DNA of 64,000 nucleotides. Source: Nitrospinia bacterium. Lineage in GTDB: Bacteria; Nitrospinota; Nitrospinia; Nitrospinales; JAJDAT01. Position 1 is the stretch's first letter, and each line of letters begins with the position of its first letter. Location: the NCBI GenBank assembly GCA_029261715.1, contig JAJDAT010000051.1, positions 1-64,000 of the forward strand, written 5' to 3'. Below, piece by piece: positions 1 through 64,000 of this stretch. The translations under genes were made by a program, and so were the position numbers. The notes below the pieces were generated by a model. The model was given only the letters and a program-made list of their open reading frames with translations, searched no databases and was not told where the DNA came from.

Positions 1-2916
1 TCCCGTAAGCGTTTGCAGGCAATTGTCCTCTTTCACGTCCCAAACGCGCACCGTATCGTCATAAGAACCGCTCGCGATTTGTCCCTCATACCAAGCTACG
101 GAATTAACAGAACTAGAATGTCCCGTAAGCGTTTGCAGGCAGTTCCCGCTCGAAGCGTCCCAAACACGCACGGTTTTATCATCAGAACCGCTCGCGATTT
201 GACCATCATGCCAAGCTACGGATCTAACAGAACCAGAATGTCCCTCCAAAACTTTTAATAAACTTCCATCCTGAAAATTCCTAATAAAAATGTTGCCGTC
301 TTGATCTCCGCTGGCTAATAAAGTTTTATTCTCATTGAAAGCCACGCAATATACGCTTCCCACATGCCCTAGTTGTACAACCGGATTGAGATTTAGATCT
401 TTCTTCACAACGCCAGGAATCACTAAATCGGGAAAACTCCTAATTCCCTCGGTAAAAGCTTCTGGATATACAGGCTCTACTCCCCTTATTCCCTGAACTC
501 TAGCCGTACTCAACTGCCCCCTATCTAAAACACATTCAATCAATTCTGCATCGCTTAAATTTGCGTCATCAAAGTTAGCACCAGTTAAATCCGCTTTTTC
601 TAAATAAACACATTCCAAATTGATTCCCTTTAATTGTGCATTTTGAAGTTTCGTTTTTATAGGGATCTCTTCTTTCATAAGATCGATTAATTCTTGCGGA
701 TCTTTAATCTCTGTTTCCATTTTTGCCCGATGCCGCACAAACCAATACAAGATTTGCAAGGCGTTTTCGGAAATACTTCTTACATAACCCTTCGTCAGCT
801 GTTCTCTTAATAATGAAGGAAGAAGTTTCTTAGCATCGATTTGCTCTAAAAAATAAATTACTTTTTGATTTAAAGTTGGCAAATCCAAAACCAATAATGG
901 GTTTTCGGATTCTTGAGATTCGACAATATCTCGAAATATTTTACGGGCTAGAAAATATTCGCCAAATGATTTGTGCATGAACGAAAAATTACCTTCTCCG
1001 TCGCGATTCAAAAATGAAGCCGCCTGCATATCTCCAGCGATATCGTCAATATCTTCTTTTTCTAAGGAAACCACTTCTTTTTCGACAAGACCCTTTATGA
1101 AAGAAGTCGTTTTCTCGAAATGAATAGAATCGCCTTGGTTTTTGAAAAACTCCCAGGCAAGATGAAACATCAGTTCTAAACGGGTTTTCCCATCTAATAT
1201 CCGATGGTTTTTGTCTTCTCTCTTAATCCATTCGTTGGTATAAGTTTCGTAAAGCCTAGCGGCGGTATATTCGCCTTCTCCCAACTGTTCTTTTTCTAAA
1301 GACTCCGTTATCATTTCCAAAAGCAGAGGCTGACCGGCTAACTCTTCCAAATTATGCGTATCTTGTATTATTTTCCAATCATCTGTAAACGAATCTCGCC
1401 TCGCTTTTTTGAGATAGAGTTTTATTTCATCTTTATCAAATTGTTGAAGATAAACCGCCTCGGCGTTTGATATTTCGCGCAAGCGTTTATAAAGTTCCGT
1501 TTCGGTTTTTCCAGTCAATAACCCTTCTTCTTTCCGGTTCTTAAAATAATGCGGTCTACAAGTGAGCAAGCATTTCCAGCCATTGATTGAAGCTTGAGCG
1601 AGTTTATTGAAATTATCTTTGGAAACTTCCCAACGAACGCGGTCGGCCATTTCGTCAAACGCGTCGAAGAAAATCACGACTTTTCCCAACCGTGCCAATA
1701 AATCAAACCCTCCATAAGAAAAATCCAAAAGTTTCTGCGATTCAAAATGGGCGGAAACGAGGCTTTTCAAGGTGATTTCCTGTTTCACTTCTTTAAGAGG
1801 AATCCATATCGGCGCCGGATGTCTAACGGGATCGCTCAAAAAATCTTTGGCCATGTTGTAAGACAAAAATTTTGTCAACCAGGTTTTACCAGTCCCCAAA
1901 TCTCCTAGAACAGTCAATAATCGTCTATCTGAGTCGCCCAACCATTTAGCGTAATGCGATATCATAGAAATAACGTTATCGTCGTTTTCGCGTTTAACTT
2001 TTGGACGAATATAGCGATCATATCCTCCCCACTTTTCTTGCACATCCTTTTCAAAGTTTTCAATCAGTTTTTCAGCGTATTCTTTCAAAGGAGCAAGATT
2101 TTGCAATAGATCGGCGTAACAAACACATCCGATATTTTTCTCTTTTAAATCTTTCGCCGCCTTTTTCTGAAAACCCTTTTCACAAACGACAATCCAATTA
2201 CTATCAGGAAAATCCGCTTTACCATTTTCAATACTATCTATTACCGATTCACAATCGTTTATTGTTAATGTTTCGTTAAAACTAACAGCAACCGCTTTCG
2301 CTTGTAGACCCATCGGGCCGTATTCAAAAGAAACAGCTCGATTGAATCCTGAAACTTCAACAATCTCAGGATCGTTTTCTTTAGCCTGGTAATAGTCAAG
2401 AAATTCTTTCTCGAAAGAATTTTCTTTGGGTTTTTCTTCTCGGCCTTTTCCAAATTTATGTTCTTTAAAGTATCCTTCTTCGTCGCGGAAAAGTTCTTCA
2501 TCCTTTTCTTCAATATCCAGAGTCTCAAGCAACGTCCTTAGCTTGAGATCAAAATCAACATTTTTTGAAAAATCGATATATTTAATTTCGTTAATTAAGG
2601 GAGGTAGTTGACATGCTTCAAGCAGTAAAGGAATTAGAGTGCGTTTTTCCCCGTCTGGGTCCTCTGCGATCTTCGCGTTATATTCCGCTTGAGTATATTT
2701 TTTTTGGAAGTAAATGGGAGTAGCAATAGCGATCATTTTTCTCGATAGTCTGATTCCATCGCTGATTTTCTTAGGTATTTTATTGCCCGGCTTGATATTC
2801 AAGTTATCAAACCAAATACGCACACCATTATTACGTAAAGCATCGGCAAGCTTTTTGGCAAACTCTTGGTCTTCGTGAGCGTAACTTATAAAAACGTCGT
2901 ATTGATATTCAGGCAT
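1..2916 (-). CDS. TIR-NACHT-pentapeptide-WD40 protein (C-terminus cut by window edge)
   Basis: Translating the minus strand from ATG 2914-2916 gives 972 codons open to the window edge. Residues 1-125 are a TIR domain (YDVFISYAHEDQEFA near the start, candidate NADase Glu78 in TQAE). A linker of unknown role follows, then a NACHT-type STAND ATPase with Walker A GDLGTGKT near residue 340 and Walker B VVIFFDAFDE near 418. After it comes the motif TCRPHYF and a helical region. Pentapeptide repeats lie at about 758-800 (ADLTGANFDDANLSDAEL) and WD40 repeats from about 845 to the edge (GHSGSVRSVAWHDGQIASGS, repeated). TIR domains of this kind typically hydrolyse NAD, NACHT modules oligomerise, and WD40 or pentapeptide repeats act as sensors. 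Together this suggests an anti-phage NLR-like protein, but the immune role is inferred. The gene is monocistronic here; no partner is visible upstream. Confidence 0.85.
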   Translation of the reverse strand, partial: MPEYQYDVFISYAHEDQEFAKKLADALRNNGVRIWFDNLNIKPGNKIPKKISDGIRLSRKMIAIATPIYFQKKYTQAEYNAKIAEDPDGEKRTLIPLLLEACQLPPLINEIKYIDFSKNVDFDLKLRTLLETLDIEEKDEELFRDEEGYFKEHKFGKGREEKPKENSFEKEFLDYYQAKENDPEIVEVSGFNRAVSFEYGPMGLQAKAVAVSFNETLTINDCESVIDSIENGKADFPDSNWIVVCEKGFQKKAAKDLKEKNIGCVCYADLLQNLAPLKEYAEKLIENFEKDVQEKWGGYDRYIRPKVKRENDDNVISMISHYAKWLGDSDRRLLTVLGDLGTGKTWLTKFLSYNMAKDFLSDPVRHPAPIWIPLKEVKQEITLKSLVSAHFESQKLLDFSYGGFDLLARLGKVVIFFDAFDEMADRVRWEVSKDNFNKLAQASINGWKCLLTCRPHYFKNRKEEGLLTGKTETELYKRLREISNAEAVYLQQFDKDEIKLYLKKARRDSFTDDWKIIQDTHNLEELAGQPLLLEMITESLEKEQLGEGEYTAARLYETYTNEWIKREDKNHRILDGKTRLELMFHLAWEFFKNQGDSIHFEKTTSFIKGLVEKEVVSLEKEDIDDIAGDMQAASFLNRDGEGNFSFMHKSFGEYFLARKIFRDIVESQESENPLLVLDLPTLNQKVIYFLEQIDAKKLLPSLLREQLTKGYVRSISENALQILYWFVRHRAKMETEIKDPQELIDLMKEEIPIKTKLQNAQLKGINLECVYLEKADLTGANFDDANLSDAELIECVLDRGQLSTARVQGIRGVEPVYPEAFTEGIRSFPDLVIPGVVKKDLNLNPVVQLGHVGSVYCVAFNENKTLLASGDQDGNIFIRNFQDGSLLKVLEGHSGSVRSVAWHDGQIASGSDDKTVRVWDASSGNCLQTLTGHSSSVNSVAWYEGQIASGSYDDTVRVWDVKEDNCLQTLTG

Positions 2917-3297
2917 AATTTAGTTTTTGATAAATTTATGAATACCAAATTCTACATTGAAACCACGTTTCTGCCAAGAGGGGATTTAGGAAGCGGAATT
3001 GTTGAGCGGTGGTCGCAATCAGAAGAACTTGTCACGAACTAAAACAGGGGAATTGCATTTCCAGAGTCTCCTAAGGACAAGGAGTTTATTTTATTGAATC
3101 GAGGCGAGATCCTTCACCTATACTTGCGTATAGCTTCAGGAAGACACGCTGTGGGGAACATGAAATCCTAGTCCTCAATCAATCAACAGGCGAAGTCAGT
3201 TTGACGCTCAATGTGACAATTATTAATCTTTTTATATTCCCTTCATCTCTGTTCATAGAGAGTGACATTTGAGGAGTAACTGGTTAAAATATTAATT
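2917..3297. other. Intergenic region with one dispersed repeat
   Basis: This holds the divergent promoters of the TIR-NACHT gene and the CBS gene. No ORF or RNA gene was recognised. The only structured element is the repeat at 3092-3155. Confidence 0.6.
3092..3155. repeat. Dispersed REP-like hairpin repeat, copy 1
   Basis: About 60 bp starting GAATCGAGGCGAGATCC, with an internal hairpin at 3118-3133 (arms CTATAC/GTATAG) and a distal part AAGACACGCTGT. It is closely related to 50382-50443, whose hairpin arms are CGATAC/GTATCG. The paired change keeps the stem. Related sequences lie near 36700, 38470, 42688 and 47990. Confidence 0.7.
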
Positions 3298-3690
3298 ATG
3301 GATTCTGTTAAAAATTATATTGTTCGAGAACTCGTTAGTATCGACTCCGAAGCGATTGTCGCGGAAGCGGCGATTAAAATGGAAAAAGAAAAGGTAGGAT
3401 CTCTTCTAGTAACGAAAAAAAATAAAATCGTCGGTATTCTCACCGAAGGCGATTTATCGCGAAGAGTAATGGCTAAAGAGTTACCTCCTCTCGACACAGA
3501 GGTGAGACGCATCATGTCCAGCCCATTAATAAGCGTTCCCAGCGATACCTCCATGCCTGCCGCTTTTTTAGTAATGATCGAAAAAAACTTGAGACATTTG
3601 ACCGTCACCGAAGATGACAAAATCATTGGCATGTTGTCCATGAAAGGTTTTGGACAATACTACACCGACAAGTTTTATAAGAAAAAATAA
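3298..3690 (+). CDS. CBS domain-pair protein
   Basis: A 130-residue protein made almost wholly of two CBS motifs (about residues 8-60 and 72-125). Typical signatures are visible: GSLLVTKKNKIVGILTEGDL in the first and RHLTVTEDDKIIGMLSMKGF in the second. Stand-alone CBS pairs bind adenine nucleotides and act as energy or redox sensors for a partner that is not evident here. It starts at an ATG without a strong Shine-Dalgarno sequence. No operon partner: the kinase gene begins over 600 bp downstream. Confidence 0.9.
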   Translation: MDSVKNYIVRELVSIDSEAIVAEAAIKMEKEKVGSLLVTKKNKIVGILTEGDLSRRVMAKELPPLDTEVRRIMSSPLISVPSDTSMPAAFLVMIEKNLRHLTVTEDDKIIGMLSMKGFGQYYTDKFYKKK

Positions 3691-4315
3691 GCTCTAAATA
3701 AATCTCATTTATAAATAAAAAATAGGCTGGATGAAAGCCAATGGGAGGGATCTTTTTTCACTACCCTCAAAATAAAAACTGTAGTCGTTCGATGGACATT
3801 AAAAAAATAATCTTAGAAAAGAAACGCTTTATCTGATAACTGAATCCAACCAGTAAAATTAGAACCGGCCGACCCATTGGTTACAAATCAGAGTCGGCGT
3901 ACTGAATAAATTTCAGCCACTCATAAAAACTTTCCCTACCGCCAAAACACATGTGGACAAGTTTCATAACATGCTAGCTTTTTAACTTGGCTTTCCAATT
4001 CTTTTGATCTCTCAAACTCCTCCAGACATTCTATTGATTCCAAGATATCTATCTAGTTCTTATTAATCAGCATTGTAAGCCTCAAAAACTCGGTCACATT
4101 ATTGTTAATTTTGACCTAATCAGAAAGCAACCCACCACCCCAAAAGAGCCATAACTCATTTTTTTTCAACAGCATCAACGGGAAAGATTAAGCGTATTAC
4201 ATACACACTAAATATATCCCCCTTAGGGCTCTATCCTTTTGTTTTTATTCTGATATCTTTAAATAATATATCTTTTGGATTATCGAAAATAACAACACTC
4301 TTTTTGGAATGCGAA
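3691..4315. other. Long A+T-rich intergenic region
   Basis: No coding potential, RNA gene or strong terminator was recognised in these 625 bases. It presumably carries the promoter of the hybrid kinase gene. The length and base bias fit a long leader, but nothing diagnostic is seen. Confidence 0.5.
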
Positions 4316-7300
4316 ATGGATTTCAAGCAGTTCACTTCTGTTCTCAGCTTGATTAAACCTGAGGACTTTATGCCTCATGGTCAGTGTTTGCTTTGGGCGC
4401 AGGATTTGTTAGCGCTCCATGTAGGGTCAGATATTGGCATAACATTAGCCTACCTTTCTATTGCCGTTGCGCTAACTCAATTGACTCTTAAAAGAAGAGA
4501 TTTGATATTTAGGAGAGACTTTGCGTTATTTGGTCTTTTTATTTTTCTCTGCGGAACGACTCATTTAGTCAGCGTAATAACAATTTGGAAACCTCTTTAC
4601 TGGTTGGAAGGTTGGATAAAATTAAGCACAAGTATTGTTTCCATTATTACAGCAATCCTCATTTGGCCATTACTTCCAAAGGCTATAGCTCTACCCAGTC
4701 CGCAATTTTTAAAAAACATGAATGAACAGTTAAAAAAAGAAATTGAAGAAAGGGTTCGCTCCGAAAAAGCTTTACGAGATACTCAAAACTCGTTAGAGGC
4801 AGTAGTTAAGGAAAGAACAAAGGAATTAGAAAAGTCCTTACTTAGAAATAACCTTATTCTAAATTCAGCTGGTGAGGGAATTATTGGGCTTAATAACCAA
4901 GGGGAAACAACATTCTTGAACCCTGCCGGAGCCAATATGTTGGGTTACCAAGTAAACGAGCTCATCGGAAAACCATTGCTTCAGTTTTTGCAACCCAACA
5001 ATTCTGATGAAACTCCACTTATTCAAGAAAAAGACAATATTGCCACAATAATCAAAGAGAAAAAAACATTTCGCAAAAATGATGCGATTTTTTGGAAAAA
5101 AGATGGAGCTAAGTTCCATGTCGAATACTTTAGTAATCCCATTCAAGAAAATGAAAACATTATTGGAACGGTTTTAACATTTAAAGATATTACGAATAGA
5201 TTAATTCAAGAACAAGAGATTAAGGAAAATGAAGCTCGAATTAAAGCGGTATTGGAAAATGTTGTTGATGGAATTATCACCATCGACGAGGAAGGAACCG
5301 TCGAGCGTTTCAATCCTGCAGCGGAATCAATTTTTGGATATAGCTCAGAGGAAGTGATTGGAAACAATATCAAGATGTTGATGCCCGAACCTTTCCATGC
5401 TGAACACGATCAATATTTAGAAAATTATTTAAAAACTGGAAAAGCTCAAATTATAGGATTAGGACGCGAAGTAATAGGTCTCAAAAAAAACGGAGATCAG
5501 TTCCCCTGTGATTTAGGGATTAGCGAAGTGTGGGTGGAAAACCAAAGGTTATTCACGGGAATTATTCGAGACACTTCGGAGAGAAAACTATCTGAACAAA
5601 AAATTAAAGATAGCGAAAACAGAGCCAAAGCGGTATTGGAAAATGTTGTTGATGGAATCATCACCATCGATGAGGAAGGAACCGTCGAACGATTCAATCC
5701 TGCCGCAGAATCTATTTTTGGCTACACCGCAGAGGAAGTCATTGGAAACAACATCAAAATGTTGATGCCAGAACCTTTCCATGCTGAACACGATCAATAT
5801 TTAAAAAATTATTTAAACACGGAAAAAGCCCAAATTATAGGATTAGGGCGCGAAGTAATAGGACTGAAGAAAAACGGAGATCAGTTTCCTTGCGATTTAG
5901 GGATTAGCGAAGTGTGGGTAGAAGACCAACGATTATTCACCGGAATTATTCGAGACATTTCTGAGCGAAAACTATCTGAACAAAAAGTTAAAGACAGCGA
6001 AAACAGAGTCAAAACCGTATTAGAAAATGTTGTTGATGGAATCATCACCATCGATGAAGCAGGAACCGTCGAACGATTCAATCCTGCGGCCGAATCTATT
6101 TTTGGGTACACCGCAGAGGAAATCATAGGAAACAACATCAAGATGTTAATGCCAGAACCTTTCCATGCCGAACACGATCAATATTTAGAAAATTATCTAA
6201 AGACTGGAAAGGCTCAGATTATAGGATTAGGGCGTCAAGTAATCGGACTGAAGAAAAATGGAGATCAGTTTCCTTGCGATTTAGGGATTAGCGAAGTGTG
6301 GGTAGAAGACCAACGATTATTCACCGGAATTATTCGCAATATCTCAGAGAGAAGAAATGCAGAAAAATTATTGGAAGAGGCTCGAATCGAAGCGATTTCT
6401 GCAAACCAAGCTAAAAGTATTTTTTTGGCTAATATGAGCCATGAGATAAGAACCCCAATGAATGCTATTTTGGGTTATTCCCAAATTTTACTAAGAAATA
6501 GAGAATTAAGCCCAGGCCAAAAGGAAGGCCTAGAAACTATCTCAAGAAGCGGGAATAACTTATTGGAACTAATCAATGACATATTAGATATTTCGAAAAT
6601 TGAAGCAGGTCAAATGACATTCAACCGTATTGATTTTGACTTGACGAGTCTTTTAACCGGTATTCATTCTTTATTTAAAGTGTCTTGTGCTGACAAGTTT
6701 TTATCATGGAAAATCAAAAATTTTGATCATTCCGTTTTTGTTCATAGCGACGAAGTAAAAATCCGCCAAATCCTAATAAATTTGGTCGGAAACGCGGTTA
6801 AATTCACAGAAGAGGGAAGTGTTTATTTAAGTGTAGATCAAGAAAAAGACAACATGTTTCGGTTTGAGATTAAAGATACAGGACTAGGTATTCCCGCTGA
6901 AAATCACGAGTCTATTTTTGAGCCTTTTCGACAAGACGAAGGAGGATTTAAAAAGGGCGGCACAGGGCTGGGTCTGGCAATCAGCAAAAAGCAATCCGAA
7001 CTTATGGGAGGAAAAATAACTCTCGAATCAACTGTTGGGAAAGGGTCAACTTTTACTTTGACGTTACCTCTACCTCCTGCAAAAAAAGAAGTGGCGGAGC
7101 GAACAAAACGTAACAATAAAGTTATACGTTTAAAGGAAATCTATACAGTTAAAGCTTTAGTAGTTGACGATGTAAAAGAAAATAGAGACGTCTTAACAAA
7201 ATTATTAGAAGATGTAGATATAAAAGTTATCGAAGCGAAAAATGGCAAAGCTGGCATTGAACAGTTTAAGCAAGAGAGCCCCGATATCGTATTCATGGAT

Positions 7301-7774
7301 ATTCGGATGCCAGTTATGGATGGATTAGAAGCTATTCGCCTATTAAAACAGGATTATTCCGACAAAGAACTGAAGATCGTTGTTGTTTCCGCTTCTGTTT
7401 TAAAACATGAACAGGAAAGATATGAGGCTTTGGGATGTCAAGAAATATTACTAAAACCATTTCGATCCGATCAAGTATTTGCAAGCATTCAAAAAATGTT
7501 AGATGTAGAGTTTGAATACGATGAAGATATAAACGAAGATCAACAAGAAGTTGAAATCGATTTATTCAAAATCAAAATTCCAAAAAATACTATTTCCAAT
7601 ATTAAAGAAGCAAGTACAGTCTGCAACCTCACTTTACTAGCCCAATGTTTTAAAAGCATAAAGCCTAATAACAAAGACGAAACCGCCTTTTTAAATAAGT
7701 TAGTTAGATATACATCCTCCTATAATATGGAAGCGATAATTAAACTTTTAAAAGATCTAGAAGATGCCTCTTAA
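4316..7774 (+). CDS. Hybrid histidine kinase with ethylene-receptor-like sensor and three FixL-type heme PAS domains
   Basis: About 1152 residues from ATG 4316 (GGA seven bases upstream; TTG 4304 is an alternative). Residues 25-125 are three membrane helices resembling the ethylene-binding domain of plant ETR1 and cyanobacterial homologues: LLWAQDLLALHVGSD, AYLSIA and FIFLCGTTHL. The Cys79 and His83 pair has the four-residue spacing of the ETR1 copper ligands, and Asp39 matches ETR1 Asp25. A coiled linker and a PAS (about 178-300) follow. Next come three near-identical 128-residue PAS units starting at about 310, 438 and 566. Each has the FixL heme features: proximal His (364, 492, 620) in AEHDQYL and, exactly 20 residues on, Arg in IIGLGR. 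Then HisKA (MSHEIRTPMNAILG, His about 709), HATPase and a receiver with Asp995 in FMDIRMPVMDG. The C-terminal tail is unassigned. It is probably a membrane gas or redox sensor. It overlaps the next gene by 11 bp. Confidence 0.9.
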   Translation: MDFKQFTSVLSLIKPEDFMPHGQCLLWAQDLLALHVGSDIGITLAYLSIAVALTQLTLKRRDLIFRRDFALFGLFIFLCGTTHLVSVITIWKPLYWLEGWIKLSTSIVSIITAILIWPLLPKAIALPSPQFLKNMNEQLKKEIEERVRSEKALRDTQNSLEAVVKERTKELEKSLLRNNLILNSAGEGIIGLNNQGETTFLNPAGANMLGYQVNELIGKPLLQFLQPNNSDETPLIQEKDNIATIIKEKKTFRKNDAIFWKKDGAKFHVEYFSNPIQENENIIGTVLTFKDITNRLIQEQEIKENEARIKAVLENVVDGIITIDEEGTVERFNPAAESIFGYSSEEVIGNNIKMLMPEPFHAEHDQYLENYLKTGKAQIIGLGREVIGLKKNGDQFPCDLGISEVWVENQRLFTGIIRDTSERKLSEQKIKDSENRAKAVLENVVDGIITIDEEGTVERFNPAAESIFGYTAEEVIGNNIKMLMPEPFHAEHDQYLKNYLNTEKAQIIGLGREVIGLKKNGDQFPCDLGISEVWVEDQRLFTGIIRDISERKLSEQKVKDSENRVKTVLENVVDGIITIDEAGTVERFNPAAESIFGYTAEEIIGNNIKMLMPEPFHAEHDQYLENYLKTGKAQIIGLGRQVIGLKKNGDQFPCDLGISEVWVEDQRLFTGIIRNISERRNAEKLLEEARIEAISANQAKSIFLANMSHEIRTPMNAILGYSQILLRNRELSPGQKEGLETISRSGNNLLELINDILDISKIEAGQMTFNRIDFDLTSLLTGIHSLFKVSCADKFLSWKIKNFDHSVFVHSDEVKIRQILINLVGNAVKFTEEGSVYLSVDQEKDNMFRFEIKDTGLGIPAENHESIFEPFRQDEGGFKKGGTGLGLAISKKQSELMGGKITLESTVGKGSTFTLTLPLPPAKKEVAERTKRNNKVIRLKEIYTVKALVVDDVKENRDVLTKLLEDVDIKVIEAKNGKAGIEQFKQESPDIVFMDIRMPVMDGLEAIRLLKQDYSDKELKIVVVSASVLKHEQERYEALGCQEILLKPFRSDQVFASIQKMLDVEFEYDEDINEDQQEVEIDLFKIKIPKNTISNIKEASTVCNLTLLAQCFKSIKPNNKDETAFLNKLVRYTSSYNMEAIIKLLKDLEDAS
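5246..6360 (+). repeat. Three tandem 384-bp in-frame repeats encoding heme PAS domains
   Basis: Units start at 5246, 5630 and 6014, a constant 384-bp (128-codon) period. They are nearly identical at DNA level, including silent positions (for example AATGTTGTTGATGGAAT in all three), so they arose by recent duplication or are kept alike by recombination. The last unit diverges at its 3' end where the linker to the kinase begins. Confidence 0.9.
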
Positions 7775-8921
7775 TACAAAAGATTTAAATGGAATCAAGG
7801 TTTTAATTGTGGACGACACTCCAGCTAATATCGATGTTTTACATAATATTTTAAACGATCAAGGCTTTCAAATAGCAGTTGCCTTAAGTGGAGAGCAAGG
7901 GCTGAGTTACGCTCCTCAATTCAACCCTGATTTGATCTTGCTAGATATTATGATGCCAGGAATAGATGGTTTTGAAACTTGTAAGAGATTAAAATCAAAC
8001 GACCCCACAAAAGACATTCCTGTTATTTTTTTGACTGCTAAAACTGAAAGCGAAGATATCGTCAAAGGCTTTAAACTCGGAGCGGTGGATTACATTACAA
8101 AGCCTTTTCAACATGAAGAAGTGCTTGTCCGCATAGAAACACATTCTAACTTAAGACAAACGACTAAAAAAAACGAACGATTGATTAAAGAGTTGAAAGA
8201 AGCCATTTCTCTTTTAAATGAAGCCCAAAAAGAAAATATAGCCAAATCTGAATTCATGTCAAGAATGAGTCACGAATTACGCACGCCTATGCATGCAATC
8301 CTAGGTTTTTCGCAATTACTAGAACAGAGCAAATATATTCAAGAAAATGACAACGATCGAGAGAGTGTTACAGAAATTTTGAAAGCTGGGAAACATTTGC
8401 TCTCACTGATAAATAATGTCTTAGATTTTTCACAAATTGAAATTGATGCGTATAAAAACAACTTAAAAGAAGTTTGTCTTTTTGAAATCGTTAAAGATGT
8501 AACAACCCCCAATCATCCGCAAGCCGATCTATTAAAAATCAAAATCGTGAATAATATTTCTAAAGACAATAAAACCACTGTAAATGGCGATCCAAAATTA
8601 TTACATCAAATACTAGAAATCTTTTTAAAAAATGCCATTAAATATAACAAAGAAAATGGAACAGTAACGATTGAACAGAATATAAGCGAAGATGGAGCTT
8701 TATCTTTATCGGTAATGAATACGGGTGAGAACATTCCCGAAGATATGTTAAAAAAAGTATTTGAACCTTTTTTTCGTTTAGAAACCCATAAAGACTCAAG
8801 CGATGGGATTGGAATGGGACTCGCCTTAGCTAAAAAATTTGCCGAACTCATGGGCGGAATCGTTTCGGCAAAGAACCTACCCAATGGATGTTCTTTTAAT
8901 CTAAAAATGCCCCTGAACTAA
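7764..8921 (+). CDS. Response regulator-histidine kinase (receiver-HisKA-HATPase)
   Basis: A 385-residue soluble protein. The receiver is at 10-130 (VLIVDDTPAN; phospho-acceptor Asp61 in LILLDIMMPGIDG; Lys in ITKPF). A coiled linker leads to HisKA with His170 in MSRMSHELRTPMHAILG, then HATPase with the G box DGIGMGLALAKKFAELMGG. There is no transmembrane or other sensor domain. It probably receives phosphate from the preceding hybrid kinase through its receiver, which would modulate its own kinase. The ATG overlaps the end of the upstream gene by 11 bp, so the two are translationally coupled. The true output regulator is not adjacent. Confidence 0.9.
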   Translation: MPLNTKDLNGIKVLIVDDTPANIDVLHNILNDQGFQIAVALSGEQGLSYAPQFNPDLILLDIMMPGIDGFETCKRLKSNDPTKDIPVIFLTAKTESEDIVKGFKLGAVDYITKPFQHEEVLVRIETHSNLRQTTKKNERLIKELKEAISLLNEAQKENIAKSEFMSRMSHELRTPMHAILGFSQLLEQSKYIQENDNDRESVTEILKAGKHLLSLINNVLDFSQIEIDAYKNNLKEVCLFEIVKDVTTPNHPQADLLKIKIVNNISKDNKTTVNGDPKLLHQILEIFLKNAIKYNKENGTVTIEQNISEDGALSLSVMNTGENIPEDMLKKVFEPFFRLETHKDSSDGIGMGLALAKKFAELMGGIVSAKNLPNGCSFNLKMPLN

Positions 8922-8931
8922 TAAACGTTCA

Positions 8932-9825
8932 CTATTCCATTCGTCCCTTAAATACCAACTCCGCCACGCCTGATTTGTCGAGTTCGCCTTTCCCCGATTT
9001 TGTAAGACGCTCGTATTGATCGCAAGCGGCTTGAGCTACCGGTAACTTTAATCCTTCTGACTGCGCCAGACTGAGGGCGATTCCAGAATCCTTAGCTGCA
9101 TGAGCGGCAGAAAAATAACACTCATGGTCTCGGTTCTGCATATCTTCACCGTCAGTTTCAAGAACGCGCGAGGCTGCTCCTGTTTGGCTAAACACTTCGC
9201 GAAGCGTTGTCAGATCCAACCCAAGCGCATCTCCAAGACCCAACCCTTCCGCCAACGCCGCAGTGTTGGAATTCATAACCATATTCACTAACGCCTTGAC
9301 CTTTGCCGCATCCCCAGCAGGACCTATATATAGAAGTTTTGTACTCAACGCTTCAAGTATTGATTGCGCTTGTTCAAAGACTGATTTTTTTCCTCCACAC
9401 ATAAGGTAAAGGGTGCCCTCGCGCGCTTGCGTAATACTGCTAGCCATAAGGGCTTCGAGGTTCGTTCCTCCATGTCGATTAACGCGAGCTTCAGTTTCGA
9501 TATGAACCTCTGGGCTCACCGTAGCAAAGTTGATGAATAGTCGATCCTTCGCATGGGCAAGCAAGCTGGTAGGGTTTTCCTCTGAAAAGATCTCATACAT
9601 GGCCTCATCATCTGTCACCACAGTCAACACAACATCGCATAATTCGGCTACCCGGGCTGGTGAATCTACCGCTTCACAGGATAACTCTTGCGCTAACGTT
9701 TCTGCGCTCTTTGCATAATAATCTTGAACCGCCGTGACGACATATCCCTGATCCTTAAGACGCCTGGCCATATTCGCGCCCATGCGACCGACTCCTACAA
9801 AACCGATACGATTGCTTCCCATCAT
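8932..9825 (-). CDS. 3-hydroxyisobutyrate / 2-hydroxy-3-oxopropionate dehydrogenase family oxidoreductase
   Basis: About 297 residues. An N-terminal Rossmann fold shows RIGFVGVGRMGANMARRLK for NAD(P) binding. The all-alpha domain carries the catalytic lysine segment AAKVKALVNMVMNSNTAALAEG. The central motif where the family usually has APVSG is changed to LEALMASSITQAREGTLYLM, so the exact substrate cannot be read off. The start is set at ATG 9825 because an AAAGGG sits eight bases upstream; a TTG at 9846 would add seven residues. It faces the kinase gene convergently with only about 10 bp between stops. Function beyond beta-hydroxyacid dehydrogenase is not assigned. Confidence 0.85.
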   Translation of the reverse strand: MMGSNRIGFVGVGRMGANMARRLKDQGYVVTAVQDYYAKSAETLAQELSCEAVDSPARVAELCDVVLTVVTDDEAMYEIFSEENPTSLLAHAKDRLFINFATVSPEVHIETEARVNRHGGTNLEALMASSITQAREGTLYLMCGGKKSVFEQAQSILEALSTKLLYIGPAGDAAKVKALVNMVMNSNTAALAEGLGLGDALGLDLTTLREVFSQTGAASRVLETDGEDMQNRDHECYFSAAHAAKDSGIALSLAQSEGLKLPVAQAACDQYERLTKSGKGELDKSGVAELVFKGRME

Positions 9826-9980
9826 GTATTTTACCCTTTCACTCAAGCGATATTTAAAAAGCTATTTTGAAATTGAAAACTTACTTTAGATTTTTCTAGA
9901 ATTTTATCATTTATTATTCCTAGATCAACGTGGTTATCTTATAAACCCGTTTCTAAACCGATCACCCAAATCACACGAGT

Positions 9981-12668
9981 CTACTTACCTAACATCATTT
10001 CATTTTGTTTTCCTGATAGGATTGCTTTGTAAATTTCCACCACAACCACGATCAAAGACGAAGAGAAAAAAATATAAACCCAATCTTCCAAGTTTAGAGG
10101 AACGGTTTTGAAATAAACCCTGAGTGGCGTATAAATAACGGACAGATGGATTAAAAATGATAACGAAACCGCGTAAATCAAACTTACATTGGAGAAAAAA
10201 CCAACCCTAAAAATTGATTTATCCGCTGAACGGCAATTCAAAACATTAAATAATTGGGATAATGTCAACACAGTAAACGCTATCGTTTGTGCGTATTGAA
10301 GTTCATATCCCTTATGCAAATACCAAGAAAACAAACCAAGCGTTACTACGGTCATGGAAACGCCAACAAGAATCATGGTCGTAACCAGAGTCTTCGAGAG
10401 TATCTTTTCACCGACCTTTCCAGGAGCTCTTTCCATAACATGATTGTCTATCGGATCGACACTCAATGCCAAGGCTGGTAGTCCGTCAGTTACTAAGTTG
10501 ATCCACAAAATCATGATCGCAATGAGAGGGAGCGGCAGCCCTATCATGATCGCAATGAACAAAGTCAAAATTTCCCCTAAGTTAGAGGAAAACATGTAAG
10601 TGACAAATTTCTTGATATTATCGTAAATACCTCTTCCCTCTTCCACAGCATTTACAATAGACGAAAAATTGTCATCGGTTAATATCATATCCGACGCTTC
10701 TTTAGAAACGTCCGTCCCTGTTATCCCCATCGCTATCCCGATATCAGCTTCCTTCAACGCAGGGGCGTCATTAACGCCATCGCCAGTCATAGCCACAATA
10801 TGGCCGTTTTTCCGCAGAGCCTCTACAATATGAATTTTATGCTCGGGATTTACTCGCGCAAAAACGGAAATTTCTTCTACATGGTTTTCCAAATCAGAAA
10901 TATTTTCTAAATCAGAACCTGTTATGACTCTACCCTCAATACCAATTTCTTTAGCTATTGCGTTTGCAGTTGTTTGATGATCCCCGGTAATCATGATTAC
11001 TCGAATTCCGGCGGCGTGGCACTTTTTAATAGCCTCCTTCACTTCTTCCCGAGCCGGATCGATCATTGCCTGCAAGCCGACAAACGTCAGGCGCTTTTCT
11101 TTCTCAGACGATTCCTCCAACTTTTTAAACGCAAATCCAAGTACCCTTAAGGCTTGGTTGGCAAACGATTTTGTGAGCTCCTTGATCTCCACACGTTTTT
11201 CAGAGGTCAGTTCTACAACTTTCCCATTTTCGTAAATCGTTTCACAACGATCTATCACGATTTCCGCAGCGCCTTTTACAAAAGCGTGATCTACTCCCTC
11301 CATCGGATGAATAGTTGTCATAATTTTTCGTTCTGATGTAAACGGTATTTCGTCTTTTCTTGGGAATATTTTTTCAAGTTCCGATCGAACAAATCCCGCT
11401 TTCGATGCGCTTACAATTAACGCCGCTTCAGTTGGATCGCCAATGACCTGATTTTCGTCAAAAGCGGCGTCATTATTTAACGTTCCAATCTTTAAAAGTA
11501 ATTCAAAGCTTTGGGGGTCAACTTTTTCATCGCCAACAAAAAATTCTCCTTCTTGACTATAGCCGGAACCCGATATATCTATCGTCTTACCATTGGCATA
11601 GATTTTTTTTACGGTCATTTCATTTTTAGTAAGCGTTCCTGTTTTATCAGAACAAATGACAGTTGTAGATCCTAAAGTCTCAACCGAAGGCAGTCGCCTG
11701 ATCAACGCATTTCTCTTAACCATGCGCTGTACCCCAATGGCGAGACCAATGGTTACAACAGCAGGTAAACTCTCAGGAATAGCGGCAACGGCTAACGAAA
11801 CGGCAATAATAAAGAACTCCATAATCGCAGCCCGTTCGAAGGAACCATCCTTAAATACTTCCGCTAAAAAAACTACCGCACAAATCACAATCGTAACGAG
11901 AGCCAGAGTTTTACCTAACTTATCTAATTTAATTTGTAACGGAGTTGGATCTTCGTCTTTTTCTTGGATTAGGGAAGCTATTTTTCCAATTTCTGTTTTT
12001 ATTCCTGTCTCCGTAACCACCGCAAAACCACGACCGTTAGCGACAATAGTTCCCGCGAACACCATATTGCTCCTATCAGCCAAAGCGGTTTTCTCTGGCA
12101 AATCATGAGTCTCTTTTTTTACAGGCACCGACTCGCCAGTCAAGGAAGACTCGGAGGTTTGTAAATTCGACTGCTCAATGAGGCGAGCGTCTGAAGGTAC
12201 CTTATCGCCTGTTTGTAATTTCACAACATCGCCCGGCACAAGTTCTTTGGCGTCGATATTTTTCTCTTTTCCTTCACGCACTACATTGGCCCGTGGGCTG
12301 GCCATTTTCTTTAAAGCTTCAATAGATTTTTCAGCTTTAAACTCTTGAACAAAACCAAATACAGAATTGAGAACGATAATGGTTGCGATCACAATGGCGT
12401 CTACGGATTCGCCTAAAGCAAAAGATGTGATCAGAGCGCCGAGAAGTATGTAAACAACAAAGTTATGAAATTGAGCAAAAAATATTTTAACGGGATTTAT
12501 TTGCTTGCCTTGCTTAATTTCATTTTCGCCATATTGTTTTAGGCGGCTCTTCGCTTCTTGAGAGCTTAAGCCAGCGGGTTGGGTTTGCAATCTCTCGTAT
12601 AAATTTTCTAAAGTCAGACAATAGTATTTGTCTTCTTGATCCTGAGGTTTTGTTGAAGAATTTTCCAA
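9981..12668 (-). CDS. Calcium-type P-type ATPase (P2A/PMR1-SERCA-like)
   Basis: 895 residues, the usual length for bacterial P2 ATPases. Landmarks in order: cation ATPase N-terminal domain (residues 15-80), actuator TGES motif (SSLTGESVPVKK), M4 PESLP motif, phosphorylation site Asp341 in CSDKTGTLTKNE, hinge MTGDGVNDAPALKEADIGIA, and M6 LWINLVTDGLPALALSVDP, whose N-x-x-x-D pattern fits calcium site residues. C-terminal helices follow. It would pump Ca2+ (or Mn2+) out of the cytoplasm at ATP cost. The PfkB gene upstream ends 42 bp before this start, so the two may be cotranscribed, without an obvious functional link. Confidence 0.92.
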   Translation of the reverse strand: MENSSTKPQDQEDKYYCLTLENLYERLQTQPAGLSSQEAKSRLKQYGENEIKQGKQINPVKIFFAQFHNFVVYILLGALITSFALGESVDAIVIATIIVLNSVFGFVQEFKAEKSIEALKKMASPRANVVREGKEKNIDAKELVPGDVVKLQTGDKVPSDARLIEQSNLQTSESSLTGESVPVKKETHDLPEKTALADRSNMVFAGTIVANGRGFAVVTETGIKTEIGKIASLIQEKDEDPTPLQIKLDKLGKTLALVTIVICAVVFLAEVFKDGSFERAAIMEFFIIAVSLAVAAIPESLPAVVTIGLAIGVQRMVKRNALIRRLPSVETLGSTTVICSDKTGTLTKNEMTVKKIYANGKTIDISGSGYSQEGEFFVGDEKVDPQSFELLLKIGTLNNDAAFDENQVIGDPTEAALIVSASKAGFVRSELEKIFPRKDEIPFTSERKIMTTIHPMEGVDHAFVKGAAEIVIDRCETIYENGKVVELTSEKRVEIKELTKSFANQALRVLGFAFKKLEESSEKEKRLTFVGLQAMIDPAREEVKEAIKKCHAAGIRVIMITGDHQTTANAIAKEIGIEGRVITGSDLENISDLENHVEEISVFARVNPEHKIHIVEALRKNGHIVAMTGDGVNDAPALKEADIGIAMGITGTDVSKEASDMILTDDNFSSIVNAVEEGRGIYDNIKKFVTYMFSSNLGEILTLFIAIMIGLPLPLIAIMILWINLVTDGLPALALSVDPIDNHVMERAPGKVGEKILSKTLVTTMILVGVSMTVVTLGLFSWYLHKGYELQYAQTIAFTVLTLSQLFNVLNCRSADKSIFRVGFFSNVSLIYAVSLSFLIHLSVIYTPLRVYFKTVPLNLEDWVYIFFSSSLIVVVVEIYKAILSGKQNEMMLGK

Positions 12669-12710
12669 AACGAGTATAGGTTGAGTTAGTTGTCGATAGA
12701 AATTACAGTT

Positions 12711-13682
12711 TCACTGTACAAATTTGATAGCCCTGCGACTTATTTTTTTAGAGGCTTCTTTAAAAGTTAATAGCTTCTCTTTCGCTCCGTGATGGCCGAT
12801 CACCGATTCAGCGTTTGCCATCGCCAATTTAAGCGCGAAAGAAATATCGTTTTTCTTCATCAGCCCCGCTAAAAAAGTAGAAGCGAAAGCGTCTCCAGCT
12901 CCAGTTGTTTCCACAATTTTTACACGCCGTGGTTTTCCATAATATATACAACCGTCATTAAAAACATAGGCTCCTTTTGCTCCATCGGTAATAGCAATGG
13001 TTGTGGGTCCCGCTTTAGCTAAATCATGAAACTGGCTCGCGTAGTCTTTTTCTCCTACTAGTAATCCCGCTTCTTCTTTATTTAAAACAAGAACTGAAAC
13101 TCTCTTTAAAATATTTTTAAGCTTCTTTATCCCCTGTTCTGCTAAAAAGGGGCTTAACACAAAAGCTATTTGAATATTTTTTTGTTCCGCATATTCTGAA
13201 AGTCGGATAAGAGTTTTAAACGACTCCTTCATCATCGACGAAAAATAAAACCATTTCGTCTTCAATTTATTTTTGCTAATTTCATCCCACCGTAAATCGC
13301 CATTTGATCCTCTAAAACTCAAAATCGTGCGATCGCGACCTTTATCGTCAATAACTACCGAGAATCCCACTTTTGCACTTTTTTTCAACGATACTAACGA
13401 AGTATCTATACCTTCTTTACTCAGATTTTGTAGAATTGCGTTTGAATAATCGTCTAATCCCATTTTTCCAAGGTAAGCCACATTAAATCCAAGTCTTGTT
13501 AACGATACTGCCGCGTTTGTTCCACCGCCTCCTGTTGAAAATTCTATTTCTTCTAAAAGAATTTTTCCTCCAACAGGGAATGAAATACACTCTTTATTGC
13601 TCTTATCATATAAAACCTGAGAAGACTCTGGTTTTATATACAAATCAATTGTGGAGCTTCCAACGCAAATAATGTCATACAT
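12711..13682 (-). CDS. PfkB/ribokinase-family sugar kinase
   Basis: 323 residues. The N-terminal substrate-binding signature is GGGGTNAAVSLTRLGFNVAYLGKMGLDDY. The C-terminal PfkB signature ETTGAGDAFASTFLAGL contains the catalytic Asp and the anion hole. The family phosphorylates ribose, fructose, adenosine or related nucleosides and sugars; no residue visible here decides which. It starts at an ATG and is probably the first gene of a unit with the P-type ATPase downstream. Confidence 0.88.
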   Translation of the reverse strand: MYDIICVGSSTIDLYIKPESSQVLYDKSNKECISFPVGGKILLEEIEFSTGGGGTNAAVSLTRLGFNVAYLGKMGLDDYSNAILQNLSKEGIDTSLVSLKKSAKVGFSVVIDDKGRDRTILSFRGSNGDLRWDEISKNKLKTKWFYFSSMMKESFKTLIRLSEYAEQKNIQIAFVLSPFLAEQGIKKLKNILKRVSVLVLNKEEAGLLVGEKDYASQFHDLAKAGPTTIAITDGAKGAYVFNDGCIYYGKPRRVKIVETTGAGDAFASTFLAGLMKKNDISFALKLAMANAESVIGHHGAKEKLLTFKEASKKISRRAIKFVQ

Positions 13683-14012
13683 AATATTTCTTCTAATTCC
13701 AACCTTTAGTAGATTTTGGGAACTTCAATTTTATTGTCAGCAACAATTATAAAAAATAATTCTAGTCGTCTAAGATATTATCATTAATAGCAACATTCGA
13801 ACTAAAGACTATAATGATTAAGAGAGAGATATGACTCAAAGAATTCCTAAAAATTGAAAAATTATTGCGGGAACCTCTAAAAACTGTTTTTGGCTACGAG
13901 TGGACCTTATGAAATTAGGGCTTGCGAGTTGCCGTAAGTAAAAACATTGAATCATCCGAGATACCCTTGAAACTATCCTTGAATGTTAAGATCCAATAAA
14001 CGGAGAATTGCC
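13683..14012. other. Intergenic region between divergent genes
   Basis: About 330 bases with no recognised ORF or RNA. It should hold the divergent promoters for the sugar kinase and the small basic protein. Nothing structured was seen. Confidence 0.5.
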
Positions 14013-14600
14013 ATGTCTTTCCGCTTAGAAGAGTTATTAGAAAAGTTTAACGAATTAGAAAAAGAAATACTGATTGAAGTTAATAAAAAAGAAAAAGATT
14101 TTTTTTACGAAATCAAAAAGAAACGCGTTCACTTTGAAAAAGAAATCAAAGGCCAACATCGAGCTTTAGTCAAAAAAATCAGGTTTTATCTTAAAGACGC
14201 CGCTATCTTAAATATCTTAACCGCTCCCTTTATCTGGTCTTGTCTATTTCCAGCTTTATTCATGGACTTAGTATTAAATATTTATCAAACTGTTTGCTTT
14301 CCCGTGTACGGCATTCCAAAAGTTCGGAGGAGCGACTATGTGGCTTTAGATAGACATTATTTGCATTATTTAAACTGGATTGAGCGTATGAATTGTATTT
14401 ATTGTGGATATTTTAACGGCATTATCGGGTTTTCGCGAGAAGTGGCGGCTCGAACAGAACAATATTGGTGCCCTATTAAACACGCTAGAAAAAACCTGAC
14501 ACTGCATAGCCGACATAAGAATTTCTTAGATTACGGCGACGCACAAGGCTATCGGCAAAGAATTGAAGAGGTCCGGAGGAACTTTAGCGACTTAAAATAG
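14013..14600 (+). CDS. Conserved-looking hypothetical protein with coiled-coil N-terminus
   Basis: 195 residues from ATG 14013, chosen because CGGAGA sits about eight bases upstream; an ATG at 13983 would add ten basic residues. Residues 5-70 are Lys/Glu-rich and helical. A hydrophobic stretch follows (AAILNILTAPFIWSCLFPALFMDLVLNIY), then an aromatic- and Cys-rich half (MNCIYCGYFNGIIGF; WCPIKHARK). The CxxC and paired Cys/His might bind metal, but no family is recognised. It stands alone between convergent and divergent neighbours. Confidence 0.7.
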   Translation: MSFRLEELLEKFNELEKEILIEVNKKEKDFFYEIKKKRVHFEKEIKGQHRALVKKIRFYLKDAAILNILTAPFIWSCLFPALFMDLVLNIYQTVCFPVYGIPKVRRSDYVALDRHYLHYLNWIERMNCIYCGYFNGIIGFSREVAARTEQYWCPIKHARKNLTLHSRHKNFLDYGDAQGYRQRIEEVRRNFSDLK

Positions 14601-14609
14601 TTTTCTTAT

Positions 14610-15380
14610 TTAAAAACGCTTTAATTTAAACGCATACTTATAAAGGGCGTAAACAGCCATGCCTGCCGCTAGATGTTTGAGAGCATGACCTCCCATCTGG
14701 TTAGCGGTCAAAACAAAAACATCCTTGTCAAAATGTTCCAATACTTTTGCCAAAGCATACCAACCAAAAGCATGAACTAAAAATTTGATCTCTCGATCAT
14801 TAACCGGAAATAAAAAACAGATCAGAGGAACCTCTATCATTGGCAAAAATTGAACCAATCCATAAGGTCTTAAATCACCCACGCCTGCGGTTTCGGTGAA
14901 ATCCCAATACCACACGCTACCTACTCCCAATAATAACAAAGTAGGAAGTAGAATTAATCCCGCCATTTTATTAACTCGTTCGGCAACGACAAATGCAAAA
15001 AACGACATAAACGCCAACGTCATGGGCAATCGGTCCCAAACCAACGTCGAATTATTCGGCATCCAGTGGTAATATGCCGACCCGATGCAAACCAACGCGA
15101 CACCACTAAAGAAAATCATCCAATAGCAAACGAATCCCTTGTGAGCTGGCGATTCCTGCACCTTCATTAATTGCCTCAAACCCATCAAGCCAAAAACTAA
15201 AAATGGAAGATTAGAAAAAACATTCCAAAAATTAGGAACTCCAAGTAGATCTTTATTATCCGAAAACTTATGGTAGGCCAGAGGTTGAGCAATGGGAGAG
15301 AATTGAAACAAAATAACTATAGGAATGACAACGCCCGCTATTAGAATAGCTATTCGTTGTTTAAACGTTAAAGCGTTCAC
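14610..15380 (-). CDS. CREST-superfamily (alkaline ceramidase-like) membrane protein
   Basis: 256 residues with about seven membrane helices. CREST/ceramidase hallmarks are present: NFWNVFSNLPFLVFGLMGL near residue 50, GSAYYHWMPNNSTLVWDRLP with the conserved Ser, His and Asp, and a C-terminal GGHALKHLAAG with paired histidines. Characterised members are zinc amide hydrolases acting in membranes, but the bacterial substrate is unknown. The start lies four bases after the stop of the 310-residue gene upstream, so the two are almost certainly cotranscribed and translationally coupled. It could be the last gene of the CHAT/TIR run or an unrelated lipid enzyme. Confidence 0.8.
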   Translation of the reverse strand: MNALTFKQRIAILIAGVVIPIVILFQFSPIAQPLAYHKFSDNKDLLGVPNFWNVFSNLPFLVFGLMGLRQLMKVQESPAHKGFVCYWMIFFSGVALVCIGSAYYHWMPNNSTLVWDRLPMTLAFMSFFAFVVAERVNKMAGLILLPTLLLLGVGSVWYWDFTETAGVGDLRPYGLVQFLPMIEVPLICFLFPVNDREIKFLVHAFGWYALAKVLEHFDKDVFVLTANQMGGHALKHLAAGMAVYALYKYAFKLKRF

Positions 15381-15384
15381 ATCC

Positions 15385-16317
15385 CTATTCTACAACCCCG
15401 AGGTTTTCTCGGAATCCGCGAAACAAATCTTGAATTGGAGGAATTAATTTATTTTTCAAATCGTCGGGAACCCAATTGATTTTATCTACCGGCCACTCTT
15501 CAAAGGTATGGATATTTAAACCGGCTTTCCCGTAACTTTCGGCTAAAGTCTCTTCCAGCCCGTAAACAATAGCGGAGTTAAATACTTTTAAATACAATTC
15601 CCAAATCAATTCAGCGTCGTGCAACCCCGCTAAGTAATGCTTGATCAGTTCATTTATAATTGGTTCCGCATGTTCGATAAAATCTGGATGCAAAGCTTTT
15701 TCCAAAGTCCGATAGACAATAATTACGTCTTGCATGAGAAACTTGAGCTCTTCCGAATCCTTTTTAATGGGACGACTATCGACATTCAACAATTCCTTAA
15801 GCACTTTTAAGTTTCGTATGGAATCATAAATGATGGACTCTTCCCAGGTCGCCGAATTGAAGATAAAGAAAATTCTCAATAACCGAACACGTTTGTTTAC
15901 TTCCGACAAATGCATAATCAAAGACGGTTTCGCTTGGTTGCTGTATGGAAGCGTGTCTCCCCAACCTTCTAATTTAAAATCTAATCCTATCGGCCTAAAA
16001 GCATTTGAAGAAGTCGCGAAATACAATTCCATAAACCGTTTTAATTCTTCTTTATCGTCAAAACTTTTGTTTTGCGGTAAATTGACGATGCAATACATTC
16101 GTTGAATTTTATTTTTAGCGAAACCACTCTCATCGGCAATCAAGTAAGTGCCACCCCAGATACCCGAAGTCACTTCCGATTCTTTCGCTTCATCACCCGA
16201 AAACTGGCTATAAGAGGACCTCGCAACCTCGTGATAAATATTATTTAAAACAAATAAATTGAGATACTTTTCCTCGCGAAAGAGCGGTCCTATCGCTTTA
16301 ATTTCTGATTCTTGCAT
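15385..16317 (-). CDS. Hypothetical cytoplasmic protein in the TIR/STAND run
   Basis: 310 residues, no signal peptide, no membrane helix and no family recognised. The N-terminal half is mixed alpha/beta (GGTYLIADESGF; QRMYCIVNLPQNKSF). The C-terminal half is helical, ending in Trp-rich segments (FEEWPVDKINWVPDDL). It lies 109 bp downstream of the TIR-TPR gene in the same direction and is tightly linked to the CREST protein below. Context makes it either a third component of the NLR-like operon or a partner of the membrane protein. Confidence 0.75.
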   Translation of the reverse strand: MQESEIKAIGPLFREEKYLNLFVLNNIYHEVARSSYSQFSGDEAKESEVTSGIWGGTYLIADESGFAKNKIQRMYCIVNLPQNKSFDDKEELKRFMELYFATSSNAFRPIGLDFKLEGWGDTLPYSNQAKPSLIMHLSEVNKRVRLLRIFFIFNSATWEESIIYDSIRNLKVLKELLNVDSRPIKKDSEELKFLMQDVIIVYRTLEKALHPDFIEHAEPIINELIKHYLAGLHDAELIWELYLKVFNSAIVYGLEETLAESYGKAGLNIHTFEEWPVDKINWVPDDLKNKLIPPIQDLFRGFRENLGVVE

Positions 16318-16426
16318 TAAGAAAATTCGATTCTGATTTTTAATATTACGGGGTTGACTAAATCGGTAGGATTAAGCCATTTAAACATCCCTGTTTTAAA
16401 TCTTATTTCTATAGGATGTATCTAAA

Positions 16427-17716
16427 TTATCTTTTTTCCCAAGTCGCTATCAATTTTTGAATACGGCGAACTTCATCCGGATATTTTTCTTTCAATAATT
16501 CTATCGCTTGTCTCCCGAAGGAAATTGCAGCTTTAAAATTTTCAATAAACGCGTTCGAATCGGCTAAGTCGGATAATCCTAACCCTTCTTCATGAGAGTT
16601 GCCAAGTTCTTTGTATATTTCAATCGCTCTTTCTTGAACAATAACCGCTTCTTTATATCGATTCAATTTAACGTAATTTAAACCGATAGCCGTTAGAAGT
16701 TCTCCTTGTTTGTTCAAATCTTTTCTCTCAATGGAAGATTTCAAACACTCTTTATAACAGTCAATCCCTTTTTCTATTTCCCCTAATTTAATGTAAACAT
16801 GACCTAGTCCATTAAAGGCCAATCCTTCCATTTGGAAATCGTTTTCTTCCTTCGCCAATGCCGCCTGTTCGTAAAAATATTTTTTTGCCTGCTCAAGGTC
16901 GCCCATAATTGCATGCGCATCTCCTAGGCTTGCCAATGTTTCCGCCAATTCTTCAAAAGTTCCAATTTCCCTAACTAAGATCAATCGTCGCTTAAAATAT
17001 TCTATAGAACGTCTAGTCTCATTCATCTTGGCGTAAGCCAATCCAAGATTAGAAAGAGCTAATGCCTGTCCGTGGCGGTCGTTTAATTTTTCTGAAAATT
17101 CTAAATCCTCAAGATAGTACTCGATAGCGCGACGGGTATCCGTCATATTTGCGCCGGCAAGTCCGAGTTCTTTTCCGCTATGCCTCTCGTCAAGACTACG
17201 CGATAAATCATCTGGAGGAGGATTCATTTCTCCTTTTCCCGAAATATCCGTTTTAACTCGACTAAAGTTCAGCGCTAATTCTTTAGCGACAAACGCTTCC
17301 AATATTTTTATATCTTTATCCCATGATTCGGCATTAACGGAGACAGACAATTCTTCGTCCAATGATTGCAAAGAATCTGGTAAAGAATCTTCAGAAGGAA
17401 ATTCCATATTATCTAATAAAATGGAAATAACGGATGTTCTTTTTCCTAACGCTGCAGCCATCTCCGCAGCCATCCAATCACTAGACTCGTAATCATCTAT
17501 TGGAGTCCACCCATATTCCATCACAACAACCATGACGGCGACTTCTCCAACTTTATTTTCTAAAAATGCCTCTACTCCTTGGCCGATTGGAACTTCAAGG
17601 TTCGCAATAACATTCTTTTCTCCAAACCGCGCGCAAAGAAACTCTCTAACTCTGTCCGCTTTGGTAGTGTCTGCAAATTTTCGTGAACTAAAAAATATTT
17701 TACCTATTCTTTGCAC
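16427..17716 (-). CDS. TIR-TPR protein
   Basis: 429 residues from a GTG codon (17714-17716) with AAAGGG a few bases upstream. Residues 5-125 look like a divergent bacterial TIR domain: KIFFSSRKFADTTKADRV, a strand with AVMVVVMEYGW, the alpha helix SSDWMAAEMAAALGKR with candidate catalytic Glu85, and VISILLDNMEFPSEDSLP. Residues 190-420 form about six TPRs (RRAIEYYLEDLEFSEKLND, QALALSNLGLAYAKMNETRR and so on). The gene starts 21 bp after the stop of the CHAT-like/STAND protein, so they form one transcript. In known systems TIR effectors deplete NAD once a STAND or TPR sensor is engaged; here that is inference. Confidence 0.82.
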   Translation of the reverse strand: MQRIGKIFFSSRKFADTTKADRVREFLCARFGEKNVIANLEVPIGQGVEAFLENKVGEVAVMVVVMEYGWTPIDDYESSDWMAAEMAAALGKRTSVISILLDNMEFPSEDSLPDSLQSLDEELSVSVNAESWDKDIKILEAFVAKELALNFSRVKTDISGKGEMNPPPDDLSRSLDERHSGKELGLAGANMTDTRRAIEYYLEDLEFSEKLNDRHGQALALSNLGLAYAKMNETRRSIEYFKRRLILVREIGTFEELAETLASLGDAHAIMGDLEQAKKYFYEQAALAKEENDFQMEGLAFNGLGHVYIKLGEIEKGIDCYKECLKSSIERKDLNKQGELLTAIGLNYVKLNRYKEAVIVQERAIEIYKELGNSHEEGLGLSDLADSNAFIENFKAAISFGRQAIELLKEKYPDEVRRIQKLIATWEKR

Positions 17717-17737
17717 TTATCCCTTTACCCTTTACAT

Positions 17738-20575
17738 TTATCTCTTGGGCTGGAAAGATCCATCTTTCAAGCTTTCCACTAAACTTTTTGGTAGAGTCCC
17801 CTTTAAACTGCTCCAATCAGAATCGTTATAACGCATTCTGTTTATCATAATATTTTCTAAAGTAATCGATTCTTTCTCTTGATAACGCTTCGATGGAGCT
17901 ATCGCCTCCACAGCCATCAACAACATACCTTTCATCTGATCCCATTGATCCTGACCAGCGCAAGCGTTTGCCAAACCATTATAAGCGTTTTCAATTTGGC
18001 CAATATTCTCGGCTTTTTTTCCTCTTTCCAACGCTGTCGCAAAATTTTTAATCGCTTCGCCCCAACTTTCTTTTTGTGAAAACGTATTCCCCAACCAAAT
18101 ATGTGATGCTGTTACTCCAGATTCATCTCCAATTTTTTCATCGGATTTCATCGCCAACTCATAGCTTTCAACAGCAGAATCCCAGTCTTTTATATCATCG
18201 TATGTATTCCCGAGAAGCCTGTAAACTTCTCCAAGTCTATTTTGTTCGCCTAGTTTTTCGCTCGATTCAATGGATTTTCGAAAACAGTCAATGGCCTCTT
18301 GCGTTTTACTTAACCTTTGGTTGGCTTTACCGAAAGCGCAATAAACCTCTCCAAGCTTTCCATCAACTTCAGGATAACCACAAGAAATATATTTGTTAAA
18401 GTTTTCTAGCGCAGTTTCAAAATTCCCAAGACTTAGATTTAGTTGCCCTAAGGTTTCATAGGATAAAGTTTTTTCCTTTTTGTCCACAAGAGGATGATCA
18501 TGACATTGAGATAATAATTTTTCAGCCAATATTGGATGTGGTTTTACCAACTCTTGTCCCATTTTCTGAACTAATTTAATAAAATCAGCGTTGTCTTTTT
18601 GTTTTAAGAACATCTTTGCAACGTTCTCAAACAATGTAGAGACTCTACCGCTTGAAACATGTCCTAAGTAACCATCCAAAAATATCTCTAGAAATTCGGC
18701 GACATCTTCTTCACTCCCACCCAACACAGCGTATTCCAAACAGTCGGCTAGATAACAATAAGATGATTTTGGATCGTTTTTTAGCTGAGCATAGAACAAT
18801 GCATAATAGAATTCCGAAATTAACTTCTGCCGATCTTTTATTTCCTCTTCCGACATCGTGAATTTTGAATCAGAAGAACCCACAAACTTATCGCGCAAAA
18901 CAGAGTGAACGAAAAACCGTAACATTTCGTCCCCTGGTTCTTTTGTCGCGACTAACATTCTTTTTTCCGATAACGTTTTTATATCCGCCGAAAATCCTGA
19001 AGGATCTTTTTTCTGTTCATGACAATAAGTCTGCCAAAAAGCTTCAAGCATAGGAGAGGCTATTGAATTTTCCAGAAAAAGAGCGCGGCTTCTCAATAAT
19101 TCCAAGCGACTCTTCGCTAATTCTCCTAAGAAATAATCTGAAACATTTTCTTCTCGAAGCTTTTTTAAAGTTACGCGCCTTTCTACTTTAGTTCCCGCAT
19201 TGTGAGCGAATAAATTCAAATCAAACGGGCTTCCTCCACAAATTTCGGCAATTTCCCATTTTTCTTCAAAAGGCAGATCGTTAAATTCTTTAAATGAATT
19301 TATGAAACTAAGTTTTTCGCAATTTGAAAAGGGATTTAAAGAAATCCACGTTGACGCGATTTCATCGCTAAAAATAGCGGGATTTTTTGCCGCAAATAAA
19401 AACTTCGTTTTCGGTCCGGCGCTCTTGATCAATGTTTCAATGAAATCTTTCAATAATGGATCTTTTATGCCGTTTTCGCCATCCAACCAAACTTCAAAAT
19501 TATCAAACACAAACAAAAGCGAACGTTCGGCAATCGCTTCAGCCAACGCCTGGGCTTTTCCTTTAGGTGTTGGATAATCCTTCTGGTTCCAAATTATTTG
19601 CGAGAGAGAGTTTTCAGAAAAACGGTGAAACAACTTTTCAAGTTGATTCATTAATTCTCCATACGCCCCATCAGAACGTCCACCTCCGTCCAAGAAAAAT
19701 ATTTTTTCGACGGCAAGAGTCTCGTCCATAGTCGTCAACATGGTTGCCCCAAACTGATGAACAAAAAAGGTTTTACCCAATCCAGAAGCTCCAAAAACTC
19801 CGACTGCTTTAGCGCCACCCTCTATAAAACTTTCAACTTGCGCAATGGAATCCCAACGACCGATAAATCTTTGAGAACCCACTGGAGCTGCGGACGGCTC
19901 TGCCGCTTCTTGTATATTAAATAGAGGATGTTTATCTTCGACTTCTTCTTTAAAAATAATCTTTTCCCCTTGTGCAAAAGCTGAAGACAGAAAAGCGGAC
20001 GGCTGGGAATCTCCATCAAGTCCAACGAAGGCCATAGATTCCTCAACAGCTGTTGCGATGGAGTCTTGTTTCATTCTTCCAACAAGTTCTTTAAAAAATT
20101 CGGAGACTATTTTTACTCCATTGGAATTCTGGGACTCACCCGACAATACAAGAGTTTTAGCGATTCCATTTTTAGTAAAAACCTCCCCCACTTCTTTTTG
20201 CTCGTTTTCAGAATATCCTCCAACCACAACTAATAATGGAGGACGGTTTTGAGGGAAAGAATTAGCTAAGTCGTTTAGAGAAAGAAAAATATTTCGGCCA
20301 GGTTCAATAGTCAGTTCAATACCAGATTGGCCTTTAGAGCCTTTAGCATTCTGAAAATAAATAAAATCGTATTTTCCTTTTTTTAACAAGCGAGATAACG
20401 TTTCGCGACAACCAAAATAAAATTCTTCTAAAATCAAATCGCCCACAGCCAGAACTGGATCCAACACTTGATAAAATTGTTTTTCCTCCTCCTCTTTTTT
20501 TTCAGAATCGCCTCCATCATTTGCCGAGGAAATCCTTAACATCTTAAAAGGTCGGTTAATTGTAAATTCTATCAA
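17738..20575 (-). CDS. Degenerate CHAT-like domain - STAND ATPase - TPR protein
   Basis: 945 residues from TTG 20573-20575, backed by GGGAGGA nine bases upstream; ATG at codon 12 has no such site. Residues 40-180 have the layout of a CHAT protease: KYDFIYFQNAKG where active members have a Cys-His-Gly box, LSLNDLAN, then RPPLLVVVGGYSE where they have an Asn-Ala-Cys box. The catalytic His and Cys are therefore missing. Residues 235-450 are an NB-ARC-like STAND ATPase: QRFIGR, Walker A GASGLGKT (262-269), Walker B LLFVFDNF (353-360), and a winged-helix region. TPRs fill about 690-900. It is the first gene of the leftward run and its likely sensor/oligomerising part. Confidence 0.82.
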   Translation of the reverse strand: MIEFTINRPFKMLRISSANDGGDSEKKEEEEKQFYQVLDPVLAVGDLILEEFYFGCRETLSRLLKKGKYDFIYFQNAKGSKGQSGIELTIEPGRNIFLSLNDLANSFPQNRPPLLVVVGGYSENEQKEVGEVFTKNGIAKTLVLSGESQNSNGVKIVSEFFKELVGRMKQDSIATAVEESMAFVGLDGDSQPSAFLSSAFAQGEKIIFKEEVEDKHPLFNIQEAAEPSAAPVGSQRFIGRWDSIAQVESFIEGGAKAVGVFGASGLGKTFFVHQFGATMLTTMDETLAVEKIFFLDGGGRSDGAYGELMNQLEKLFHRFSENSLSQIIWNQKDYPTPKGKAQALAEAIAERSLLFVFDNFEVWLDGENGIKDPLLKDFIETLIKSAGPKTKFLFAAKNPAIFSDEIASTWISLNPFSNCEKLSFINSFKEFNDLPFEEKWEIAEICGGSPFDLNLFAHNAGTKVERRVTLKKLREENVSDYFLGELAKSRLELLRSRALFLENSIASPMLEAFWQTYCHEQKKDPSGFSADIKTLSEKRMLVATKEPGDEMLRFFVHSVLRDKFVGSSDSKFTMSEEEIKDRQKLISEFYYALFYAQLKNDPKSSYCYLADCLEYAVLGGSEEDVAEFLEIFLDGYLGHVSSGRVSTLFENVAKMFLKQKDNADFIKLVQKMGQELVKPHPILAEKLLSQCHDHPLVDKKEKTLSYETLGQLNLSLGNFETALENFNKYISCGYPEVDGKLGEVYCAFGKANQRLSKTQEAIDCFRKSIESSEKLGEQNRLGEVYRLLGNTYDDIKDWDSAVESYELAMKSDEKIGDESGVTASHIWLGNTFSQKESWGEAIKNFATALERGKKAENIGQIENAYNGLANACAGQDQWDQMKGMLLMAVEAIAPSKRYQEKESITLENIMINRMRYNDSDWSSLKGTLPKSLVESLKDGSFQPKR

Positions 20576-20633
20576 AGCGGTCTGTCCTCCCTTATAGGCA
20601 TGAAAATTGGCCTTTTTTGGACCGTGTTATACT

Positions 20634-20655
20634 GTTTTTCAAATGTTTGAAAAAC
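20634..20655. promoter_or_regulatory. Perfect 22-bp palindrome next to a -10-like box (candidate operator)
   Basis: Ten-base arms GTTTTTCAAA and TTTGAAAAAC around TG lie directly after TATACT (20628-20633), in the 200 bp between the divergent STAND gene and kdsA. The position fits a repressor site for a + strand promoter. No T-run follows, so it is not a terminator on the + strand. Confidence 0.45.
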
Positions 20656-20776
20656 GGCAAATTCCAGTATTCTTTCAAGTTTCTTCGCCCAATCTGGACC
20701 AAGTAATTACAATATAATAAAACGATTTGCCTGAAAGACCTTCAAAAATACATTACTAACGGTACTATACAAAACA

Positions 20777-21625
20777 ATGTCACAAAAATCTAACTCTCCC
20801 CGAGAAGTAACCATAAAAAACACACGCATAGGCGGAAATAATCCAATTGTGTTAATCGCCGGTCCTTGCGTTATTGAATCGGAAGACCATACCCTTAAAA
20901 CAGCAGAACGTCTTAAACAAATCTGTAGCGACGCAAAAATCGACCTAATTTATAAATCATCTTACGACAAAGCAAATCGATCTTCTTTAAACTATTTTCG
21001 CGGTCCAGGGTTAACAGAAGGATTGCGAATATTAGAAAAAGTAAAAAAAGAACTGGATCTACCAATTCTCTCAGACATACACAAAGAAGAAGAGGTTGAA
21101 CCGGCTGCAGAAGTTTTAGACGTATTGCAAATCCCGGCTTTTCTTTGCCGTCAAACCGACTTACTCGTCAAGGCCGGAAAAACAGGGAAAGTCATTAACG
21201 TCAAAAAAGGCCAATTTATGGCTCCCTGGGATATGAAAAATATTCCTCCTAAAATAGAATCGACAGGAAATAAAAATTTATTGCTGACCGAAAGGGGCGT
21301 TTCGTTTGGCTATAACAATTTGGTGGTCGACATGCGATCGCTTATCGTAATGCGAGACTTGGGATATCCTGTTGTTTTTGACGCAACCCATAGCGTTCAA
21401 TTACCAGGAGGCCAAGGCGACCGCTCTGGTGGACAACGTGAGATGGCTCCTCCATTAATTCGTGGAGCAATTGCAATTGGTTGCGACGCATTGTTTATAG
21501 AAGTGCACGAAGATCCAGACAATGCCCCTTCCGATGGTCCTAACATGATAGAAATGAAAAATCTTCCAAACTTATTAAAACAAGTTAAAGCCTTAGATAA
21601 ATTGAGGCTAGAAGGCTTTCAATAA
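20777..21625 (+). CDS. kdsA: 3-deoxy-8-phosphooctulonate synthase
   Basis: 282 residues, standard KdsA length. It condenses arabinose 5-phosphate and phosphoenolpyruvate to KDO 8-phosphate for lipopolysaccharide, in the cytoplasm. Diagnostic segments: [90 protein letters not shown], and [15 protein letters not shown] with [18 protein letters not shown] at the end. Whether it is the metal-dependent class cannot be settled by eye. The stop overlaps the ATG of the Kelch protein by one base (TAATG). Confidence 0.96.
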
Positions 21626-22587
21626 TGCGTAGGTTCTTTTTAGCTTACATCGCGTTTTCTCTTATTTTTCTTTTTGAGCCTAAATTAAGTTTTGCCCAAA
21701 ATTTAGGGGCATGGGAGATTTTACCGCCAACGCCCACCGCCAGAACGGAAGCGGCGATAGCTATTCTTGACCAAAAAATTTACGTTATTGGAGGTTTTTC
21801 ACCGCAAGGAGTCACTGATTTAGTCGAAGTTTTTGATTTAACCACCGGTGAATGGTTTGAAGGAGCTCCTCTTCCAGAACCAAGGCATCATGCAGCTATA
21901 GCGGTAACAGATAATAAAATATTTATTATTGGAGGCTTTACCTCTGGGTTTTGGACTCCATCTGCAAAAGTTTTTGCTTACGATCCAAATTTCAACCAAT
22001 GGTCGCAAAAAAACTCAATGCCCACCCCACGCGGAGCTTTAGCCGCAGGAGTTGTGGACGGGAGAATTTTTGCAGTTGGAGGAGCTAATAAAAAAAACTT
22101 CCGATTAATTAATACGGACGCTAATGAAATGTACGCCCCTGAGTCTGATCAATGGACTTCATTAGCTCCTGTGCCCACTCCCCGCGATCATTTAACAGCC
22201 TCTTCTTTTAACGGAAAAATATATGCCATCGGAGGTCGGATCAATGTGGACTACAACCAAAATTTAGACGTCAACGAAGTATTCAACCCCGAAACAAATA
22301 GTTGGACCAGGCTTTCGCCATTGCCAACAGCTCGTAGCGGCATTACATCGCAAGTTTTATATGGAAATATATTTGTACTGGGCGGTGAATCTGGAGAAGG
22401 AACTTTTTCAGAAAACGAAGCTTATAATCCTGAAACAAATAATTGGGAGATTATGAAACCAATGCCAAAAGGACAACACGGATTAGGCTCGGCCGTTCAT
22501 GAAAATCAACTCCATGCCATAACGGGCGGGCCTAATCCGGGAGGAGGGGGTAGTAAATTCCACGCAGTTTTTAAATTAGAACCGTAA
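21625..22587 (+). CDS. Secreted Kelch-repeat beta-propeller protein
   Basis: 320 residues with a clear Sec signal peptide (residues 1-25, cleavage after LSFAQ or thereabouts). About six Kelch blades follow, each with a double-Gly strand and a later Trp: KIYVIGGFSPQG, KIFIIGGFTSG, RIFAVGGANKK, KIYAIGGRINVD, NIFVLGGESGEG and QLHAITGGPN. It is predicted periplasmic or surface-exposed; no catalytic residues are seen. It is translationally coupled to kdsA, an unusual partner, which may only reflect gene packing. Confidence 0.88.
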   Translation: MRRFFLAYIAFSLIFLFEPKLSFAQNLGAWEILPPTPTARTEAAIAILDQKIYVIGGFSPQGVTDLVEVFDLTTGEWFEGAPLPEPRHHAAIAVTDNKIFIIGGFTSGFWTPSAKVFAYDPNFNQWSQKNSMPTPRGALAAGVVDGRIFAVGGANKKNFRLINTDANEMYAPESDQWTSLAPVPTPRDHLTASSFNGKIYAIGGRINVDYNQNLDVNEVFNPETNSWTRLSPLPTARSGITSQVLYGNIFVLGGESGEGTFSENEAYNPETNNWEIMKPMPKGQHGLGSAVHENQLHAITGGPNPGGGGSKFHAVFKLEP

Positions 22588-22878
22588 TTTATTTTTACAG
22601 GCTGAACCTGCTATATATCTAGTTGCCGAACCGGCGGCACTCCCGGATAAATTAATTCCCTGGTAAAAAATAATTCATCCGGGGTAAGGAGGTGTGCCTG
22701 TCCGAATCTTCAATCACTAATAAAGCAAGAGGCATGCCAAAGTAAAAACAAAACCCAGAAACACACGAAAAACCCTTATAAAACAAATATTTAACAGAAC
22801 CACAATCTTTCTAAGACTTATCTTTCAAAGCTTGTTTTACGGAAAAAATGACCTCAAATTGTCAAAATTTTCCTCAAA
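22588..22878. other. Intergenic region between convergent genes with an inverted repeat
   Basis: An imperfect inverted repeat lies at 22643-22684 (CCCGGATAAATTA facing TAATTCATCCGGGG). It may form a hairpin terminating the kdsA-Kelch transcript, though there is no following T-run. Nothing else is recognised. Confidence 0.45.
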
Positions 22879-23646
22879 TTATACGATTGAGACAAATTTT
22901 TCCAGGAATGTAGTCATGTTTTTGACGGCCACAGGCATTTGGGACTTTAAAGACATGGCCATTGGTATTAAGGAAGGATTTGTCAAAATATACCAGCCCG
23001 CCTTCATTTTAGAAACGTTGCCATTTTCATCAAAACAAGGCGAGAAATTAGCCAATTCCTGATCTACCGTATCCGATATAACTCGAATCGAAACTAAAGG
23101 GATAGACTGTTTATTTGTTGTTCTTAACAGTGCAGATGTTTCCATATCCACACCCAAAGCAGAATTTTGATCCCCCAGTTCCTTTTTATTCTTGGGATCG
23201 CAAATTGCGACATCCGAGGTTATTAATGGACCGCTGTAAACTCCGAATGAAAACTCATTAGACATTTCTTTTGCCTTTAAAAACTCTTTAGAGTTTAGGG
23301 TCTCTGGAGCTTTAATCGCAAAGTCGTCCCCATTTGAGTTATAAGCGACATCAATAACTCTATCAGCAATAAGAATGTCCCCTAGCTTCAAATCTGCATT
23401 AAGCCCGCCTGCAAAACCGCAAGAAATAACCAATGCGGGAGAATAGGTATCCATCACTTGTTCTAGTACGCCACGAGCCCGTTTTTTCCCTATTCCTGAC
23501 TGAACAACCAAAATTTGCCGCCCCAGCCAAGTTCCCAGGAATCCTTTCGCATGACCAAACGAAGGCCGGTCGCTGATTTCCATCCGTCCCTTAATCAGCG
23601 AAGCTTCTTCCTTCATAGCCGCTATAATACAAATTAAAGAATCCAT
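22879..23646 (-). CDS. Nucleoside phosphorylase / nucleosidase superfamily protein (PNP_UDP_1)
   Basis: 255 residues. Typical motifs: CIIAAMKEEASLIKGRM at the start, QSGIGKKRARGVLEQV, VISCGFAGGLNADLKLGDILIAD, and GVDMETSALLRTTNKQSIPLVSIRVISD with the ribose-binding Met-Glu. Family members cleave MTA/SAH, purine nucleosides or hopanoid-linked adenosine. The longer C-terminal extension and general sequence fit the group that includes hopanoid-associated phosphorylases (HpnG), but no hopanoid gene is nearby, so the substrate is left open. Confidence 0.8.
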   Translation of the reverse strand: MDSLICIIAAMKEEASLIKGRMEISDRPSFGHAKGFLGTWLGRQILVVQSGIGKKRARGVLEQVMDTYSPALVISCGFAGGLNADLKLGDILIADRVIDVAYNSNGDDFAIKAPETLNSKEFLKAKEMSNEFSFGVYSGPLITSDVAICDPKNKKELGDQNSALGVDMETSALLRTTNKQSIPLVSIRVISDTVDQELANFSPCFDENGNVSKMKAGWYILTNPSLIPMAMSLKSQMPVAVKNMTTFLEKFVSIV

Positions 23647-23685
23647 AATTTCAAAACTCTATACAAATTTCCCTATTCCACTATA

Positions 23686-24267
23686 TTATTTTTGAAGTTT
23701 ATTTTTAATCACTAACTGTTTTGTTAAACAGGTTATTTCTCCTATTATTTCGGGATTTTCTCCTGGAGTTCGAGCGTATTCAAAATTTATAGATATCTGT
23801 ATATCGCAAGATCGAATACTCTCTCTTAAGGGATCTGAAACTTCATAAACTCCATTTGAGTTTAGTTCGCTCGAAACTCTCAAAGAATTTTCAGACGATT
23901 GTGGAATCTCCCAAGCGGCGGCTCCTTCATAAACAAAACTCGCCTCTGTCATACAACCCTGCGTAAATGTCACTTCGTATGGAGAACTCTTAACCGATCT
24001 TTGTTGAGGCTCGCCAAACCGATTATTTGCGATATCAAAAGCCTGGTCTTCAACAACTCCGCGCAGGGCTATAGTTGACGATTTCATAATTCGTCTATCC
24101 GCATTCATCACCTGAATGCTGATTTTAAATTGCGCTTTTTGTTTTTTATTTTCTTGTAGGCATGGCGGCAGTTCTTTGACTTGATCCATTCCCTCTACCG
24201 GTTTGGGCGTCGTCCCTAAAAAACACAACGCAATTACGGTCAAAAACGTTAACACTCTTACTTTCAT
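23686..24267 (-). CDS. Secreted hypothetical protein
   Basis: About 193 residues from ATG 24265-24267, which sits six bases after GGAGGGG. Two other in-frame starts just upstream overlap that ribosome site and are less likely. Residues 1-26 are a signal peptide (MKVRVLTFLTVIALCFLGTT). The mature part holds four Cys that may form disulfides (PPCLQE; QGCMTE; RSCDIQI; EITCLTK) and looks like a beta-sandwich. No family recognised. It lies 40 bp downstream-facing from the phosphorylase start but reads the same way, so the two could share a transcript. Confidence 0.7.
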   Translation of the reverse strand: MKVRVLTFLTVIALCFLGTTPKPVEGMDQVKELPPCLQENKKQKAQFKISIQVMNADRRIMKSSTIALRGVVEDQAFDIANNRFGEPQQRSVKSSPYEVTFTQGCMTEASFVYEGAAAWEIPQSSENSLRVSSELNSNGVYEVSDPLRESIRSCDIQISINFEYARTPGENPEIIGEITCLTKQLVIKNKLQK

Positions 24268-24456
24268 TCTCATCCCCTCCAAAAAGAAGGTTTCTTTATC
24301 AAAAAACGAAATTAGTTATATATTTCCTCATACTTTGATCGCCTCACTTTCAACTTTATTCACAAGTTGAAGCAAAAATAAGATCAAAAGAACTTGTATC
24401 TACATATTTTTTAACTATGATATCTGTAAAATCAAACCATTTACTTTGAGTCAAAA

Positions 24457-25518
24457 ATGTCAGAGAAATCATTCATTCTTATAGTAGACGATTTAGAGAG
24501 GAATCGAAACCTACTGAAACAATATGTAGACGATCTTGGCTACCTGACCGCTCTAGCTAATAATGGGTTGGAAGCGTTAGATCTAATAAATGATGTAATG
24601 CCAGATCTTATCTTACTAGACATGAAAATGCCTATTATGGATGGTTATGAAACATTAGACCAACTTAAGTCGGATTTAAAACTTCGCCATATACCCGTTA
24701 TCATGATATCCGCCTATGGTGAAATGGAAAATGTGATTCCCTGCATAAAACGAGGAGCGATAGATTACCTAGCTAAACCATTTGAACCAATCCTCTTAGA
24801 AGCGAGAATTGAATCCGCTCTCTCTCTAAAAAACTTACTCGACCACGAAGAAGAATATCGAAAAAAAATTGAAAACTACTCAATCCAGCTTGAAAGCGAA
24901 ACTTTAAAGCGAACTTCCGAATTATCTCAAACCCAGTTAAGACTTATCCATCGATTGGGACGCGCATCGGAATACAAAGATAACGAAACTGGAATGCATG
25001 TGGTTAGAATAAGTCATTATTGCTCAAAACTTGGCGAAGCTTTTGGGTGGGCAAAAGAATCTTGCGAATTGATTTATAACGCAAGCCCATTACATGACGT
25101 AGGGAAAATAGGAATTCCCGAACACATTCTATTGAAACCTGAAAAATTGAACCATGACGAGTGGGCAATTATGAAAACTCACACAACCATAGGAGCTGAG
25201 ATCCTAAAAGGAGGAGGCTCGGAACTAGAAACTATGGCTAAAAAAATTGCCTTAACTCATCATGAAAAATGGGACGGGACAGGATATCCTCAAGGTCTTC
25301 AAGAAGAAGACATACCTATTGAAGGCCGGATAGTTGCTATTGCCGATGTCTTTGACAACCTAACTTCTGAACGCCCTTTTAAAGAAAAATGGCCTATCGA
25401 AGACGCTGTAGACTTCATTGAAAATGCAAGCGGAACCGAATTCGACCCTGAGATGGTCAAAAACTTTTTAAAAATTCTTCCCGACGTTATTGAAATAAAA
25501 AATGAGTACCCTGACTGA
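24457..25518 (+). CDS. Response regulator with HD-GYP c-di-GMP phosphodiesterase domain
   Basis: 353 residues. The receiver is at 5-125, with acceptor Asp55 in LILLDMKMPIMDG and Lys in YLAKPFEP. A coiled linker follows, then the HD-GYP domain from about 165: SPLHDVGKIGIPE carries the HD pair, TTIGAEIL is a family signature, and LTHHEKWDGTGYPQGL carries the GYP motif. Metal ligands of the active class appear intact, so it should hydrolyse cyclic di-GMP when phosphorylated. The cognate kinase is not adjacent; the receiver-PAS protein is convergent with it, stop to stop within about 10 bp. Confidence 0.93.
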   Translation: MSEKSFILIVDDLERNRNLLKQYVDDLGYLTALANNGLEALDLINDVMPDLILLDMKMPIMDGYETLDQLKSDLKLRHIPVIMISAYGEMENVIPCIKRGAIDYLAKPFEPILLEARIESALSLKNLLDHEEEYRKKIENYSIQLESETLKRTSELSQTQLRLIHRLGRASEYKDNETGMHVVRISHYCSKLGEAFGWAKESCELIYNASPLHDVGKIGIPEHILLKPEKLNHDEWAIMKTHTTIGAEILKGGGSELETMAKKIALTHHEKWDGTGYPQGLQEEDIPIEGRIVAIADVFDNLTSERPFKEKWPIEDAVDFIENASGTEFDPEMVKNFLKILPDVIEIKNEYPD

Positions 25519-25528
25519 GTTCAAAAAA

Positions 25529-26362
25529 TCAAATAACTAAAGTTGCTATACATAAAGTTCCTAAGAAATTCTTTTTTATCTCTTCTTTAAAAGCGTCTTC
25601 ATCAGAAACATCCCAAATACCAACAGCATAAACCGAAAATTTTCGCGACTGCATATGTTCAAAAATAGTCGAGTCTGAGTTGACTTTTAAAATCACTTCC
25701 AAATCGCTTGTCGCTAGGGGTCCTACATATTTAGTAGCCAGTTCAGCTAAAACATCTTCCTTCTCATCGGATACTATTAACCCATCAATAAGCTCCCCTG
25801 TCAGTTCATCAGGATCGTATCCCATAAGCTTAAATGCTGGATTTGCAAAAGCAATTTTACGGTTCTCGTCTAATTTAAAAATTAGTTCTGGGACTTTTTC
25901 GACAATTGTCCTATAGTTTTTTTCGCTTTCAGCAATCCGTTTAGATAACTCTTCTTTTTCTCGTTGAGCTATACTTAAACGAACTTGGGTCTCTACTCGC
26001 GCCAATAATTCTTCATGTTGAAACGGTTTAGTAATATAATCTATCGCGCCCAACTTAAATCCCTTAACAATATCCTCTTGCTCCGTTTTTGCCGTTAAGA
26101 AAATGATAGGAATATCTTTTGTCGTATCGTCGAACTTAACCTCTCTACAAACTTCATAACCGTCGATTCCAGGCATCATAACATCCAGAAGAATCAAGTC
26201 TGGCTCTACTTTTTTTATGATCTTCAGAGCCATTTCTCCGGACAAAGCGACAAAAATTTCATAACCTTGTCCTCCTAGCACATCAGATAAAACATTAACA
26301 TTAGCTCGGGTATCATCTACGACAAGAATTTTCATTTTTTCTGAGGGGACAAGATCGTCCAT
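25529..26362 (-). CDS. Receiver-PAS protein without an output domain
   Basis: 277 residues. The receiver is at 10-130 (KILVVDDTRAN, Asp60 in LILLDVMMPGIDGYE, Lys in ITKPFQHEE), then a coiled coil and a PAS domain (about 155-265; NYRTIVEKVPELIFKLDENRK). The protein then ends with a hydrophobic tail (FLGTLCIATLVI). No HisKA, GGDEF, EAL or DNA-binding domain follows. Its receiver is strikingly like that of the 7764-8921 kinase (DIVKGFKLGA..DYITKPFQHEE in both), pointing to paralogy. It may be a truncated descendant of a kinase or a phosphate sink. Confidence 0.82.
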   Translation of the reverse strand: MDDLVPSEKMKILVVDDTRANVNVLSDVLGGQGYEIFVALSGEMALKIIKKVEPDLILLDVMMPGIDGYEVCREVKFDDTTKDIPIIFLTAKTEQEDIVKGFKLGAIDYITKPFQHEELLARVETQVRLSIAQREKEELSKRIAESEKNYRTIVEKVPELIFKLDENRKIAFANPAFKLMGYDPDELTGELIDGLIVSDEKEDVLAELATKYVGPLATSDLEVILKVNSDSTIFEHMQSRKFSVYAVGIWDVSDEDAFKEEIKKNFLGTLCIATLVI

Positions 26363-26513
26363 TTTTCTTCCTTTTCAACTAATTAGAAATGATTTCCCAA
26401 TATTCTGTCTCTACCAATTCTAGGATAATTCAATTTCATTGAACTTTTCTAAACATTTTTTCTTCTACATAGTATAAATTATCGTCTTATGATTTATCTC
26501 TTAACTCTACTTC

Positions 26514-27908
26514 ATGGCTAAACTAAAATTTAAAATCCCTATTCGTCGCGGTGACCGCTTAAAACTCTCCGTTGAAACCATGGCGTCTAGTGGCGATGGA
26601 ATTGCGCGTTTTGAGGGATACACGGTCTTTGTCCCTCAAGGAGCTCCAGGCGATTTAGTGTCTGCATATATTGAAAAAACGACCCCACGGTTCGGAGTCG
26701 CTAGAATCTTAGAAATTATAACGCCTTCCACTGATAGAATAGCGCCATTTTGTTCAGTTTTCCCAAAATGTGGCGGCTGTAAATTACAGTTCCTCCCTTA
26801 CGAGAAACAAATAGATTTCAAGGTTCAAGTTTTAAAAAACGATTTACAACGAATTGGGAAAATTGATTTCCTAGAAGATATCAAAACTCTATCAGCAGAA
26901 AGCCCTACCGCCTGTAGAAATAAGACAGCTTTTGCAGTTCAAAAACACCCAAAATCTAAGAATATTAAAATTGGATTTTATCGCCACGGCTCACATGATG
27001 TCGTCGATTCCCCTGTTTGCGATGCGCTGCAATTTCCATTAAACCAAACCAAAGAAATCATTCGTGAGCAATTAAATATTTTAGGACTATCCATTTATGA
27101 CGAAAAATCTCATAAAGGTTTCTTAAGAGGAATTATTGTACGAAGTTCTAGCTCTACCGGAGAAACTTTAGTAGGCTTTGTTACAACTCGCGGCAAGTTT
27201 CCAAAAGGTTTCATCGAACAAACCGCCGCAAAAATTATTCAGGCAAACATCCGACTAGTTGGCATTGGCCAAAACATCAATTCCAAGAAAACAAACGTGA
27301 TTTTAGGAGAAAATACCAGAGATCTATGGGGTAAGGACTATATAGAAGAACAATTGGGAGAACTTAAGTTCCGGTTGTCGTTACCCTCTTTTTTCCAAGT
27401 TAACAGCCTTCAGGCAAAAAAATTATACGAACTCGTCGAAAGTTGGATCGGTTTAGATGGCGGTTTGGTTGTCGACGCATATAGCGGCGTTGGACCTATC
27501 GCTCTTTGGCTTGCTAGAAAAGGCAGACATGTAATAGGGATTGAGGAATTTAATCAAGCCACCGAAGATGCCACAATTAACGCAAAGCTAAATAATATTG
27601 ATTCCTGTGACTTTCAAACTGGAACTGTTGAAACTTGTTTAAAAAATCTCATTTCTGGGCCACAAATCGACACTATAATCGTAGACCCTCCAAGAAAAGG
27701 ATGTTCTCCAGAAGTCATAGAATCAATGCTGGAGCTAGCTCCCCAAAAAATTGTTTATATATCGTGTAATCCTTCCACTTTGTCCCGCGACCTAAGCCTG
27801 ATCTGCGAAAAAAAATACAAAATCGAGCAAATTTACGTGGTTGACATGTTTCCACAAACTTCTCATGTTGAATCTGTCGTTCTTTTAACAAATATTACAA
27901 ATTTGTAA
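26514..27908 (+). CDS. rlmD: 23S rRNA (uracil-5-)-methyltransferase, RlmD/TrmA family
   Basis: 464 residues. An N-terminal TRAM domain (residues 12-70) is followed by an iron-sulfur cysteine cluster (CSVFPKCGGCKLQF). The SAM methyltransferase fold has GGLVVDAYSGVGPIALWLARKG. The catalytic DPPRKGCSPEVIE loop and YISCNPSTLSRDL contain the nucleophilic Cys. It methylates C5 of uracil in 23S rRNA; RlmD (U1939) is the best match by architecture, though RlmCD-type enzymes share it. Confidence 0.88.
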   Translation: MAKLKFKIPIRRGDRLKLSVETMASSGDGIARFEGYTVFVPQGAPGDLVSAYIEKTTPRFGVARILEIITPSTDRIAPFCSVFPKCGGCKLQFLPYEKQIDFKVQVLKNDLQRIGKIDFLEDIKTLSAESPTACRNKTAFAVQKHPKSKNIKIGFYRHGSHDVVDSPVCDALQFPLNQTKEIIREQLNILGLSIYDEKSHKGFLRGIIVRSSSSTGETLVGFVTTRGKFPKGFIEQTAAKIIQANIRLVGIGQNINSKKTNVILGENTRDLWGKDYIEEQLGELKFRLSLPSFFQVNSLQAKKLYELVESWIGLDGGLVVDAYSGVGPIALWLARKGRHVIGIEEFNQATEDATINAKLNNIDSCDFQTGTVETCLKNLISGPQIDTIIVDPPRKGCSPEVIESMLELAPQKIVYISCNPSTLSRDLSLICEKKYKIEQIYVVDMFPQTSHVESVVLLTNITNL

Positions 27909-28058
27909 AACTTTGATTTTCGGGAAATTAGGTATTGTCATAGGCAATTCTTAACTTTATACTCTTGTTACGCAAAACATTGTTTTAAAAGAGTTTGAGT
28001 TTTCGAAAAACTAATACGGTCAATAACTTTTTCTATTGCCATTTTCGAGCGAGGTCCT

Positions 28059-29189
28059 TTGGAAGTTCAAAGAAAAGTCGAAATTATGCGGAAAATGGAT
28101 TTGTTCCAAGCATTGGACGACCCCATTTTAGAGCAACTCGCCTCAAACTGTCGGGAATTTGCTTTAGAACCCGAAGAAATGTTATTCGAAGAAAATACTT
28201 TGGAAACCGCAATGTATTTGATTCTTTCTGGCGACTTATTGGTTTACAAAGGAGTCAAGCAAATCGCCTTATTGAACGAGGGGCACTACGTTGGTGAAAT
28301 GTCTCTAATCGAGTCCAAACCGCGCTCAGCTTCCACAAAGGCTGTTTCCCAATGCTTATTGCTAGAGATATCAGAGGTTCAATTCAATAAGTACCTTGCA
28401 ACCGAACCTAAAGCCTTGACCGCAATTATTCGGACCCTATGCGCCAGAATCAGAACAGATCTTGCCGTCATGTCCAACGATTTACAAAAAGCCAATATAT
28501 TCACACATGACATTAAAAACTGTCTAACTCCGCTTGGCTTAGTAGAAATGTATCTGGAAGATTTGATTGAAGTTTATACGGGCGAAACCGGTCAGAAAAA
28601 AAGATCAGGAGTGGAAGACCTAGAAAAAAGCTTTGAAGTCATGGAGATTGTCAAAAATAATTTAATGACAATGATCAACCAAAGCTTAATGAATGCAAAA
28701 AAGATAAAAGTGGACTACCAAAAAAGTTCACACAATGTAATGGCATTAATACGAGAAACTCTAGAACAAGTGGCTTGTCATAAAAACCTAGAGCAAAAAA
28801 ATATAGAAATCACAGATTTCGATAAAGATGCTCAGTGGACAGTCAACTTTCTCGATATTAAACGCGTTATCCAAAACACGATAATCAATGCTGGCTATGT
28901 AACGGAAAAAGGCGGCACCATCAATGTCGATATCAAATCTGTCGACGAATCTTTCCAGGTCAGCATTACCGACTATGGATGCGGTATTCCTGAAAACATA
29001 CAACCCTTGCTGTTAAAAGAGTCGATAACGACAAAAGGCGACGAGGGAAATGGCCTAGGGTTACTCTCCTGCCGAGAAATCATCCAAGACCTTCATGGCG
29101 GCAAATTCTGGTTTGAATCAAAAGTCGGAGAAGGCACTACCTTCTTTTTTACGATCCCAGAAAAAGCATCTGAAGCAATTAAGAAATAA
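28059..29189 (+). CDS. Cyclic-nucleotide-binding-domain histidine kinase
   Basis: 376 residues from TTG 28059, with GAGG just upstream. Residues 10-130 are a CRP-type cNMP-binding fold (FEENTLETAMYLILSGDLLV, GHYVGEMSLIESKPRSASTKA). Residues 150-230 are a dimerisation helix with a non-standard H box (FTHDIKNCLTPLGL). Residues 250-370 are HATPase (NTIINAGYVTEKGG, DYGCGIPENI, GNGLGLLSCREIIQDLHGG, GTTFFFTIPE). It is a soluble kinase whose input is probably a cyclic nucleotide or similar ligand. No receiver gene is adjacent; it is convergent with asnS. Confidence 0.87.
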   Translation: MEVQRKVEIMRKMDLFQALDDPILEQLASNCREFALEPEEMLFEENTLETAMYLILSGDLLVYKGVKQIALLNEGHYVGEMSLIESKPRSASTKAVSQCLLLEISEVQFNKYLATEPKALTAIIRTLCARIRTDLAVMSNDLQKANIFTHDIKNCLTPLGLVEMYLEDLIEVYTGETGQKKRSGVEDLEKSFEVMEIVKNNLMTMINQSLMNAKKIKVDYQKSSHNVMALIRETLEQVACHKNLEQKNIEITDFDKDAQWTVNFLDIKRVIQNTIINAGYVTEKGGTINVDIKSVDESFQVSITDYGCGIPENIQPLLLKESITTKGDEGNGLGLLSCREIIQDLHGGKFWFESKVGEGTTFFFTIPEKASEAIKK

Positions 29190-29196
29190 ACAACTC

Positions 29197-30597
29197 TTAA
29201 AATCCTGCCTGTTTAGGGGTACGCGGAAAAGGAATAACATCCCTAATATTTTCCATTCCGGTAACAAACTGAACCAATCGTTCAAATCCCAACCCAAAAC
29301 CAGAATGAGGAGCGGAACCAAACTTTCGCAACTCTAAATACCAATAATATTCGTCTGCATCTATTCCTTTTTCTTTCATCCTATCCATAAGAATTTGGTA
29401 GTTGTCTTCCCGTTGGCTTCCGCCAATTATTTCGCCTAGTTGCGGAACTAAAACATCCATAGCCCGAACGGTTTTTCCGTCGTCGTTAACTTTCATATAA
29501 AATGGCTTAATTGCTTCAGGATAATCAAAAACAATTACCGGTTTCTTGAACTTTTTTTCCGTTAAATAACGCTCATGCTCGGATTGCAAATTTTCTCCCC
29601 ATTCGACGGGATATTGAAATTTTTCTCCAGACTTGAGTAAAATGTCTACCGCCTCTGTATACGTTATTTTTTCAAAGCTAGAGTCTAAAACGTGTCGCAA
29701 ACGTTCAATTAAGGTTTTATCAATCCTCAAATTAAAAAACTCCATATCATCGCCGCAGTATTCAAGGGCATCTTTTAAAAGATATTTGATAAACTCTTCG
29801 GCTAATTCCATATCATCTTCTAAGTCGTAGAAAGCCATCTCAGGCTCGACCATCCAAAACTCTGCCAGGTGCCTACTGGTATTCGAGTTTTCCGCTCGAA
29901 ATGTAGGGCCAAAAGTATAGATTTCGCCAAGGGCCATCGCGTAAACTTCACCTTCCAATTGACCGCTAACCGTTAACCCAGTCTTCTTGCCAAAAAAGTC
30001 CTGGGAATAATCAATCGTTTTATTTTCAATCGGGGGATTTGAAATATCCAAAGTTGTCACTTGAAAAAGTTCGCCCGCTCCTTCGCAATCACTCGACGTA
30101 ATTATCGGAGTGTGTAAATAAACAAAACCTCGTTCATGAAAGAACTGATGAATTCCATAAGCCAATCGATTACGAACCCGCATAATCGACCCAAAAGTAT
30201 TTGTTCGGGGACGCAAATGAGAAATTGTTCTAAGAAACTCAAACGAATGCCGCTTTTTTTGTAGAGGAAACTCTTCTGTATCGGCAATTCCATAAACGGT
30301 TACGTTTTTTGCCTGAATTTCTACAGATTGCCCTTTGCCCGGAGAAAGAGTTAGCTTCCCCTCGATGGACAAACAAGCTCCAGTAGTTAACTTTTCCGAA
30401 ACATCGCCATAACATTCCAACGAATGATCGACAATAACTTGAATATTATTAATGGTCGAGCCATCGTTTAGCTCCAAAAATGAAAAACCGCCTTTTGAAT
30501 CTCTTTTTGTTCTTATCCATCCTTTAGCGATTACGTTTTCTCGTTCTTCTTTTTGGGCTAACAGGTCTTTTATTTTTTCTCGTTTTTTTATGGTCAT
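29197..30597 (-). CDS. asnS: Asparaginyl-tRNA synthetase
   Basis: 466 residues, standard AsnRS length. The N-terminal OB-fold binds the anticodon ([25 protein letters not shown]). The class II core has motif 1 near [26 protein letters not shown], motif 2 [25 protein letters not shown] and motif 3 [27 protein letters not shown]. AsnRS rather than AspRS is supported by the E in motif 2 and the C-terminal [10 protein letters not shown]. Confidence 0.96.
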
Positions 30598-30665
30598 CGT
30601 TAAATTTTAATTTATCAATTACTCGGGTTATTAAGAAAAAGAAGCGTTTAATCTATGTTGTTTTT

Positions 30666-31898
30666 TTAGTCCCTACACTTTTTCAAAGAATTGCATATCA
30701 TTTCGATTTCCATTTCAGTCAAACTACTTGCGGAAGGTAAGTACATCCCTCGTAAACAAAGTTCTTCCGCATTTGGAAAAGACTCGTTTTTATATTTTTC
30801 AAAATAAAGAGGTTGCAGATGAATGGGAATAAAAAACGTTCGCGTCTCAATCCCACGTTTAGCCAACCTCGCTCGAAGTTCATCCCGTGAAATGCCAAAT
30901 TCGTCCTCAATTAAAATGGAATACATCCAGAATACGTTCTTGATTCCTTCCGTTCTCGGCGGAGTCACAATACCCGGAATATCTTTCAACAAACTCGTAT
31001 AAAGCTCCGCGTGATCAATTCGGGTTTGAACCAATTCGTCAAAACGCTCAACCTGCGCTAATCCAATAGCGGCTTGCATATTGGTCATGCGAAAGTTAAA
31101 CGCCAAATACTTATGCCAAAAATGTCGGTCGTTGGAAAACGCATGGTCGCGAATATTAGCGGCTTTTTGATACAGTTCTTCGTTATTGGTAGTAATCATT
31201 CCACCTTCGCCGGTCGTAATGATTTTATTCGCATAAAAACTGAAACAAGCTGCGTCGCCTATACTACCAATAGTCTTTTCTTTATATAAAGCGCCATGAG
31301 CTTCTGCGGCGTCTTCCAGAACAAACAAATCATGTTTTTCTGCCAATGCCATTATCGGGTCCATATCGCACGGATGGCCGTATGTATGAACTGGCATAAT
31401 AGCCTTTGTATTTTCCGTTATTTTTTCTTCTATTTTAGAAACGTCCATATTCCACGTTTCCATTTCAGAATCGACCAACACAGGAGTCGCCCCCGTATGT
31501 TGCACCGTGTTTGCCGACGCAATCATTGTGAACGATGGAATAATCACCTCGTCTCCTGATTCAAGCCCCATAGTGACTAAAGCTAAATGAAGCGCCGTTG
31601 TACCGCTTGTGGTGGCAACACCGTATTTAGCGCCACAAACCTTTGCGAATTCGCGTTCAAATTCTAAAATAAATCTACCCGCAGACGAAATCCAGTTTGA
31701 CTGAATACATTGAGTTACATACTTTAACTCGTTACCACCTAAAGTAGGTTCGCAAACAGGGATAATTTTTCCGCTACTTTCAATAACCGGGACTCTTTTA
31801 AACGAAATTTCCAATTCCGGTTCCGGATCGGGAATTAACTTCATTTTATCTCCCAAATCTGGATCTTCCGGCTGAATTAATCGCTTTTTTGAAGACAT
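30666..31898 (-). CDS. DegT/DnrJ/EryC1-family sugar aminotransferase (perosamine synthase-like)
   Basis: 410 residues. PLP enzyme motifs: GVATTSGTTALHLALV, DEVIIPSFTMIASANTV, LEDAAEAHGA and FYANKIITTGEGGM with the Schiff-base lysine. An N-terminal extension of about 40 residues precedes IPVCEPTLGGNELKYV. The closest functional class by eye is GDP-perosamine synthase and relatives that transaminate nucleotide 4-keto sugars for O-antigen. No other O-antigen gene is next to it, so it may act in surface polysaccharide synthesis encoded elsewhere. Confidence 0.87.
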   Translation of the reverse strand: MSSKKRLIQPEDPDLGDKMKLIPDPEPELEISFKRVPVIESSGKIIPVCEPTLGGNELKYVTQCIQSNWISSAGRFILEFEREFAKVCGAKYGVATTSGTTALHLALVTMGLESGDEVIIPSFTMIASANTVQHTGATPVLVDSEMETWNMDVSKIEEKITENTKAIMPVHTYGHPCDMDPIMALAEKHDLFVLEDAAEAHGALYKEKTIGSIGDAACFSFYANKIITTGEGGMITTNNEELYQKAANIRDHAFSNDRHFWHKYLAFNFRMTNMQAAIGLAQVERFDELVQTRIDHAELYTSLLKDIPGIVTPPRTEGIKNVFWMYSILIEDEFGISRDELRARLAKRGIETRTFFIPIHLQPLYFEKYKNESFPNAEELCLRGMYLPSASSLTEMEIEMICNSLKKCRD

Positions 31899-32300
31899 TC
31901 TTACGCTCCGATGGTGGGTTTAGAAAATACGGGAAGTCTAAACCAACGATTTTTTGACGCGTTAAGTTACATGTAAACTTAATATTATAATAATTATCGC
32001 ATTTTATTGTGTAGAGAAACTAATTTTAAGTCGATATTAAATTAAAGACCAAAAAATCATTGTTTTACGGGTTCACATCTCTTACCCCCTGGTTTTAAAG
32101 GTTCAGCTCCTTGCTTCTTTAAACTTTTAGGAGTTTACCTACATGACCTAAGCGATTAAAGAGACCGATCAAACTAGCTTGCCATTGACAAGGCAATGCT
32201 TTTTTTATACTTTAGTGGTATCCGAAAACCTTTTGAAATCATTTTTTAGGCCGGGACTGCCTTTTTAAGCGGAATTGGCCTTTTTAACCTTAGGAATTTT
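31899..32300. other. Divergent intergenic region
   Basis: About 400 bases between the aminotransferase and yggT. No ORF, riboswitch or repeat was recognised. Confidence 0.5.
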
Positions 32301-32600
32301 GTGTACATTCTTGGTAACTTTTTAGCGGCGACAGCCAAAGTACTAGATATTGTCCTCGTATTATATATGTGGATAATAATTATTCGCGCTTTATTGTCCT
32401 GGGTAAACCCAGATCCCTATAATCCGATCGTTCAATTTTTATATAACGTAACGGAACCTGTTTTATATAGAATACGGCGGGCCATTCCTATGTCAGGGAT
32501 GGGAATAGATTTTGCTCCAATAGTCGTTCTTTTAGCGATCATTTTTTTACAAAGTTTCTTAGTAAGTTCGTTGGCCCAATTCGCCATGCAACTGCAATAG
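32301..32600 (+). CDS. YggT-family membrane protein
   Basis: 99 residues from a GTG codon with TAGGAA close upstream. Two hydrophobic segments flank the family motif: residues 10-30 (LDIVLVLYMWIIIIRALLSW) and 65-90. The conserved loop is SWVNPDPYNPIVQFLYNVTEPVLYRIRRAIP. YggT proteins sit in the inner membrane and are linked to cell division or osmotic tolerance. The next gene starts seven bases after the stop, and the YggT-DivIVA-YggU order is common in Gram-negative anaerobe lineages. Confidence 0.93.
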   Translation: MYILGNFLAATAKVLDIVLVLYMWIIIIRALLSWVNPDPYNPIVQFLYNVTEPVLYRIRRAIPMSGMGIDFAPIVVLLAIIFLQSFLVSSLAQFAMQLQ

Positions 32601-32606
32601 AGGTTT

Positions 32607-33143
32607 ATGAGATTCACCTATTTAGATATTCTAGAGCAATGCTTCCACGATAAGTTCAGAGGCTACAGTAAACAGGAAGTAGATACCTTCCTGCAACTTG
32701 TTGCCGAGGATTTTAAAGAAATGAATGACGAGCTTGGGCAATTGCGTTCTGAAAACGATAGAAAGCAAAGAAAAATCCTTAAGCTTGAAGAAAAACTAAA
32801 AGCTGCCGAAGACTCACAAAAAAATGGAAACGGGAACGGGAACGGCCACAGTAACGGCAACGGAAATGGGCATTCTAAAAACTCAAATGGTTTTGGCGAT
32901 ATCCCACCAGAGGTATTGAAAGAAAAAGCTCAAAAAATCATCGAGAAAGCAAAAGAGCAAGCTTCTCACTTTAAACAAGACGCGGAAAAAGAATTACAGC
33001 GTCTGCAATCCGAGATTAAAAATCTAAAAGGCGAGAAAAAAGATCTGCTGGAAAATTTTAAAGCCAATGCAAGGAATTATCTTCAAACCTTGCAAGGCAA
33101 TAAAAATGGCGATCATCATGCCGATTCCAACAAAAAAGACTAA
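32607..33143 (+). CDS. DivIVA-domain protein with an Asn/Gly/His/Ser-rich linker
   Basis: 178 residues. Residues 1-30 are the DivIVA membrane-binding head (RFTYLDILEQCFHDKFRGYS), followed by a coiled coil to about 70. A low-complexity linker follows (about residues 72-95) built of NGNG and GHSNG units, then a second coiled coil (97-165). DivIVA proteins recognise curved membrane and recruit division or envelope-growth factors. It lies in one transcript with yggT (seven bases apart) and overlaps the yggU homologue downstream. Confidence 0.85.
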   Translation: MRFTYLDILEQCFHDKFRGYSKQEVDTFLQLVAEDFKEMNDELGQLRSENDRKQRKILKLEEKLKAAEDSQKNGNGNGNGHSNGNGNGHSKNSNGFGDIPPEVLKEKAQKIIEKAKEQASHFKQDAEKELQRLQSEIKNLKGEKKDLLENFKANARNYLQTLQGNKNGDHHADSNKKD

Positions 33144-33423
33144 AAACGGCATTCGTTTTTCCGCAACCATCCAGCCCAAATCCTCCCAAAATGCAATTGT
33201 CGGTATTCACGACGATAGTTTAAAAATTCGCCTCACCTCGCCGCCAGTAGACGGAGCGGCCAATAAAGCTTGCGTAAAGTTTTTAGCAAAAAAAATTGGA
33301 GTTAGCCCAGCCAACGTTTCTATTGTAAGCGGCTTAACCAGTCGAAAAAAAATCATCCAAATCGATAGCATAACCGAAGAAGCTTTCCTCCAAACTCTCC
33401 AGCAAGTTCAGAAGAATTTTTAA
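33106..33423 (+). CDS. DUF167/YggU-family protein
   Basis: About 105 residues from ATG 33106 (AAGG eight bases upstream); ATG 33118 is an alternative, and the longest ORF start at 33067 would overlap divIVA more. The family core is intact: IQPKSSQNAIVGIHDDSLKI, RLTSPPVDGAANKACVKFLA, and a late GLTSRKKIIQI. Function is unknown across bacteria. It overlaps the divIVA 3' end by 38 bp, so translation is probably coupled. Confidence 0.88.
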   Translation: MAIIMPIPTKKTKNGIRFSATIQPKSSQNAIVGIHDDSLKIRLTSPPVDGAANKACVKFLAKKIGVSPANVSIVSGLTSRKKIIQIDSITEEAFLQTLQQVQKNF

Positions 33424-33559
33424 ACGCCTACTTTTTAATCAATTTGCTATCGCCCTCGCCTTGTTTTAAAATTGCAATTCGAATTTTAATGGGATTATTT
33501 CTGATTTTCCCAATACGCCTTTTTACACAATCCATCCACATTCATTATTATCACCCATT

Positions 33560-34600
33560 ATGTTTAAAACTATAGAATACGTTGACGATACAGTCCGCAT
33601 GCTGGACCAAACCAAATTACCGTTAGAAAAAACATATATAGACTATAAAACCATTGAAGAAGTTGGCGGAGCCATCAAAGGAATGGTCATTCGTGGCGCT
33701 CCAGCGATTGGAGTTGCCGCCGCTATGGGAATGAGCCTTGGAGCCGAAAGCATTCAAGCCGAAGACTTCGACTCTTTCTTTTCTAAATGGGAAGTAATGG
33801 GCAACAAATTAGGCCAAGCTAGACCGACAGCCGTCAATTTGGCATGGGCTATAACTCGCATGAAAAAGGTTGCGCAAGATAACAAAAACCTTTCCATCCC
33901 AGAACTCAAAAGCCGATTAAAATCCGAAGCGCAAACCATCTGCGTCCAAGATATAGAAGCCTGTAAAGAAATGGGAAACTTTGGACAAACTTTGATCTCC
34001 AGCGGCTCCAGGGTTCTCACTCATTGCAATGCAGGGGCTTTGGCAACCGCCGGGTTTGGCACCGCTTTGGGAGTTATTCGAGCGGCCGTAAATCATGGCA
34101 AAGATATTAAAGTGTTCGCCAACGAAACCAGACCGTTTTTACAAGGAGCGCGTTTGACCGCCTGGGAACTCAACGAAGATAACATCAATGTTGAATTGAT
34201 AACCGACAATATGTGCGGATTCTTTATGTCTAAAAACGAAATAGACGCCGCCGTGGTTGGAGCCGACCGAATAGCGGGCAATGGTGACGTAGCAAATAAA
34301 ATAGGAACTTATATGGTGGCCGTTATGGCGGCGCGACATAAAATTCCATTTTACGTTGCCGCTCCTATTTCCACTTTGGATTTAACGCTTGCAAGCGGAG
34401 AAGAAATTCCAATTGAAGAACGAAGCTCAGACGAAGTGGCCCATATCAACGGAAAACGTATTTCCCCTGAAGGCGTAACGGCGCGTCATCCCGCTTTTGA
34501 TATCACTCCAAACGATTTGGTAACCGCAATCATTACCGACAAAGGCATCGCTTATCCGCCATACACCGAATCGTTAAAGGAACTTGCGTCAAAACTATGA
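33560..34600 (+). CDS. mtnA: S-methyl-5-thioribose-1-phosphate isomerase
   Basis: 346 residues. It converts methylthioribose 1-phosphate to methylthioribulose 1-phosphate in methionine salvage. Signatures: VIRGAPAIGVAAAMGMSLGAE, LTHCNAGALATAGFGTALGVIRAA, TRPFLQGARLTAWEL, the catalytic Cys in DNMCGFFM, the Asp in VVGADRIAGNGDVANKIGTY and VAAPISTLDL. The stop overlaps the next start by four bases (ATGA). The nucleotidyltransferase partner is not part of the salvage pathway. Confidence 0.94.
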   Translation: MFKTIEYVDDTVRMLDQTKLPLEKTYIDYKTIEEVGGAIKGMVIRGAPAIGVAAAMGMSLGAESIQAEDFDSFFSKWEVMGNKLGQARPTAVNLAWAITRMKKVAQDNKNLSIPELKSRLKSEAQTICVQDIEACKEMGNFGQTLISSGSRVLTHCNAGALATAGFGTALGVIRAAVNHGKDIKVFANETRPFLQGARLTAWELNEDNINVELITDNMCGFFMSKNEIDAAVVGADRIAGNGDVANKIGTYMVAVMAARHKIPFYVAAPISTLDLTLASGEEIPIEERSSDEVAHINGKRISPEGVTARHPAFDITPNDLVTAIITDKGIAYPPYTESLKELASKL

Positions 34601-35574
34601 AAGCCATGATCCTGGCGGCAGGGTTTGGGAAACGACTTCAACCCATCACCAATAAAATTCCTAAACCTCTTTTCCCGGTAATGAATCAACCGATACTGGG
34701 GCATACTTTACAAATGCTCCAGTTGCACGGTTTCTCCAAAATCATAGCGAACGTCCATCATCTACCATCCGCAATCACCGATCATTTTGGAACGAGAGTC
34801 CAATACTCTGTTGAAAAAGAAATTCTAGGAACGGCTGGAGGAATCAAGAAAGCGGAGGACTTTTTAAAAGGAGAACCGTTCCTCGTAATCAACGGCGATA
34901 TTTTGACTTCTATCGACTTGACCGAAGCGGTGAGATTTCACAAAAGCCGAAACGCCTTAATTACCCTCGTCGTTCGTGAAGATCCAAATCCTGAAAAGTA
35001 TCCCGCTATAGAAATAGACGGCGGTGGCCGAATCGTCCGTTTTCCAAAAACAAATCTTCCCGATCCAACATCCAACACAAAACGAGTGATGTTTACCGGA
35101 GCGCAAATTATAGACCCTTCGGTTTTAGATCGCATACCTCCGGATATATTTTACGGAACCACCGAAGATGTTTATCCCAAAATTCTGGAAGAGAGCTTAC
35201 CGGTTTACGGTTATCTTCATAAAGGATATTGGAACGATATTGGAAACCGCGAAGATTATTTAAAAGCGCACTGGGATATCTTAGATGGCCAACATTCTAT
35301 AGAGCGCCCACCATCTGAAACGCTATCTACCGATCTACAAATAACCCAACCTATTTATATTGGCAAAAACTGCCAAATTTCTTCAAAAGCTAAGGTGGGG
35401 CCTTACGTTGTTTTAGGAGATAACTGCGTTGTGGAGGATTATGCAGAAGTTAAAAACTCTGTCTGCTGGAATAATTCTCAGGTATCAGAGAAAGGGAAAG
35501 TATCTGGTTCCGTCTTAGGATTTGACTACAAAACAGAACCCGGTCAAACAATCGATGATCAATTAGTATGTTGA
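34597..35574 (+). CDS. Sugar-phosphate nucleotidyltransferase with C-terminal hexapeptide repeats
   Basis: 325 residues. The N-terminal NTP-transferase fold has MILAAGFGKRLQPITNKIPKPLFP (nucleotide-binding loop), GTAGGIKKAED, and VINGDILTSIDL for metal binding. Residues 255-315 form a short left-handed beta helix (ISSKAKVGPYVVLGDNCVVED). The layout matches mannose-1-phosphate guanylyltransferase-like and MurNAc-1-P uridylyltransferase-like enzymes. The sugar and nucleotide cannot be told from sequence alone. Translationally coupled to mtnA. Confidence 0.88.
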   Translation: MKAMILAAGFGKRLQPITNKIPKPLFPVMNQPILGHTLQMLQLHGFSKIIANVHHLPSAITDHFGTRVQYSVEKEILGTAGGIKKAEDFLKGEPFLVINGDILTSIDLTEAVRFHKSRNALITLVVREDPNPEKYPAIEIDGGGRIVRFPKTNLPDPTSNTKRVMFTGAQIIDPSVLDRIPPDIFYGTTEDVYPKILEESLPVYGYLHKGYWNDIGNREDYLKAHWDILDGQHSIERPPSETLSTDLQITQPIYIGKNCQISSKAKVGPYVVLGDNCVVEDYAEVKNSVCWNNSQVSEKGKVSGSVLGFDYKTEPGQTIDDQLVC

Positions 35575-35605
35575 ACTAGATAGAAACGCCGACCGAAAAA
35601 GCATT

Positions 35606-36060
35606 AACCGCAAAGGCGCAGAGAGCGCAAAGAAAGAAAAGATGAGTGAGAATGAGTGGTCACATAGAATAATAGGAGCGTGTATTGAAGTTCATCGCAC
35701 TCTTGGCCCAGGGTTATTAGAAAATGTTTATCAAGAATGCTTGGCACGTGAATTTTCTTTGCAAAAAATCCCTTTCAAAAAAGAAGTTGCCAAGCCAATC
35801 ACTTATAAAGGTGTTTTAACAGAATGTGGCCTCCGTTTAGATTTTTTAGTTGATAACCAGGTCATTGTCGAGCTCAAGGCTGTCGAAAGCCTTTTACCCG
35901 TTCATAAAGCTCAGGTTCTTACTTACTTAAAGCTTACGGGTTGTAAGTTAGGCTTGTTGATTAATTTTAATGTTCCAATACTTAAGAGTGGGATTGAACG
36001 TCTTGTTCTAGACCTTTAACTTTTTTGCTTTCTCTGCGTCCTTAGCGTCTTTGCGGTGAA
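35606..36060. repeat. Inverted 'CCGCAAAGGCGC' repeats boxing the GxxExxY gene
   Basis: The left copy at 35606-35637 begins AACCGCAAAGGCGCAGAG. The right copy at 36027-36060 is its imperfect reverse complement, ending AGCGTCTTTGCGGTG. They sit immediately outside the GxxExxY coding region on both sides. A third, unpaired copy lies at 38353-38380. Such a box looks like a mobile or repeat-propagated unit. Confidence 0.75.
35642..36019 (+). CDS. GxxExxY protein (PD-(D/E)XK nuclease fold)
   Basis: 125 residues. The name-giving motif is GPGLLENVYQECL near residue 22. The nuclease-like core is LRLDFLVDNQVIVELKAVESL (Asp, then Glu-x-Lys) near residue 75, followed by HKAQVLTYLKLTG. The family is widespread in genomes of environmental bacteria, often in many copies, with no firm function. 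It lies between inverted repeats, starting five bases after the left one and ending eight bases before the right one. Its base composition is like its neighbours. Confidence 0.9.
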   Translation: MSENEWSHRIIGACIEVHRTLGPGLLENVYQECLAREFSLQKIPFKKEVAKPITYKGVLTECGLRLDFLVDNQVIVELKAVESLLPVHKAQVLTYLKLTGCKLGLLINFNVPILKSGIERLVLDL

Positions 36061-36097
36061 AAAAGGTTTTCGCCTCGATTTAATAAAATTGCCACCT

Positions 36098-36619
36098 CTA
36101 ACTTAAAGCCTTCGAAACCTTCACCAAAACATCAACCAACCCATCAATACGTTCTTTAATCTCAGGAGTGACGTCGCCATTATCAGAAAAATCTTTAGAA
36201 GAAGCATAAACAAAACGCGGAATCACGATACAACGAAAATCTAGCATCAAACTATTTGCCATACCCATCGGCGACATGAAACTCCCCTCGCCTCCCGCCG
36301 CGCATAAAAAACCAACCACTTTATCTTGCCAAGCTCTACCTGTAAGTTCGATAAAATTTTTCGCAACGGCATTTAAGTCATAGTTATAAATAGGAGCCGC
36401 CATTAAAATACCATCTGCTTCTTTGACTAGCTTCCCCATCTCTCCTACCAACGGTAATTTGTAAACAGCGTCGCCATCGCACATTGGTAAATCGCGTTCC
36501 GCAAGGTCAAGCCATACCATTTTTTCATTTAGGGTCTCTAAACGATTCTGCGCGTCTTTCGCCAGGTTTCGGCTGCGACTCTCTGGATTTAAACTGCAAG
36601 AGATAACAAGGTAAGCCAT
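36098..36619 (-). CDS. NADPH-dependent FMN reductase-like flavoprotein
   Basis: 173 residues with a flavodoxin-like fold. ISCSLNPESRSRNLAK is the FMN phosphate loop, and ILMAAPIYNYDLNAVAKNFIEL contains the family YNY-type motif. CAAGGEGSFMSPMGMANSL follows near residue 105. It would reduce FMN, quinones or azo compounds using NAD(P)H; the physiological substrate is unknown. Stand-alone gene. Confidence 0.87.
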   Translation of the reverse strand: MAYLVISCSLNPESRSRNLAKDAQNRLETLNEKMVWLDLAERDLPMCDGDAVYKLPLVGEMGKLVKEADGILMAAPIYNYDLNAVAKNFIELTGRAWQDKVVGFLCAAGGEGSFMSPMGMANSLMLDFRCIVIPRFVYASSKDFSDNGDVTPEIKERIDGLVDVLVKVSKALS

Positions 36620-36699
36620 AAAAATATCCTCAAAAAATACTTAAACCAGGTTTTGTAATAAAATGTTGAAGCGAACGACTAAACTTTAAAGGAACCTTT

Positions 36700-36755
36700 A
36701 AAAAGCAAATGCGAGATCCCTCCACGATGGTCGGGATGACGCGCAAAGGGGATTT
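36700..36755. repeat. Dispersed REP-like repeat fragment
   Basis: It contains GCGAGATCCCTCCACGATGG and TCGGGATGACGC, matching the 'GAGATCC...GATGAC' frame shared by the other dispersed repeats in this window. It lies between the divergent flavoprotein and SUMF1-type genes. Confidence 0.5.
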
Positions 36756-36856
36756 TGTAATTCCTATTCCTTTAAAAATCAACTCAAGAATTCATAACTA
36801 AAATTCAAATAATATTCTCTGTTATAATTTTAAAACACCTAAACATTTATCATATT

Positions 36857-37810
36857 ATGAAAACTAAAAAAATACAGCCAAGATCCGTAACTTTAGGAAA
36901 ATCGAATCAGAAAACCAGAATAATAAAGTCCCCTCGACACGTCATCCCGAGCTTGTCGAGGGATCTCGTTTTTAACACCCGTTATTTCCCTAGTTTCTTA
37001 AAAACTAAATTTTTATTAGTGATGATGCTATGGAGTATTTTTAGCGGTGTCAAAGCCGAAGCCGCGCCGCTATCATCGGCCAAACAAACTCCTGCCAATA
37101 TGGTTCATGTTCCCGCCGGGAAATACCTCTCGGGGTATCTAGCGGAACGCGCTTATAACGAATGTAAAAAAAATAATAACAAATGCCGAAAAGCCTGGTT
37201 CGAGGACGAAGAACCAATTAAAGAAATTGAAATCGACGAATTTTTTATCGATATTTACGAAGTGACACAAAAAGATTATAAAAAAGTAACAGGGAAAAAT
37301 CCTTCCATGTTTAAAGGGGATAATCGTCCAGTTGAAAACGTCACATGGGGTGAAGCAAATCAATATTGCCAAAAAATTGGCAAACGACTCCCCACCGAAG
37401 CCGAATGGGAAAAAGCCTCTAAAGGCGGAAAATACACCACCTACGTTTGGGGAAACGTAGTCGAATCAAATAAAGCTAACTTTTGCGATGCAAGCTGTAG
37501 TCACGGTTGGAATGAAGAGCAATTTTCTGACGGGTTCGAACACACCGCACCTGTTGGAAGTTTTCCTCCAAATGGGTATGGACTCTACGATATGGCCGGG
37601 AATGTCTACGAATGGGTAGCGGATTGGTACGAAGGAGATTATAATAGCGTTCGCCCAACAAAGAATCCTAAGGGACCCGCAAGCGGCGACGAAAGATCGA
37701 CTCGCGGCGGATCGTGGATCAATTATTCCAGCGGCACCCGACCAACCGACCGAAGCGGAGCCGATCCTGACGAACGCTACGAATATGGCGGATTCCGTTG
37801 CGCAAAATGA
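36857..37810 (+). CDS. SUMF1/formylglycine-generating-enzyme-fold protein, secreted
   Basis: 317 residues as drawn. The first 50 or so residues partly translate a dispersed palindromic repeat (arms CCCTCGACA at 36931 and TGTCGAGGG at 36954). A signal-like helix follows at KTKFLLVMMLWSIFSGVKAEA, so the functional start may be nearer 37000-37022. The SUMF1 domain runs from about residue 77: MVHVPAGKYLSGYL, IDIYEVTQKDY, VENVTWGEANQYC, LPTEAEWEKASKGG, YDMAGNVYEWVADWY, RGGSWINYSS and GGFRCAK. The active-site Cys pair of true formylglycine enzymes is absent after RGGSW, so another role (such as binding) is likelier. Confidence 0.82.
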   Translation: MKTKKIQPRSVTLGKSNQKTRIIKSPRHVIPSLSRDLVFNTRYFPSFLKTKFLLVMMLWSIFSGVKAEAAPLSSAKQTPANMVHVPAGKYLSGYLAERAYNECKKNNNKCRKAWFEDEEPIKEIEIDEFFIDIYEVTQKDYKKVTGKNPSMFKGDNRPVENVTWGEANQYCQKIGKRLPTEAEWEKASKGGKYTTYVWGNVVESNKANFCDASCSHGWNEEQFSDGFEHTAPVGSFPPNGYGLYDMAGNVYEWVADWYEGDYNSVRPTKNPKGPASGDERSTRGGSWINYSSGTRPTDRSGADPDERYEYGGFRCAK

Positions 37811-37882
37811 AACTGGCTCCTATACTGGTTTATAGACCAACAGAATAGAAATCTTTTTTGAAAAATATTGAAAGTAAACAAA

Positions 37883-38323
37883 ATGTCATTATTGGATCAA
37901 ATAAAAATCGACTTGAACGAAGCGCGAAAAGCTAAAAATTCCCCAGTAGCGAATCTACTCAGCACCTTGTATGCCGAAACCCTCATGATAGGTAAAAATG
38001 ATGGCGACCGTGATACGACGGAAGAAGAAAGTGTCGCAAAAATAAAAGCCTTCATTAAGAATATCAACGAAACCTTAAAAACGATTCCTGAAGGTAACGA
38101 AAAACGCGCCGAGTACGAAAACGAAAAAACTATTTTAGAAAAATATTTGCCAACTCAAATATCGGAAGAAGAATTAACTAAGATCATTGAAGGGATTGCG
38201 GAGAATCACGAGAAGTCTATGAAGTCGATGGGTAAAGTAATGGGAGAGTTGAAAGGAAAGTATTCTGGACAATTCGACGGTAAACTCGCTAGCGTCCTGG
38301 TCAAAAAAATCCTTGCAGGCTAG
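37883..38323 (+). CDS. YqeY/GatB-like domain protein
   Basis: 146 residues from ATG 37883; the frame is open further to a TTG at 37868. Family features: SLLDQIKIDLNEARKAKN, KIKAFIKNINETLK, LEKYLPTQISEEELTKII, and a C-terminal MGKVMGELKGKYSGQFDGKLAS. The domain resembles the C-terminal tail of GatB and may bind tRNA; the cellular role is not settled. The gene ends just before a block of dispersed repeats. Confidence 0.9.
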   Translation: MSLLDQIKIDLNEARKAKNSPVANLLSTLYAETLMIGKNDGDRDTTEEESVAKIKAFIKNINETLKTIPEGNEKRAEYENEKTILEKYLPTQISEEELTKIIEGIAENHEKSMKSMGKVMGELKGKYSGQFDGKLASVLVKKILAG

Positions 38324-38325
38324 GC

Positions 38326-38630
38326 CACAGAACTCACAGAAAGAACTGCTATTACCGCAAAGGCGCAGAGAACGCAAAGAATACAAGGGCAAGAACAAAA
38401 CGTTCAATCGATGAAAGATCTCGCTTTTAGATTATGACGTCAGAGCAAATCTTTGAGCCATTCCCTTAGCATGTCATCCAGAGGCGATCACCATTAATGA
38501 GCCTGCCCTGAGCTTGTCGAAGGGGCGAAGGATCTCGCCTCGCCCCAATAGTCATTCCGACCGAAGTGGAGGAATTTATGCTTCAAAGAAGCATCTACCT
38601 CATAAGCTTGCCGAAGCATCTTCTCTGGCC
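38326..38630. repeat. Block of dispersed repeats
   Basis: Three pieces lie here. CCACAGAACTCACAGAAAG at 38326 recurs at 41396. An unpaired copy of the CCGCAAAGGCGC repeat lies at 38353-38380. A REP-like unit at about 38470-38530 (TCCAGAGGCGATCACCATTA, GCTTGTCGAAGG) is nearly the reverse complement of 48003-48060. It occupies the whole gap between yqeY and the ROCO gene end. Confidence 0.7.
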
Positions 38631-38631
38631 C

Positions 38632-40743
38632 CTAACTACTTTTCCCCCGCCGATGCGTCTTATACTCATTCGCATGTTTACCGCATAACCACAAATAATG
38701 CCCTTCTGGAGTTAGAATCCGCTTCAACCCTTTATCTTGCCAATTCGGCTCAATCTCGTCCAACAACCATCGAAATGCTAACAAAGCAGACTCCTCCAAT
38801 TGTCTCGGCTCATCCTTAGAGCTCCACAAGTTTTCAGAGTCAATCCCAACTTCTAAATAAGAAGCTTTAGAAGTCAGCTTTTCCATAAATTCAATTTGAT
38901 TTTTTACCGACTCATGCGTTTCTTTGCTAAAAAAGGAACCAACCGCTGGATTGAATAAAGGAACTACAAAATTCCAAATTTTAGCCATCCCAGTAATATA
39001 AGGGGTCGCTTTTGCAAACCATTCAACAGGTTTTTCAAAAGAAAAACAGGCCGTTTCCACTGAATGCCAATAACCTGGAGACTGACAGAACAATTGCAAT
39101 TCACATTTTTTCATGGGTTTTAATTTATCAACCCCACTCTTTTCTAACTCTCGTAAAAGAAAAACATTAGGGCACGCTTGCTCCTCGCTTGATTGAATGG
39201 AGTTATAAATCTTGATGAAATTCAGCTGCATTAGAGACAGTAATTCGTTTTTAACAGTATCTTCCAATTGATCTAATTTTGCTCCAACCTTATCAAAACG
39301 TTCTCGAACTTCATACGTAAGATTATTGATCAAAGCGACTAAATCATCGCGTACTTCTTCAAACGTCTTAATTTCCCAACCTCTTATTAAATCAGTCGCC
39401 GGAATCATCTTGAATTTTTTCGGACATTGAATCTCTTTAACATTTTCTTCAAATGCTCTGCTGAGATCTTCAAAATCAAACTCATGAACACACCGCTCAT
39501 CGTCATGTCCAGGGCAGGGAATTTTACGCTCAATTTCTAAACCTTTATAACGTTCTAGAATCAACTCTAAACCATCGCGTAAAATAGCGAAAAAACTATG
39601 AGGCACTCTTCCACGAACCGTCAACGTTAAAATATGTTTGTGCGTATCGGTTTCAACCAAAGCCCAATTGTTCGATTTATCTTTGAAAATCGCGCCATGT
39701 AGCCAATGCGTTCTTGTTGTGAACCGGTGCGACCGCGCTATAAACCAAGTGGGAATTCCTGGCGGTATTGTGTTCAAACAAAACTTCATAGAAAGCTCTT
39801 TGTTATTTTCCGATTGGGTTTTGTCTTTCCAGATTTCTTGATAATTCGGCAACTCAACTGGCAACAACTCCACAACCAAACTCCTATCGTCTTTGCCAGA
39901 AATTTGATAGGAGAGATCAAACTTTTCCATGAGCCGCAAAAGACGATCTTGTATACCCGGCCCTGTTACATCTTTCCAGAGCTTGTCCATATGTTGACGG
40001 CTAAACACTCCTTTTTTTCCCGCGATCTCTTCGCAATCAAGAACTTTTCCAACTTCTTTTGAAACCCATTGCGGTTTTAAAATAATCGTGTCTTTCAAAT
40101 CATCATCTTCATGGTAATAAAGAATGTCGCCCAATTCATGGAGCGTTTTAAGCAATGTTTCCGTTTCTTTTTCTTCAACCTCAAATTTTGAAAAAATTTC
40201 TGGAATTTCTTGTCGAGAAATAAATAACCCATCTTTTTCTCGCAAAGCACTTGCCGAATCAATCCAAGACTTCGGCCACTCTTGTCCCATGAGAGGTAAT
40301 TCAGAAGCATGATCGGCTATAGCAGTGCGCAAATCTTCAAATCCAATATTATCAGTACTACTTACTCCAAAATGCGCTTTGACCTGTGGGTACTTTGTTT
40401 GTAATTGAGAAAAAGGTAACTTTGTGGGACGTTGATCCGTATGAGTGCCAACAATTAAAATCGGGGAATCGGGAGCGATCGCTTTGATATTGTCTAACCA
40501 ATCGTATAATTTTCCTTGTTCGTATTCATGAATAGTATTCCACGCCAAGATGAAAAGCGAACGATTACTGAAAAAAAATTGGTGTGTCGCATGATAAATT
40601 TCTTGTCCGCCAAAATCCCATGATTTCAAGTCCATCTCAACTTTCGACTCTTTAGGATGTGATAATTTCAAAGGATGAATTTCAATGCCATGTGTGGTTT
40701 GAATTTCTGGATCAAATTCTTCTCCACGAAGACGTCTTAACAT
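38632..40743 (-). CDS. Roc-COR portion of a ROCO protein
   Basis: 703 residues from the first ATG after the break. The Roc GTPase part contains SWDFGGQEIYHATHQFF (switch) and VGTHTDQRP (base recognition), but the P-loop GQGGVGKT lies just upstream of this ATG. Without it the GTPase would be dead. The COR domain follows (WIDSASALREKDGLFIS; LGDILYYHEDD; ILKPQWVSKEV), then a long C-terminal half including a coiled coil (FDKVGAKLDQLEDTVKNEL). ROCO proteins dimerise via COR and cycle with GTP. The restart codon has no convincing ribosome site. Confidence 0.75.
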   Translation of the reverse strand: MLRRLRGEEFDPEIQTTHGIEIHPLKLSHPKESKVEMDLKSWDFGGQEIYHATHQFFFSNRSLFILAWNTIHEYEQGKLYDWLDNIKAIAPDSPILIVGTHTDQRPTKLPFSQLQTKYPQVKAHFGVSSTDNIGFEDLRTAIADHASELPLMGQEWPKSWIDSASALREKDGLFISRQEIPEIFSKFEVEEKETETLLKTLHELGDILYYHEDDDLKDTIILKPQWVSKEVGKVLDCEEIAGKKGVFSRQHMDKLWKDVTGPGIQDRLLRLMEKFDLSYQISGKDDRSLVVELLPVELPNYQEIWKDKTQSENNKELSMKFCLNTIPPGIPTWFIARSHRFTTRTHWLHGAIFKDKSNNWALVETDTHKHILTLTVRGRVPHSFFAILRDGLELILERYKGLEIERKIPCPGHDDERCVHEFDFEDLSRAFEENVKEIQCPKKFKMIPATDLIRGWEIKTFEEVRDDLVALINNLTYEVRERFDKVGAKLDQLEDTVKNELLSLMQLNFIKIYNSIQSSEEQACPNVFLLRELEKSGVDKLKPMKKCELQLFCQSPGYWHSVETACFSFEKPVEWFAKATPYITGMAKIWNFVVPLFNPAVGSFFSKETHESVKNQIEFMEKLTSKASYLEVGIDSENLWSSKDEPRQLEESALLAFRWLLDEIEPNWQDKGLKRILTPEGHYLWLCGKHANEYKTHRRGKSS

Positions 40744-40842
40744 TTGAGTCTTGCCAACACCTCCTTGACCTACAACTACTAACTTAGAAGTCCATTGTTT
40801 TTGTTTACCGCGTGCTTTCGCCCGCAGATAATCAAAAATGGC

Positions 40843-41310
40843 TTATTTCCCCTCTCGGATAATTTCCTGAGGTGGGTCCAATAAAGGATTATTACTAAGA
40901 TTAAGTACCTTCAGATGAGAAAGATTGCCTAGCTCATCAGGAACTTCCGTCAGTTGATTATTACTAAGATTAAGCTCCGTCAGATTTGAAAGATTGCCTA
41001 ATTCAATTGGAATTTCCGTTAGTCGATTGCCACTAAGATCAAGTGCCTCCAAATTGGAAAGAAGATCTAGCTCGACCGGGACTTCCGTCAACTTATTATC
41101 ATATAAATAAAGTGCTGTCAGATTTGAAAGTTTGCTTAGTTCAGCAGGAATTTCCGCCAGTTTATTACGACTAAGATAAAGGACCGTCAGATTAGAAAGA
41201 TTGCCAATTTCTTTTGGGAGAAACTTTATATTTTCTTCCATCAGGTTGAGTCCTATCCAATTTCCTTTTTTGGCTTTGTCAATTTTCTTAAGTAACTCTT
41301 TTTCGTTCAT
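40843..41310 (-). CDS. Leucine-rich-repeat N-terminus of the ROCO protein
   Basis: 155 residues with about six 23-residue LRRs of the PIELGNLSNLTELNLSNNQL type (residues 25-145), preceded by a short charged cap. It ends DPPQEIIREGK at the TAA. The end-cap DPPQEII is exactly what precedes the Roc domain in intact ROCO proteins. The repeats probably form a ligand-binding solenoid. The start lies about 140 bp from the IS110 transposase stop. Confidence 0.85.
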   Translation of the reverse strand: MNEKELLKKIDKAKKGNWIGLNLMEENIKFLPKEIGNLSNLTVLYLSRNKLAEIPAELSKLSNLTALYLYDNKLTEVPVELDLLSNLEALDLSGNRLTEIPIELGNLSNLTELNLSNNQLTEVPDELGNLSHLKVLNLSNNPLLDPPQEIIREGK

Positions 41311-41394
41311 TGCTGTCGCTCAACATTTTTGGAATTGACTTTATTATGGTAGGGCAGTGGGGGGAGGTCAAGAGATTTTTTGGCATGCGAAAAG

Positions 41395-41430
41395 AGCCAC
41401 AGAACTCACAGAAGGACACAGAAAAGAAGA
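41395..41430. repeat. Dispersed 'CCACAGAACTCACAGAA' repeat
   Basis: GCCACAGAACTCACAGAAGG recurs in almost the same form at 38326 (CCACAGAACTCACAGAAAG) and more loosely at 50338. It lies between the ROCO start and the end of the IS110 transposase gene. Confidence 0.65.
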
Positions 41431-41453
41431 GAGGTGGTCGCACTTCGACACGC

Positions 41454-42640
<1,187 letters not shown>

Positions 42641-42687
42641 TTTCCCATTAACGTTGCTTTTTGAATCATACAAGTGTGACAATCTAT

Positions 42688-42745
42688 TTAAATCAAGGCG
42701 ACCCTTCGACGGAGTTTATCTGAGATTGCCGAAGGGCCAGAATGA
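42688..42745. repeat. Dispersed REP-like repeat
   Basis: AAATCAAGGCGACCCTTCGA leads into an arm pair CCCTTCG/CGAAGGG and ends CAGAATGACATT. It has the same frame as the copies at 47990 and 38470 but a different middle. It lies between the IS110 element and the cytochrome gene. Confidence 0.6.
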
Positions 42746-42759
42746 CATTTTTAAATATT

Positions 42760-43101
42760 CTATTGGGTTTGCAGATATCTAATATATTTAATTATCTCTT
42801 TAATCTCTCCTTCTTTTACTCTTCGTTTTTGCGGCGGCATCTTTCTAGATTTCGAACCCTTCAAAATAGTAGTAGTTATTTCCTCGTTTGAAAAACTTTC
42901 CATAAAAAACTTTTTCTGAATTAATTTAGGCGTTTTGCCTCGACCGATACCTTCAGGCCCATGGCAGCTCGCGCAAACTCTTTGAAATTGTTTCTGCCCT
43001 TCCTTCAATTCATCCGGAATTACTTTATCTGGCTTTGCTGTAGCTGAACAAGAAACCAGTAGTAAGGACAAAACTATAATTTGAAAACAAAAATACTTCA
43101 T
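42760..43101 (-). CDS. Lipoprotein c-type cytochrome (single heme)
   Basis: 113 residues. The signal peptide ends in a lipobox LLVSC (Cys18), so it is predicted to be lipid-anchored in the periplasm. The heme site is VCASCHGPEG near residue 41, with a distal axial Met in KSRKMPPQK near 85. It is a class I cytochrome c of the small electron-carrier type. It starts 17 bp after the stop of the TSUP transporter gene, so they share a transcript. Confidence 0.9.
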   Translation of the reverse strand: MKYFCFQIIVLSLLLVSCSATAKPDKVIPDELKEGQKQFQRVCASCHGPEGIGRGKTPKLIQKKFFMESFSNEEITTTILKGSKSRKMPPQKRRVKEGEIKEIIKYIRYLQTQ

Positions 43102-43118
43102 TTAATTACCGTTTTAGT

Positions 43119-43844
43119 TTAAGAATTGATACTTTTTATTATTAAGAGTGTCGCGCTAATCGTAGAGATAATCAATACCGCCATTCGTGAGCGCTCTTGA
43201 TCGAACCATACGGCAAACCGACTCGCTATAAAATATCCCAAAACAAAACCAGGGATCAGCCAAAGCCCCAACTGAAAATGGCGACTATTGAAGTAACCTG
43301 CCAGATGTAAGAAAGTTAGCATCACTATGGTCGATACGAAATAAAGAAAACCTAACGTGGCGCGTAAACTTGGGCCTTTCTCATTTTGATAGAGTAACGC
43401 CAATACAGGAGCGCCAATAGATACTGTCGCTCCCATATAACCGGAGATGAAACCTGCTCCCATGCGATAGCTATTTGTTTGTCTTAATCCTTTGCCAAAA
43501 AAACTAATTCCCACCGCTAACAAAATTAAAGAACCAAAAACGATGCCAAGTTGTTTGACGGGTAACCAGGATAGCGTATAAGCGCCTAATCCCATTCCTA
43601 TGACTAAGGCTATTAAGAGTAGCGGTAACCCTTGGTAACGGATATCCGCTCTCCCTTTCCATGCCATCATAAAAGAAAGCGTTAAACTTGCGCAAAGAGT
43701 CGGTCCTGGAATCAGTTCGATATTTATAAGAGCTAATAAAGGAACGATGATGATCCCCGCGCCCAGTCCTGTTGCCGCCTGCAATACAGAACCCAGAGAA
43801 ACCACAGCTACGGAAGCCAAAAATTCAATTATGGTGAAGGGCAT
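43119..43844 (-). CDS. TSUP-family (TauE/SafE) membrane transporter
   Basis: 241 residues with about seven to eight hydrophobic helices. The family repeat begins SLGSVLQAATGLGAGIIIVPLL, followed by GPTLCASLTLSFMMAWKGRADI, and the second half carries GFISGYMGATVSIGAPVLALLY. TSUP proteins carry sulfite, sulfoacetate, other anions or metals. Pairing with a lipoprotein cytochrome suggests a periplasmic redox substrate, but this is inference. Confidence 0.85.
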   Translation of the reverse strand: MPFTIIEFLASVAVVSLGSVLQAATGLGAGIIIVPLLALINIELIPGPTLCASLTLSFMMAWKGRADIRYQGLPLLLIALVIGMGLGAYTLSWLPVKQLGIVFGSLILLAVGISFFGKGLRQTNSYRMGAGFISGYMGATVSIGAPVLALLYQNEKGPSLRATLGFLYFVSTIVMLTFLHLAGYFNSRHFQLGLWLIPGFVLGYFIASRFAVWFDQERSRMAVLIISTISATLLIIKSINS

Positions 43845-44012
43845 TTGGTTTATTCGATTAGGTTATTTGGAGCTTAAAGAAAATACCCATGGATTAAGTC
43901 GAGCAGGTTTTCAATTAATAATAGCTTAAGTGTGGGATTATTGAGAGGTAAAAACTTTATTGAACAGCGAAGCCGAAGGGCGTCTTTGCAATAAAAGGGG
44001 TTTGACTTGGGG

Positions 44013-45458
44013 TTAATCATTTTTTTTTATTGATTCACGAATTCTTTTAACGCCAATGACAATTCCGGTGAGACTGAAGATAAAACCTATCGTCAGCAAA
44101 AACAAAATAACTGCATCCCAAAACGGTCGGTGGTTGACGAGGCCCGGAAAGTCGAGACTGTGTAGTCCGTTAAACAACCATCGGTAAACGCGGCGGCCTT
44201 GGTCCATTACGGACACAATATTTCCTGTGTCCATATCGACATGAAGCCAAGTTTCAGAATCGCTATCTAAAACAATTCTTAGGGTGTTTGGCGGCATCCG
44301 TCCTTCCCTCAGTTGACTGTAGACATCGTCGGATGCCACTTTATCCGCTGTTTTTATTTTTGCTTCTGGCCATGCTTTTTGAACTGCATTTACTAATTCT
44401 TCTTTCGTCAATTCAGTTTCTGCAAGTTTTCCTAGTTTATCTTGCGCTAAGAGTTGAGTTTCGTTTTGTCTACGCATTAATAAAATCGTTCGTCCTCTTA
44501 CGACTTTGAATTCTAATTCGCGAAACGGTTTGAGATTCCTTAACGCTTCTGCTGAAATGTTTTCTATAGCTCTGGTTAATGGGATTCCTTGAAACTTTTC
44601 AATTCGGTCAGCTTTTGGTTTTGGACTAGAGAATAGCCGTTCGTGATCCATGGATAACCAACCACTGAATATCCAAGTTAAAACAAAACTGCCAACTAGC
44701 ATTCCTAAGATATGATGCCAGCGCATCCAGCCTTGATATTGGCTTGCGACTTTTCTTTTAGCTTCTCGGTATCTTATTATTCCTAACCACAGTCCTGAAC
44801 TAGCCGCGATTACTCCAAATAGCGACAACCACCAAACGGTTTGATCCCATAAACCCCAATGTTTACGCAATATTGTTGGATAAACCCAATGCGCGACAGC
44901 TCCAACGTAATTCCAACCGCGTTGGAATGCTGTGGTCTTTTGTAATGTTTCTCCAGTTCGTTCAGATATATAAAGCGTCGTATATTCTGAATCGTACAAT
45001 TCGACTCGAAAAAAAGGGCGATAGGGATCAAAACTTTCATACACAATCCATTGGTCGTACTCAACGGAAGATTTACTTCCACCTATTGAATTACCTGTAA
45101 ACTTCTTAGCAACCTCGATTGCAACATCATAGCTAACAGAATTCAGATGTTTTCCGTTATCGGCTCTAATTACATCTATTTTTTTATTCGTCTTATGCAA
45201 AACATAGATTGGGTTTCCTTGCAAGTCTATGATCCGCATTCGGTTTAAATTTTGAATACCTGTTTTTTGAATCGCCTCTTTAGGAGAAATTTGGATCTGG
45301 GAAGGATTAACATCGGTTTGAAAAGCGGCTAATTGCTCGTCCGTGGATAATGATGGGAAAGGCACATAAATTAGAACGGCGCCGCTAAAGAACCAAGCAG
45401 AAAAAAACAAACACAAAAAAATTCCTAACCAGCGATGAGCTGTTATTAGGAATCGCAT
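44013..45458 (-). CDS. PepSY-domain membrane protein (PiuB-like)
   Basis: 481 residues with four membrane helices: near the N-terminus (WLGIFLCLFFSAWFFSGAVL), about 210-235, about 255-275 (HHILGMLVGSFVLTWIFSGW) and at the C-terminus (DAVILFLLTIGFIFSLTGIV). The periplasmic loops contain PepSY-type segments. Paired histidines (WRWHHILG, HRWLG) are as in proteins that accompany TonB receptors and may reduce or unload the imported metal complex. It starts nine bases after the receptor stop, so it is in the same B12-controlled transcript. Confidence 0.87.
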   Translation of the reverse strand: MRFLITAHRWLGIFLCLFFSAWFFSGAVLIYVPFPSLSTDEQLAAFQTDVNPSQIQISPKEAIQKTGIQNLNRMRIIDLQGNPIYVLHKTNKKIDVIRADNGKHLNSVSYDVAIEVAKKFTGNSIGGSKSSVEYDQWIVYESFDPYRPFFRVELYDSEYTTLYISERTGETLQKTTAFQRGWNYVGAVAHWVYPTILRKHWGLWDQTVWWLSLFGVIAASSGLWLGIIRYREAKRKVASQYQGWMRWHHILGMLVGSFVLTWIFSGWLSMDHERLFSSPKPKADRIEKFQGIPLTRAIENISAEALRNLKPFRELEFKVVRGRTILLMRRQNETQLLAQDKLGKLAETELTKEELVNAVQKAWPEAKIKTADKVASDDVYSQLREGRMPPNTLRIVLDSDSETWLHVDMDTGNIVSVMDQGRRVYRWLFNGLHSLDFPGLVNHRPFWDAVILFLLTIGFIFSLTGIVIGVKRIRESIKKND

Positions 45459-45467
45459 TTTCGGGTC

Positions 45468-47618
45468 TTAAAACTTTACATAGGCGCTAAGCGAATAGGC
45501 GCGTGGCGAACCAAAAAAGATTTGATCTGGATAAAACACGTCTGCCCAGGGGGAATAGTCTTCATCTAATAGATTCTGAACTCTAACTGTTATTCGAGCG
45601 TTGTTCCACGTATAGGCGCCGTATATATCAGCCGTCACATAGCTTTTGAGCGTGATTGTATTGGCGTTAGTTGAAAATCGATCACTTACGTATCGCGTAC
45701 TGGCGCCAAGCTCTAACGGTAAGTTCATTATGTTTCCATAACTGGTCGCGGCGTTAACGGTCCAATCGGCAACGTTTGGAGGCGTGTTTCCTGAGCTACT
45801 GCCAAACTCTTCAAACTTAGCGTGGGTATAAGCGGCATTCATATTGAAGTTCCAGTTACTGACGAGTTGAACGGCAGTTTCAATTTCAACGCCATTGGAT
45901 GTTTGTTTGCCTACGTTTTCGACAACGCCGCCTGGCGCTACTTGCACCAGTAAGTTTTCTCTCTCAATGTCGTAATAGGCTAAAGTAAATTGCGCTCTCC
46001 CGTTCCAAAGGCTGGCTTTTACTCCTACTTCCCATTGCGATGATTCGGCGAGGTCAAAGTTTTGATTGCCATTAACGAGGAATATGTTGGAGTCGACTGG
46101 ATCTGCGCCGGTACTATACTGCGCGTATCCCATCCAGGATGGAATGAATTCATAAACTGTTCCGACACGCCAACTGACTGGGTTGAACGTTCTTTCAAAT
46201 GCGTTGGAAGTATTTGTGCTACCGTCCAGGTTTTTGCTATCGCGTTCTAAATCGATATGATCGTATCTGAATCCACCGACCAAACGGAGATCTGGAGTGA
46301 TTTTTAATGTGTCTTCAAAAAACACCGCCGCCGTTTCTATAATGGTTGGGTTTGCGAAGGTTTGTTCTGGAAACGCAAAGCTACCGGCTACAGGATTGAA
46401 TGGATCAACGCTATCTACGCCGCCAAAGAATCTACTATCCCGCTTAAAATCAAAATAGCGGTAATCAACTCCTATTAAAGAGCGATTTGGCATACCAGCG
46501 ATGGCATGATCATACGTCAGGTCGATACGATCGCCAGCGGTGTTTTGATCGTGACCTACAAAAAATCGGTCGCGGTCGATCAAATTTGTCGTTGAATTAA
46601 ACGAATAATTTTCTGAATTGGTCCATCGTCGGGTGGCGTCAAAATAGTATGCGATATTACGCAGAGTTAGTTTATCGGAAAACTTATACTTAAGATCGAG
46701 ACGCGTATAGATTTGCTCGGAGTCCGCTAAATCATTGCCAACATTATAGTTTACGGAACGCGTGCGTTCATCGATGGTTCTTCCATCTGACGTTTCGACA
46801 ACTTCAGTTAATGGGCGTGTTGCAAAGGATTCGCTCACTAATGGAGTTCCCCAGTAGTTTTGAAGCTTGTCGTCCAATACGTCGAATTGAAACTTCACGT
46901 CTAACTTATTAGTTGGTTTCCATAACATGGAACTTGTTGCGTTTAGCGATCTTGAGTCGGCGTTTTCTACGAACCCTCCGGTACCGTATTGGCTGATATC
47001 GGCGCGAAACCAAAGTTTATCCGTCATAGGTCCCCCTGCTCCACCGGCAACTTGGTAAGTATCGTAACGACCGTATGAACCTAACGCTTCGGCTGTCATA
47101 GGTTCGCCTGGAGTAGCTTCTTTCGAAACCATGTCGATAACGCCGCCAACAACACCTTGTCCATGTAGTACTGAAGCGGGTCCTTTTAAGATCTCGATAC
47201 GATCCAGATTAAACGCGTTCGATGGTCTGCCCGACATATTGGATGGCCCTAACCAAATACCGTCACGCAAAATATGAACTTGATTGTTGCTGAATCCACG
47301 CATGGAAAAACTTAGCGGTTCGGCAGGCGCGTATCCCCACAGGACTCCGGGAGCGTTGCCAACAGCTTCGGGAACCGATAGATAACCATTATTAATAATC
47401 GCATCGTTATCGATGACGTGAATGCTTGCCGGTATTTCCACAATAGGCAAGTCCAGCCGGCTACCGCTGGTTGACTTGTGATCGAACTTGAGTTTACTGG
47501 GGGTGACGACGATCTCGTCTAGGTTGATTTTTGAAGAAGTGTTGGTGTCTGCCCAGACTGTAGACAAACAACCGAATATAAATAGGGACAAGACGACAAT
47601 TCTTGCAACACACTTCAT
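45468..47618 (-). CDS. TonB-dependent outer-membrane receptor under B12 riboswitch control
   Basis: 716 residues: signal peptide 1-23 (ending TVWAD), plug domain about 55-165 (SVPEAVGNAPGVLWG, SMRGFSNNQVHILRDGIWLG, DRIEILKGPASVLHGQGVVGG), then a 22-strand barrel ending in aromatic VKF, the usual BAM signal. By sequence it looks like the siderophore-receptor branch. The cobalamin riboswitch 150 bp upstream makes a cobamide or cobalt complex the likelier cargo. The PepSY gene follows directly. Confidence 0.93.
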   Translation of the reverse strand: MKCVARIVVLSLFIFGCLSTVWADTNTSSKINLDEIVVTPSKLKFDHKSTSGSRLDLPIVEIPASIHVIDNDAIINNGYLSVPEAVGNAPGVLWGYAPAEPLSFSMRGFSNNQVHILRDGIWLGPSNMSGRPSNAFNLDRIEILKGPASVLHGQGVVGGVIDMVSKEATPGEPMTAEALGSYGRYDTYQVAGGAGGPMTDKLWFRADISQYGTGGFVENADSRSLNATSSMLWKPTNKLDVKFQFDVLDDKLQNYWGTPLVSESFATRPLTEVVETSDGRTIDERTRSVNYNVGNDLADSEQIYTRLDLKYKFSDKLTLRNIAYYFDATRRWTNSENYSFNSTTNLIDRDRFFVGHDQNTAGDRIDLTYDHAIAGMPNRSLIGVDYRYFDFKRDSRFFGGVDSVDPFNPVAGSFAFPEQTFANPTIIETAAVFFEDTLKITPDLRLVGGFRYDHIDLERDSKNLDGSTNTSNAFERTFNPVSWRVGTVYEFIPSWMGYAQYSTGADPVDSNIFLVNGNQNFDLAESSQWEVGVKASLWNGRAQFTLAYYDIERENLLVQVAPGGVVENVGKQTSNGVEIETAVQLVSNWNFNMNAAYTHAKFEEFGSSSGNTPPNVADWTVNAATSYGNIMNLPLELGASTRYVSDRFSTNANTITLKSYVTADIYGAYTWNNARITVRVQNLLDEDYSPWADVFYPDQIFFGSPRAYSLSAYVKF

Positions 47619-47768
47619 CTAACTTTCCTTTCCGCGAAGGTTTTTTGGCTAGATTTCTAACAATTCATAATTTTACTGACTTGCTACCGCCTAGCTCTTG
47701 TTTAAAGGGCCAGACTCTTGGCAAATCTGAATTTGTAGAAATCTTCTTAAGAGAATGGTTCTCTTAAA

Positions 47769-47917
47769 TACGTTTCGATCAGGTCTCCTGACTTTAGGGC
47801 CGCCTACTCGCCGCGCCTTCCCATCGAATTCGACAGTGGCTCTTCGCGGTTTTCGTTCCCTTCACAGTTGCGGGACAGTGTTGGATTTTCACCAAGCTTC
47901 CCTTAACCGAAACGTTG
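47769..47917 (-). promoter_or_regulatory. Cobalamin riboswitch (for the TonB receptor)
   Basis: Read on the minus strand: closing stem ACGTTTCG/CGAAACGT; then GGGAAGCTTGGTGAAAATCC, CCCGCAACTGTGAAGGG, GAGCCACTGTC (the B12 box), GATGGGAAGGCGCGG and GTCAGGAGACCTG. These are the conserved blocks of the AdoCbl class in the right order. A TTAAGAGAA/TTCTCTTAA hairpin follows without a T-run. A CCTT..AAGG hairpin overlaps the receptor's ribosome site, so control is probably translational. Confidence 0.92.
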
Positions 47918-47989
47918 TGTACTGATTACAAAGGTTAAATACTATTAGCCTAGATCTTTCCTCCAAACTCCTTAATAATGAATTATATT

Positions 47990-48062
47990 TATTAAATCGA
48001 GGCGACCCTTCGACAGGCTCAGGGCAGACTCATCAATGGTGATCGCCTCTGGATGACACACA
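47990..48062. repeat. Dispersed REP-like repeat
   Basis: It starts TTAAATCGAGGCGACCCTTC, continues GACAGGCTCAGGGCAGACTC and ends GGTGATCGCCTCTGGATGAC. About 55 bp are nearly the reverse complement of 38470-38530. It sits between the propeller gene and the second riboswitch. Confidence 0.7.
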
Positions 48063-48091
48063 GAGGGAACCTATAAGCTCAAGCTTTATTA

Positions 48092-49294
48092 TTAATGACA
48101 GTAGTTTTGTCCTTTGTAAATTGTCACTCCCCAAGGAAAATTACCAACGTTCGCGATTTGCTTAAAGCTATCGGATTCCATATCGACAACATAGATTGAG
48201 TTATCCTTTGAAGAAGCAACGTAGATTTTCTTTCCCGCTGGAGAAACGCTAGCGGTTTCTAATCTAGCTTGCGGTCCAATATCTAATTGGGTCGTTTTAC
48301 TTCCAGTCGTCAAATCGTAAACATAAATTTGGTTCGCGCCTCGGCTAATAACGTAAGCTTTTGTTCCATCATGATTAAAGTTTACGCCTGTCATGTCTGG
48401 ACCGCCTTGCAACGTCGTTTTTACGGATTGGGTTTTAACGTCGATGAGAGATACTGTTTCTTCTCCGTTATTAGGCGTCAACATATACTTGCCATTTGGG
48501 GACGCGTAAGCCCGCCAAGGATCTTGCCCAACAGGAATAGTTTTTACAACTTGGTTGGTTGCAGTATCAACCACTTCAACCACGTTTGCGTCACCGACGG
48601 CAACATAAGCAAACTTTTCGTCCTGAGTTAAGGTAACGTTGGCGACTCCGTTTGCTGAAAAAGAACGTTCGCGATGCATAGCCGCGCCCATTTGGTCTCT
48701 ATCTAAGGAAGCAAGTCCAACCAAAGATCCCACTGGGATATTTTTCACTGAGCTCTGTTCATCCGTTTCAATAAGGCCAACAAGTTGCGCTCCTCTATTT
48801 GGCACATAAACTTTATTGGATAAAATCGTCGCTCCATGTGGCTCTCTGAACCCTTCAAATCGAGCTGTTTCGACATTTTTATTGAGGTCAACTTTAGAAA
48901 CGGTTCCTTCTTCTATATTGCCAACAAATAACCAACGGTTATCTTTGCTTATATCCATGTGTTCTGGACCGGCGCCAACTCGCACATTGTTAACTGCATT
49001 ATTTTTTAGGTTAACTATGGAGATAAGACCGTTGTCCGTTGCGGCAATAGCTAACTTTTTGCCATCTGGAGAAAACATGGCCATGTGAGCTTGGCTATTC
49101 ATTTCAATTTTCTGTTTGCCTATTACTTTGTCCGTAGTCATATCAATGATTGTTAACTCGTCGACGTTTCGGTTAGCGACCAAAACCAAATGCGACAGGT
49201 CGTGCGCTTGCCAATCGAAAGCAAATACTGGAGTTGGAACGATTAAAGAAACGAGACAGAGCATCGTAAATAACCTTCTAATTATTCTTTTCAT
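48092..49294 (-). CDS. Secreted YVTN-type beta-propeller protein (B12-regulated)
   Basis: About 400 residues from ATG 49292-49294 (GGAGAG upstream; GTG 49300 is less likely). The signal peptide is 1-25 (cleavage near PVFAF). Seven-bladed propeller repeats follow: LVLVANRNVDELTIIDM, KLAIAATDNGLISIVNL, WLFVGNIEEGTVSKVDL, FAYVAVGDANVVEVVDT, YMLTPNNGEETVSLIDV, AYVISRGANQIYVYDL and KIYVASSKDNSIYVVDM. No catalytic site is seen. The B12 riboswitch upstream implies a part in cobamide or cobalt acquisition, perhaps a periplasmic or surface binding partner of the receptor encoded next. Confidence 0.88.
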   Translation of the reverse strand: MKRIIRRLFTMLCLVSLIVPTPVFAFDWQAHDLSHLVLVANRNVDELTIIDMTTDKVIGKQKIEMNSQAHMAMFSPDGKKLAIAATDNGLISIVNLKNNAVNNVRVGAGPEHMDISKDNRWLFVGNIEEGTVSKVDLNKNVETARFEGFREPHGATILSNKVYVPNRGAQLVGLIETDEQSSVKNIPVGSLVGLASLDRDQMGAAMHRERSFSANGVANVTLTQDEKFAYVAVGDANVVEVVDTATNQVVKTIPVGQDPWRAYASPNGKYMLTPNNGEETVSLIDVKTQSVKTTLQGGPDMTGVNFNHDGTKAYVISRGANQIYVYDLTTGSKTTQLDIGPQARLETASVSPAGKKIYVASSKDNSIYVVDMESDSFKQIANVGNFPWGVTIYKGQNYCH

Positions 49295-49430
49295 AATCAC
49301 TCTCCTGCAATGGGGGGATTAAACTTATTTTATTTAAATGAAATTAAAATTGAATTCTTTTAAAGAACTAGTCTTTGACTTGAGCTAATGCGTGACGAGG
49401 ATTTATACGCTGGAAGGAGGAGTTTTAAGC

Positions 49431-49464
49431 AAAAAAAATCCCCTTTCCAGGCGGAAAGAGGGGA
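49431..49464 (-). terminator. Rho-independent terminator of the riboswitch leader
   Basis: On the minus strand a strong hairpin TCCCCTCTTTCC/GGAAAGGGGA with a short GCCT loop is followed directly by eight T residues. It lies between the second cobalamin riboswitch and the propeller start, so B12 binding probably promotes premature termination. Confidence 0.85.
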
Positions 49465-49516
49465 CCACTACACACGATCACCACAGCCTCTTTAAACCCG
49501 AAGAGTCATGCTATGC

Positions 49517-49665
49517 GTTTTTAGCGATGTCTTCTGGCTTCGGGATCCTTCTATTTCCTGCGCCTTCCCATTTAACCTTGAAATAGTGGCTTGATGCAGG
49601 TTTCGTCCCCCGTTACAGCGGCGGTACCGCGACGGATTTACACCGTCTTCCATTTCGCTAAAAAC
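49517..49665 (-). promoter_or_regulatory. Cobalamin riboswitch (for the beta-propeller gene)
   Basis: Minus-strand blocks in order: closing stem TTTTTAGCGA with its exact complement TCGCTAAAAA; GGAAGACGGTGTAAATCCGT; CGCTGTAACGGGGG; AAGCCACTATT (B12 box); AAATGGGAAGGCGCAGG; CCGAAGCCAGAAGAC. The aptamer is followed by the terminator at 49431-49464. Confidence 0.92.
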
Positions 49666-49845
49666 TAACAAAATTTCGTTTAAAGTAGCAGAACTGACAG
49701 AATAGTCAATAACAAAACGATTCTTACACTTTAGGGCAAATAACTCCTTACTTTTCAGAAGTCTTTAACTTTCCTAAAAAGTTTGTTACGATTGATAAAA
49801 TTTGACGACTAACGGATAATTTAAAATCACAAAAGAGACGGATTG

Positions 49846-50316
49846 ATGGAAATAAATACTATTTTAAGATGGATGCAGGCTATCCCCTTTTTCTCTTCCT
49901 TTAACAAAGAAGAGTTGATGACCTTCGCGCAAGATCAAAAACACTTTTTTAAATATGAAGAAGGCAATTTTATTATTCAAGAAGGTAAAACCGACTCTTC
50001 GTTTTATATTCTATTAAAGGGATCGGTTCGCGTCGTTAAAGAAACGCCCGAGCGGAATGTGGTGGTCAATAAATTTAAGGAAGGCGCCGTATTCGGAGAG
50101 CTATCAATACTACGTAAAGGGAAAAGAACCTCCAGCGTTCTAGCCGAGGAAACCTGTGTCACCATGGCTATCAAACCTAAACACCTGGACGAGTGGGATG
50201 TCCATTTGCAAAATAAATTTCGGGACCAATTGTTAAAAGTTGTCTTAAAACGATTTGAGTCGATTGACAACAAACACGCCGCCCTCCTCGCTAAATACCC
50301 TGAAGAAAAAGAGTAA
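49846..50316 (+). CDS. Cyclic-nucleotide-binding-domain protein
   Basis: About 156 residues from ATG 49846. Residues 10-130 form a cNMP-binding beta-roll (FIIQEGKTDSSFYILLKGSVRVVKE, FGELSILRKGKRTSSVLAEE), followed by a helical tail. There is no DNA-binding or enzymatic domain, so it is probably a ligand-sensing adaptor. The phosphate-binding arm FGELSIL.GKRTSS is conserved enough that a cyclic nucleotide is plausible. Its start lies about 180 bp from the divergent B12 leader. Confidence 0.87.
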   Translation: MEINTILRWMQAIPFFSSFNKEELMTFAQDQKHFFKYEEGNFIIQEGKTDSSFYILLKGSVRVVKETPERNVVVNKFKEGAVFGELSILRKGKRTSSVLAEETCVTMAIKPKHLDEWDVHLQNKFRDQLLKVVLKRFESIDNKHAALLAKYPEEKE

Positions 50317-51026
50317 AGACCGGTTTCTCCCCTAGCCCCACAAAAAACACCGAAGATACACAGAAGCTTAATGAAGAGTTTTCATTAAATCGATGCGAGG
50401 TCCTTCGCCGATACTGTGTATCGCTTCTAGATGACATGCTGTAGTGACGGTCATGAATTGACTAATTCTTGAATCATTTAATCGGTTTACCAAAGATCCA
50501 AGAATAGAAGGTACTGGGGTTCGATTATATATCACTAAATTATTGGTCGAAGCAAGGATCAACTTTTTACATTTCTCTTCCTAATAAAGAGGTAACGTCT
50601 TAATTGTTCTCAAGAGATAAAAAGTTTCTTCTGAAAAACCTTTAGTTCAAAACCAGCTTTTTTACAATGACTTTGCCATTCTCTTGAACCGCTTTATTAT
50701 CATACACACCTCCCTATGTTTTTCAATTTCATCTCTTCTATCTATCGAAAAGCTCGCAACTTTACTCGAATAACTTGTACACTTCCAGTTAATAATTTTC
50801 ACAGTCTTTCAAAAAAAAACTCCGAAACTTAAAATCCCATGTGACTTTAACCGCTTTTTGGTATACAATATTTATTGAATTACAATCCACTTGATCCATA
50901 AAAACTGTTCTTTAAATCTCGGATTCTGCTGACATCAAACTATCCCCCTAGTGTTATCTGTTACCTATCCGAATTTAGTTAAAACACAAAACTAAAAACA
51001 GGCTTTTTCAAGTCAAGGATCTTTGT
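50317..51026. other. 710-bp intergenic region with repeats
   Basis: A CACAGAAG-type repeat fragment lies at about 50338-50368 and a REP-like unit at 50382-50443. The rest is A+T-rich with no recognised ORF, RNA or promoter, and leads to the GAF-PAS kinase. Confidence 0.5.
50382..50443. repeat. Dispersed REP-like hairpin repeat, copy 2
   Basis: TTAAATCGATGCGAGGTCC leads into hairpin 50409-50423 (arms CGATAC/GTATCG), then TAGATGACATGCTGT. It is the sister of 3092-3155, with a paired base change in the stem. Confidence 0.7.
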
Positions 51027-52712
51027 ATGGAAAGCATACCCCCCAAAAAATACCAATTTCAGCTATCTATCCAAAACCAAGTTTTGGGCAAGTTGAATGA
51101 AGGCTGTTCACTAAAAGAAATTATTGACGTATTAACTCTTGCTGTCGAAAGTCAATTTACCGAATCAAAATGTTCGGTTCTTTTGTTAGATCAATCAAGT
51201 AAAACCCTTCGAAATTGTTCTGCGCCAAACCTACCGAAACTATACCTAGAAAAAATTGAAGGCGTACCTATTAGCCTTTGCATTGGTCCCTGTGCCGCTG
51301 CCGCTTATAACAAAGAAATCGTAGTGATTGAAGATATCGCTTCCAATTCAACCTGGAAAGATTGGAAAAACCTCGCCTTAATAAACAATTTACATTCCTG
51401 CTGGTCGTTTCCAATTTTCAGTTCTAAAAAAAACGTTCTTGGAACATTTGCCGTTTATCACTCTAAATCTAGCAAACCACAAGCAGAAGAAATAAAGTTT
51501 ATTAATTCGTTTGCAGAAATCGCGGGCTCCTCTATTGAAACCAAAAACACGCAAAAAGAACTTAGAGATAGCGAAGAATGTTATAAGGCAATAATCGATC
51601 AATCGGTGGACGCATTGATGATTCACGATTTACAGGGAAATATATTCAAAGTCAATTCTCAAGCTTGTAAAAGCCTTTGCTATAGTGAAGAAGAGTTACT
51701 CAATCTGACAATACAAGAGATAGAAACGCAATTTGATCTTCTGACTATGCAACAAAAATGGGAAGAGGCAGTCCTTGGGAAATTTATCCAGATGGAAGGG
51801 GAACACCGCCGAAAAGATGGAACCCTATTTCCAGTGGAAACAAGCATCGGCATAGTAAATATAAATAAAAATAACTATATACAAACTTCTACTAGAGATA
51901 TCACAAAAAGGAAAAGAAGCGAAGAAGACTTGGAGAATTATAAAAACAATTTAGAAAGTTTAGTGCAAGAAAAGAATAAAGATTTAGAAGAAGCAAAACA
52001 AAAAATAGAAAAAGCGAATCAAGCTAAGAACGAATTCTTATCGAAAATGAGCCACGAGCTTAGAACCCCTTTGAATGCAGTGCTTGGATTTGCCGAAATC
52101 ATCAAGTCTAATCATAAAAAACCGCTAAATAAAACGGAAGAAAATATCGAACATGTTATAGATGGTGGAGAGCAACTATTGGAAACCATTAATAGATTGC
52201 TGGATTTATCTCAATTAGAGAAAGAGGCCATCAAATTTAGAAACGAAACATTTTTAGTAAACTCACCTATAAATAACTTAATCAGTTCCTTAAAATCATT
52301 AGCTGAAAAATCTGGAGTTACCATTGAGAATCAAATTCCTGAATCGAGCAATCATACCATCTATGCCGATAGCGCTCGTTTTGATCAGGTAATGTTAAAT
52401 TTGATCTCAAACGCAATCAAATATAACCGAGAAAATGGCTTTGTTGTCATCGGCGCAAGAGCTATCGACGATTCTAATTTAGAAATTTTTATAAAAGATT
52501 CAGGAAAAGGAATCCCTAAAGACCAGCAAGCTCAAATTTTTGATCCGTTCAATCGCCTAACTCGATATTCAGCATCAGAAGGAATGGGGATTGGATTATC
52601 TATCACAAAACTGTTAGTAGAAGCAATGAACGGATCTCTCTCTTTGGAATCTGAAGAAAACCAAGGGTCTACTTTTTTCGTTAGATTTCTAAGAAGAGAA
52701 AGACCTTCTTAA
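51027..52712 (+). CDS. GAF-PAS histidine kinase
   Basis: 561 residues, soluble. The GAF domain is at about 25-175 (CSVLLLDQSSKTLRNCSAPNL, SLCIGPCAAAAYNKEIVVI, CWSFPIFSSKKNVLGTFAVY). A PAS is at about 185-300 (YKAIIDQSVDALMIHDLQGN), then a coiled coil. HisKA follows with His in FLSKMSHELRTPLNAVLGFAEI (near residue 350) and HATPase with EGMGIGLSITKLLVEAMNG. There is no receiver, so it must hand phosphate to a regulator elsewhere. The ligand of the Cys-rich GAF (LCIGPCAAA) is unknown. It is the last ordinary gene before the tail module. Confidence 0.92.
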   Translation: MESIPPKKYQFQLSIQNQVLGKLNEGCSLKEIIDVLTLAVESQFTESKCSVLLLDQSSKTLRNCSAPNLPKLYLEKIEGVPISLCIGPCAAAAYNKEIVVIEDIASNSTWKDWKNLALINNLHSCWSFPIFSSKKNVLGTFAVYHSKSSKPQAEEIKFINSFAEIAGSSIETKNTQKELRDSEECYKAIIDQSVDALMIHDLQGNIFKVNSQACKSLCYSEEELLNLTIQEIETQFDLLTMQQKWEEAVLGKFIQMEGEHRRKDGTLFPVETSIGIVNINKNNYIQTSTRDITKRKRSEEDLENYKNNLESLVQEKNKDLEEAKQKIEKANQAKNEFLSKMSHELRTPLNAVLGFAEIIKSNHKKPLNKTEENIEHVIDGGEQLLETINRLLDLSQLEKEAIKFRNETFLVNSPINNLISSLKSLAEKSGVTIENQIPESSNHTIYADSARFDQVMLNLISNAIKYNRENGFVVIGARAIDDSNLEIFIKDSGKGIPKDQQAQIFDPFNRLTRYSASEGMGIGLSITKLLVEAMNGSLSLESEENQGSTFFVRFLRRERPS

Positions 52713-53543
52713 TTCCTGATCATCCATTTCTTGTAGCAGCTCTCCCTACTATAGGGAAATTAAGCATAGTTCTAAAACATGAATCTCAAAACCCGTCAAC
52801 CTGTCAACTAGATATCAAAACACAACTAAACTCTTTTTATTTCGCTTAGTTACAACTTGACAGGTAATCCGTCAACTACCCGGCGCCTCTGTCAAGTAGA
52901 TGTTCCTCTCCTACTCTGTAATCTGTTCTCTTACCTAATCGATTTTACTCTTTTAACTTTATTAAAAGGTTTATTACCTTAATAAGTGCTTCGAAAAATT
53001 CAGCGTAACAATTATTTAGTTTCTTTCAATCAACGCTCAAAAATATTTCCCCCCATCTAATCCTTCCAGATTTTCGTTATGGATTCTCTAACGATATGCG
53101 CACAACTATTTTCGTTATGGATCCTCCTGTTACGCTCTACTCAATTTTGAGGTACATTCAAAACCAGATGTTTCACATACCAAATCTTTTTACACATCAC
53201 ATTGGAATTCCAATATTAGATATTCGATTCCACCGACAAATAGTAAGAAATGGTTTAATCAATGATTCAAGCTTTGATCGAACGTTTACAAAATTTGATC
53301 GAATCCAAGTTTACCGGAACGATAACTCTGACTTTATATAAAGGAGTTATCAGTTCAAAACTTAAAATTGAACATTCAGAAAGCTTAAAAGGATCTGAAT
53401 AAATCTAGGACCACCGCAAACTGCGACGCCTAGGTTAACAATTTGTATATAAGGGACCACCGCAAGACGCGACGCCCTATTTGTGTTTAAAAACATGGAT
53501 GGGGCTTTTTTGCGCCCTTCCCTCGTAAAAAAGGAAAACCAAA
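52713..53543. other. Upstream region of the tail module
   Basis: About 830 bases without a convincing gene. A cluster of TGTCAA-type boxes lies at 52792-52902 (CCGTCAACCTGTCAACTAGA, CTTGACAGG, CCGTCAACTA, CTGTCAAGTAGATG). Two related hairpins lie at 53405-53478. A small GGGGC/GCGCCC hairpin precedes the AAGGAAAA ribosome site of the tail tube gene. It probably contains the control region of the tail operon. Confidence 0.5.
53405..53478 (+). repeat. Pair of covarying hairpins upstream of the tail module
   Basis: Copy 1 is at 53405-53433 and copy 2 at 53452-53478. Both share GGACCACCGCAA and GCGACGCC. The outer stem is CTAGG/CCTAG in copy 1 and AGGG/CCCT in copy 2, so the closing pairs differ but still pair. 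Copies start 46 bp apart, about 65 bp upstream of the tail tube start. Possibly an RNA regulatory element. Confidence 0.55.
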
Positions 53544-53936
53544 ATGGCAAATCATCAAGGTAGCGAAGGAACAGTACTCAATGGAGCTAATGCAATTGCG
53601 GAACTCCGCGCTTGGAACCTAAGCACCACCGTTAACATGATCGAAGATACCGAATTGGGAGATACCTGGAAAACTAAAAAAGCAGGAACCAAAGAGTGGA
53701 GCGGTAACATCGATACCTATTGGGACGAAACCGACACCAATGGTCAGGTCATGTTAAAAGAAGGCAATGAAGTAACTCTGAATTTACATCCGGAAACTGC
53801 GATATCGGGCGCTACCTATTACACAGGAAACGCCATTATTACCGGAGTCACCCGACAAGCAGCCATCGACGGTATGGTTGAAGCTTCTTACACCTTTGAA
53901 GGTAACGGCGCTTTGACGGAATCCATAGTGGCTTAA
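53544..53936 (+). CDS. Phage-type tail tube protein
   Basis: 130 residues, a compact beta-rich protein. NMIEDTELGDTWKTKKAGTKEWSG is followed by TYWDETDTNGQVMLKEGNEV, and the C-terminal strand EASYTFEGNGALTE. Size, composition and its place directly before the chaperone and tape-measure genes identify it as the major tail (tube) protein of a lambda/GTA-type tail. AAGGAAAA precedes the ATG. A paralogous domain opens the last gene of the window. Confidence 0.82.
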   Translation: MANHQGSEGTVLNGANAIAELRAWNLSTTVNMIEDTELGDTWKTKKAGTKEWSGNIDTYWDETDTNGQVMLKEGNEVTLNLHPETAISGATYYTGNAIITGVTRQAAIDGMVEASYTFEGNGALTESIVA

Positions 53937-53966
53937 TCTTTATTTTAAAATTTTCAAAGAGGTTTT

Positions 53967-54293
53967 ATGAATCCAATTTTAGAAAAAGCTATCGACCACC
54001 AAAAATCTAAAGAAACCCAATCTATTTTTATCGAGGAATGGGACTGTGAAATTTGTTTCACGGAACTCTCCTTGGCGGAACGGAAAAAGCTGGAAAAGCT
54101 TTCCAATGGGAACACTTTTGAAATGGCGGCTTACACCCTGATCTTAAAATCTCTGGACAAGAACGGTAATAAAATATTCGACTTGTCTGATAAACCACAT
54201 CTTATGGCTAGCGTTGATTCCAAAGTAATCGAAAGAATTTTTGTCGCCATGGTTGGCGGGGTGGATACGGTCGAGCAAGCTGAAAAAAACTAG
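53967..54293 (+). CDS. Tail assembly chaperone, short form (gpG-like)
   Basis: 108 residues, helical. It has WDCEICFTELSLAERKKLEKL, which is typical of tail chaperones that coat the tape measure. It ends AEKN at a TAG placed directly on the slippery heptamer. Termination here gives the short product; ribosomes that slip make the 154-residue long form. It begins 30 bp after the tube gene. Confidence 0.8.
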   Translation: MNPILEKAIDHQKSKETQSIFIEEWDCEICFTELSLAERKKLEKLSNGNTFEMAAYTLILKSLDKNGNKIFDLSDKPHLMASVDSKVIERIFVAMVGGVDTVEQAEKN

Positions 54294-54430
54294 AAGCGGA
54301 TACCGGACTTAGGTGGATCTATTTTGTTGCAGAGCAATTAAAGAGACCTGTCTATGAAATCATGGATATGCCGGTATCCGAATTTAATCACTGGATAGCT
54401 TACTTCAACTTAAAAAGCAATGGCACTTAA
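53967..54430 (+). CDS. Tail assembly chaperone, -1 frameshift fusion (gpGT-like)
   Basis: After slippage on A AAA AAC (54284-54290) the -1 frame continues CTA GAA GCG GAT and encodes 46 more residues, including RWIYFVAEQLKRPVYEIMDM and EFNHWIAYF, to TAA 54428-54430. This second segment matches the T part of phage GT chaperones (a Trp-rich short helix bundle). It overlaps the tape-measure start (54420) by 11 bp. The order short form, frameshift, fusion, tape measure is the classic phage arrangement. Confidence 0.78.
54284..54380 (+). promoter_or_regulatory. Programmed -1 ribosomal frameshift site with downstream stem
   Basis: Heptamer AAAAAAC at 54284-54290 is in the correct X-XXY-YYZ phase. 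A six-base spacer is followed by a perfect 10-bp long-range stem, CGGATACCGG (54297-54306) with CCGGTATCCG (54371-54380), enclosing 64 bases. This is the standard stimulatory layout. Confidence 0.75.
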
Positions 54431-55895
54431 TGTAGAAAATAAAATTAAGGAAGCTTGCGACGCTCTCGTTGGAAGCTTCACCAAGATAAGCATGGCCGCT
54501 AATAGTTTGACCCTCGATATTGTCGCAACTGAGTCTGCTGTTGTTAATTTTGGGAGCGCCGCTGAAACAACAATAAATCAATCGGGACAATTTGCGGATA
54601 CCGGACCCAATACCGTTGCAGGCGCTGTAAAAATGAGCAATCCTCTTGGCGAAGGCATTGGGATTATTACAAAAACCCAAGACGCACTCAATGCACTAGG
54701 CGACGATTTTATTAAAGCTGGGGAAAACGCCGTAGGGGATTTTAATAAATCTGTGGTCTCGCTTGCCGATTCGATTAAAGGAAAATTTCTGAATTCTATT
54801 CTAGAAACATTTCCTTCTCTTATGAAATACAAAGACGAGATTTCAAAGATTACCGACGCTCTAGGCGGGGCTTTGGTTGATGGAGCAAGTGTTGCAATTC
54901 CCATCATAGAAGAAATTGGAAAGGGACTCCAATTTGTTGGCGGCATCATCAAAGACGTCGCTAGTTTTCCCGACATACTGATTGAAGGTTTTCAGCAATT
55001 GGGCGAGGTTGGAAGACAAGCAGTTGCACAGTTTGAGCAGGGCTTTATTGAAAAATGGGACGCTGTTAAAGAAAGCGTTGTCGGTCTGATACCCGAAGGA
55101 ATAAGGAGTTTCTTCACAGAAAACTTTCCCTCTTTGGGCGAGTTTGCTTCGGGCATCGTTGAAAATTTTGAGCGAGGTTTTGGCAAAAAATGGGATGCAA
55201 TCAAGGAGGGCATTTTTAACCTCATACCGGATGGCTTAAAAAACTTCTTTGCAGAAAATATTCCTTCTATCTCCAGCTTTTTGGATATTGGAAAATTAGG
55301 ATCGGATGCAATTGGCTTTTTTGCCGACGGCATGGGAAGCATGCTCGGGAAAATATTTGACGTTTCTTCCGCTATTGGCGGCGCTATGACAAACACCATA
55401 GGCGGCGCAATCTCAATCTTAGGACAAGGGTTCGGCGGTCTGAAGGATTTTGCGGTTTCCGCATTGAGCCAAATTACACAAAGCTTACTCAGTCAAGCAG
55501 GAAGCTTTCTCAGCGGCGCGGGCGGATTGCTTAGCGGTATTTTCGGTGGTGGCGGCGGAAGCTTTTTAGGCGATATCGCAGGCGGACTGCTTGGCAGCTT
55601 CTTTGGAGGCCCTGGACGCGCTAATGGCGGTTCTGTTTTCTCTGGCACCCCTGTTCTGGTCGGCGAGAAAGGTCCGGAACTGTTTCTTCCTCCTTCTAAT
55701 GGGAAGATCATTCCCAATAATCAAATGGGCGGTGGTGAAAACGTAACAATTGTCCAAAATATCAGCACCGGTCAAAGCCAAACTATCCGGGCAGAGATGA
55801 TGGCATTCCTTCCTGTATTTGTTGATCAAGCTAAGCATGCCATCGCCGATGCTCGTCAACGCGATCCGCGCTTTAGCGCGCAAATGGGGGTTTAA
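54420..55895 (+). CDS. Tail tape-measure protein
   Basis: 491 residues, short for the family, implying a tail of roughly 70 nm if the usual 1.5 angstrom per residue holds. The N-terminal part is helical. The middle has two related segments (EKWDAVKESVVGLIPEGIRSF and KKWDAIKEGIFNLIPDGLKNF), then Gly-rich hydrophobic helices. The C-terminal signature is GTPVLVGEKGPELFLPP followed by GKIIPNNQ, common to lambda-like and GTA tape measures. It overlaps the frameshifted chaperone and abuts the distal tail gene without a gap. Confidence 0.88.
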   Translation: MALNVENKIKEACDALVGSFTKISMAANSLTLDIVATESAVVNFGSAAETTINQSGQFADTGPNTVAGAVKMSNPLGEGIGIITKTQDALNALGDDFIKAGENAVGDFNKSVVSLADSIKGKFLNSILETFPSLMKYKDEISKITDALGGALVDGASVAIPIIEEIGKGLQFVGGIIKDVASFPDILIEGFQQLGEVGRQAVAQFEQGFIEKWDAVKESVVGLIPEGIRSFFTENFPSLGEFASGIVENFERGFGKKWDAIKEGIFNLIPDGLKNFFAENIPSISSFLDIGKLGSDAIGFFADGMGSMLGKIFDVSSAIGGAMTNTIGGAISILGQGFGGLKDFAVSALSQITQSLLSQAGSFLSGAGGLLSGIFGGGGGSFLGDIAGGLLGSFFGGPGRANGGSVFSGTPVLVGEKGPELFLPPSNGKIIPNNQMGGGENVTIVQNISTGQSQTIRAEMMAFLPVFVDQAKHAIADARQRDPRFSAQMGV

Positions 55896-56522
55896 ATGGC
55901 AATCACCTACCCGTTGAGTATTCCAACGAATAAAAAGTTTAAAACGTGCCGGTTTACGGCTCGTTCGGTCGTGGCGGTATCTCAATCTCCGTTTACCGGT
56001 CAACAACAGGTTCAAAAACATCCCGGCCAATGGTGGGAAGTAGACGTTTCCCTGCCGCCAATGGAAAGGGATGACGCAGAAGAATGGTCTTCCTTCTTCC
56101 TGAAGTTGAATGGTCGAGAAGGAACTTTCTTAATGGGAGATCCTTTGGCAACAAGTCCTAGAGGCGTAGGGACGGGTGGCCCACAAGTCGATGGACCCAG
56201 CCAAACGGGGAATTCCCTCGTAACCAAGGGTTGGACTGTATCGCAAACCGGTATTTTAAAAACCGGGGATTACATCCAATTGGGTTCCGGCGTGACATCA
56301 AAACTCTATAAGGTTTTGAACGACGCCGATTCGAACGGTTCCGGAAACGCGACTCTTGATATTTGGCCCGATATCACTCCTGATAATTCTCCAGTGGATA
56401 ACTCGGCGATTACCATTTCCGATACGGTTGGAGTTTTTCGTTTGGTATCAAACGAAATGCCTTGGACGCAAAACGCTCCGTCCGTTTATGGGTTTACGTT
56501 CGCCGCAACTGAGGCTTTATAA
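55896..56522 (+). CDS. Distal tail protein (gpM/Dit-like)
   Basis: 208 residues, beta-rich. VAVSQSPFTGQQQVQKHPGQ and WWEVDVSLPPMERDDAEEW are followed by FLKLNGREGTFLMGDPLA, a pattern seen in distal tail proteins just after the tape measure. It starts one base after the tape-measure stop. Assignment rests mainly on position and the Trp/Pro-rich opening; it forms the ring joining tube to tip. Confidence 0.72.
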   Translation: MAITYPLSIPTNKKFKTCRFTARSVVAVSQSPFTGQQQVQKHPGQWWEVDVSLPPMERDDAEEWSSFFLKLNGREGTFLMGDPLATSPRGVGTGGPQVDGPSQTGNSLVTKGWTVSQTGILKTGDYIQLGSGVTSKLYKVLNDADSNGSGNATLDIWPDITPDNSPVDNSAITISDTVGVFRLVSNEMPWTQNAPSVYGFTFAATEAL

Positions 56523-56523
56523 C

Positions 56524-57105
56524 ATGGCTAGAAACCTAACACCTGCAATGATTGCCGCCGTCCAAGCTGGAACGGTCGCTCCGTTTTTAATCACAAAGAT
56601 AAACACTGCGGGCGGCGACGTTCGGGTGTGGAACGGAAAAGGCGATTTGCCTTTCGACGACGGTAGCGGCAGCGGTACGGAAACCTATATTGGCGTTGGA
56701 ACTTATGGCGGCATTTCAGCCGTTCAAGAATCGGCAGATATGAAAGCCAATGGAATCACGCTTTCTCTTTCTGGAATTCCTTCCAGCATGATCTCCACTG
56801 TTCTGGGCGAAATAGAACAAGGCCGAAAAGCTTCAATCTGGTTGGGTTTCTTTGACGCTTCTACCAACGCAGTTATTGCCGATCCTTATGAATTATTCTC
56901 CGGACAAACGGATATACCAGAAATCGTTGAGTCGGGCGACACGTCTACTGTTTCGATATCTATTGAAAATCGTCTGATCGATTTGGAAAAGAAACGAGTG
57001 AGACGGTACACGAAAGAGGATCAACAACGAGACTTTCCCGCGGACCAAGGATTTGATTTTGTTCCATCATTGCAAGATAAAGATATCCAATTCGGAACGT
57101 CATGA
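56524..57105 (+). CDS. Tail hub-type protein (gpL / DUF2163-like)
   Basis: 193 residues from ATG 56524, one base after the previous stop. It opens ARNLTPAMIAAVQAGTVAPF and contains TYIGVGTYGGISAVQESADM and WLGFFDASTNAVI. This fits the hub-domain proteins placed between the distal tail protein and the cysteine peptidase in lambda and GTA gene orders. It overlaps the next gene by four bases (ATGA). Function is by position and resemblance. Confidence 0.72.
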   Translation: MARNLTPAMIAAVQAGTVAPFLITKINTAGGDVRVWNGKGDLPFDDGSGSGTETYIGVGTYGGISAVQESADMKANGITLSLSGIPSSMISTVLGEIEQGRKASIWLGFFDASTNAVIADPYELFSGQTDIPEIVESGDTSTVSISIENRLIDLEKKRVRRYTKEDQQRDFPADQGFDFVPSLQDKDIQFGTS

Positions 57106-57536
57106 GACTCGAAGGCTGGGAAAAAAAGTTAGAAGAGCTTATTCGCGAACGTAGTAACTCTCCTTTTAATTATGGATCGATTGACTGCTGCTTATTCGCT
57201 TGTGACGCCGTCGAAGCAATCACAGGAAGAGACCCTGGCGAGTGGTTCCGAGGCAAATACAAAAGTCAAAAAGAGGCTTACCGGTTGCTAAAGGAATTTG
57301 CCGACGGAGAAATCTTGGAGACAGCCGAGAAGATCACTTCCGCTTTGGGGATGCCTGAAATTCATCCGAACTTTGCGCAACGTGGGGACGTTGTTTACTG
57401 CAAAATTGAAACTCTGCGTTTAGGGTTGAACTATACCCTTGGAATATTGTCTATCAACGGACAAATAGCCGTACCAGGAAAAAACGGCTTGGAGTTCTAC
57501 CCTTTAGAACGAGGAATAAAAGCATGGAAAGTATAA
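57102..57536 (+). CDS. NlpC/P60-like cysteine protein of the tail tip (DUF6950-like)
   Basis: 144 residues. NYGSIDCCLFACDAVEAITG carries the candidate catalytic Cys near residue 28 (Asp-Cys helix start). A His is present in IHPNFAQRGDVVYCK near residue 85. In tails these proteins are usually gpK-type peptidoglycan peptidases or their relatives. It overlaps the DUF5131 gene by 13 bp. Peptidase activity is inferred. Confidence 0.72.
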   Translation: MRLEGWEKKLEELIRERSNSPFNYGSIDCCLFACDAVEAITGRDPGEWFRGKYKSQKEAYRLLKEFADGEILETAEKITSALGMPEIHPNFAQRGDVVYCKIETLRLGLNYTLGILSINGQIAVPGKNGLEFYPLERGIKAWKV

Positions 57537-58168
57537 GGGTTAAAAACTGGGATGTGGTAACAGGGTGCGAAAGACTGACTCCCGGTTGCGATAGCTGTCC
57601 ATCTTTTTGGGAATACAAGCAAAAGGATTGGGACTTCAACGCAAAATTTCACTCCGAAAAAGTGAAAGACCCTTTAAAAAACCCAACTCCGACTAAATAT
57701 ACGGTCGCTTTGGGTAGCGATCTTTTCCATGAAGCGGTCACAAAAGAAAATATTAAATTCATTTTTGACACGATGAGTTTAGCGCATTGGCATTGGTTTG
57801 AGATTTGTACCAAAAGGCCTGAAAGGATGTTCTGCGTTTCAAAGGATTTGGAGTGGGGACAAAATATATCTTTAGCCGTCTCGGTGGAAAGTCAAGAGTA
57901 CAAATGGAGAATCGAATACTTAAGACAAAGTCCCGCCGTAATTAAATGTATTTCTATGGTTCCGTTACTCGGTCCAATGGGAAAACTAGATTTAACAGGA
58001 ATCGCTATCGTAGGCGTTCAAGCCGAGACATGGGGGTTAAAACGAAAAATGGAACCCAATTGGTCAGATGACATCAAACTTCAATGCGAGGAACAAGGAG
58101 TGATATTTTCTTACAACAATACGGATATCTATTCTGAAGGAGAAGTGACATGCCCGGCGCCGGAGTAG
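57524..58168 (+). CDS. DUF5131 (phage Gp37/Gp68) radical-SAM-like protein
   Basis: 214 residues. NWDVVTGCERLTPGCDSC holds a Cys-x6-Cys-x2-Cys cluster near residues 15-25 that should bind an iron-sulfur cluster. Later motifs are GSDLFHEAV and FEICTKRPERM, typical of DUF5131. The family is usually found in phage and mobile DNA; its reaction is unknown. The usual aromatic after the third Cys is replaced by Pro-Ser. It overlaps both neighbours, so it belongs to the tail operon. Its link to tail building is unclear. Confidence 0.83.
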   Translation: MESIRVKNWDVVTGCERLTPGCDSCPSFWEYKQKDWDFNAKFHSEKVKDPLKNPTPTKYTVALGSDLFHEAVTKENIKFIFDTMSLAHWHWFEICTKRPERMFCVSKDLEWGQNISLAVSVESQEYKWRIEYLRQSPAVIKCISMVPLLGPMGKLDLTGIAIVGVQAETWGLKRKMEPNWSDDIKLQCEEQGVIFSYNNTDIYSEGEVTCPAPE

Positions 58169-61100
58169 CAGTAGCAACTTCAACAACCTTAGGATCGGCA
58201 GTTCTCGCCAGCACAGCAAGCATCGCCTTTGGGGTTTTAGGCACTGTTGTTCAGGTAATTGCTACGCAATTGGTTCTTGGCGCTATTTCGAGCGCCTTAA
58301 TCTCAAAACCAAAAGCATTTGGCGGGGGGTTCCAATCAATAGCCGCAAGCGCAAAGGAAAGAACGTTAACGTTTCGGCAACCGATCACTTCTCATAGAAT
58401 TATTTTTGGGGACGTGAGAGTTAATGGCCCCATGTCTTTCCTCGAATCGACCAACGACAATAAGAATCTTCATCAGTTGGTAACCATTGCCGGTCATGAA
58501 ATTGATCGAGCGGTTGAGTATTTTGTTAATGACGAAGTGATTACCTTAGACGGTAACGGAAAGATCCAAGAGGGTAAATTCTTTAAATCCGGTCAAAATA
58601 CGATTGTTATTAAAACTGGGACTGGCAGTTCAACTGGAGATTTAGATTTAAACTCCTCTTTGATCGCTAATTCCACATTATGGACTTCTAATCATAAACA
58701 AGAAAGTCGAGCAAAGTTTTATACTGAGTTTGTTTTTGATCGGGACGTCTTTGCCGGTCAATTGCCCAATATTTCTTTAAGAATTCGCGGAAAAAAACTC
58801 TACGACACGCGAGATTTTGTAACTCGATATAGCAATAATGCGGCTTTGGTCATTTATGATTATTTGACCAATAAAGATTATGGTGTCGGAGAACCTGTAG
58901 ATAGGGTCAACATTGCATCCTTCAACACGGCGGCTAACATCTGTGAAGAAATGGTAACAGTTGTTGGGGATAGCAAGACCTTTACCGCCGACATTTCTAC
59001 CGACAATATCACTCTATCCGATAAGTGTAGAAACCTTTACACTGGCTGCGGCATTGAAGTATCGACTGACGGCACATTACCTGTAGGATTGTCTGCGTCA
59101 ACAACCTACTACTACATCCGACATTCAGATACGGCAGGACAATTAGCGACGACTTACGCCAAAGCGCTAGCAGAAACTGCCATCGACTTAACCGATGTTG
59201 GCTCTGGAACACACACTTTCAGCATCGTCTCAGAACCGCGTTATACCTGCAATGGTATTGTCGATACAGACGCGACTCCGAAAGAAAACATGCAAAAACT
59301 TTTAACTTCTTTGCATGGGCTTTTAACTTATCAAGGCGGCGAATGGAATTTATATGCTGGAGCTTTTCGAAGCCCCACTATGACTTTGACAGATGCGGAC
59401 CTTGACGAAGGGCCTATCACCGTAACTTCGAAAGTTTCCAGACGTGAACTGTTTAATGGCGTTAAAGGGATTTTTATTAATCCAGATGATGCTTTTCAAC
59501 CAACAGATTATCCTCCAATAACAAATACCATTTATTTAACAGAAGACCAAAACGAACGCCTTTGGAAGGACACTGAGTTACCGTTCACCACCTCCCCTTC
59601 TATGGCGCAACGAATCGCGAAAATTGATTTGGAAAAAGCGCGTCAACAAATCACGGTTCGTTTATCTTGCAATTTAACGGCTATGCGTTTACAGGCTGGA
59701 GATACCGTTGGACTCACTCTTTCTCGTATGGGATGGACGGATAAAGCGTTTGATGTTGTGGACTGGAACTTTTCAACTAAGGGCGGCAACGACGCGCCTC
59801 GGTTTGGAATCGATTTATTTTTGAGAGAAACATCATTCACAGTTTACGACTGGAACTCTGGTGAAGAAACAACACTGGACCCGGCTCCTAACACTAATCT
59901 TCCCGATCCTTTTACCGTAACGACTCCGACAAACCTTACTCTTTCGTCTGGAACAACCGTTCTGTTTCTAAAAAACGACGGTACGGTCGTTTCACGCATT
60001 AAAGCAACTTGGATCGATTCAACAGACGGGTTTGCGCGCGACTATGAGTTGCAGTTTAAAAAATTAAGCGATTCAGACTGGCAACCTTCTTTGATCATTC
60101 CTCAAGGGTTGCAACAAGGTTATATATGGGAAGTTCAGGATGGACAAAGTTACGACGTTAGAATCCGCTCGCGCAACACGCTTGGAGTTGTTTCTTCATG
60201 GGTAACGCCAGCAGCCGGAACGCATACCGTCATTGGAAAAACCACTCCACCAGGCGATGTGGCAGAGTTTTCCGCACAGCAAAACGAAGGAACGGTAACT
60301 TATCAATGGAGTCAAGTTACAGATATTGATTTGGATGGCTACGAATTGCGCTATTCAGCTCAGGGGGATTTCCTTTGGAGCTCCGCAATCGCGCTTACCA
60401 AAAAAACGCGAGGAACACTTGTTACTAACACGGGTTTGCCGCCAGGTAGTTGGACGGTGGGAATCAAAGCGTTTGATACAAGCGGCAATGAGAGCATTAA
60501 CGCAACCACTTTTGATATTGGCGTTTTCAATGCCAACGATATTTTAGTTTCTGCGGAACATTCTCCAAGATGGGCTGGGACGTTAACTAACTTTATTCGC
60601 CACGACGTCAGTGGAACACTGATTCCAGATTCTCAGGATTTAGCAAACGCAGTGGATGACGATTCAATTTTCGATCAATTAACAATCAATCCTTACACAA
60701 TCTGTACCTTTGAACCGGCAGAGATTGACTTAGGAGCCGATGCCATTGGAGTACGAGCTTGGATCGATAACTTTCTGGCGGTAATAGGTCCTGGCGAAAG
60801 CGGTAGCGCCGATCCTATTTTTCAAATCGATTATAGGAAGACTGCCGATTCGTACGACGGATTTGAAACCTGGACCGTAGGAACGCTTGATACTCGGTAT
60901 GCAAAAGTAAAAGCAAAAATTGACACTTCTACTGGCGTGGCTTTTCTTTCGGGTTTTAATCCGGTACTGGATATTAAGGAACGTGAAGAAAAAGGTTCTG
61001 GAGTTTCCGTTTCTGTATCTGGCACAGTGGTTTCCTTCAGCAACGATTTCAACTTAATCCCTAATGTGCAAATCACCGTTCAAGATACATCGGCGGCGCA

Positions 61101-61206
61101 GGCAGTCATTACCGCCGTTTCGGTTTCAAGTTTTACCGTAAAAGTTTTTAACAATTCCGGCGTAGCAATCGCAAGCACAATTAACTGGACAGCATTAGGA
61201 GCATAG
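58150..61206 (+). CDS. Tip attachment / host specificity protein (gpJ/megatron-like)
   Basis: 1018 residues. The N-terminus has a hydrophobic Ala/Ser/Val-rich stretch (residues 5-55) and then RQPITSHRIIFGDVRVNGPM, a gpJ-type opening. A beta-rich barrel region spans to about 590, with an insertion near 275-370 typical of phage proteins (GLSASTTYYYIRHSDTAG). Two fibronectin type III-like domains lie at about 595-790 (GQSYDVRIRSRNTLGVVSSW; GSWTVGIKAFDTSGNESI). The C-terminal domain is probably receptor-binding or fibre-attaching. It overlaps the DUF5131 gene by 19 bp. Confidence 0.85.
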   Translation: MPGAGVAVATSTTLGSAVLASTASIAFGVLGTVVQVIATQLVLGAISSALISKPKAFGGGFQSIAASAKERTLTFRQPITSHRIIFGDVRVNGPMSFLESTNDNKNLHQLVTIAGHEIDRAVEYFVNDEVITLDGNGKIQEGKFFKSGQNTIVIKTGTGSSTGDLDLNSSLIANSTLWTSNHKQESRAKFYTEFVFDRDVFAGQLPNISLRIRGKKLYDTRDFVTRYSNNAALVIYDYLTNKDYGVGEPVDRVNIASFNTAANICEEMVTVVGDSKTFTADISTDNITLSDKCRNLYTGCGIEVSTDGTLPVGLSASTTYYYIRHSDTAGQLATTYAKALAETAIDLTDVGSGTHTFSIVSEPRYTCNGIVDTDATPKENMQKLLTSLHGLLTYQGGEWNLYAGAFRSPTMTLTDADLDEGPITVTSKVSRRELFNGVKGIFINPDDAFQPTDYPPITNTIYLTEDQNERLWKDTELPFTTSPSMAQRIAKIDLEKARQQITVRLSCNLTAMRLQAGDTVGLTLSRMGWTDKAFDVVDWNFSTKGGNDAPRFGIDLFLRETSFTVYDWNSGEETTLDPAPNTNLPDPFTVTTPTNLTLSSGTTVLFLKNDGTVVSRIKATWIDSTDGFARDYELQFKKLSDSDWQPSLIIPQGLQQGYIWEVQDGQSYDVRIRSRNTLGVVSSWVTPAAGTHTVIGKTTPPGDVAEFSAQQNEGTVTYQWSQVTDIDLDGYELRYSAQGDFLWSSAIALTKKTRGTLVTNTGLPPGSWTVGIKAFDTSGNESINATTFDIGVFNANDILVSAEHSPRWAGTLTNFIRHDVSGTLIPDSQDLANAVDDDSIFDQLTINPYTICTFEPAEIDLGADAIGVRAWIDNFLAVIGPGESGSADPIFQIDYRKTADSYDGFETWTVGTLDTRYAKVKAKIDTSTGVAFLSGFNPVLDIKEREEKGSGVSVSVSGTVVSFSNDFNLIPNVQITVQDTSAAQAVITAVSVSSFTVKVFNNSGVAIASTINWTALGA

Positions 61207-61210
61207 ATAA

Positions 61211-62302
61211 ATGGTTTCTACTTTTACTCAGCCCAATTCCGTGACACAAAGCGGAACGGCATACAAAACGAATATAGACGATGCCGTAGCAGTTATGAAA
61301 CGGCTAGGGGTCATGTTTGCGGTTCATCAACAAACTACCGCCGACATGACAATTAAAGTCGAGGCTGGACACATAGCAACGGTAGCGGGAATCCATACGG
61401 AAGTGACAACGCAAAATAGCGCAACTTTAACTTCTCCTACAACAAATCCAAGAAAAGATATCGTTTACATCGATAAAGTAACGGGAATTGTGGGCGTCGC
61501 GACCGGCGTCGAAGACACAAGTCCAGTCGATCCCACTATACCCACCGATAAAATAGTCATTGCACGAATTCATTTAACAGTAGGTATAACGGAAATTACA
61601 AATGCTGATATTGACGACTTGAGATCGGTATCTATTGGCGGCGGCGCTTCTGGCGTTCCATCCGGATCGCTTATGGATTACGCAGGTTCCACGGAGCCAG
61701 ATGGTTGGGTGTTTTGCGACGGTTCTACTTACAATTCCATTACCGATACTTCATTTTTCGACCTGTTTACGGCAATCGGCACGACTTATGGCGGAACGGG
61801 AGCGGCGGATTTTAAGGTTCCGGATATGAGAGGTCGGACAACAATTGCTTTAGACAATCTTGGCGGTTCCAGCGCTAACCGAATGACCGCGACTTCTGCC
61901 GATAGTATTGGCGGAACCGGCGGTTCCGAAACTCATGCCTTAACGTCTACCGAGAACGCGACGCATACCCACACAGGTCCAAGTCACACACATACAGGTC
62001 CGAGCCATACTCACACCGGACCAAGCCATACGCATACCGGACCGAGTCATACTCACACAGCAGTTATTGGACTTCCTGGCGATAATCCAGGAGCAGGAGG
62101 GAATCCAGGAGGCCTTGGGAATGGCCCAACCACAGCTAGTGGCACGGGCGCAACGGGAGCCGGCGGCACAGGAGATACAGGAGCAAGCGGCACCGGCGAT
62201 ACTGGGGCAGGCGGAACTGGCGATACAGGATCTTCCGGTTCTGGAACGCCTCATCCAAACGATCAACCTTGGATCGCCATCGCAAAAATCATTAAAAAAT
62301 AG
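61211..62302 (+). CDS. Collar-domain tail fibre with HTHTGPS repeats
   Basis: 363 residues. Residues 1-140 are a shaft/attachment region. A phage tail collar domain follows (GSLMDYAGSTEPDGWVFCDG; TTYGGTGAADFKVPDMRGR). At about 252-283 five HTHT units are joined by GPS; His-x-His motifs of this type bind iron in the T4 long fibre tip. A Gly/Thr/Asp repeat region (about 310-345) precedes PWIAIAKIIKK, a conserved fibre end. It is probably a homotrimer binding host surface. It starts five bases after the gpJ-like stop. Confidence 0.85.
   Translation: MVSTFTQPNSVTQSGTAYKTNIDDAVAVMKRLGVMFAVHQQTTADMTIKVEAGHIATVAGIHTEVTTQNSATLTSPTTNPRKDIVYIDKVTGIVGVATGVEDTSPVDPTIPTDKIVIARIHLTVGITEITNADIDDLRSVSIGGGASGVPSGSLMDYAGSTEPDGWVFCDGSTYNSITDTSFFDLFTAIGTTYGGTGAADFKVPDMRGRTTIALDNLGGSSANRMTATSADSIGGTGGSETHALTSTENATHTHTGPSHTHTGPSHTHTGPSHTHTGPSHTHTAVIGLPGDNPGAGGNPGGLGNGPTTASGTGATGAGGTGDTGASGTGDTGAGGTGDTGSSGSGTPHPNDQPWIAIAKIIKK
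61964..62059 (+). repeat. 21-bp coding repeats (HTHTGPS)
   Basis: Four and a half tandem 21-bp units encode HTHTGPS, with silent differences between units (CATACCCACACAGGTCC, CACACACATACAGGTCC and so on). They lie inside the tail fibre gene. Confidence 0.9.
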
Positions 62303-62310
62303 GAATCGAT

Positions 62311-62880
62311 ATGAGCCAGTTTATTCATGAAATTATTCCAGATCCTATTAATGGCGATCGGGAAATGGTTACCGTCAACAATCTGGAATTACCTTTAGCA
62401 GAATTTCAAAAATTAGAACCCGATTACAAAGCACTACCTGAGGGAATGAAGGGATTCCAATACATATCCGGAAAACACTATTACGCTTACGATATGGACG
62501 GCAACGTCATTCAACCCACCGTATCGGAGTCAACATTAGAAGCCTGCCTGGCTAACGTCTCTAGTTATAACGATGCAATGGTTCGCGCTAACAAAGTCAA
62601 ACTAATCCAACAATGGGATACCGGTTCGATAGATAAAAATCGAACAAAAAGAATCAAAGAAATTAAAAATGAAGCGCGCTTAAAACTTGCAGATGAAACA
62701 GATTGGTACTTTGTCCGCAAAACTGAAAAAGGATCGCCCATCCCTCAATCTATTCTAGATTATAGGGAAGCCATTAGAAAGTCTGTCGACGACGCTAAAA
62801 AAATTATAAATAGTCTCTCCAACGTCCAAGCAATCAAGAATGCATCTATAAACTGGCCCACTAATCCGGATGATGTTTAA
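62311..62880 (+). CDS. Tail fibre assembly chaperone-like protein
   Basis: 189 residues. The C-terminal half has ARLKLADETDWYFVRKTEKG and IPQSILDYREAIRKSVDDA, the pattern of phage tail fibre assembly chaperones (tDW..R...P..i..yR), ending INWPTNPDD. The N-terminal half is specific to this system. It follows the fibre gene by eight bases, where such chaperones are normally encoded. It should help the fibre trimerise. Confidence 0.85.
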   Translation: MSQFIHEIIPDPINGDREMVTVNNLELPLAEFQKLEPDYKALPEGMKGFQYISGKHYYAYDMDGNVIQPTVSESTLEACLANVSSYNDAMVRANKVKLIQQWDTGSIDKNRTKRIKEIKNEARLKLADETDWYFVRKTEKGSPIPQSILDYREAIRKSVDDAKKIINSLSNVQAIKNASINWPTNPDDV

Positions 62881-62920
62881 TAATCCAGCAACTTTAATTT
62901 AATTCCTAAGGAAAATATAA

Positions 62921-64000
62921 ATGGCAAACCATCGAGGAGATGAAGGGTTTTTACTAGCTGGTTCTAACTTTATTGCAGAACTCCGCGCTTGGAATATAAA
63001 CGTCTCCGTTAATATGATCGAGGGTACTCGATTAAGCGGTTCGTGGAAAAGTAAAAAGGCTGGAACCCGGGAATGGAACGGGAGTATTGATACCTATTGG
63101 GACGAAAACGATCCCCATGGACAAGGAGTATTAAAAGAAGGCGAAGACGTGACTCTGTATTTTGCTCCGGAAGGCGAAGGTGCAGGCGATACTTATTATA
63201 AAGGATCGGCGATTATTACTGGAATAACTCGACAAGCAACCCTTGGCGGTATGGTTGAAGCGTCTTACACCTTTGAAGGTAACGGAGCTTTGACGGAAGA
63301 CGTAGCTCCTATAACTTCTATTCATGACGGCAGTATCTGGACTCAGGCCACTGCCTCCGCTAACTGGACGTCGCGCATTCGACATAACTCTGTCGTTTTC
63401 CAAAATAAAATGTGGCTTCTGGGCGGAAGAAGCGTTTCCTTTTATAAAAACGATGTCTGGCACTCTACAAATGGCATTGACTGGACTGAAGCGACTTCTT
63501 CAGCAGGCTGGGTTGGCCGCAATCAACATGCGACGTTGGTCTTCAATAACAAACTGTGGGTGTTGGGCGGTTATATTTCTGGCAGCGCTGTTAACGACGT
63601 TTGGTCTTCCTCGGATGGAGTTAATTGGACGCTAGAAAAGGCAAATGCCGACTGGCCTGCTCGGAATGCTCATGGCGCAACGGTCTTCGACGGGAAAATG
63701 TATATCGTGGGCGGTCAAGGGGCTGGCGGCTATGGAGACGACTTGAGCGATGTTTGGTCTTCTTCTAATGGCGTTAACTGGACTCTGGAAACAAGCAACC
63801 CGACTTGGGCAGGGCTTTATGGAGCTACCGTGGTGACTCATGCTCATAAAATGTGGTTGATAGGCGGAAATCTTCCAAAAAGAAACGATGTTTATAGTTC
63901 GGCTAACGGAAAAGATTGGGTCTTAGCTACCGATAACGCGCCGTGGCAAGCTCGTCATTATCACGCTTCGGTGGTCTACCATAACAAAATATGGGTACTA
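62921..64000 (+). CDS. Tail-tube paralogue fused to a Kelch propeller (C-terminus cut by window edge)
   Basis: 360 codons open at the edge, with AAGGAAAA upstream of ATG 62921. Residues 1-126 are a clear paralogue of the 53544 tube protein (SWKSKKAGTREWNGSIDTYW; EASYTFEGNGALTED). In the same frame follow Kelch-like blades of about 55 residues each: KMWLLGGRSVSF, KLWVLGGYISGS, KMYIVGGQGAGG and KMWLIGGNLPKR, each followed by a SS.DGVNWT-type strand. Tail-tube joined to Kelch is unusual; the propeller would project from the tail and may bind a receptor. It opens 40 bp after the chaperone stop. Confidence 0.85.
   Translation, partial: MANHRGDEGFLLAGSNFIAELRAWNINVSVNMIEGTRLSGSWKSKKAGTREWNGSIDTYWDENDPHGQGVLKEGEDVTLYFAPEGEGAGDTYYKGSAIITGITRQATLGGMVEASYTFEGNGALTEDVAPITSIHDGSIWTQATASANWTSRIRHNSVVFQNKMWLLGGRSVSFYKNDVWHSTNGIDWTEATSSAGWVGRNQHATLVFNNKLWVLGGYISGSAVNDVWSSSDGVNWTLEKANADWPARNAHGATVFDGKMYIVGGQGAGGYGDDLSDVWSSSNGVNWTLETSNPTWAGLYGATVVTHAHKMWLIGGNLPKRNDVYSSANGKDWVLATDNAPWQARHYHASVVYHNKIWVL

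Follow-up and report, generated by a model that had tools for sequence, protein, structure and literature searches.

What might a phage-like tail do with a tube subunit that carries a propeller? The question is raised by a gene at the right-hand edge of the window (the whole stretch of DNA analyzed here, 64,000 bases long, which is bases 1–64000 of a 156,130-base contig). An ATG-started frame on the forward strand begins at 62921, behind a ribosome-binding-like AAGGAAAA, and runs without a stop codon to the end of the window, with a tail-tube domain and Kelch repeats in one frame. The remainder of the gene, missing from the first-pass annotation of the window, was taken from the contig: it is 204 bases long, so that the complete gene (62921–64000 in the window; 62921–64204 on the contig, + strand) ends with a stop at 64204 and encodes 427 amino acids. 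The tail-tube domain (residues 1–130; 62921–63310) is followed by a short linker of five residues (131–135; 63311–63325) and a six-repeat Kelch propeller of 292 residues (136–427; 63326–64000, with its end beyond the window; Kelch_1, E = 8e-25). The joint lies at the natural end of the tube domain, that is, a complete 130–amino acid tube comes first and the linker starts directly after its last residue. That the fusion is an assembly error, an objection voiced in the first-pass annotation, is unlikely because, within the contig, exact repeats that reach the junction are at most 23 bp long, and those inside the Kelch part do not exceed 14 bp. A joining by chance is ruled out, and the tube–Kelch fusion is confirmed as real.

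The first 126 residues had initially been taken for a paralogue of the tube protein encoded at 53544, and the relation extends over all 130 residues, with 65% identity. The domain strongly matches the “major tail protein” family phrog_1407 (E = 2.5e-17), whereas its match to Pfam Phage_tail_2 is weak (E = 0.003) and below the curated cut-off, above which the plain tube lies. The plain tube itself matches the tail tube of phage R4C (8gtb) in sequence (E = 4e-6) and in predicted fold (E = 5e-7); the fold matches that follow are the tube of monocin, a headless tail particle, and, further down, that of a gene transfer agent. For the fused tube domain, the AlphaFold model (pLDDT mostly 64–88) contains the tube fold with its long β2–β3 loop and one helix, and matches 8gtb with E = 1.2e-7 and a TM-score on the target of 0.70; as far as the fold of the monomer goes, the earlier concern that the domain could not fit a tube ring finds no footing. 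Baseplate, neck, and cap proteins are also listed among the fold matches of the tube domains. A phylogenetic tree built from 107 distinct tube sequences places the fused domain as sister to the plain one (support 0.99). By sequence, the first half of the fusion is a true tube paralogue.

The two sisters have not diverged at the same pace. Branch lengths in the same tree are 0.43 for the fusion and 0.08 for the plain tube. The fused domain evolved approximately five times faster, yet under purifying selection on the protein sequence (dS 0.80, dN 0.23, and dN/dS ∼0.29 between the two). When the two copies were compared with the nearest viral tube as third sequence, 26 changes were unique to the fusion versus seven to the plain copy (p 0.001); with the most distant of three outgroups, the rate comparison gave p 0.09. 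Sixty-eight columns are conserved in viral tubes, and the plain copy keeps 53 of them, the fusion 45.

Where the residues were lost matters for the role of the protein. In R4C, the long loop contacts the next ring and the neighboring subunit (PMC10276861), and in lambda two Asp-to-Ala changes in the equivalent loop, at the ring–ring interface, inhibit tube growth (PMC8718954). Residue numbering of the fusion loop coincides with that of R4C; its inter-ring segment comprises residues 34–44 (EGTRLSGSWKS; 63020–63052, + strand). When only family-conserved residues kept by the plain copy were considered, the fusion had lost four of five within residues 35–44 versus seven of 48 elsewhere (Fisher p 0.005, for a segment picked after the data had been seen and for small counts). 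The ring-stacking loop has lost acidic and glycine residues that the family conserves, and residues 34–44 carry a net charge of +1, whereas the plain tube has −3 and each of 20 non-redundant viral tubes has −2 or −3. The long loop still has its hydrophobic contact positions, I33, T36, and L38. We read this pattern as pointing to altered ring stacking without loss of the fold. The fusion thus lacks the conserved ring-stacking loop that marks a siphophage tail-tube protein and, as far as its sequence tells, is not to be classed as an ordinary, interchangeable tube subunit, because four of five conserved loop residues are lost and the charge is reversed.

The second half of the protein matches Kelch families with E values of 1e-24 to 1e-26. 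“At least five” Kelch-like blades had been noted within the window; the complete frame holds six repeat cores of the xWxxGG type (at residues 164, 212, 260, 311, 357, and 404). The Kelch domain is led by an N-terminal strand, DGSIWTQ, which is able to close the last blade. Such a leading strand is the usual way in which the last blade of a propeller is closed, and from the six repeats plus this strand a closed six-bladed ring would be expected. The Kelch half of the AlphaFold model, made from the window copy, is unreliable (pLDDT ∼40), that copy ending at the window edge and having no aligned relatives. The propellers of both Kelch fibers encoded downstream start at the same leading motif, DGSxWTQ. 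A direct derivation of the Kelch half from these adjoining fibers was considered and found unsupported: its identity to other Kelch proteins encoded in this genome is just as high (∼40–45%). Full-length Kelch domains with 39–45% identity to that of the fusion occur in further proteins, some with a signal peptide–like start (on genome contigs C1 at 361 kb, C25 at 390 and 582 kb, and C38 at 41 kb). The Kelch cassette is of a kind common in this genome.

The genes around the fusion form a non-contractile tail cluster in which the canonical tube is the plain gene (130 amino acids; 53544–53936; Phage_tail_2, with the 8gtb sequence and fold matches), followed by those for a tail assembly chaperone (53967–54293; phrog_344, E = 1e-8) and a tape-measure protein of 491 amino acids (54420–55895; several tape-measure PHROGs). 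Next come a distal tail protein (55896–56522; phrog_1302, E = 1e-38), a tail hub protein (56524–57105; phrog_2048, E = 1e-46), a DUF6950 protein (57102–57536; PF22262, E = 2e-34), and, between it and J1, a DUF5131 protein (57524–58168; domain match). The J-like tip protein J1 (58150–61206; Phage-tail_3), a tail fiber with a collar domain (61211–62302; PF07484, E = 8e-17), and a probable tail-fiber assembly protein (62311–62880; phrog_4912, E = 2e-5) precede the fusion; on the + strand lie the plain tube gene and those for the chaperone, the tape measure, the distal tail, hub, and DUF6950 proteins, J1, the collar fiber, and the fiber assembly protein. The fusion is directly followed by a J1 paralogue, J2 (contig 64269–67346), and then by Kelch fibers 1 and 2. 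J1 and J2 share 73% identity, with the greatest differences in the last 300 residues; the Kelch fibers resemble the collar fiber in their N-terminal part (64%), but at their C-termini a Kelch domain stands where that fiber has its collar. From tube to fiber, every tail gene is intact, and pairwise dN/dS is well below 1 for tubes, J copies, and fibers alike. The fusion therefore sits not beside the tube gene but in the fiber/tip part of the cluster, and together with J2 and the two Kelch fibers it looks like a second, alternative tip cassette. The pairing of a second J with Kelch fibers points to a switchable tail tip.

Head genes were found neither among the upstream genes examined (from 34.6 kb to the tube) nor inside the cluster, no tail terminator is present in the cluster, and no lysis genes were identified in it. 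Annotated genes upstream of the plain tube encode a histidine kinase, a cyclic nucleotide–binding protein, and a TonB receptor, and a Roc-COR GTPase (with Roc, COR-A, and COR-B domains) is encoded at 38632–40743 on the − strand. The genome's only gp17-family tail terminator belongs to a second tail cluster 20 kb on. As it lacks head and terminator genes, the cluster may not make a finished tail. The remainder of the contig holds further phage-like loci. The second non-contractile tail cluster (contig 74.4–97.4 kb) has its own terminator, a lambda-like tube, and a tape measure, with no head genes nearby. Head and packaging genes lie at 138.9–147.2 kb; they comprise a portal, a major head protein, and a terminase whose sequence is divided between two frames, and fiber arrays come after them. 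Between the two tail clusters lies a gene (71195–72526) whose product combines eCIS_core (DUF4157) with an effector-like Peptidase_M91 domain; the genome's other eCIS_core gene is on contig C25, and the domain mainly marks contractile injection systems (PMC11297309). Arrays of large fiber-like genes, short remnants included, are found at 88–98, 122–126, and 148–156 kb; they have in common a C-terminal tag similar to DLRxRYVTxxGESQKLHAWGLQAR and are possibly an exchangeable fiber-end cassette.

The search for the fusion in other tail clusters, proposed in the first-pass annotation, returned none. Approximately 160 tube loci from IMG/VR (80 tube relatives of one scan and 83 frames of a second) were all plain and no longer than 161 residues; none of 25 INPHARED phage records spanned both the tube and the Kelch half, none of 49 viral Kelch stretches contained a tube domain, and no tube–Kelch fusion was present in the PLSDB plasmids. 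Seemingly full-length matches on Leptospira plasmids in PLSDB were rejected because their N-terminus is not a tube domain. Scanning a collection of bacterial genome contigs with Kelch-rich patterns from the whole fusion yielded Kelch proteins only. Among 387 genomes, relatives included, the fusion occurs in this one alone, and only four others contain any tube relative at all. Searches of open-access literature turned up no tube–Kelch fusion either. Many viral contigs encode Kelch propellers of the same NDVWSSxDGxxW type; viral Kelch propellers appear mostly in podoviral gp10-like proteins, and two that were tested against PHROGs are P22 gp10-like (phrog_578).

How could such a protein have arisen and worked? 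A tube gene would have been duplicated, one copy fused to a Kelch cassette, and the ring-stacking loop of that copy diverged. Residues 1–130 would take the place of a tail-tube protomer in a six-fold ring, while the propeller would hang from the C-terminus on the exterior of the tail and bind a ligand on the target surface. Along with J2 and the two Kelch fibers, the fusion would belong to an alternative tail end, close to whose tip it would make up, or take part in, a single ring or a small number of rings; it would not replace the plain tube throughout the tail. A specialized tail-tube subunit of this kind, with an outward propeller in one or a few rings near an alternative tip, is in our view the probable, if by no means assured, function. 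The outside of the tail is the most likely place for the propeller because this is where the tube proteins of lambda, T5, and YSD1 carry their C-terminal domains (PMC8718954). Ligand binding we infer by analogy, because the adjacent fibers carry Kelch domains and because the extended tube subunit TpeX of 936 lactococcal phages has been shown to bind host cells (PMC6669499). A fuller version is possible but distinctly more tentative: the loop would confine the fused tube to a single level, where six Kelch discs would form a collar, and the alternative tip with J2 and the Kelch fibers would allow one element to make two differently targeted tails.

The idea first attached to this gene was that a propeller-bearing tube subunit decorates the tail along its length. 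Exterior display is still the most economical reading, but decoration over the full length was not established, and the tip cassette and the loop change suggest a more restricted position. From the dimensions of R4C (outer diameter ∼85 Å, rise ∼40 Å, and six subunits), the circumference available per subunit at the level of the propeller amounts to ∼68 Å versus a disc of ∼45 Å, so that full decoration would be sterically permissible, by an estimate rather than a model. A minor subunit along the whole tail, with plain and fused tubes mixed within each ring, would be in line with the three contact positions that were kept (mapped to PMC10276861) and with precedents, namely, the 3:1 mixture in SPP1, which has an extended tube protein (PMC8718954), and the frameshift-extended TpeX in the 936 phages (PMC6669499). 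We nevertheless consider it unlikely: the conserved acidic and glycine residues of the loop are lost, the gene is in the tip cassette and not beside the tube gene, and the protein is a separate paralogue, not an extension of the same tube. Because of the loop change and the gene position, a specialized ring, or a small number of subunits at one particular level, is favored over random mixing. More doubtful still is an adaptor of the tip or hub unrelated to stacking, the tube-like domain of which would now attach to J2 or to the distal tail protein and form the foot of a receptor-binding protein; the tube fold is common to many tip and cap proteins, the gene adjoins J2 and the Kelch fibers, and its divergence is accelerated, but with 45 of the 68 family-conserved positions (the plain copy has 53) the sequence is still clearly that of a tube protein. 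Least probable is a relic, an accidental in-frame fusion in a decaying headless prophage that enters no particle, for which the missing head and terminator genes next to the cluster, the split terminase elsewhere on the contig, and the occurrence in a single genome could be cited, but in which an intact frame, a complete set of tail genes, and a dN/dS well below 1 for tubes, J copies, and fibers would hardly be expected. With the specialized subunit as the preferred reading, the presence of a plain and a specialized copy in one cluster would offer a natural test of position-specific tube rings.

The first part of the cluster, the DUF5131 gene aside, corresponds gene by gene to tails of marine siphophages, with counterparts in the Roseobacter siphophage CRP-811 and in many IMG/VR contigs. 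CRP-811 has the same order of tube (53% identical), chaperone, tape measure, three tip proteins, J, and fiber; however, its terminator, head, and packaging genes are just upstream of a single plain tube, whereas the cluster in the window begins at the tube, and CRP-811 has no gene at the position that DUF5131 occupies here between DUF6950 and J1. Tail genes without head genes are also found in headless non-contractile tailocins (monocin and rhizoviticin), and the monocin tube is among the best fold matches; in contrast to them, the present cluster, known from its genes alone, has no terminator and no identified lysis genes. Propellers at a tail are known from podoviral nozzle proteins (T7 gp12 and P22 gp10-like). 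T7 gp12 is a solved propeller in the tail nozzle, with six propellers around the tail channel (PMC6702177), but in these proteins the propeller helps to form the wall and gate of the channel, and they lack the tube fold that the fusion has. TpeX resembles the fusion in that a tube subunit is extended by a large module, which is carbohydrate-binding in TpeX (PMC6669499); there, however, a programmed frameshift adds a BppA-like module in phages of Gram-positive hosts, whereas the module of the fusion is Kelch. A comparable layout is found in lambda gpV, T5 pb6, the YSD1 tube protein, and SPP1 gp17.1*, in which a further domain, C-terminal to the tube domain, is exposed on the exterior of the tube (PMC8718954). 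In these, the displayed domain is an Ig-like fold of ∼90 residues, compared with a Kelch propeller of 292 residues in the fusion, and it is part of the same gene or a frameshift product, whereas the fusion is a separate paralogue in a tip cassette. The display of binding modules on a tube subunit had been called rarely described; this applies to the propeller but not to tube subunits with C-terminal binding domains, which are well documented (PMC8718954; PMC6669499). Display of a C-terminal domain by tube subunits is thus known; what the fusion adds as a variant is a propeller, a complete Kelch domain on a paralogue of the tube that has diverged. The modules so far known on tube subunits are mostly small Ig-like domains and one carbohydrate-binding family, and with a six-bladed propeller on such a paralogue the tail tube would be seen to carry a wider variety of folds.
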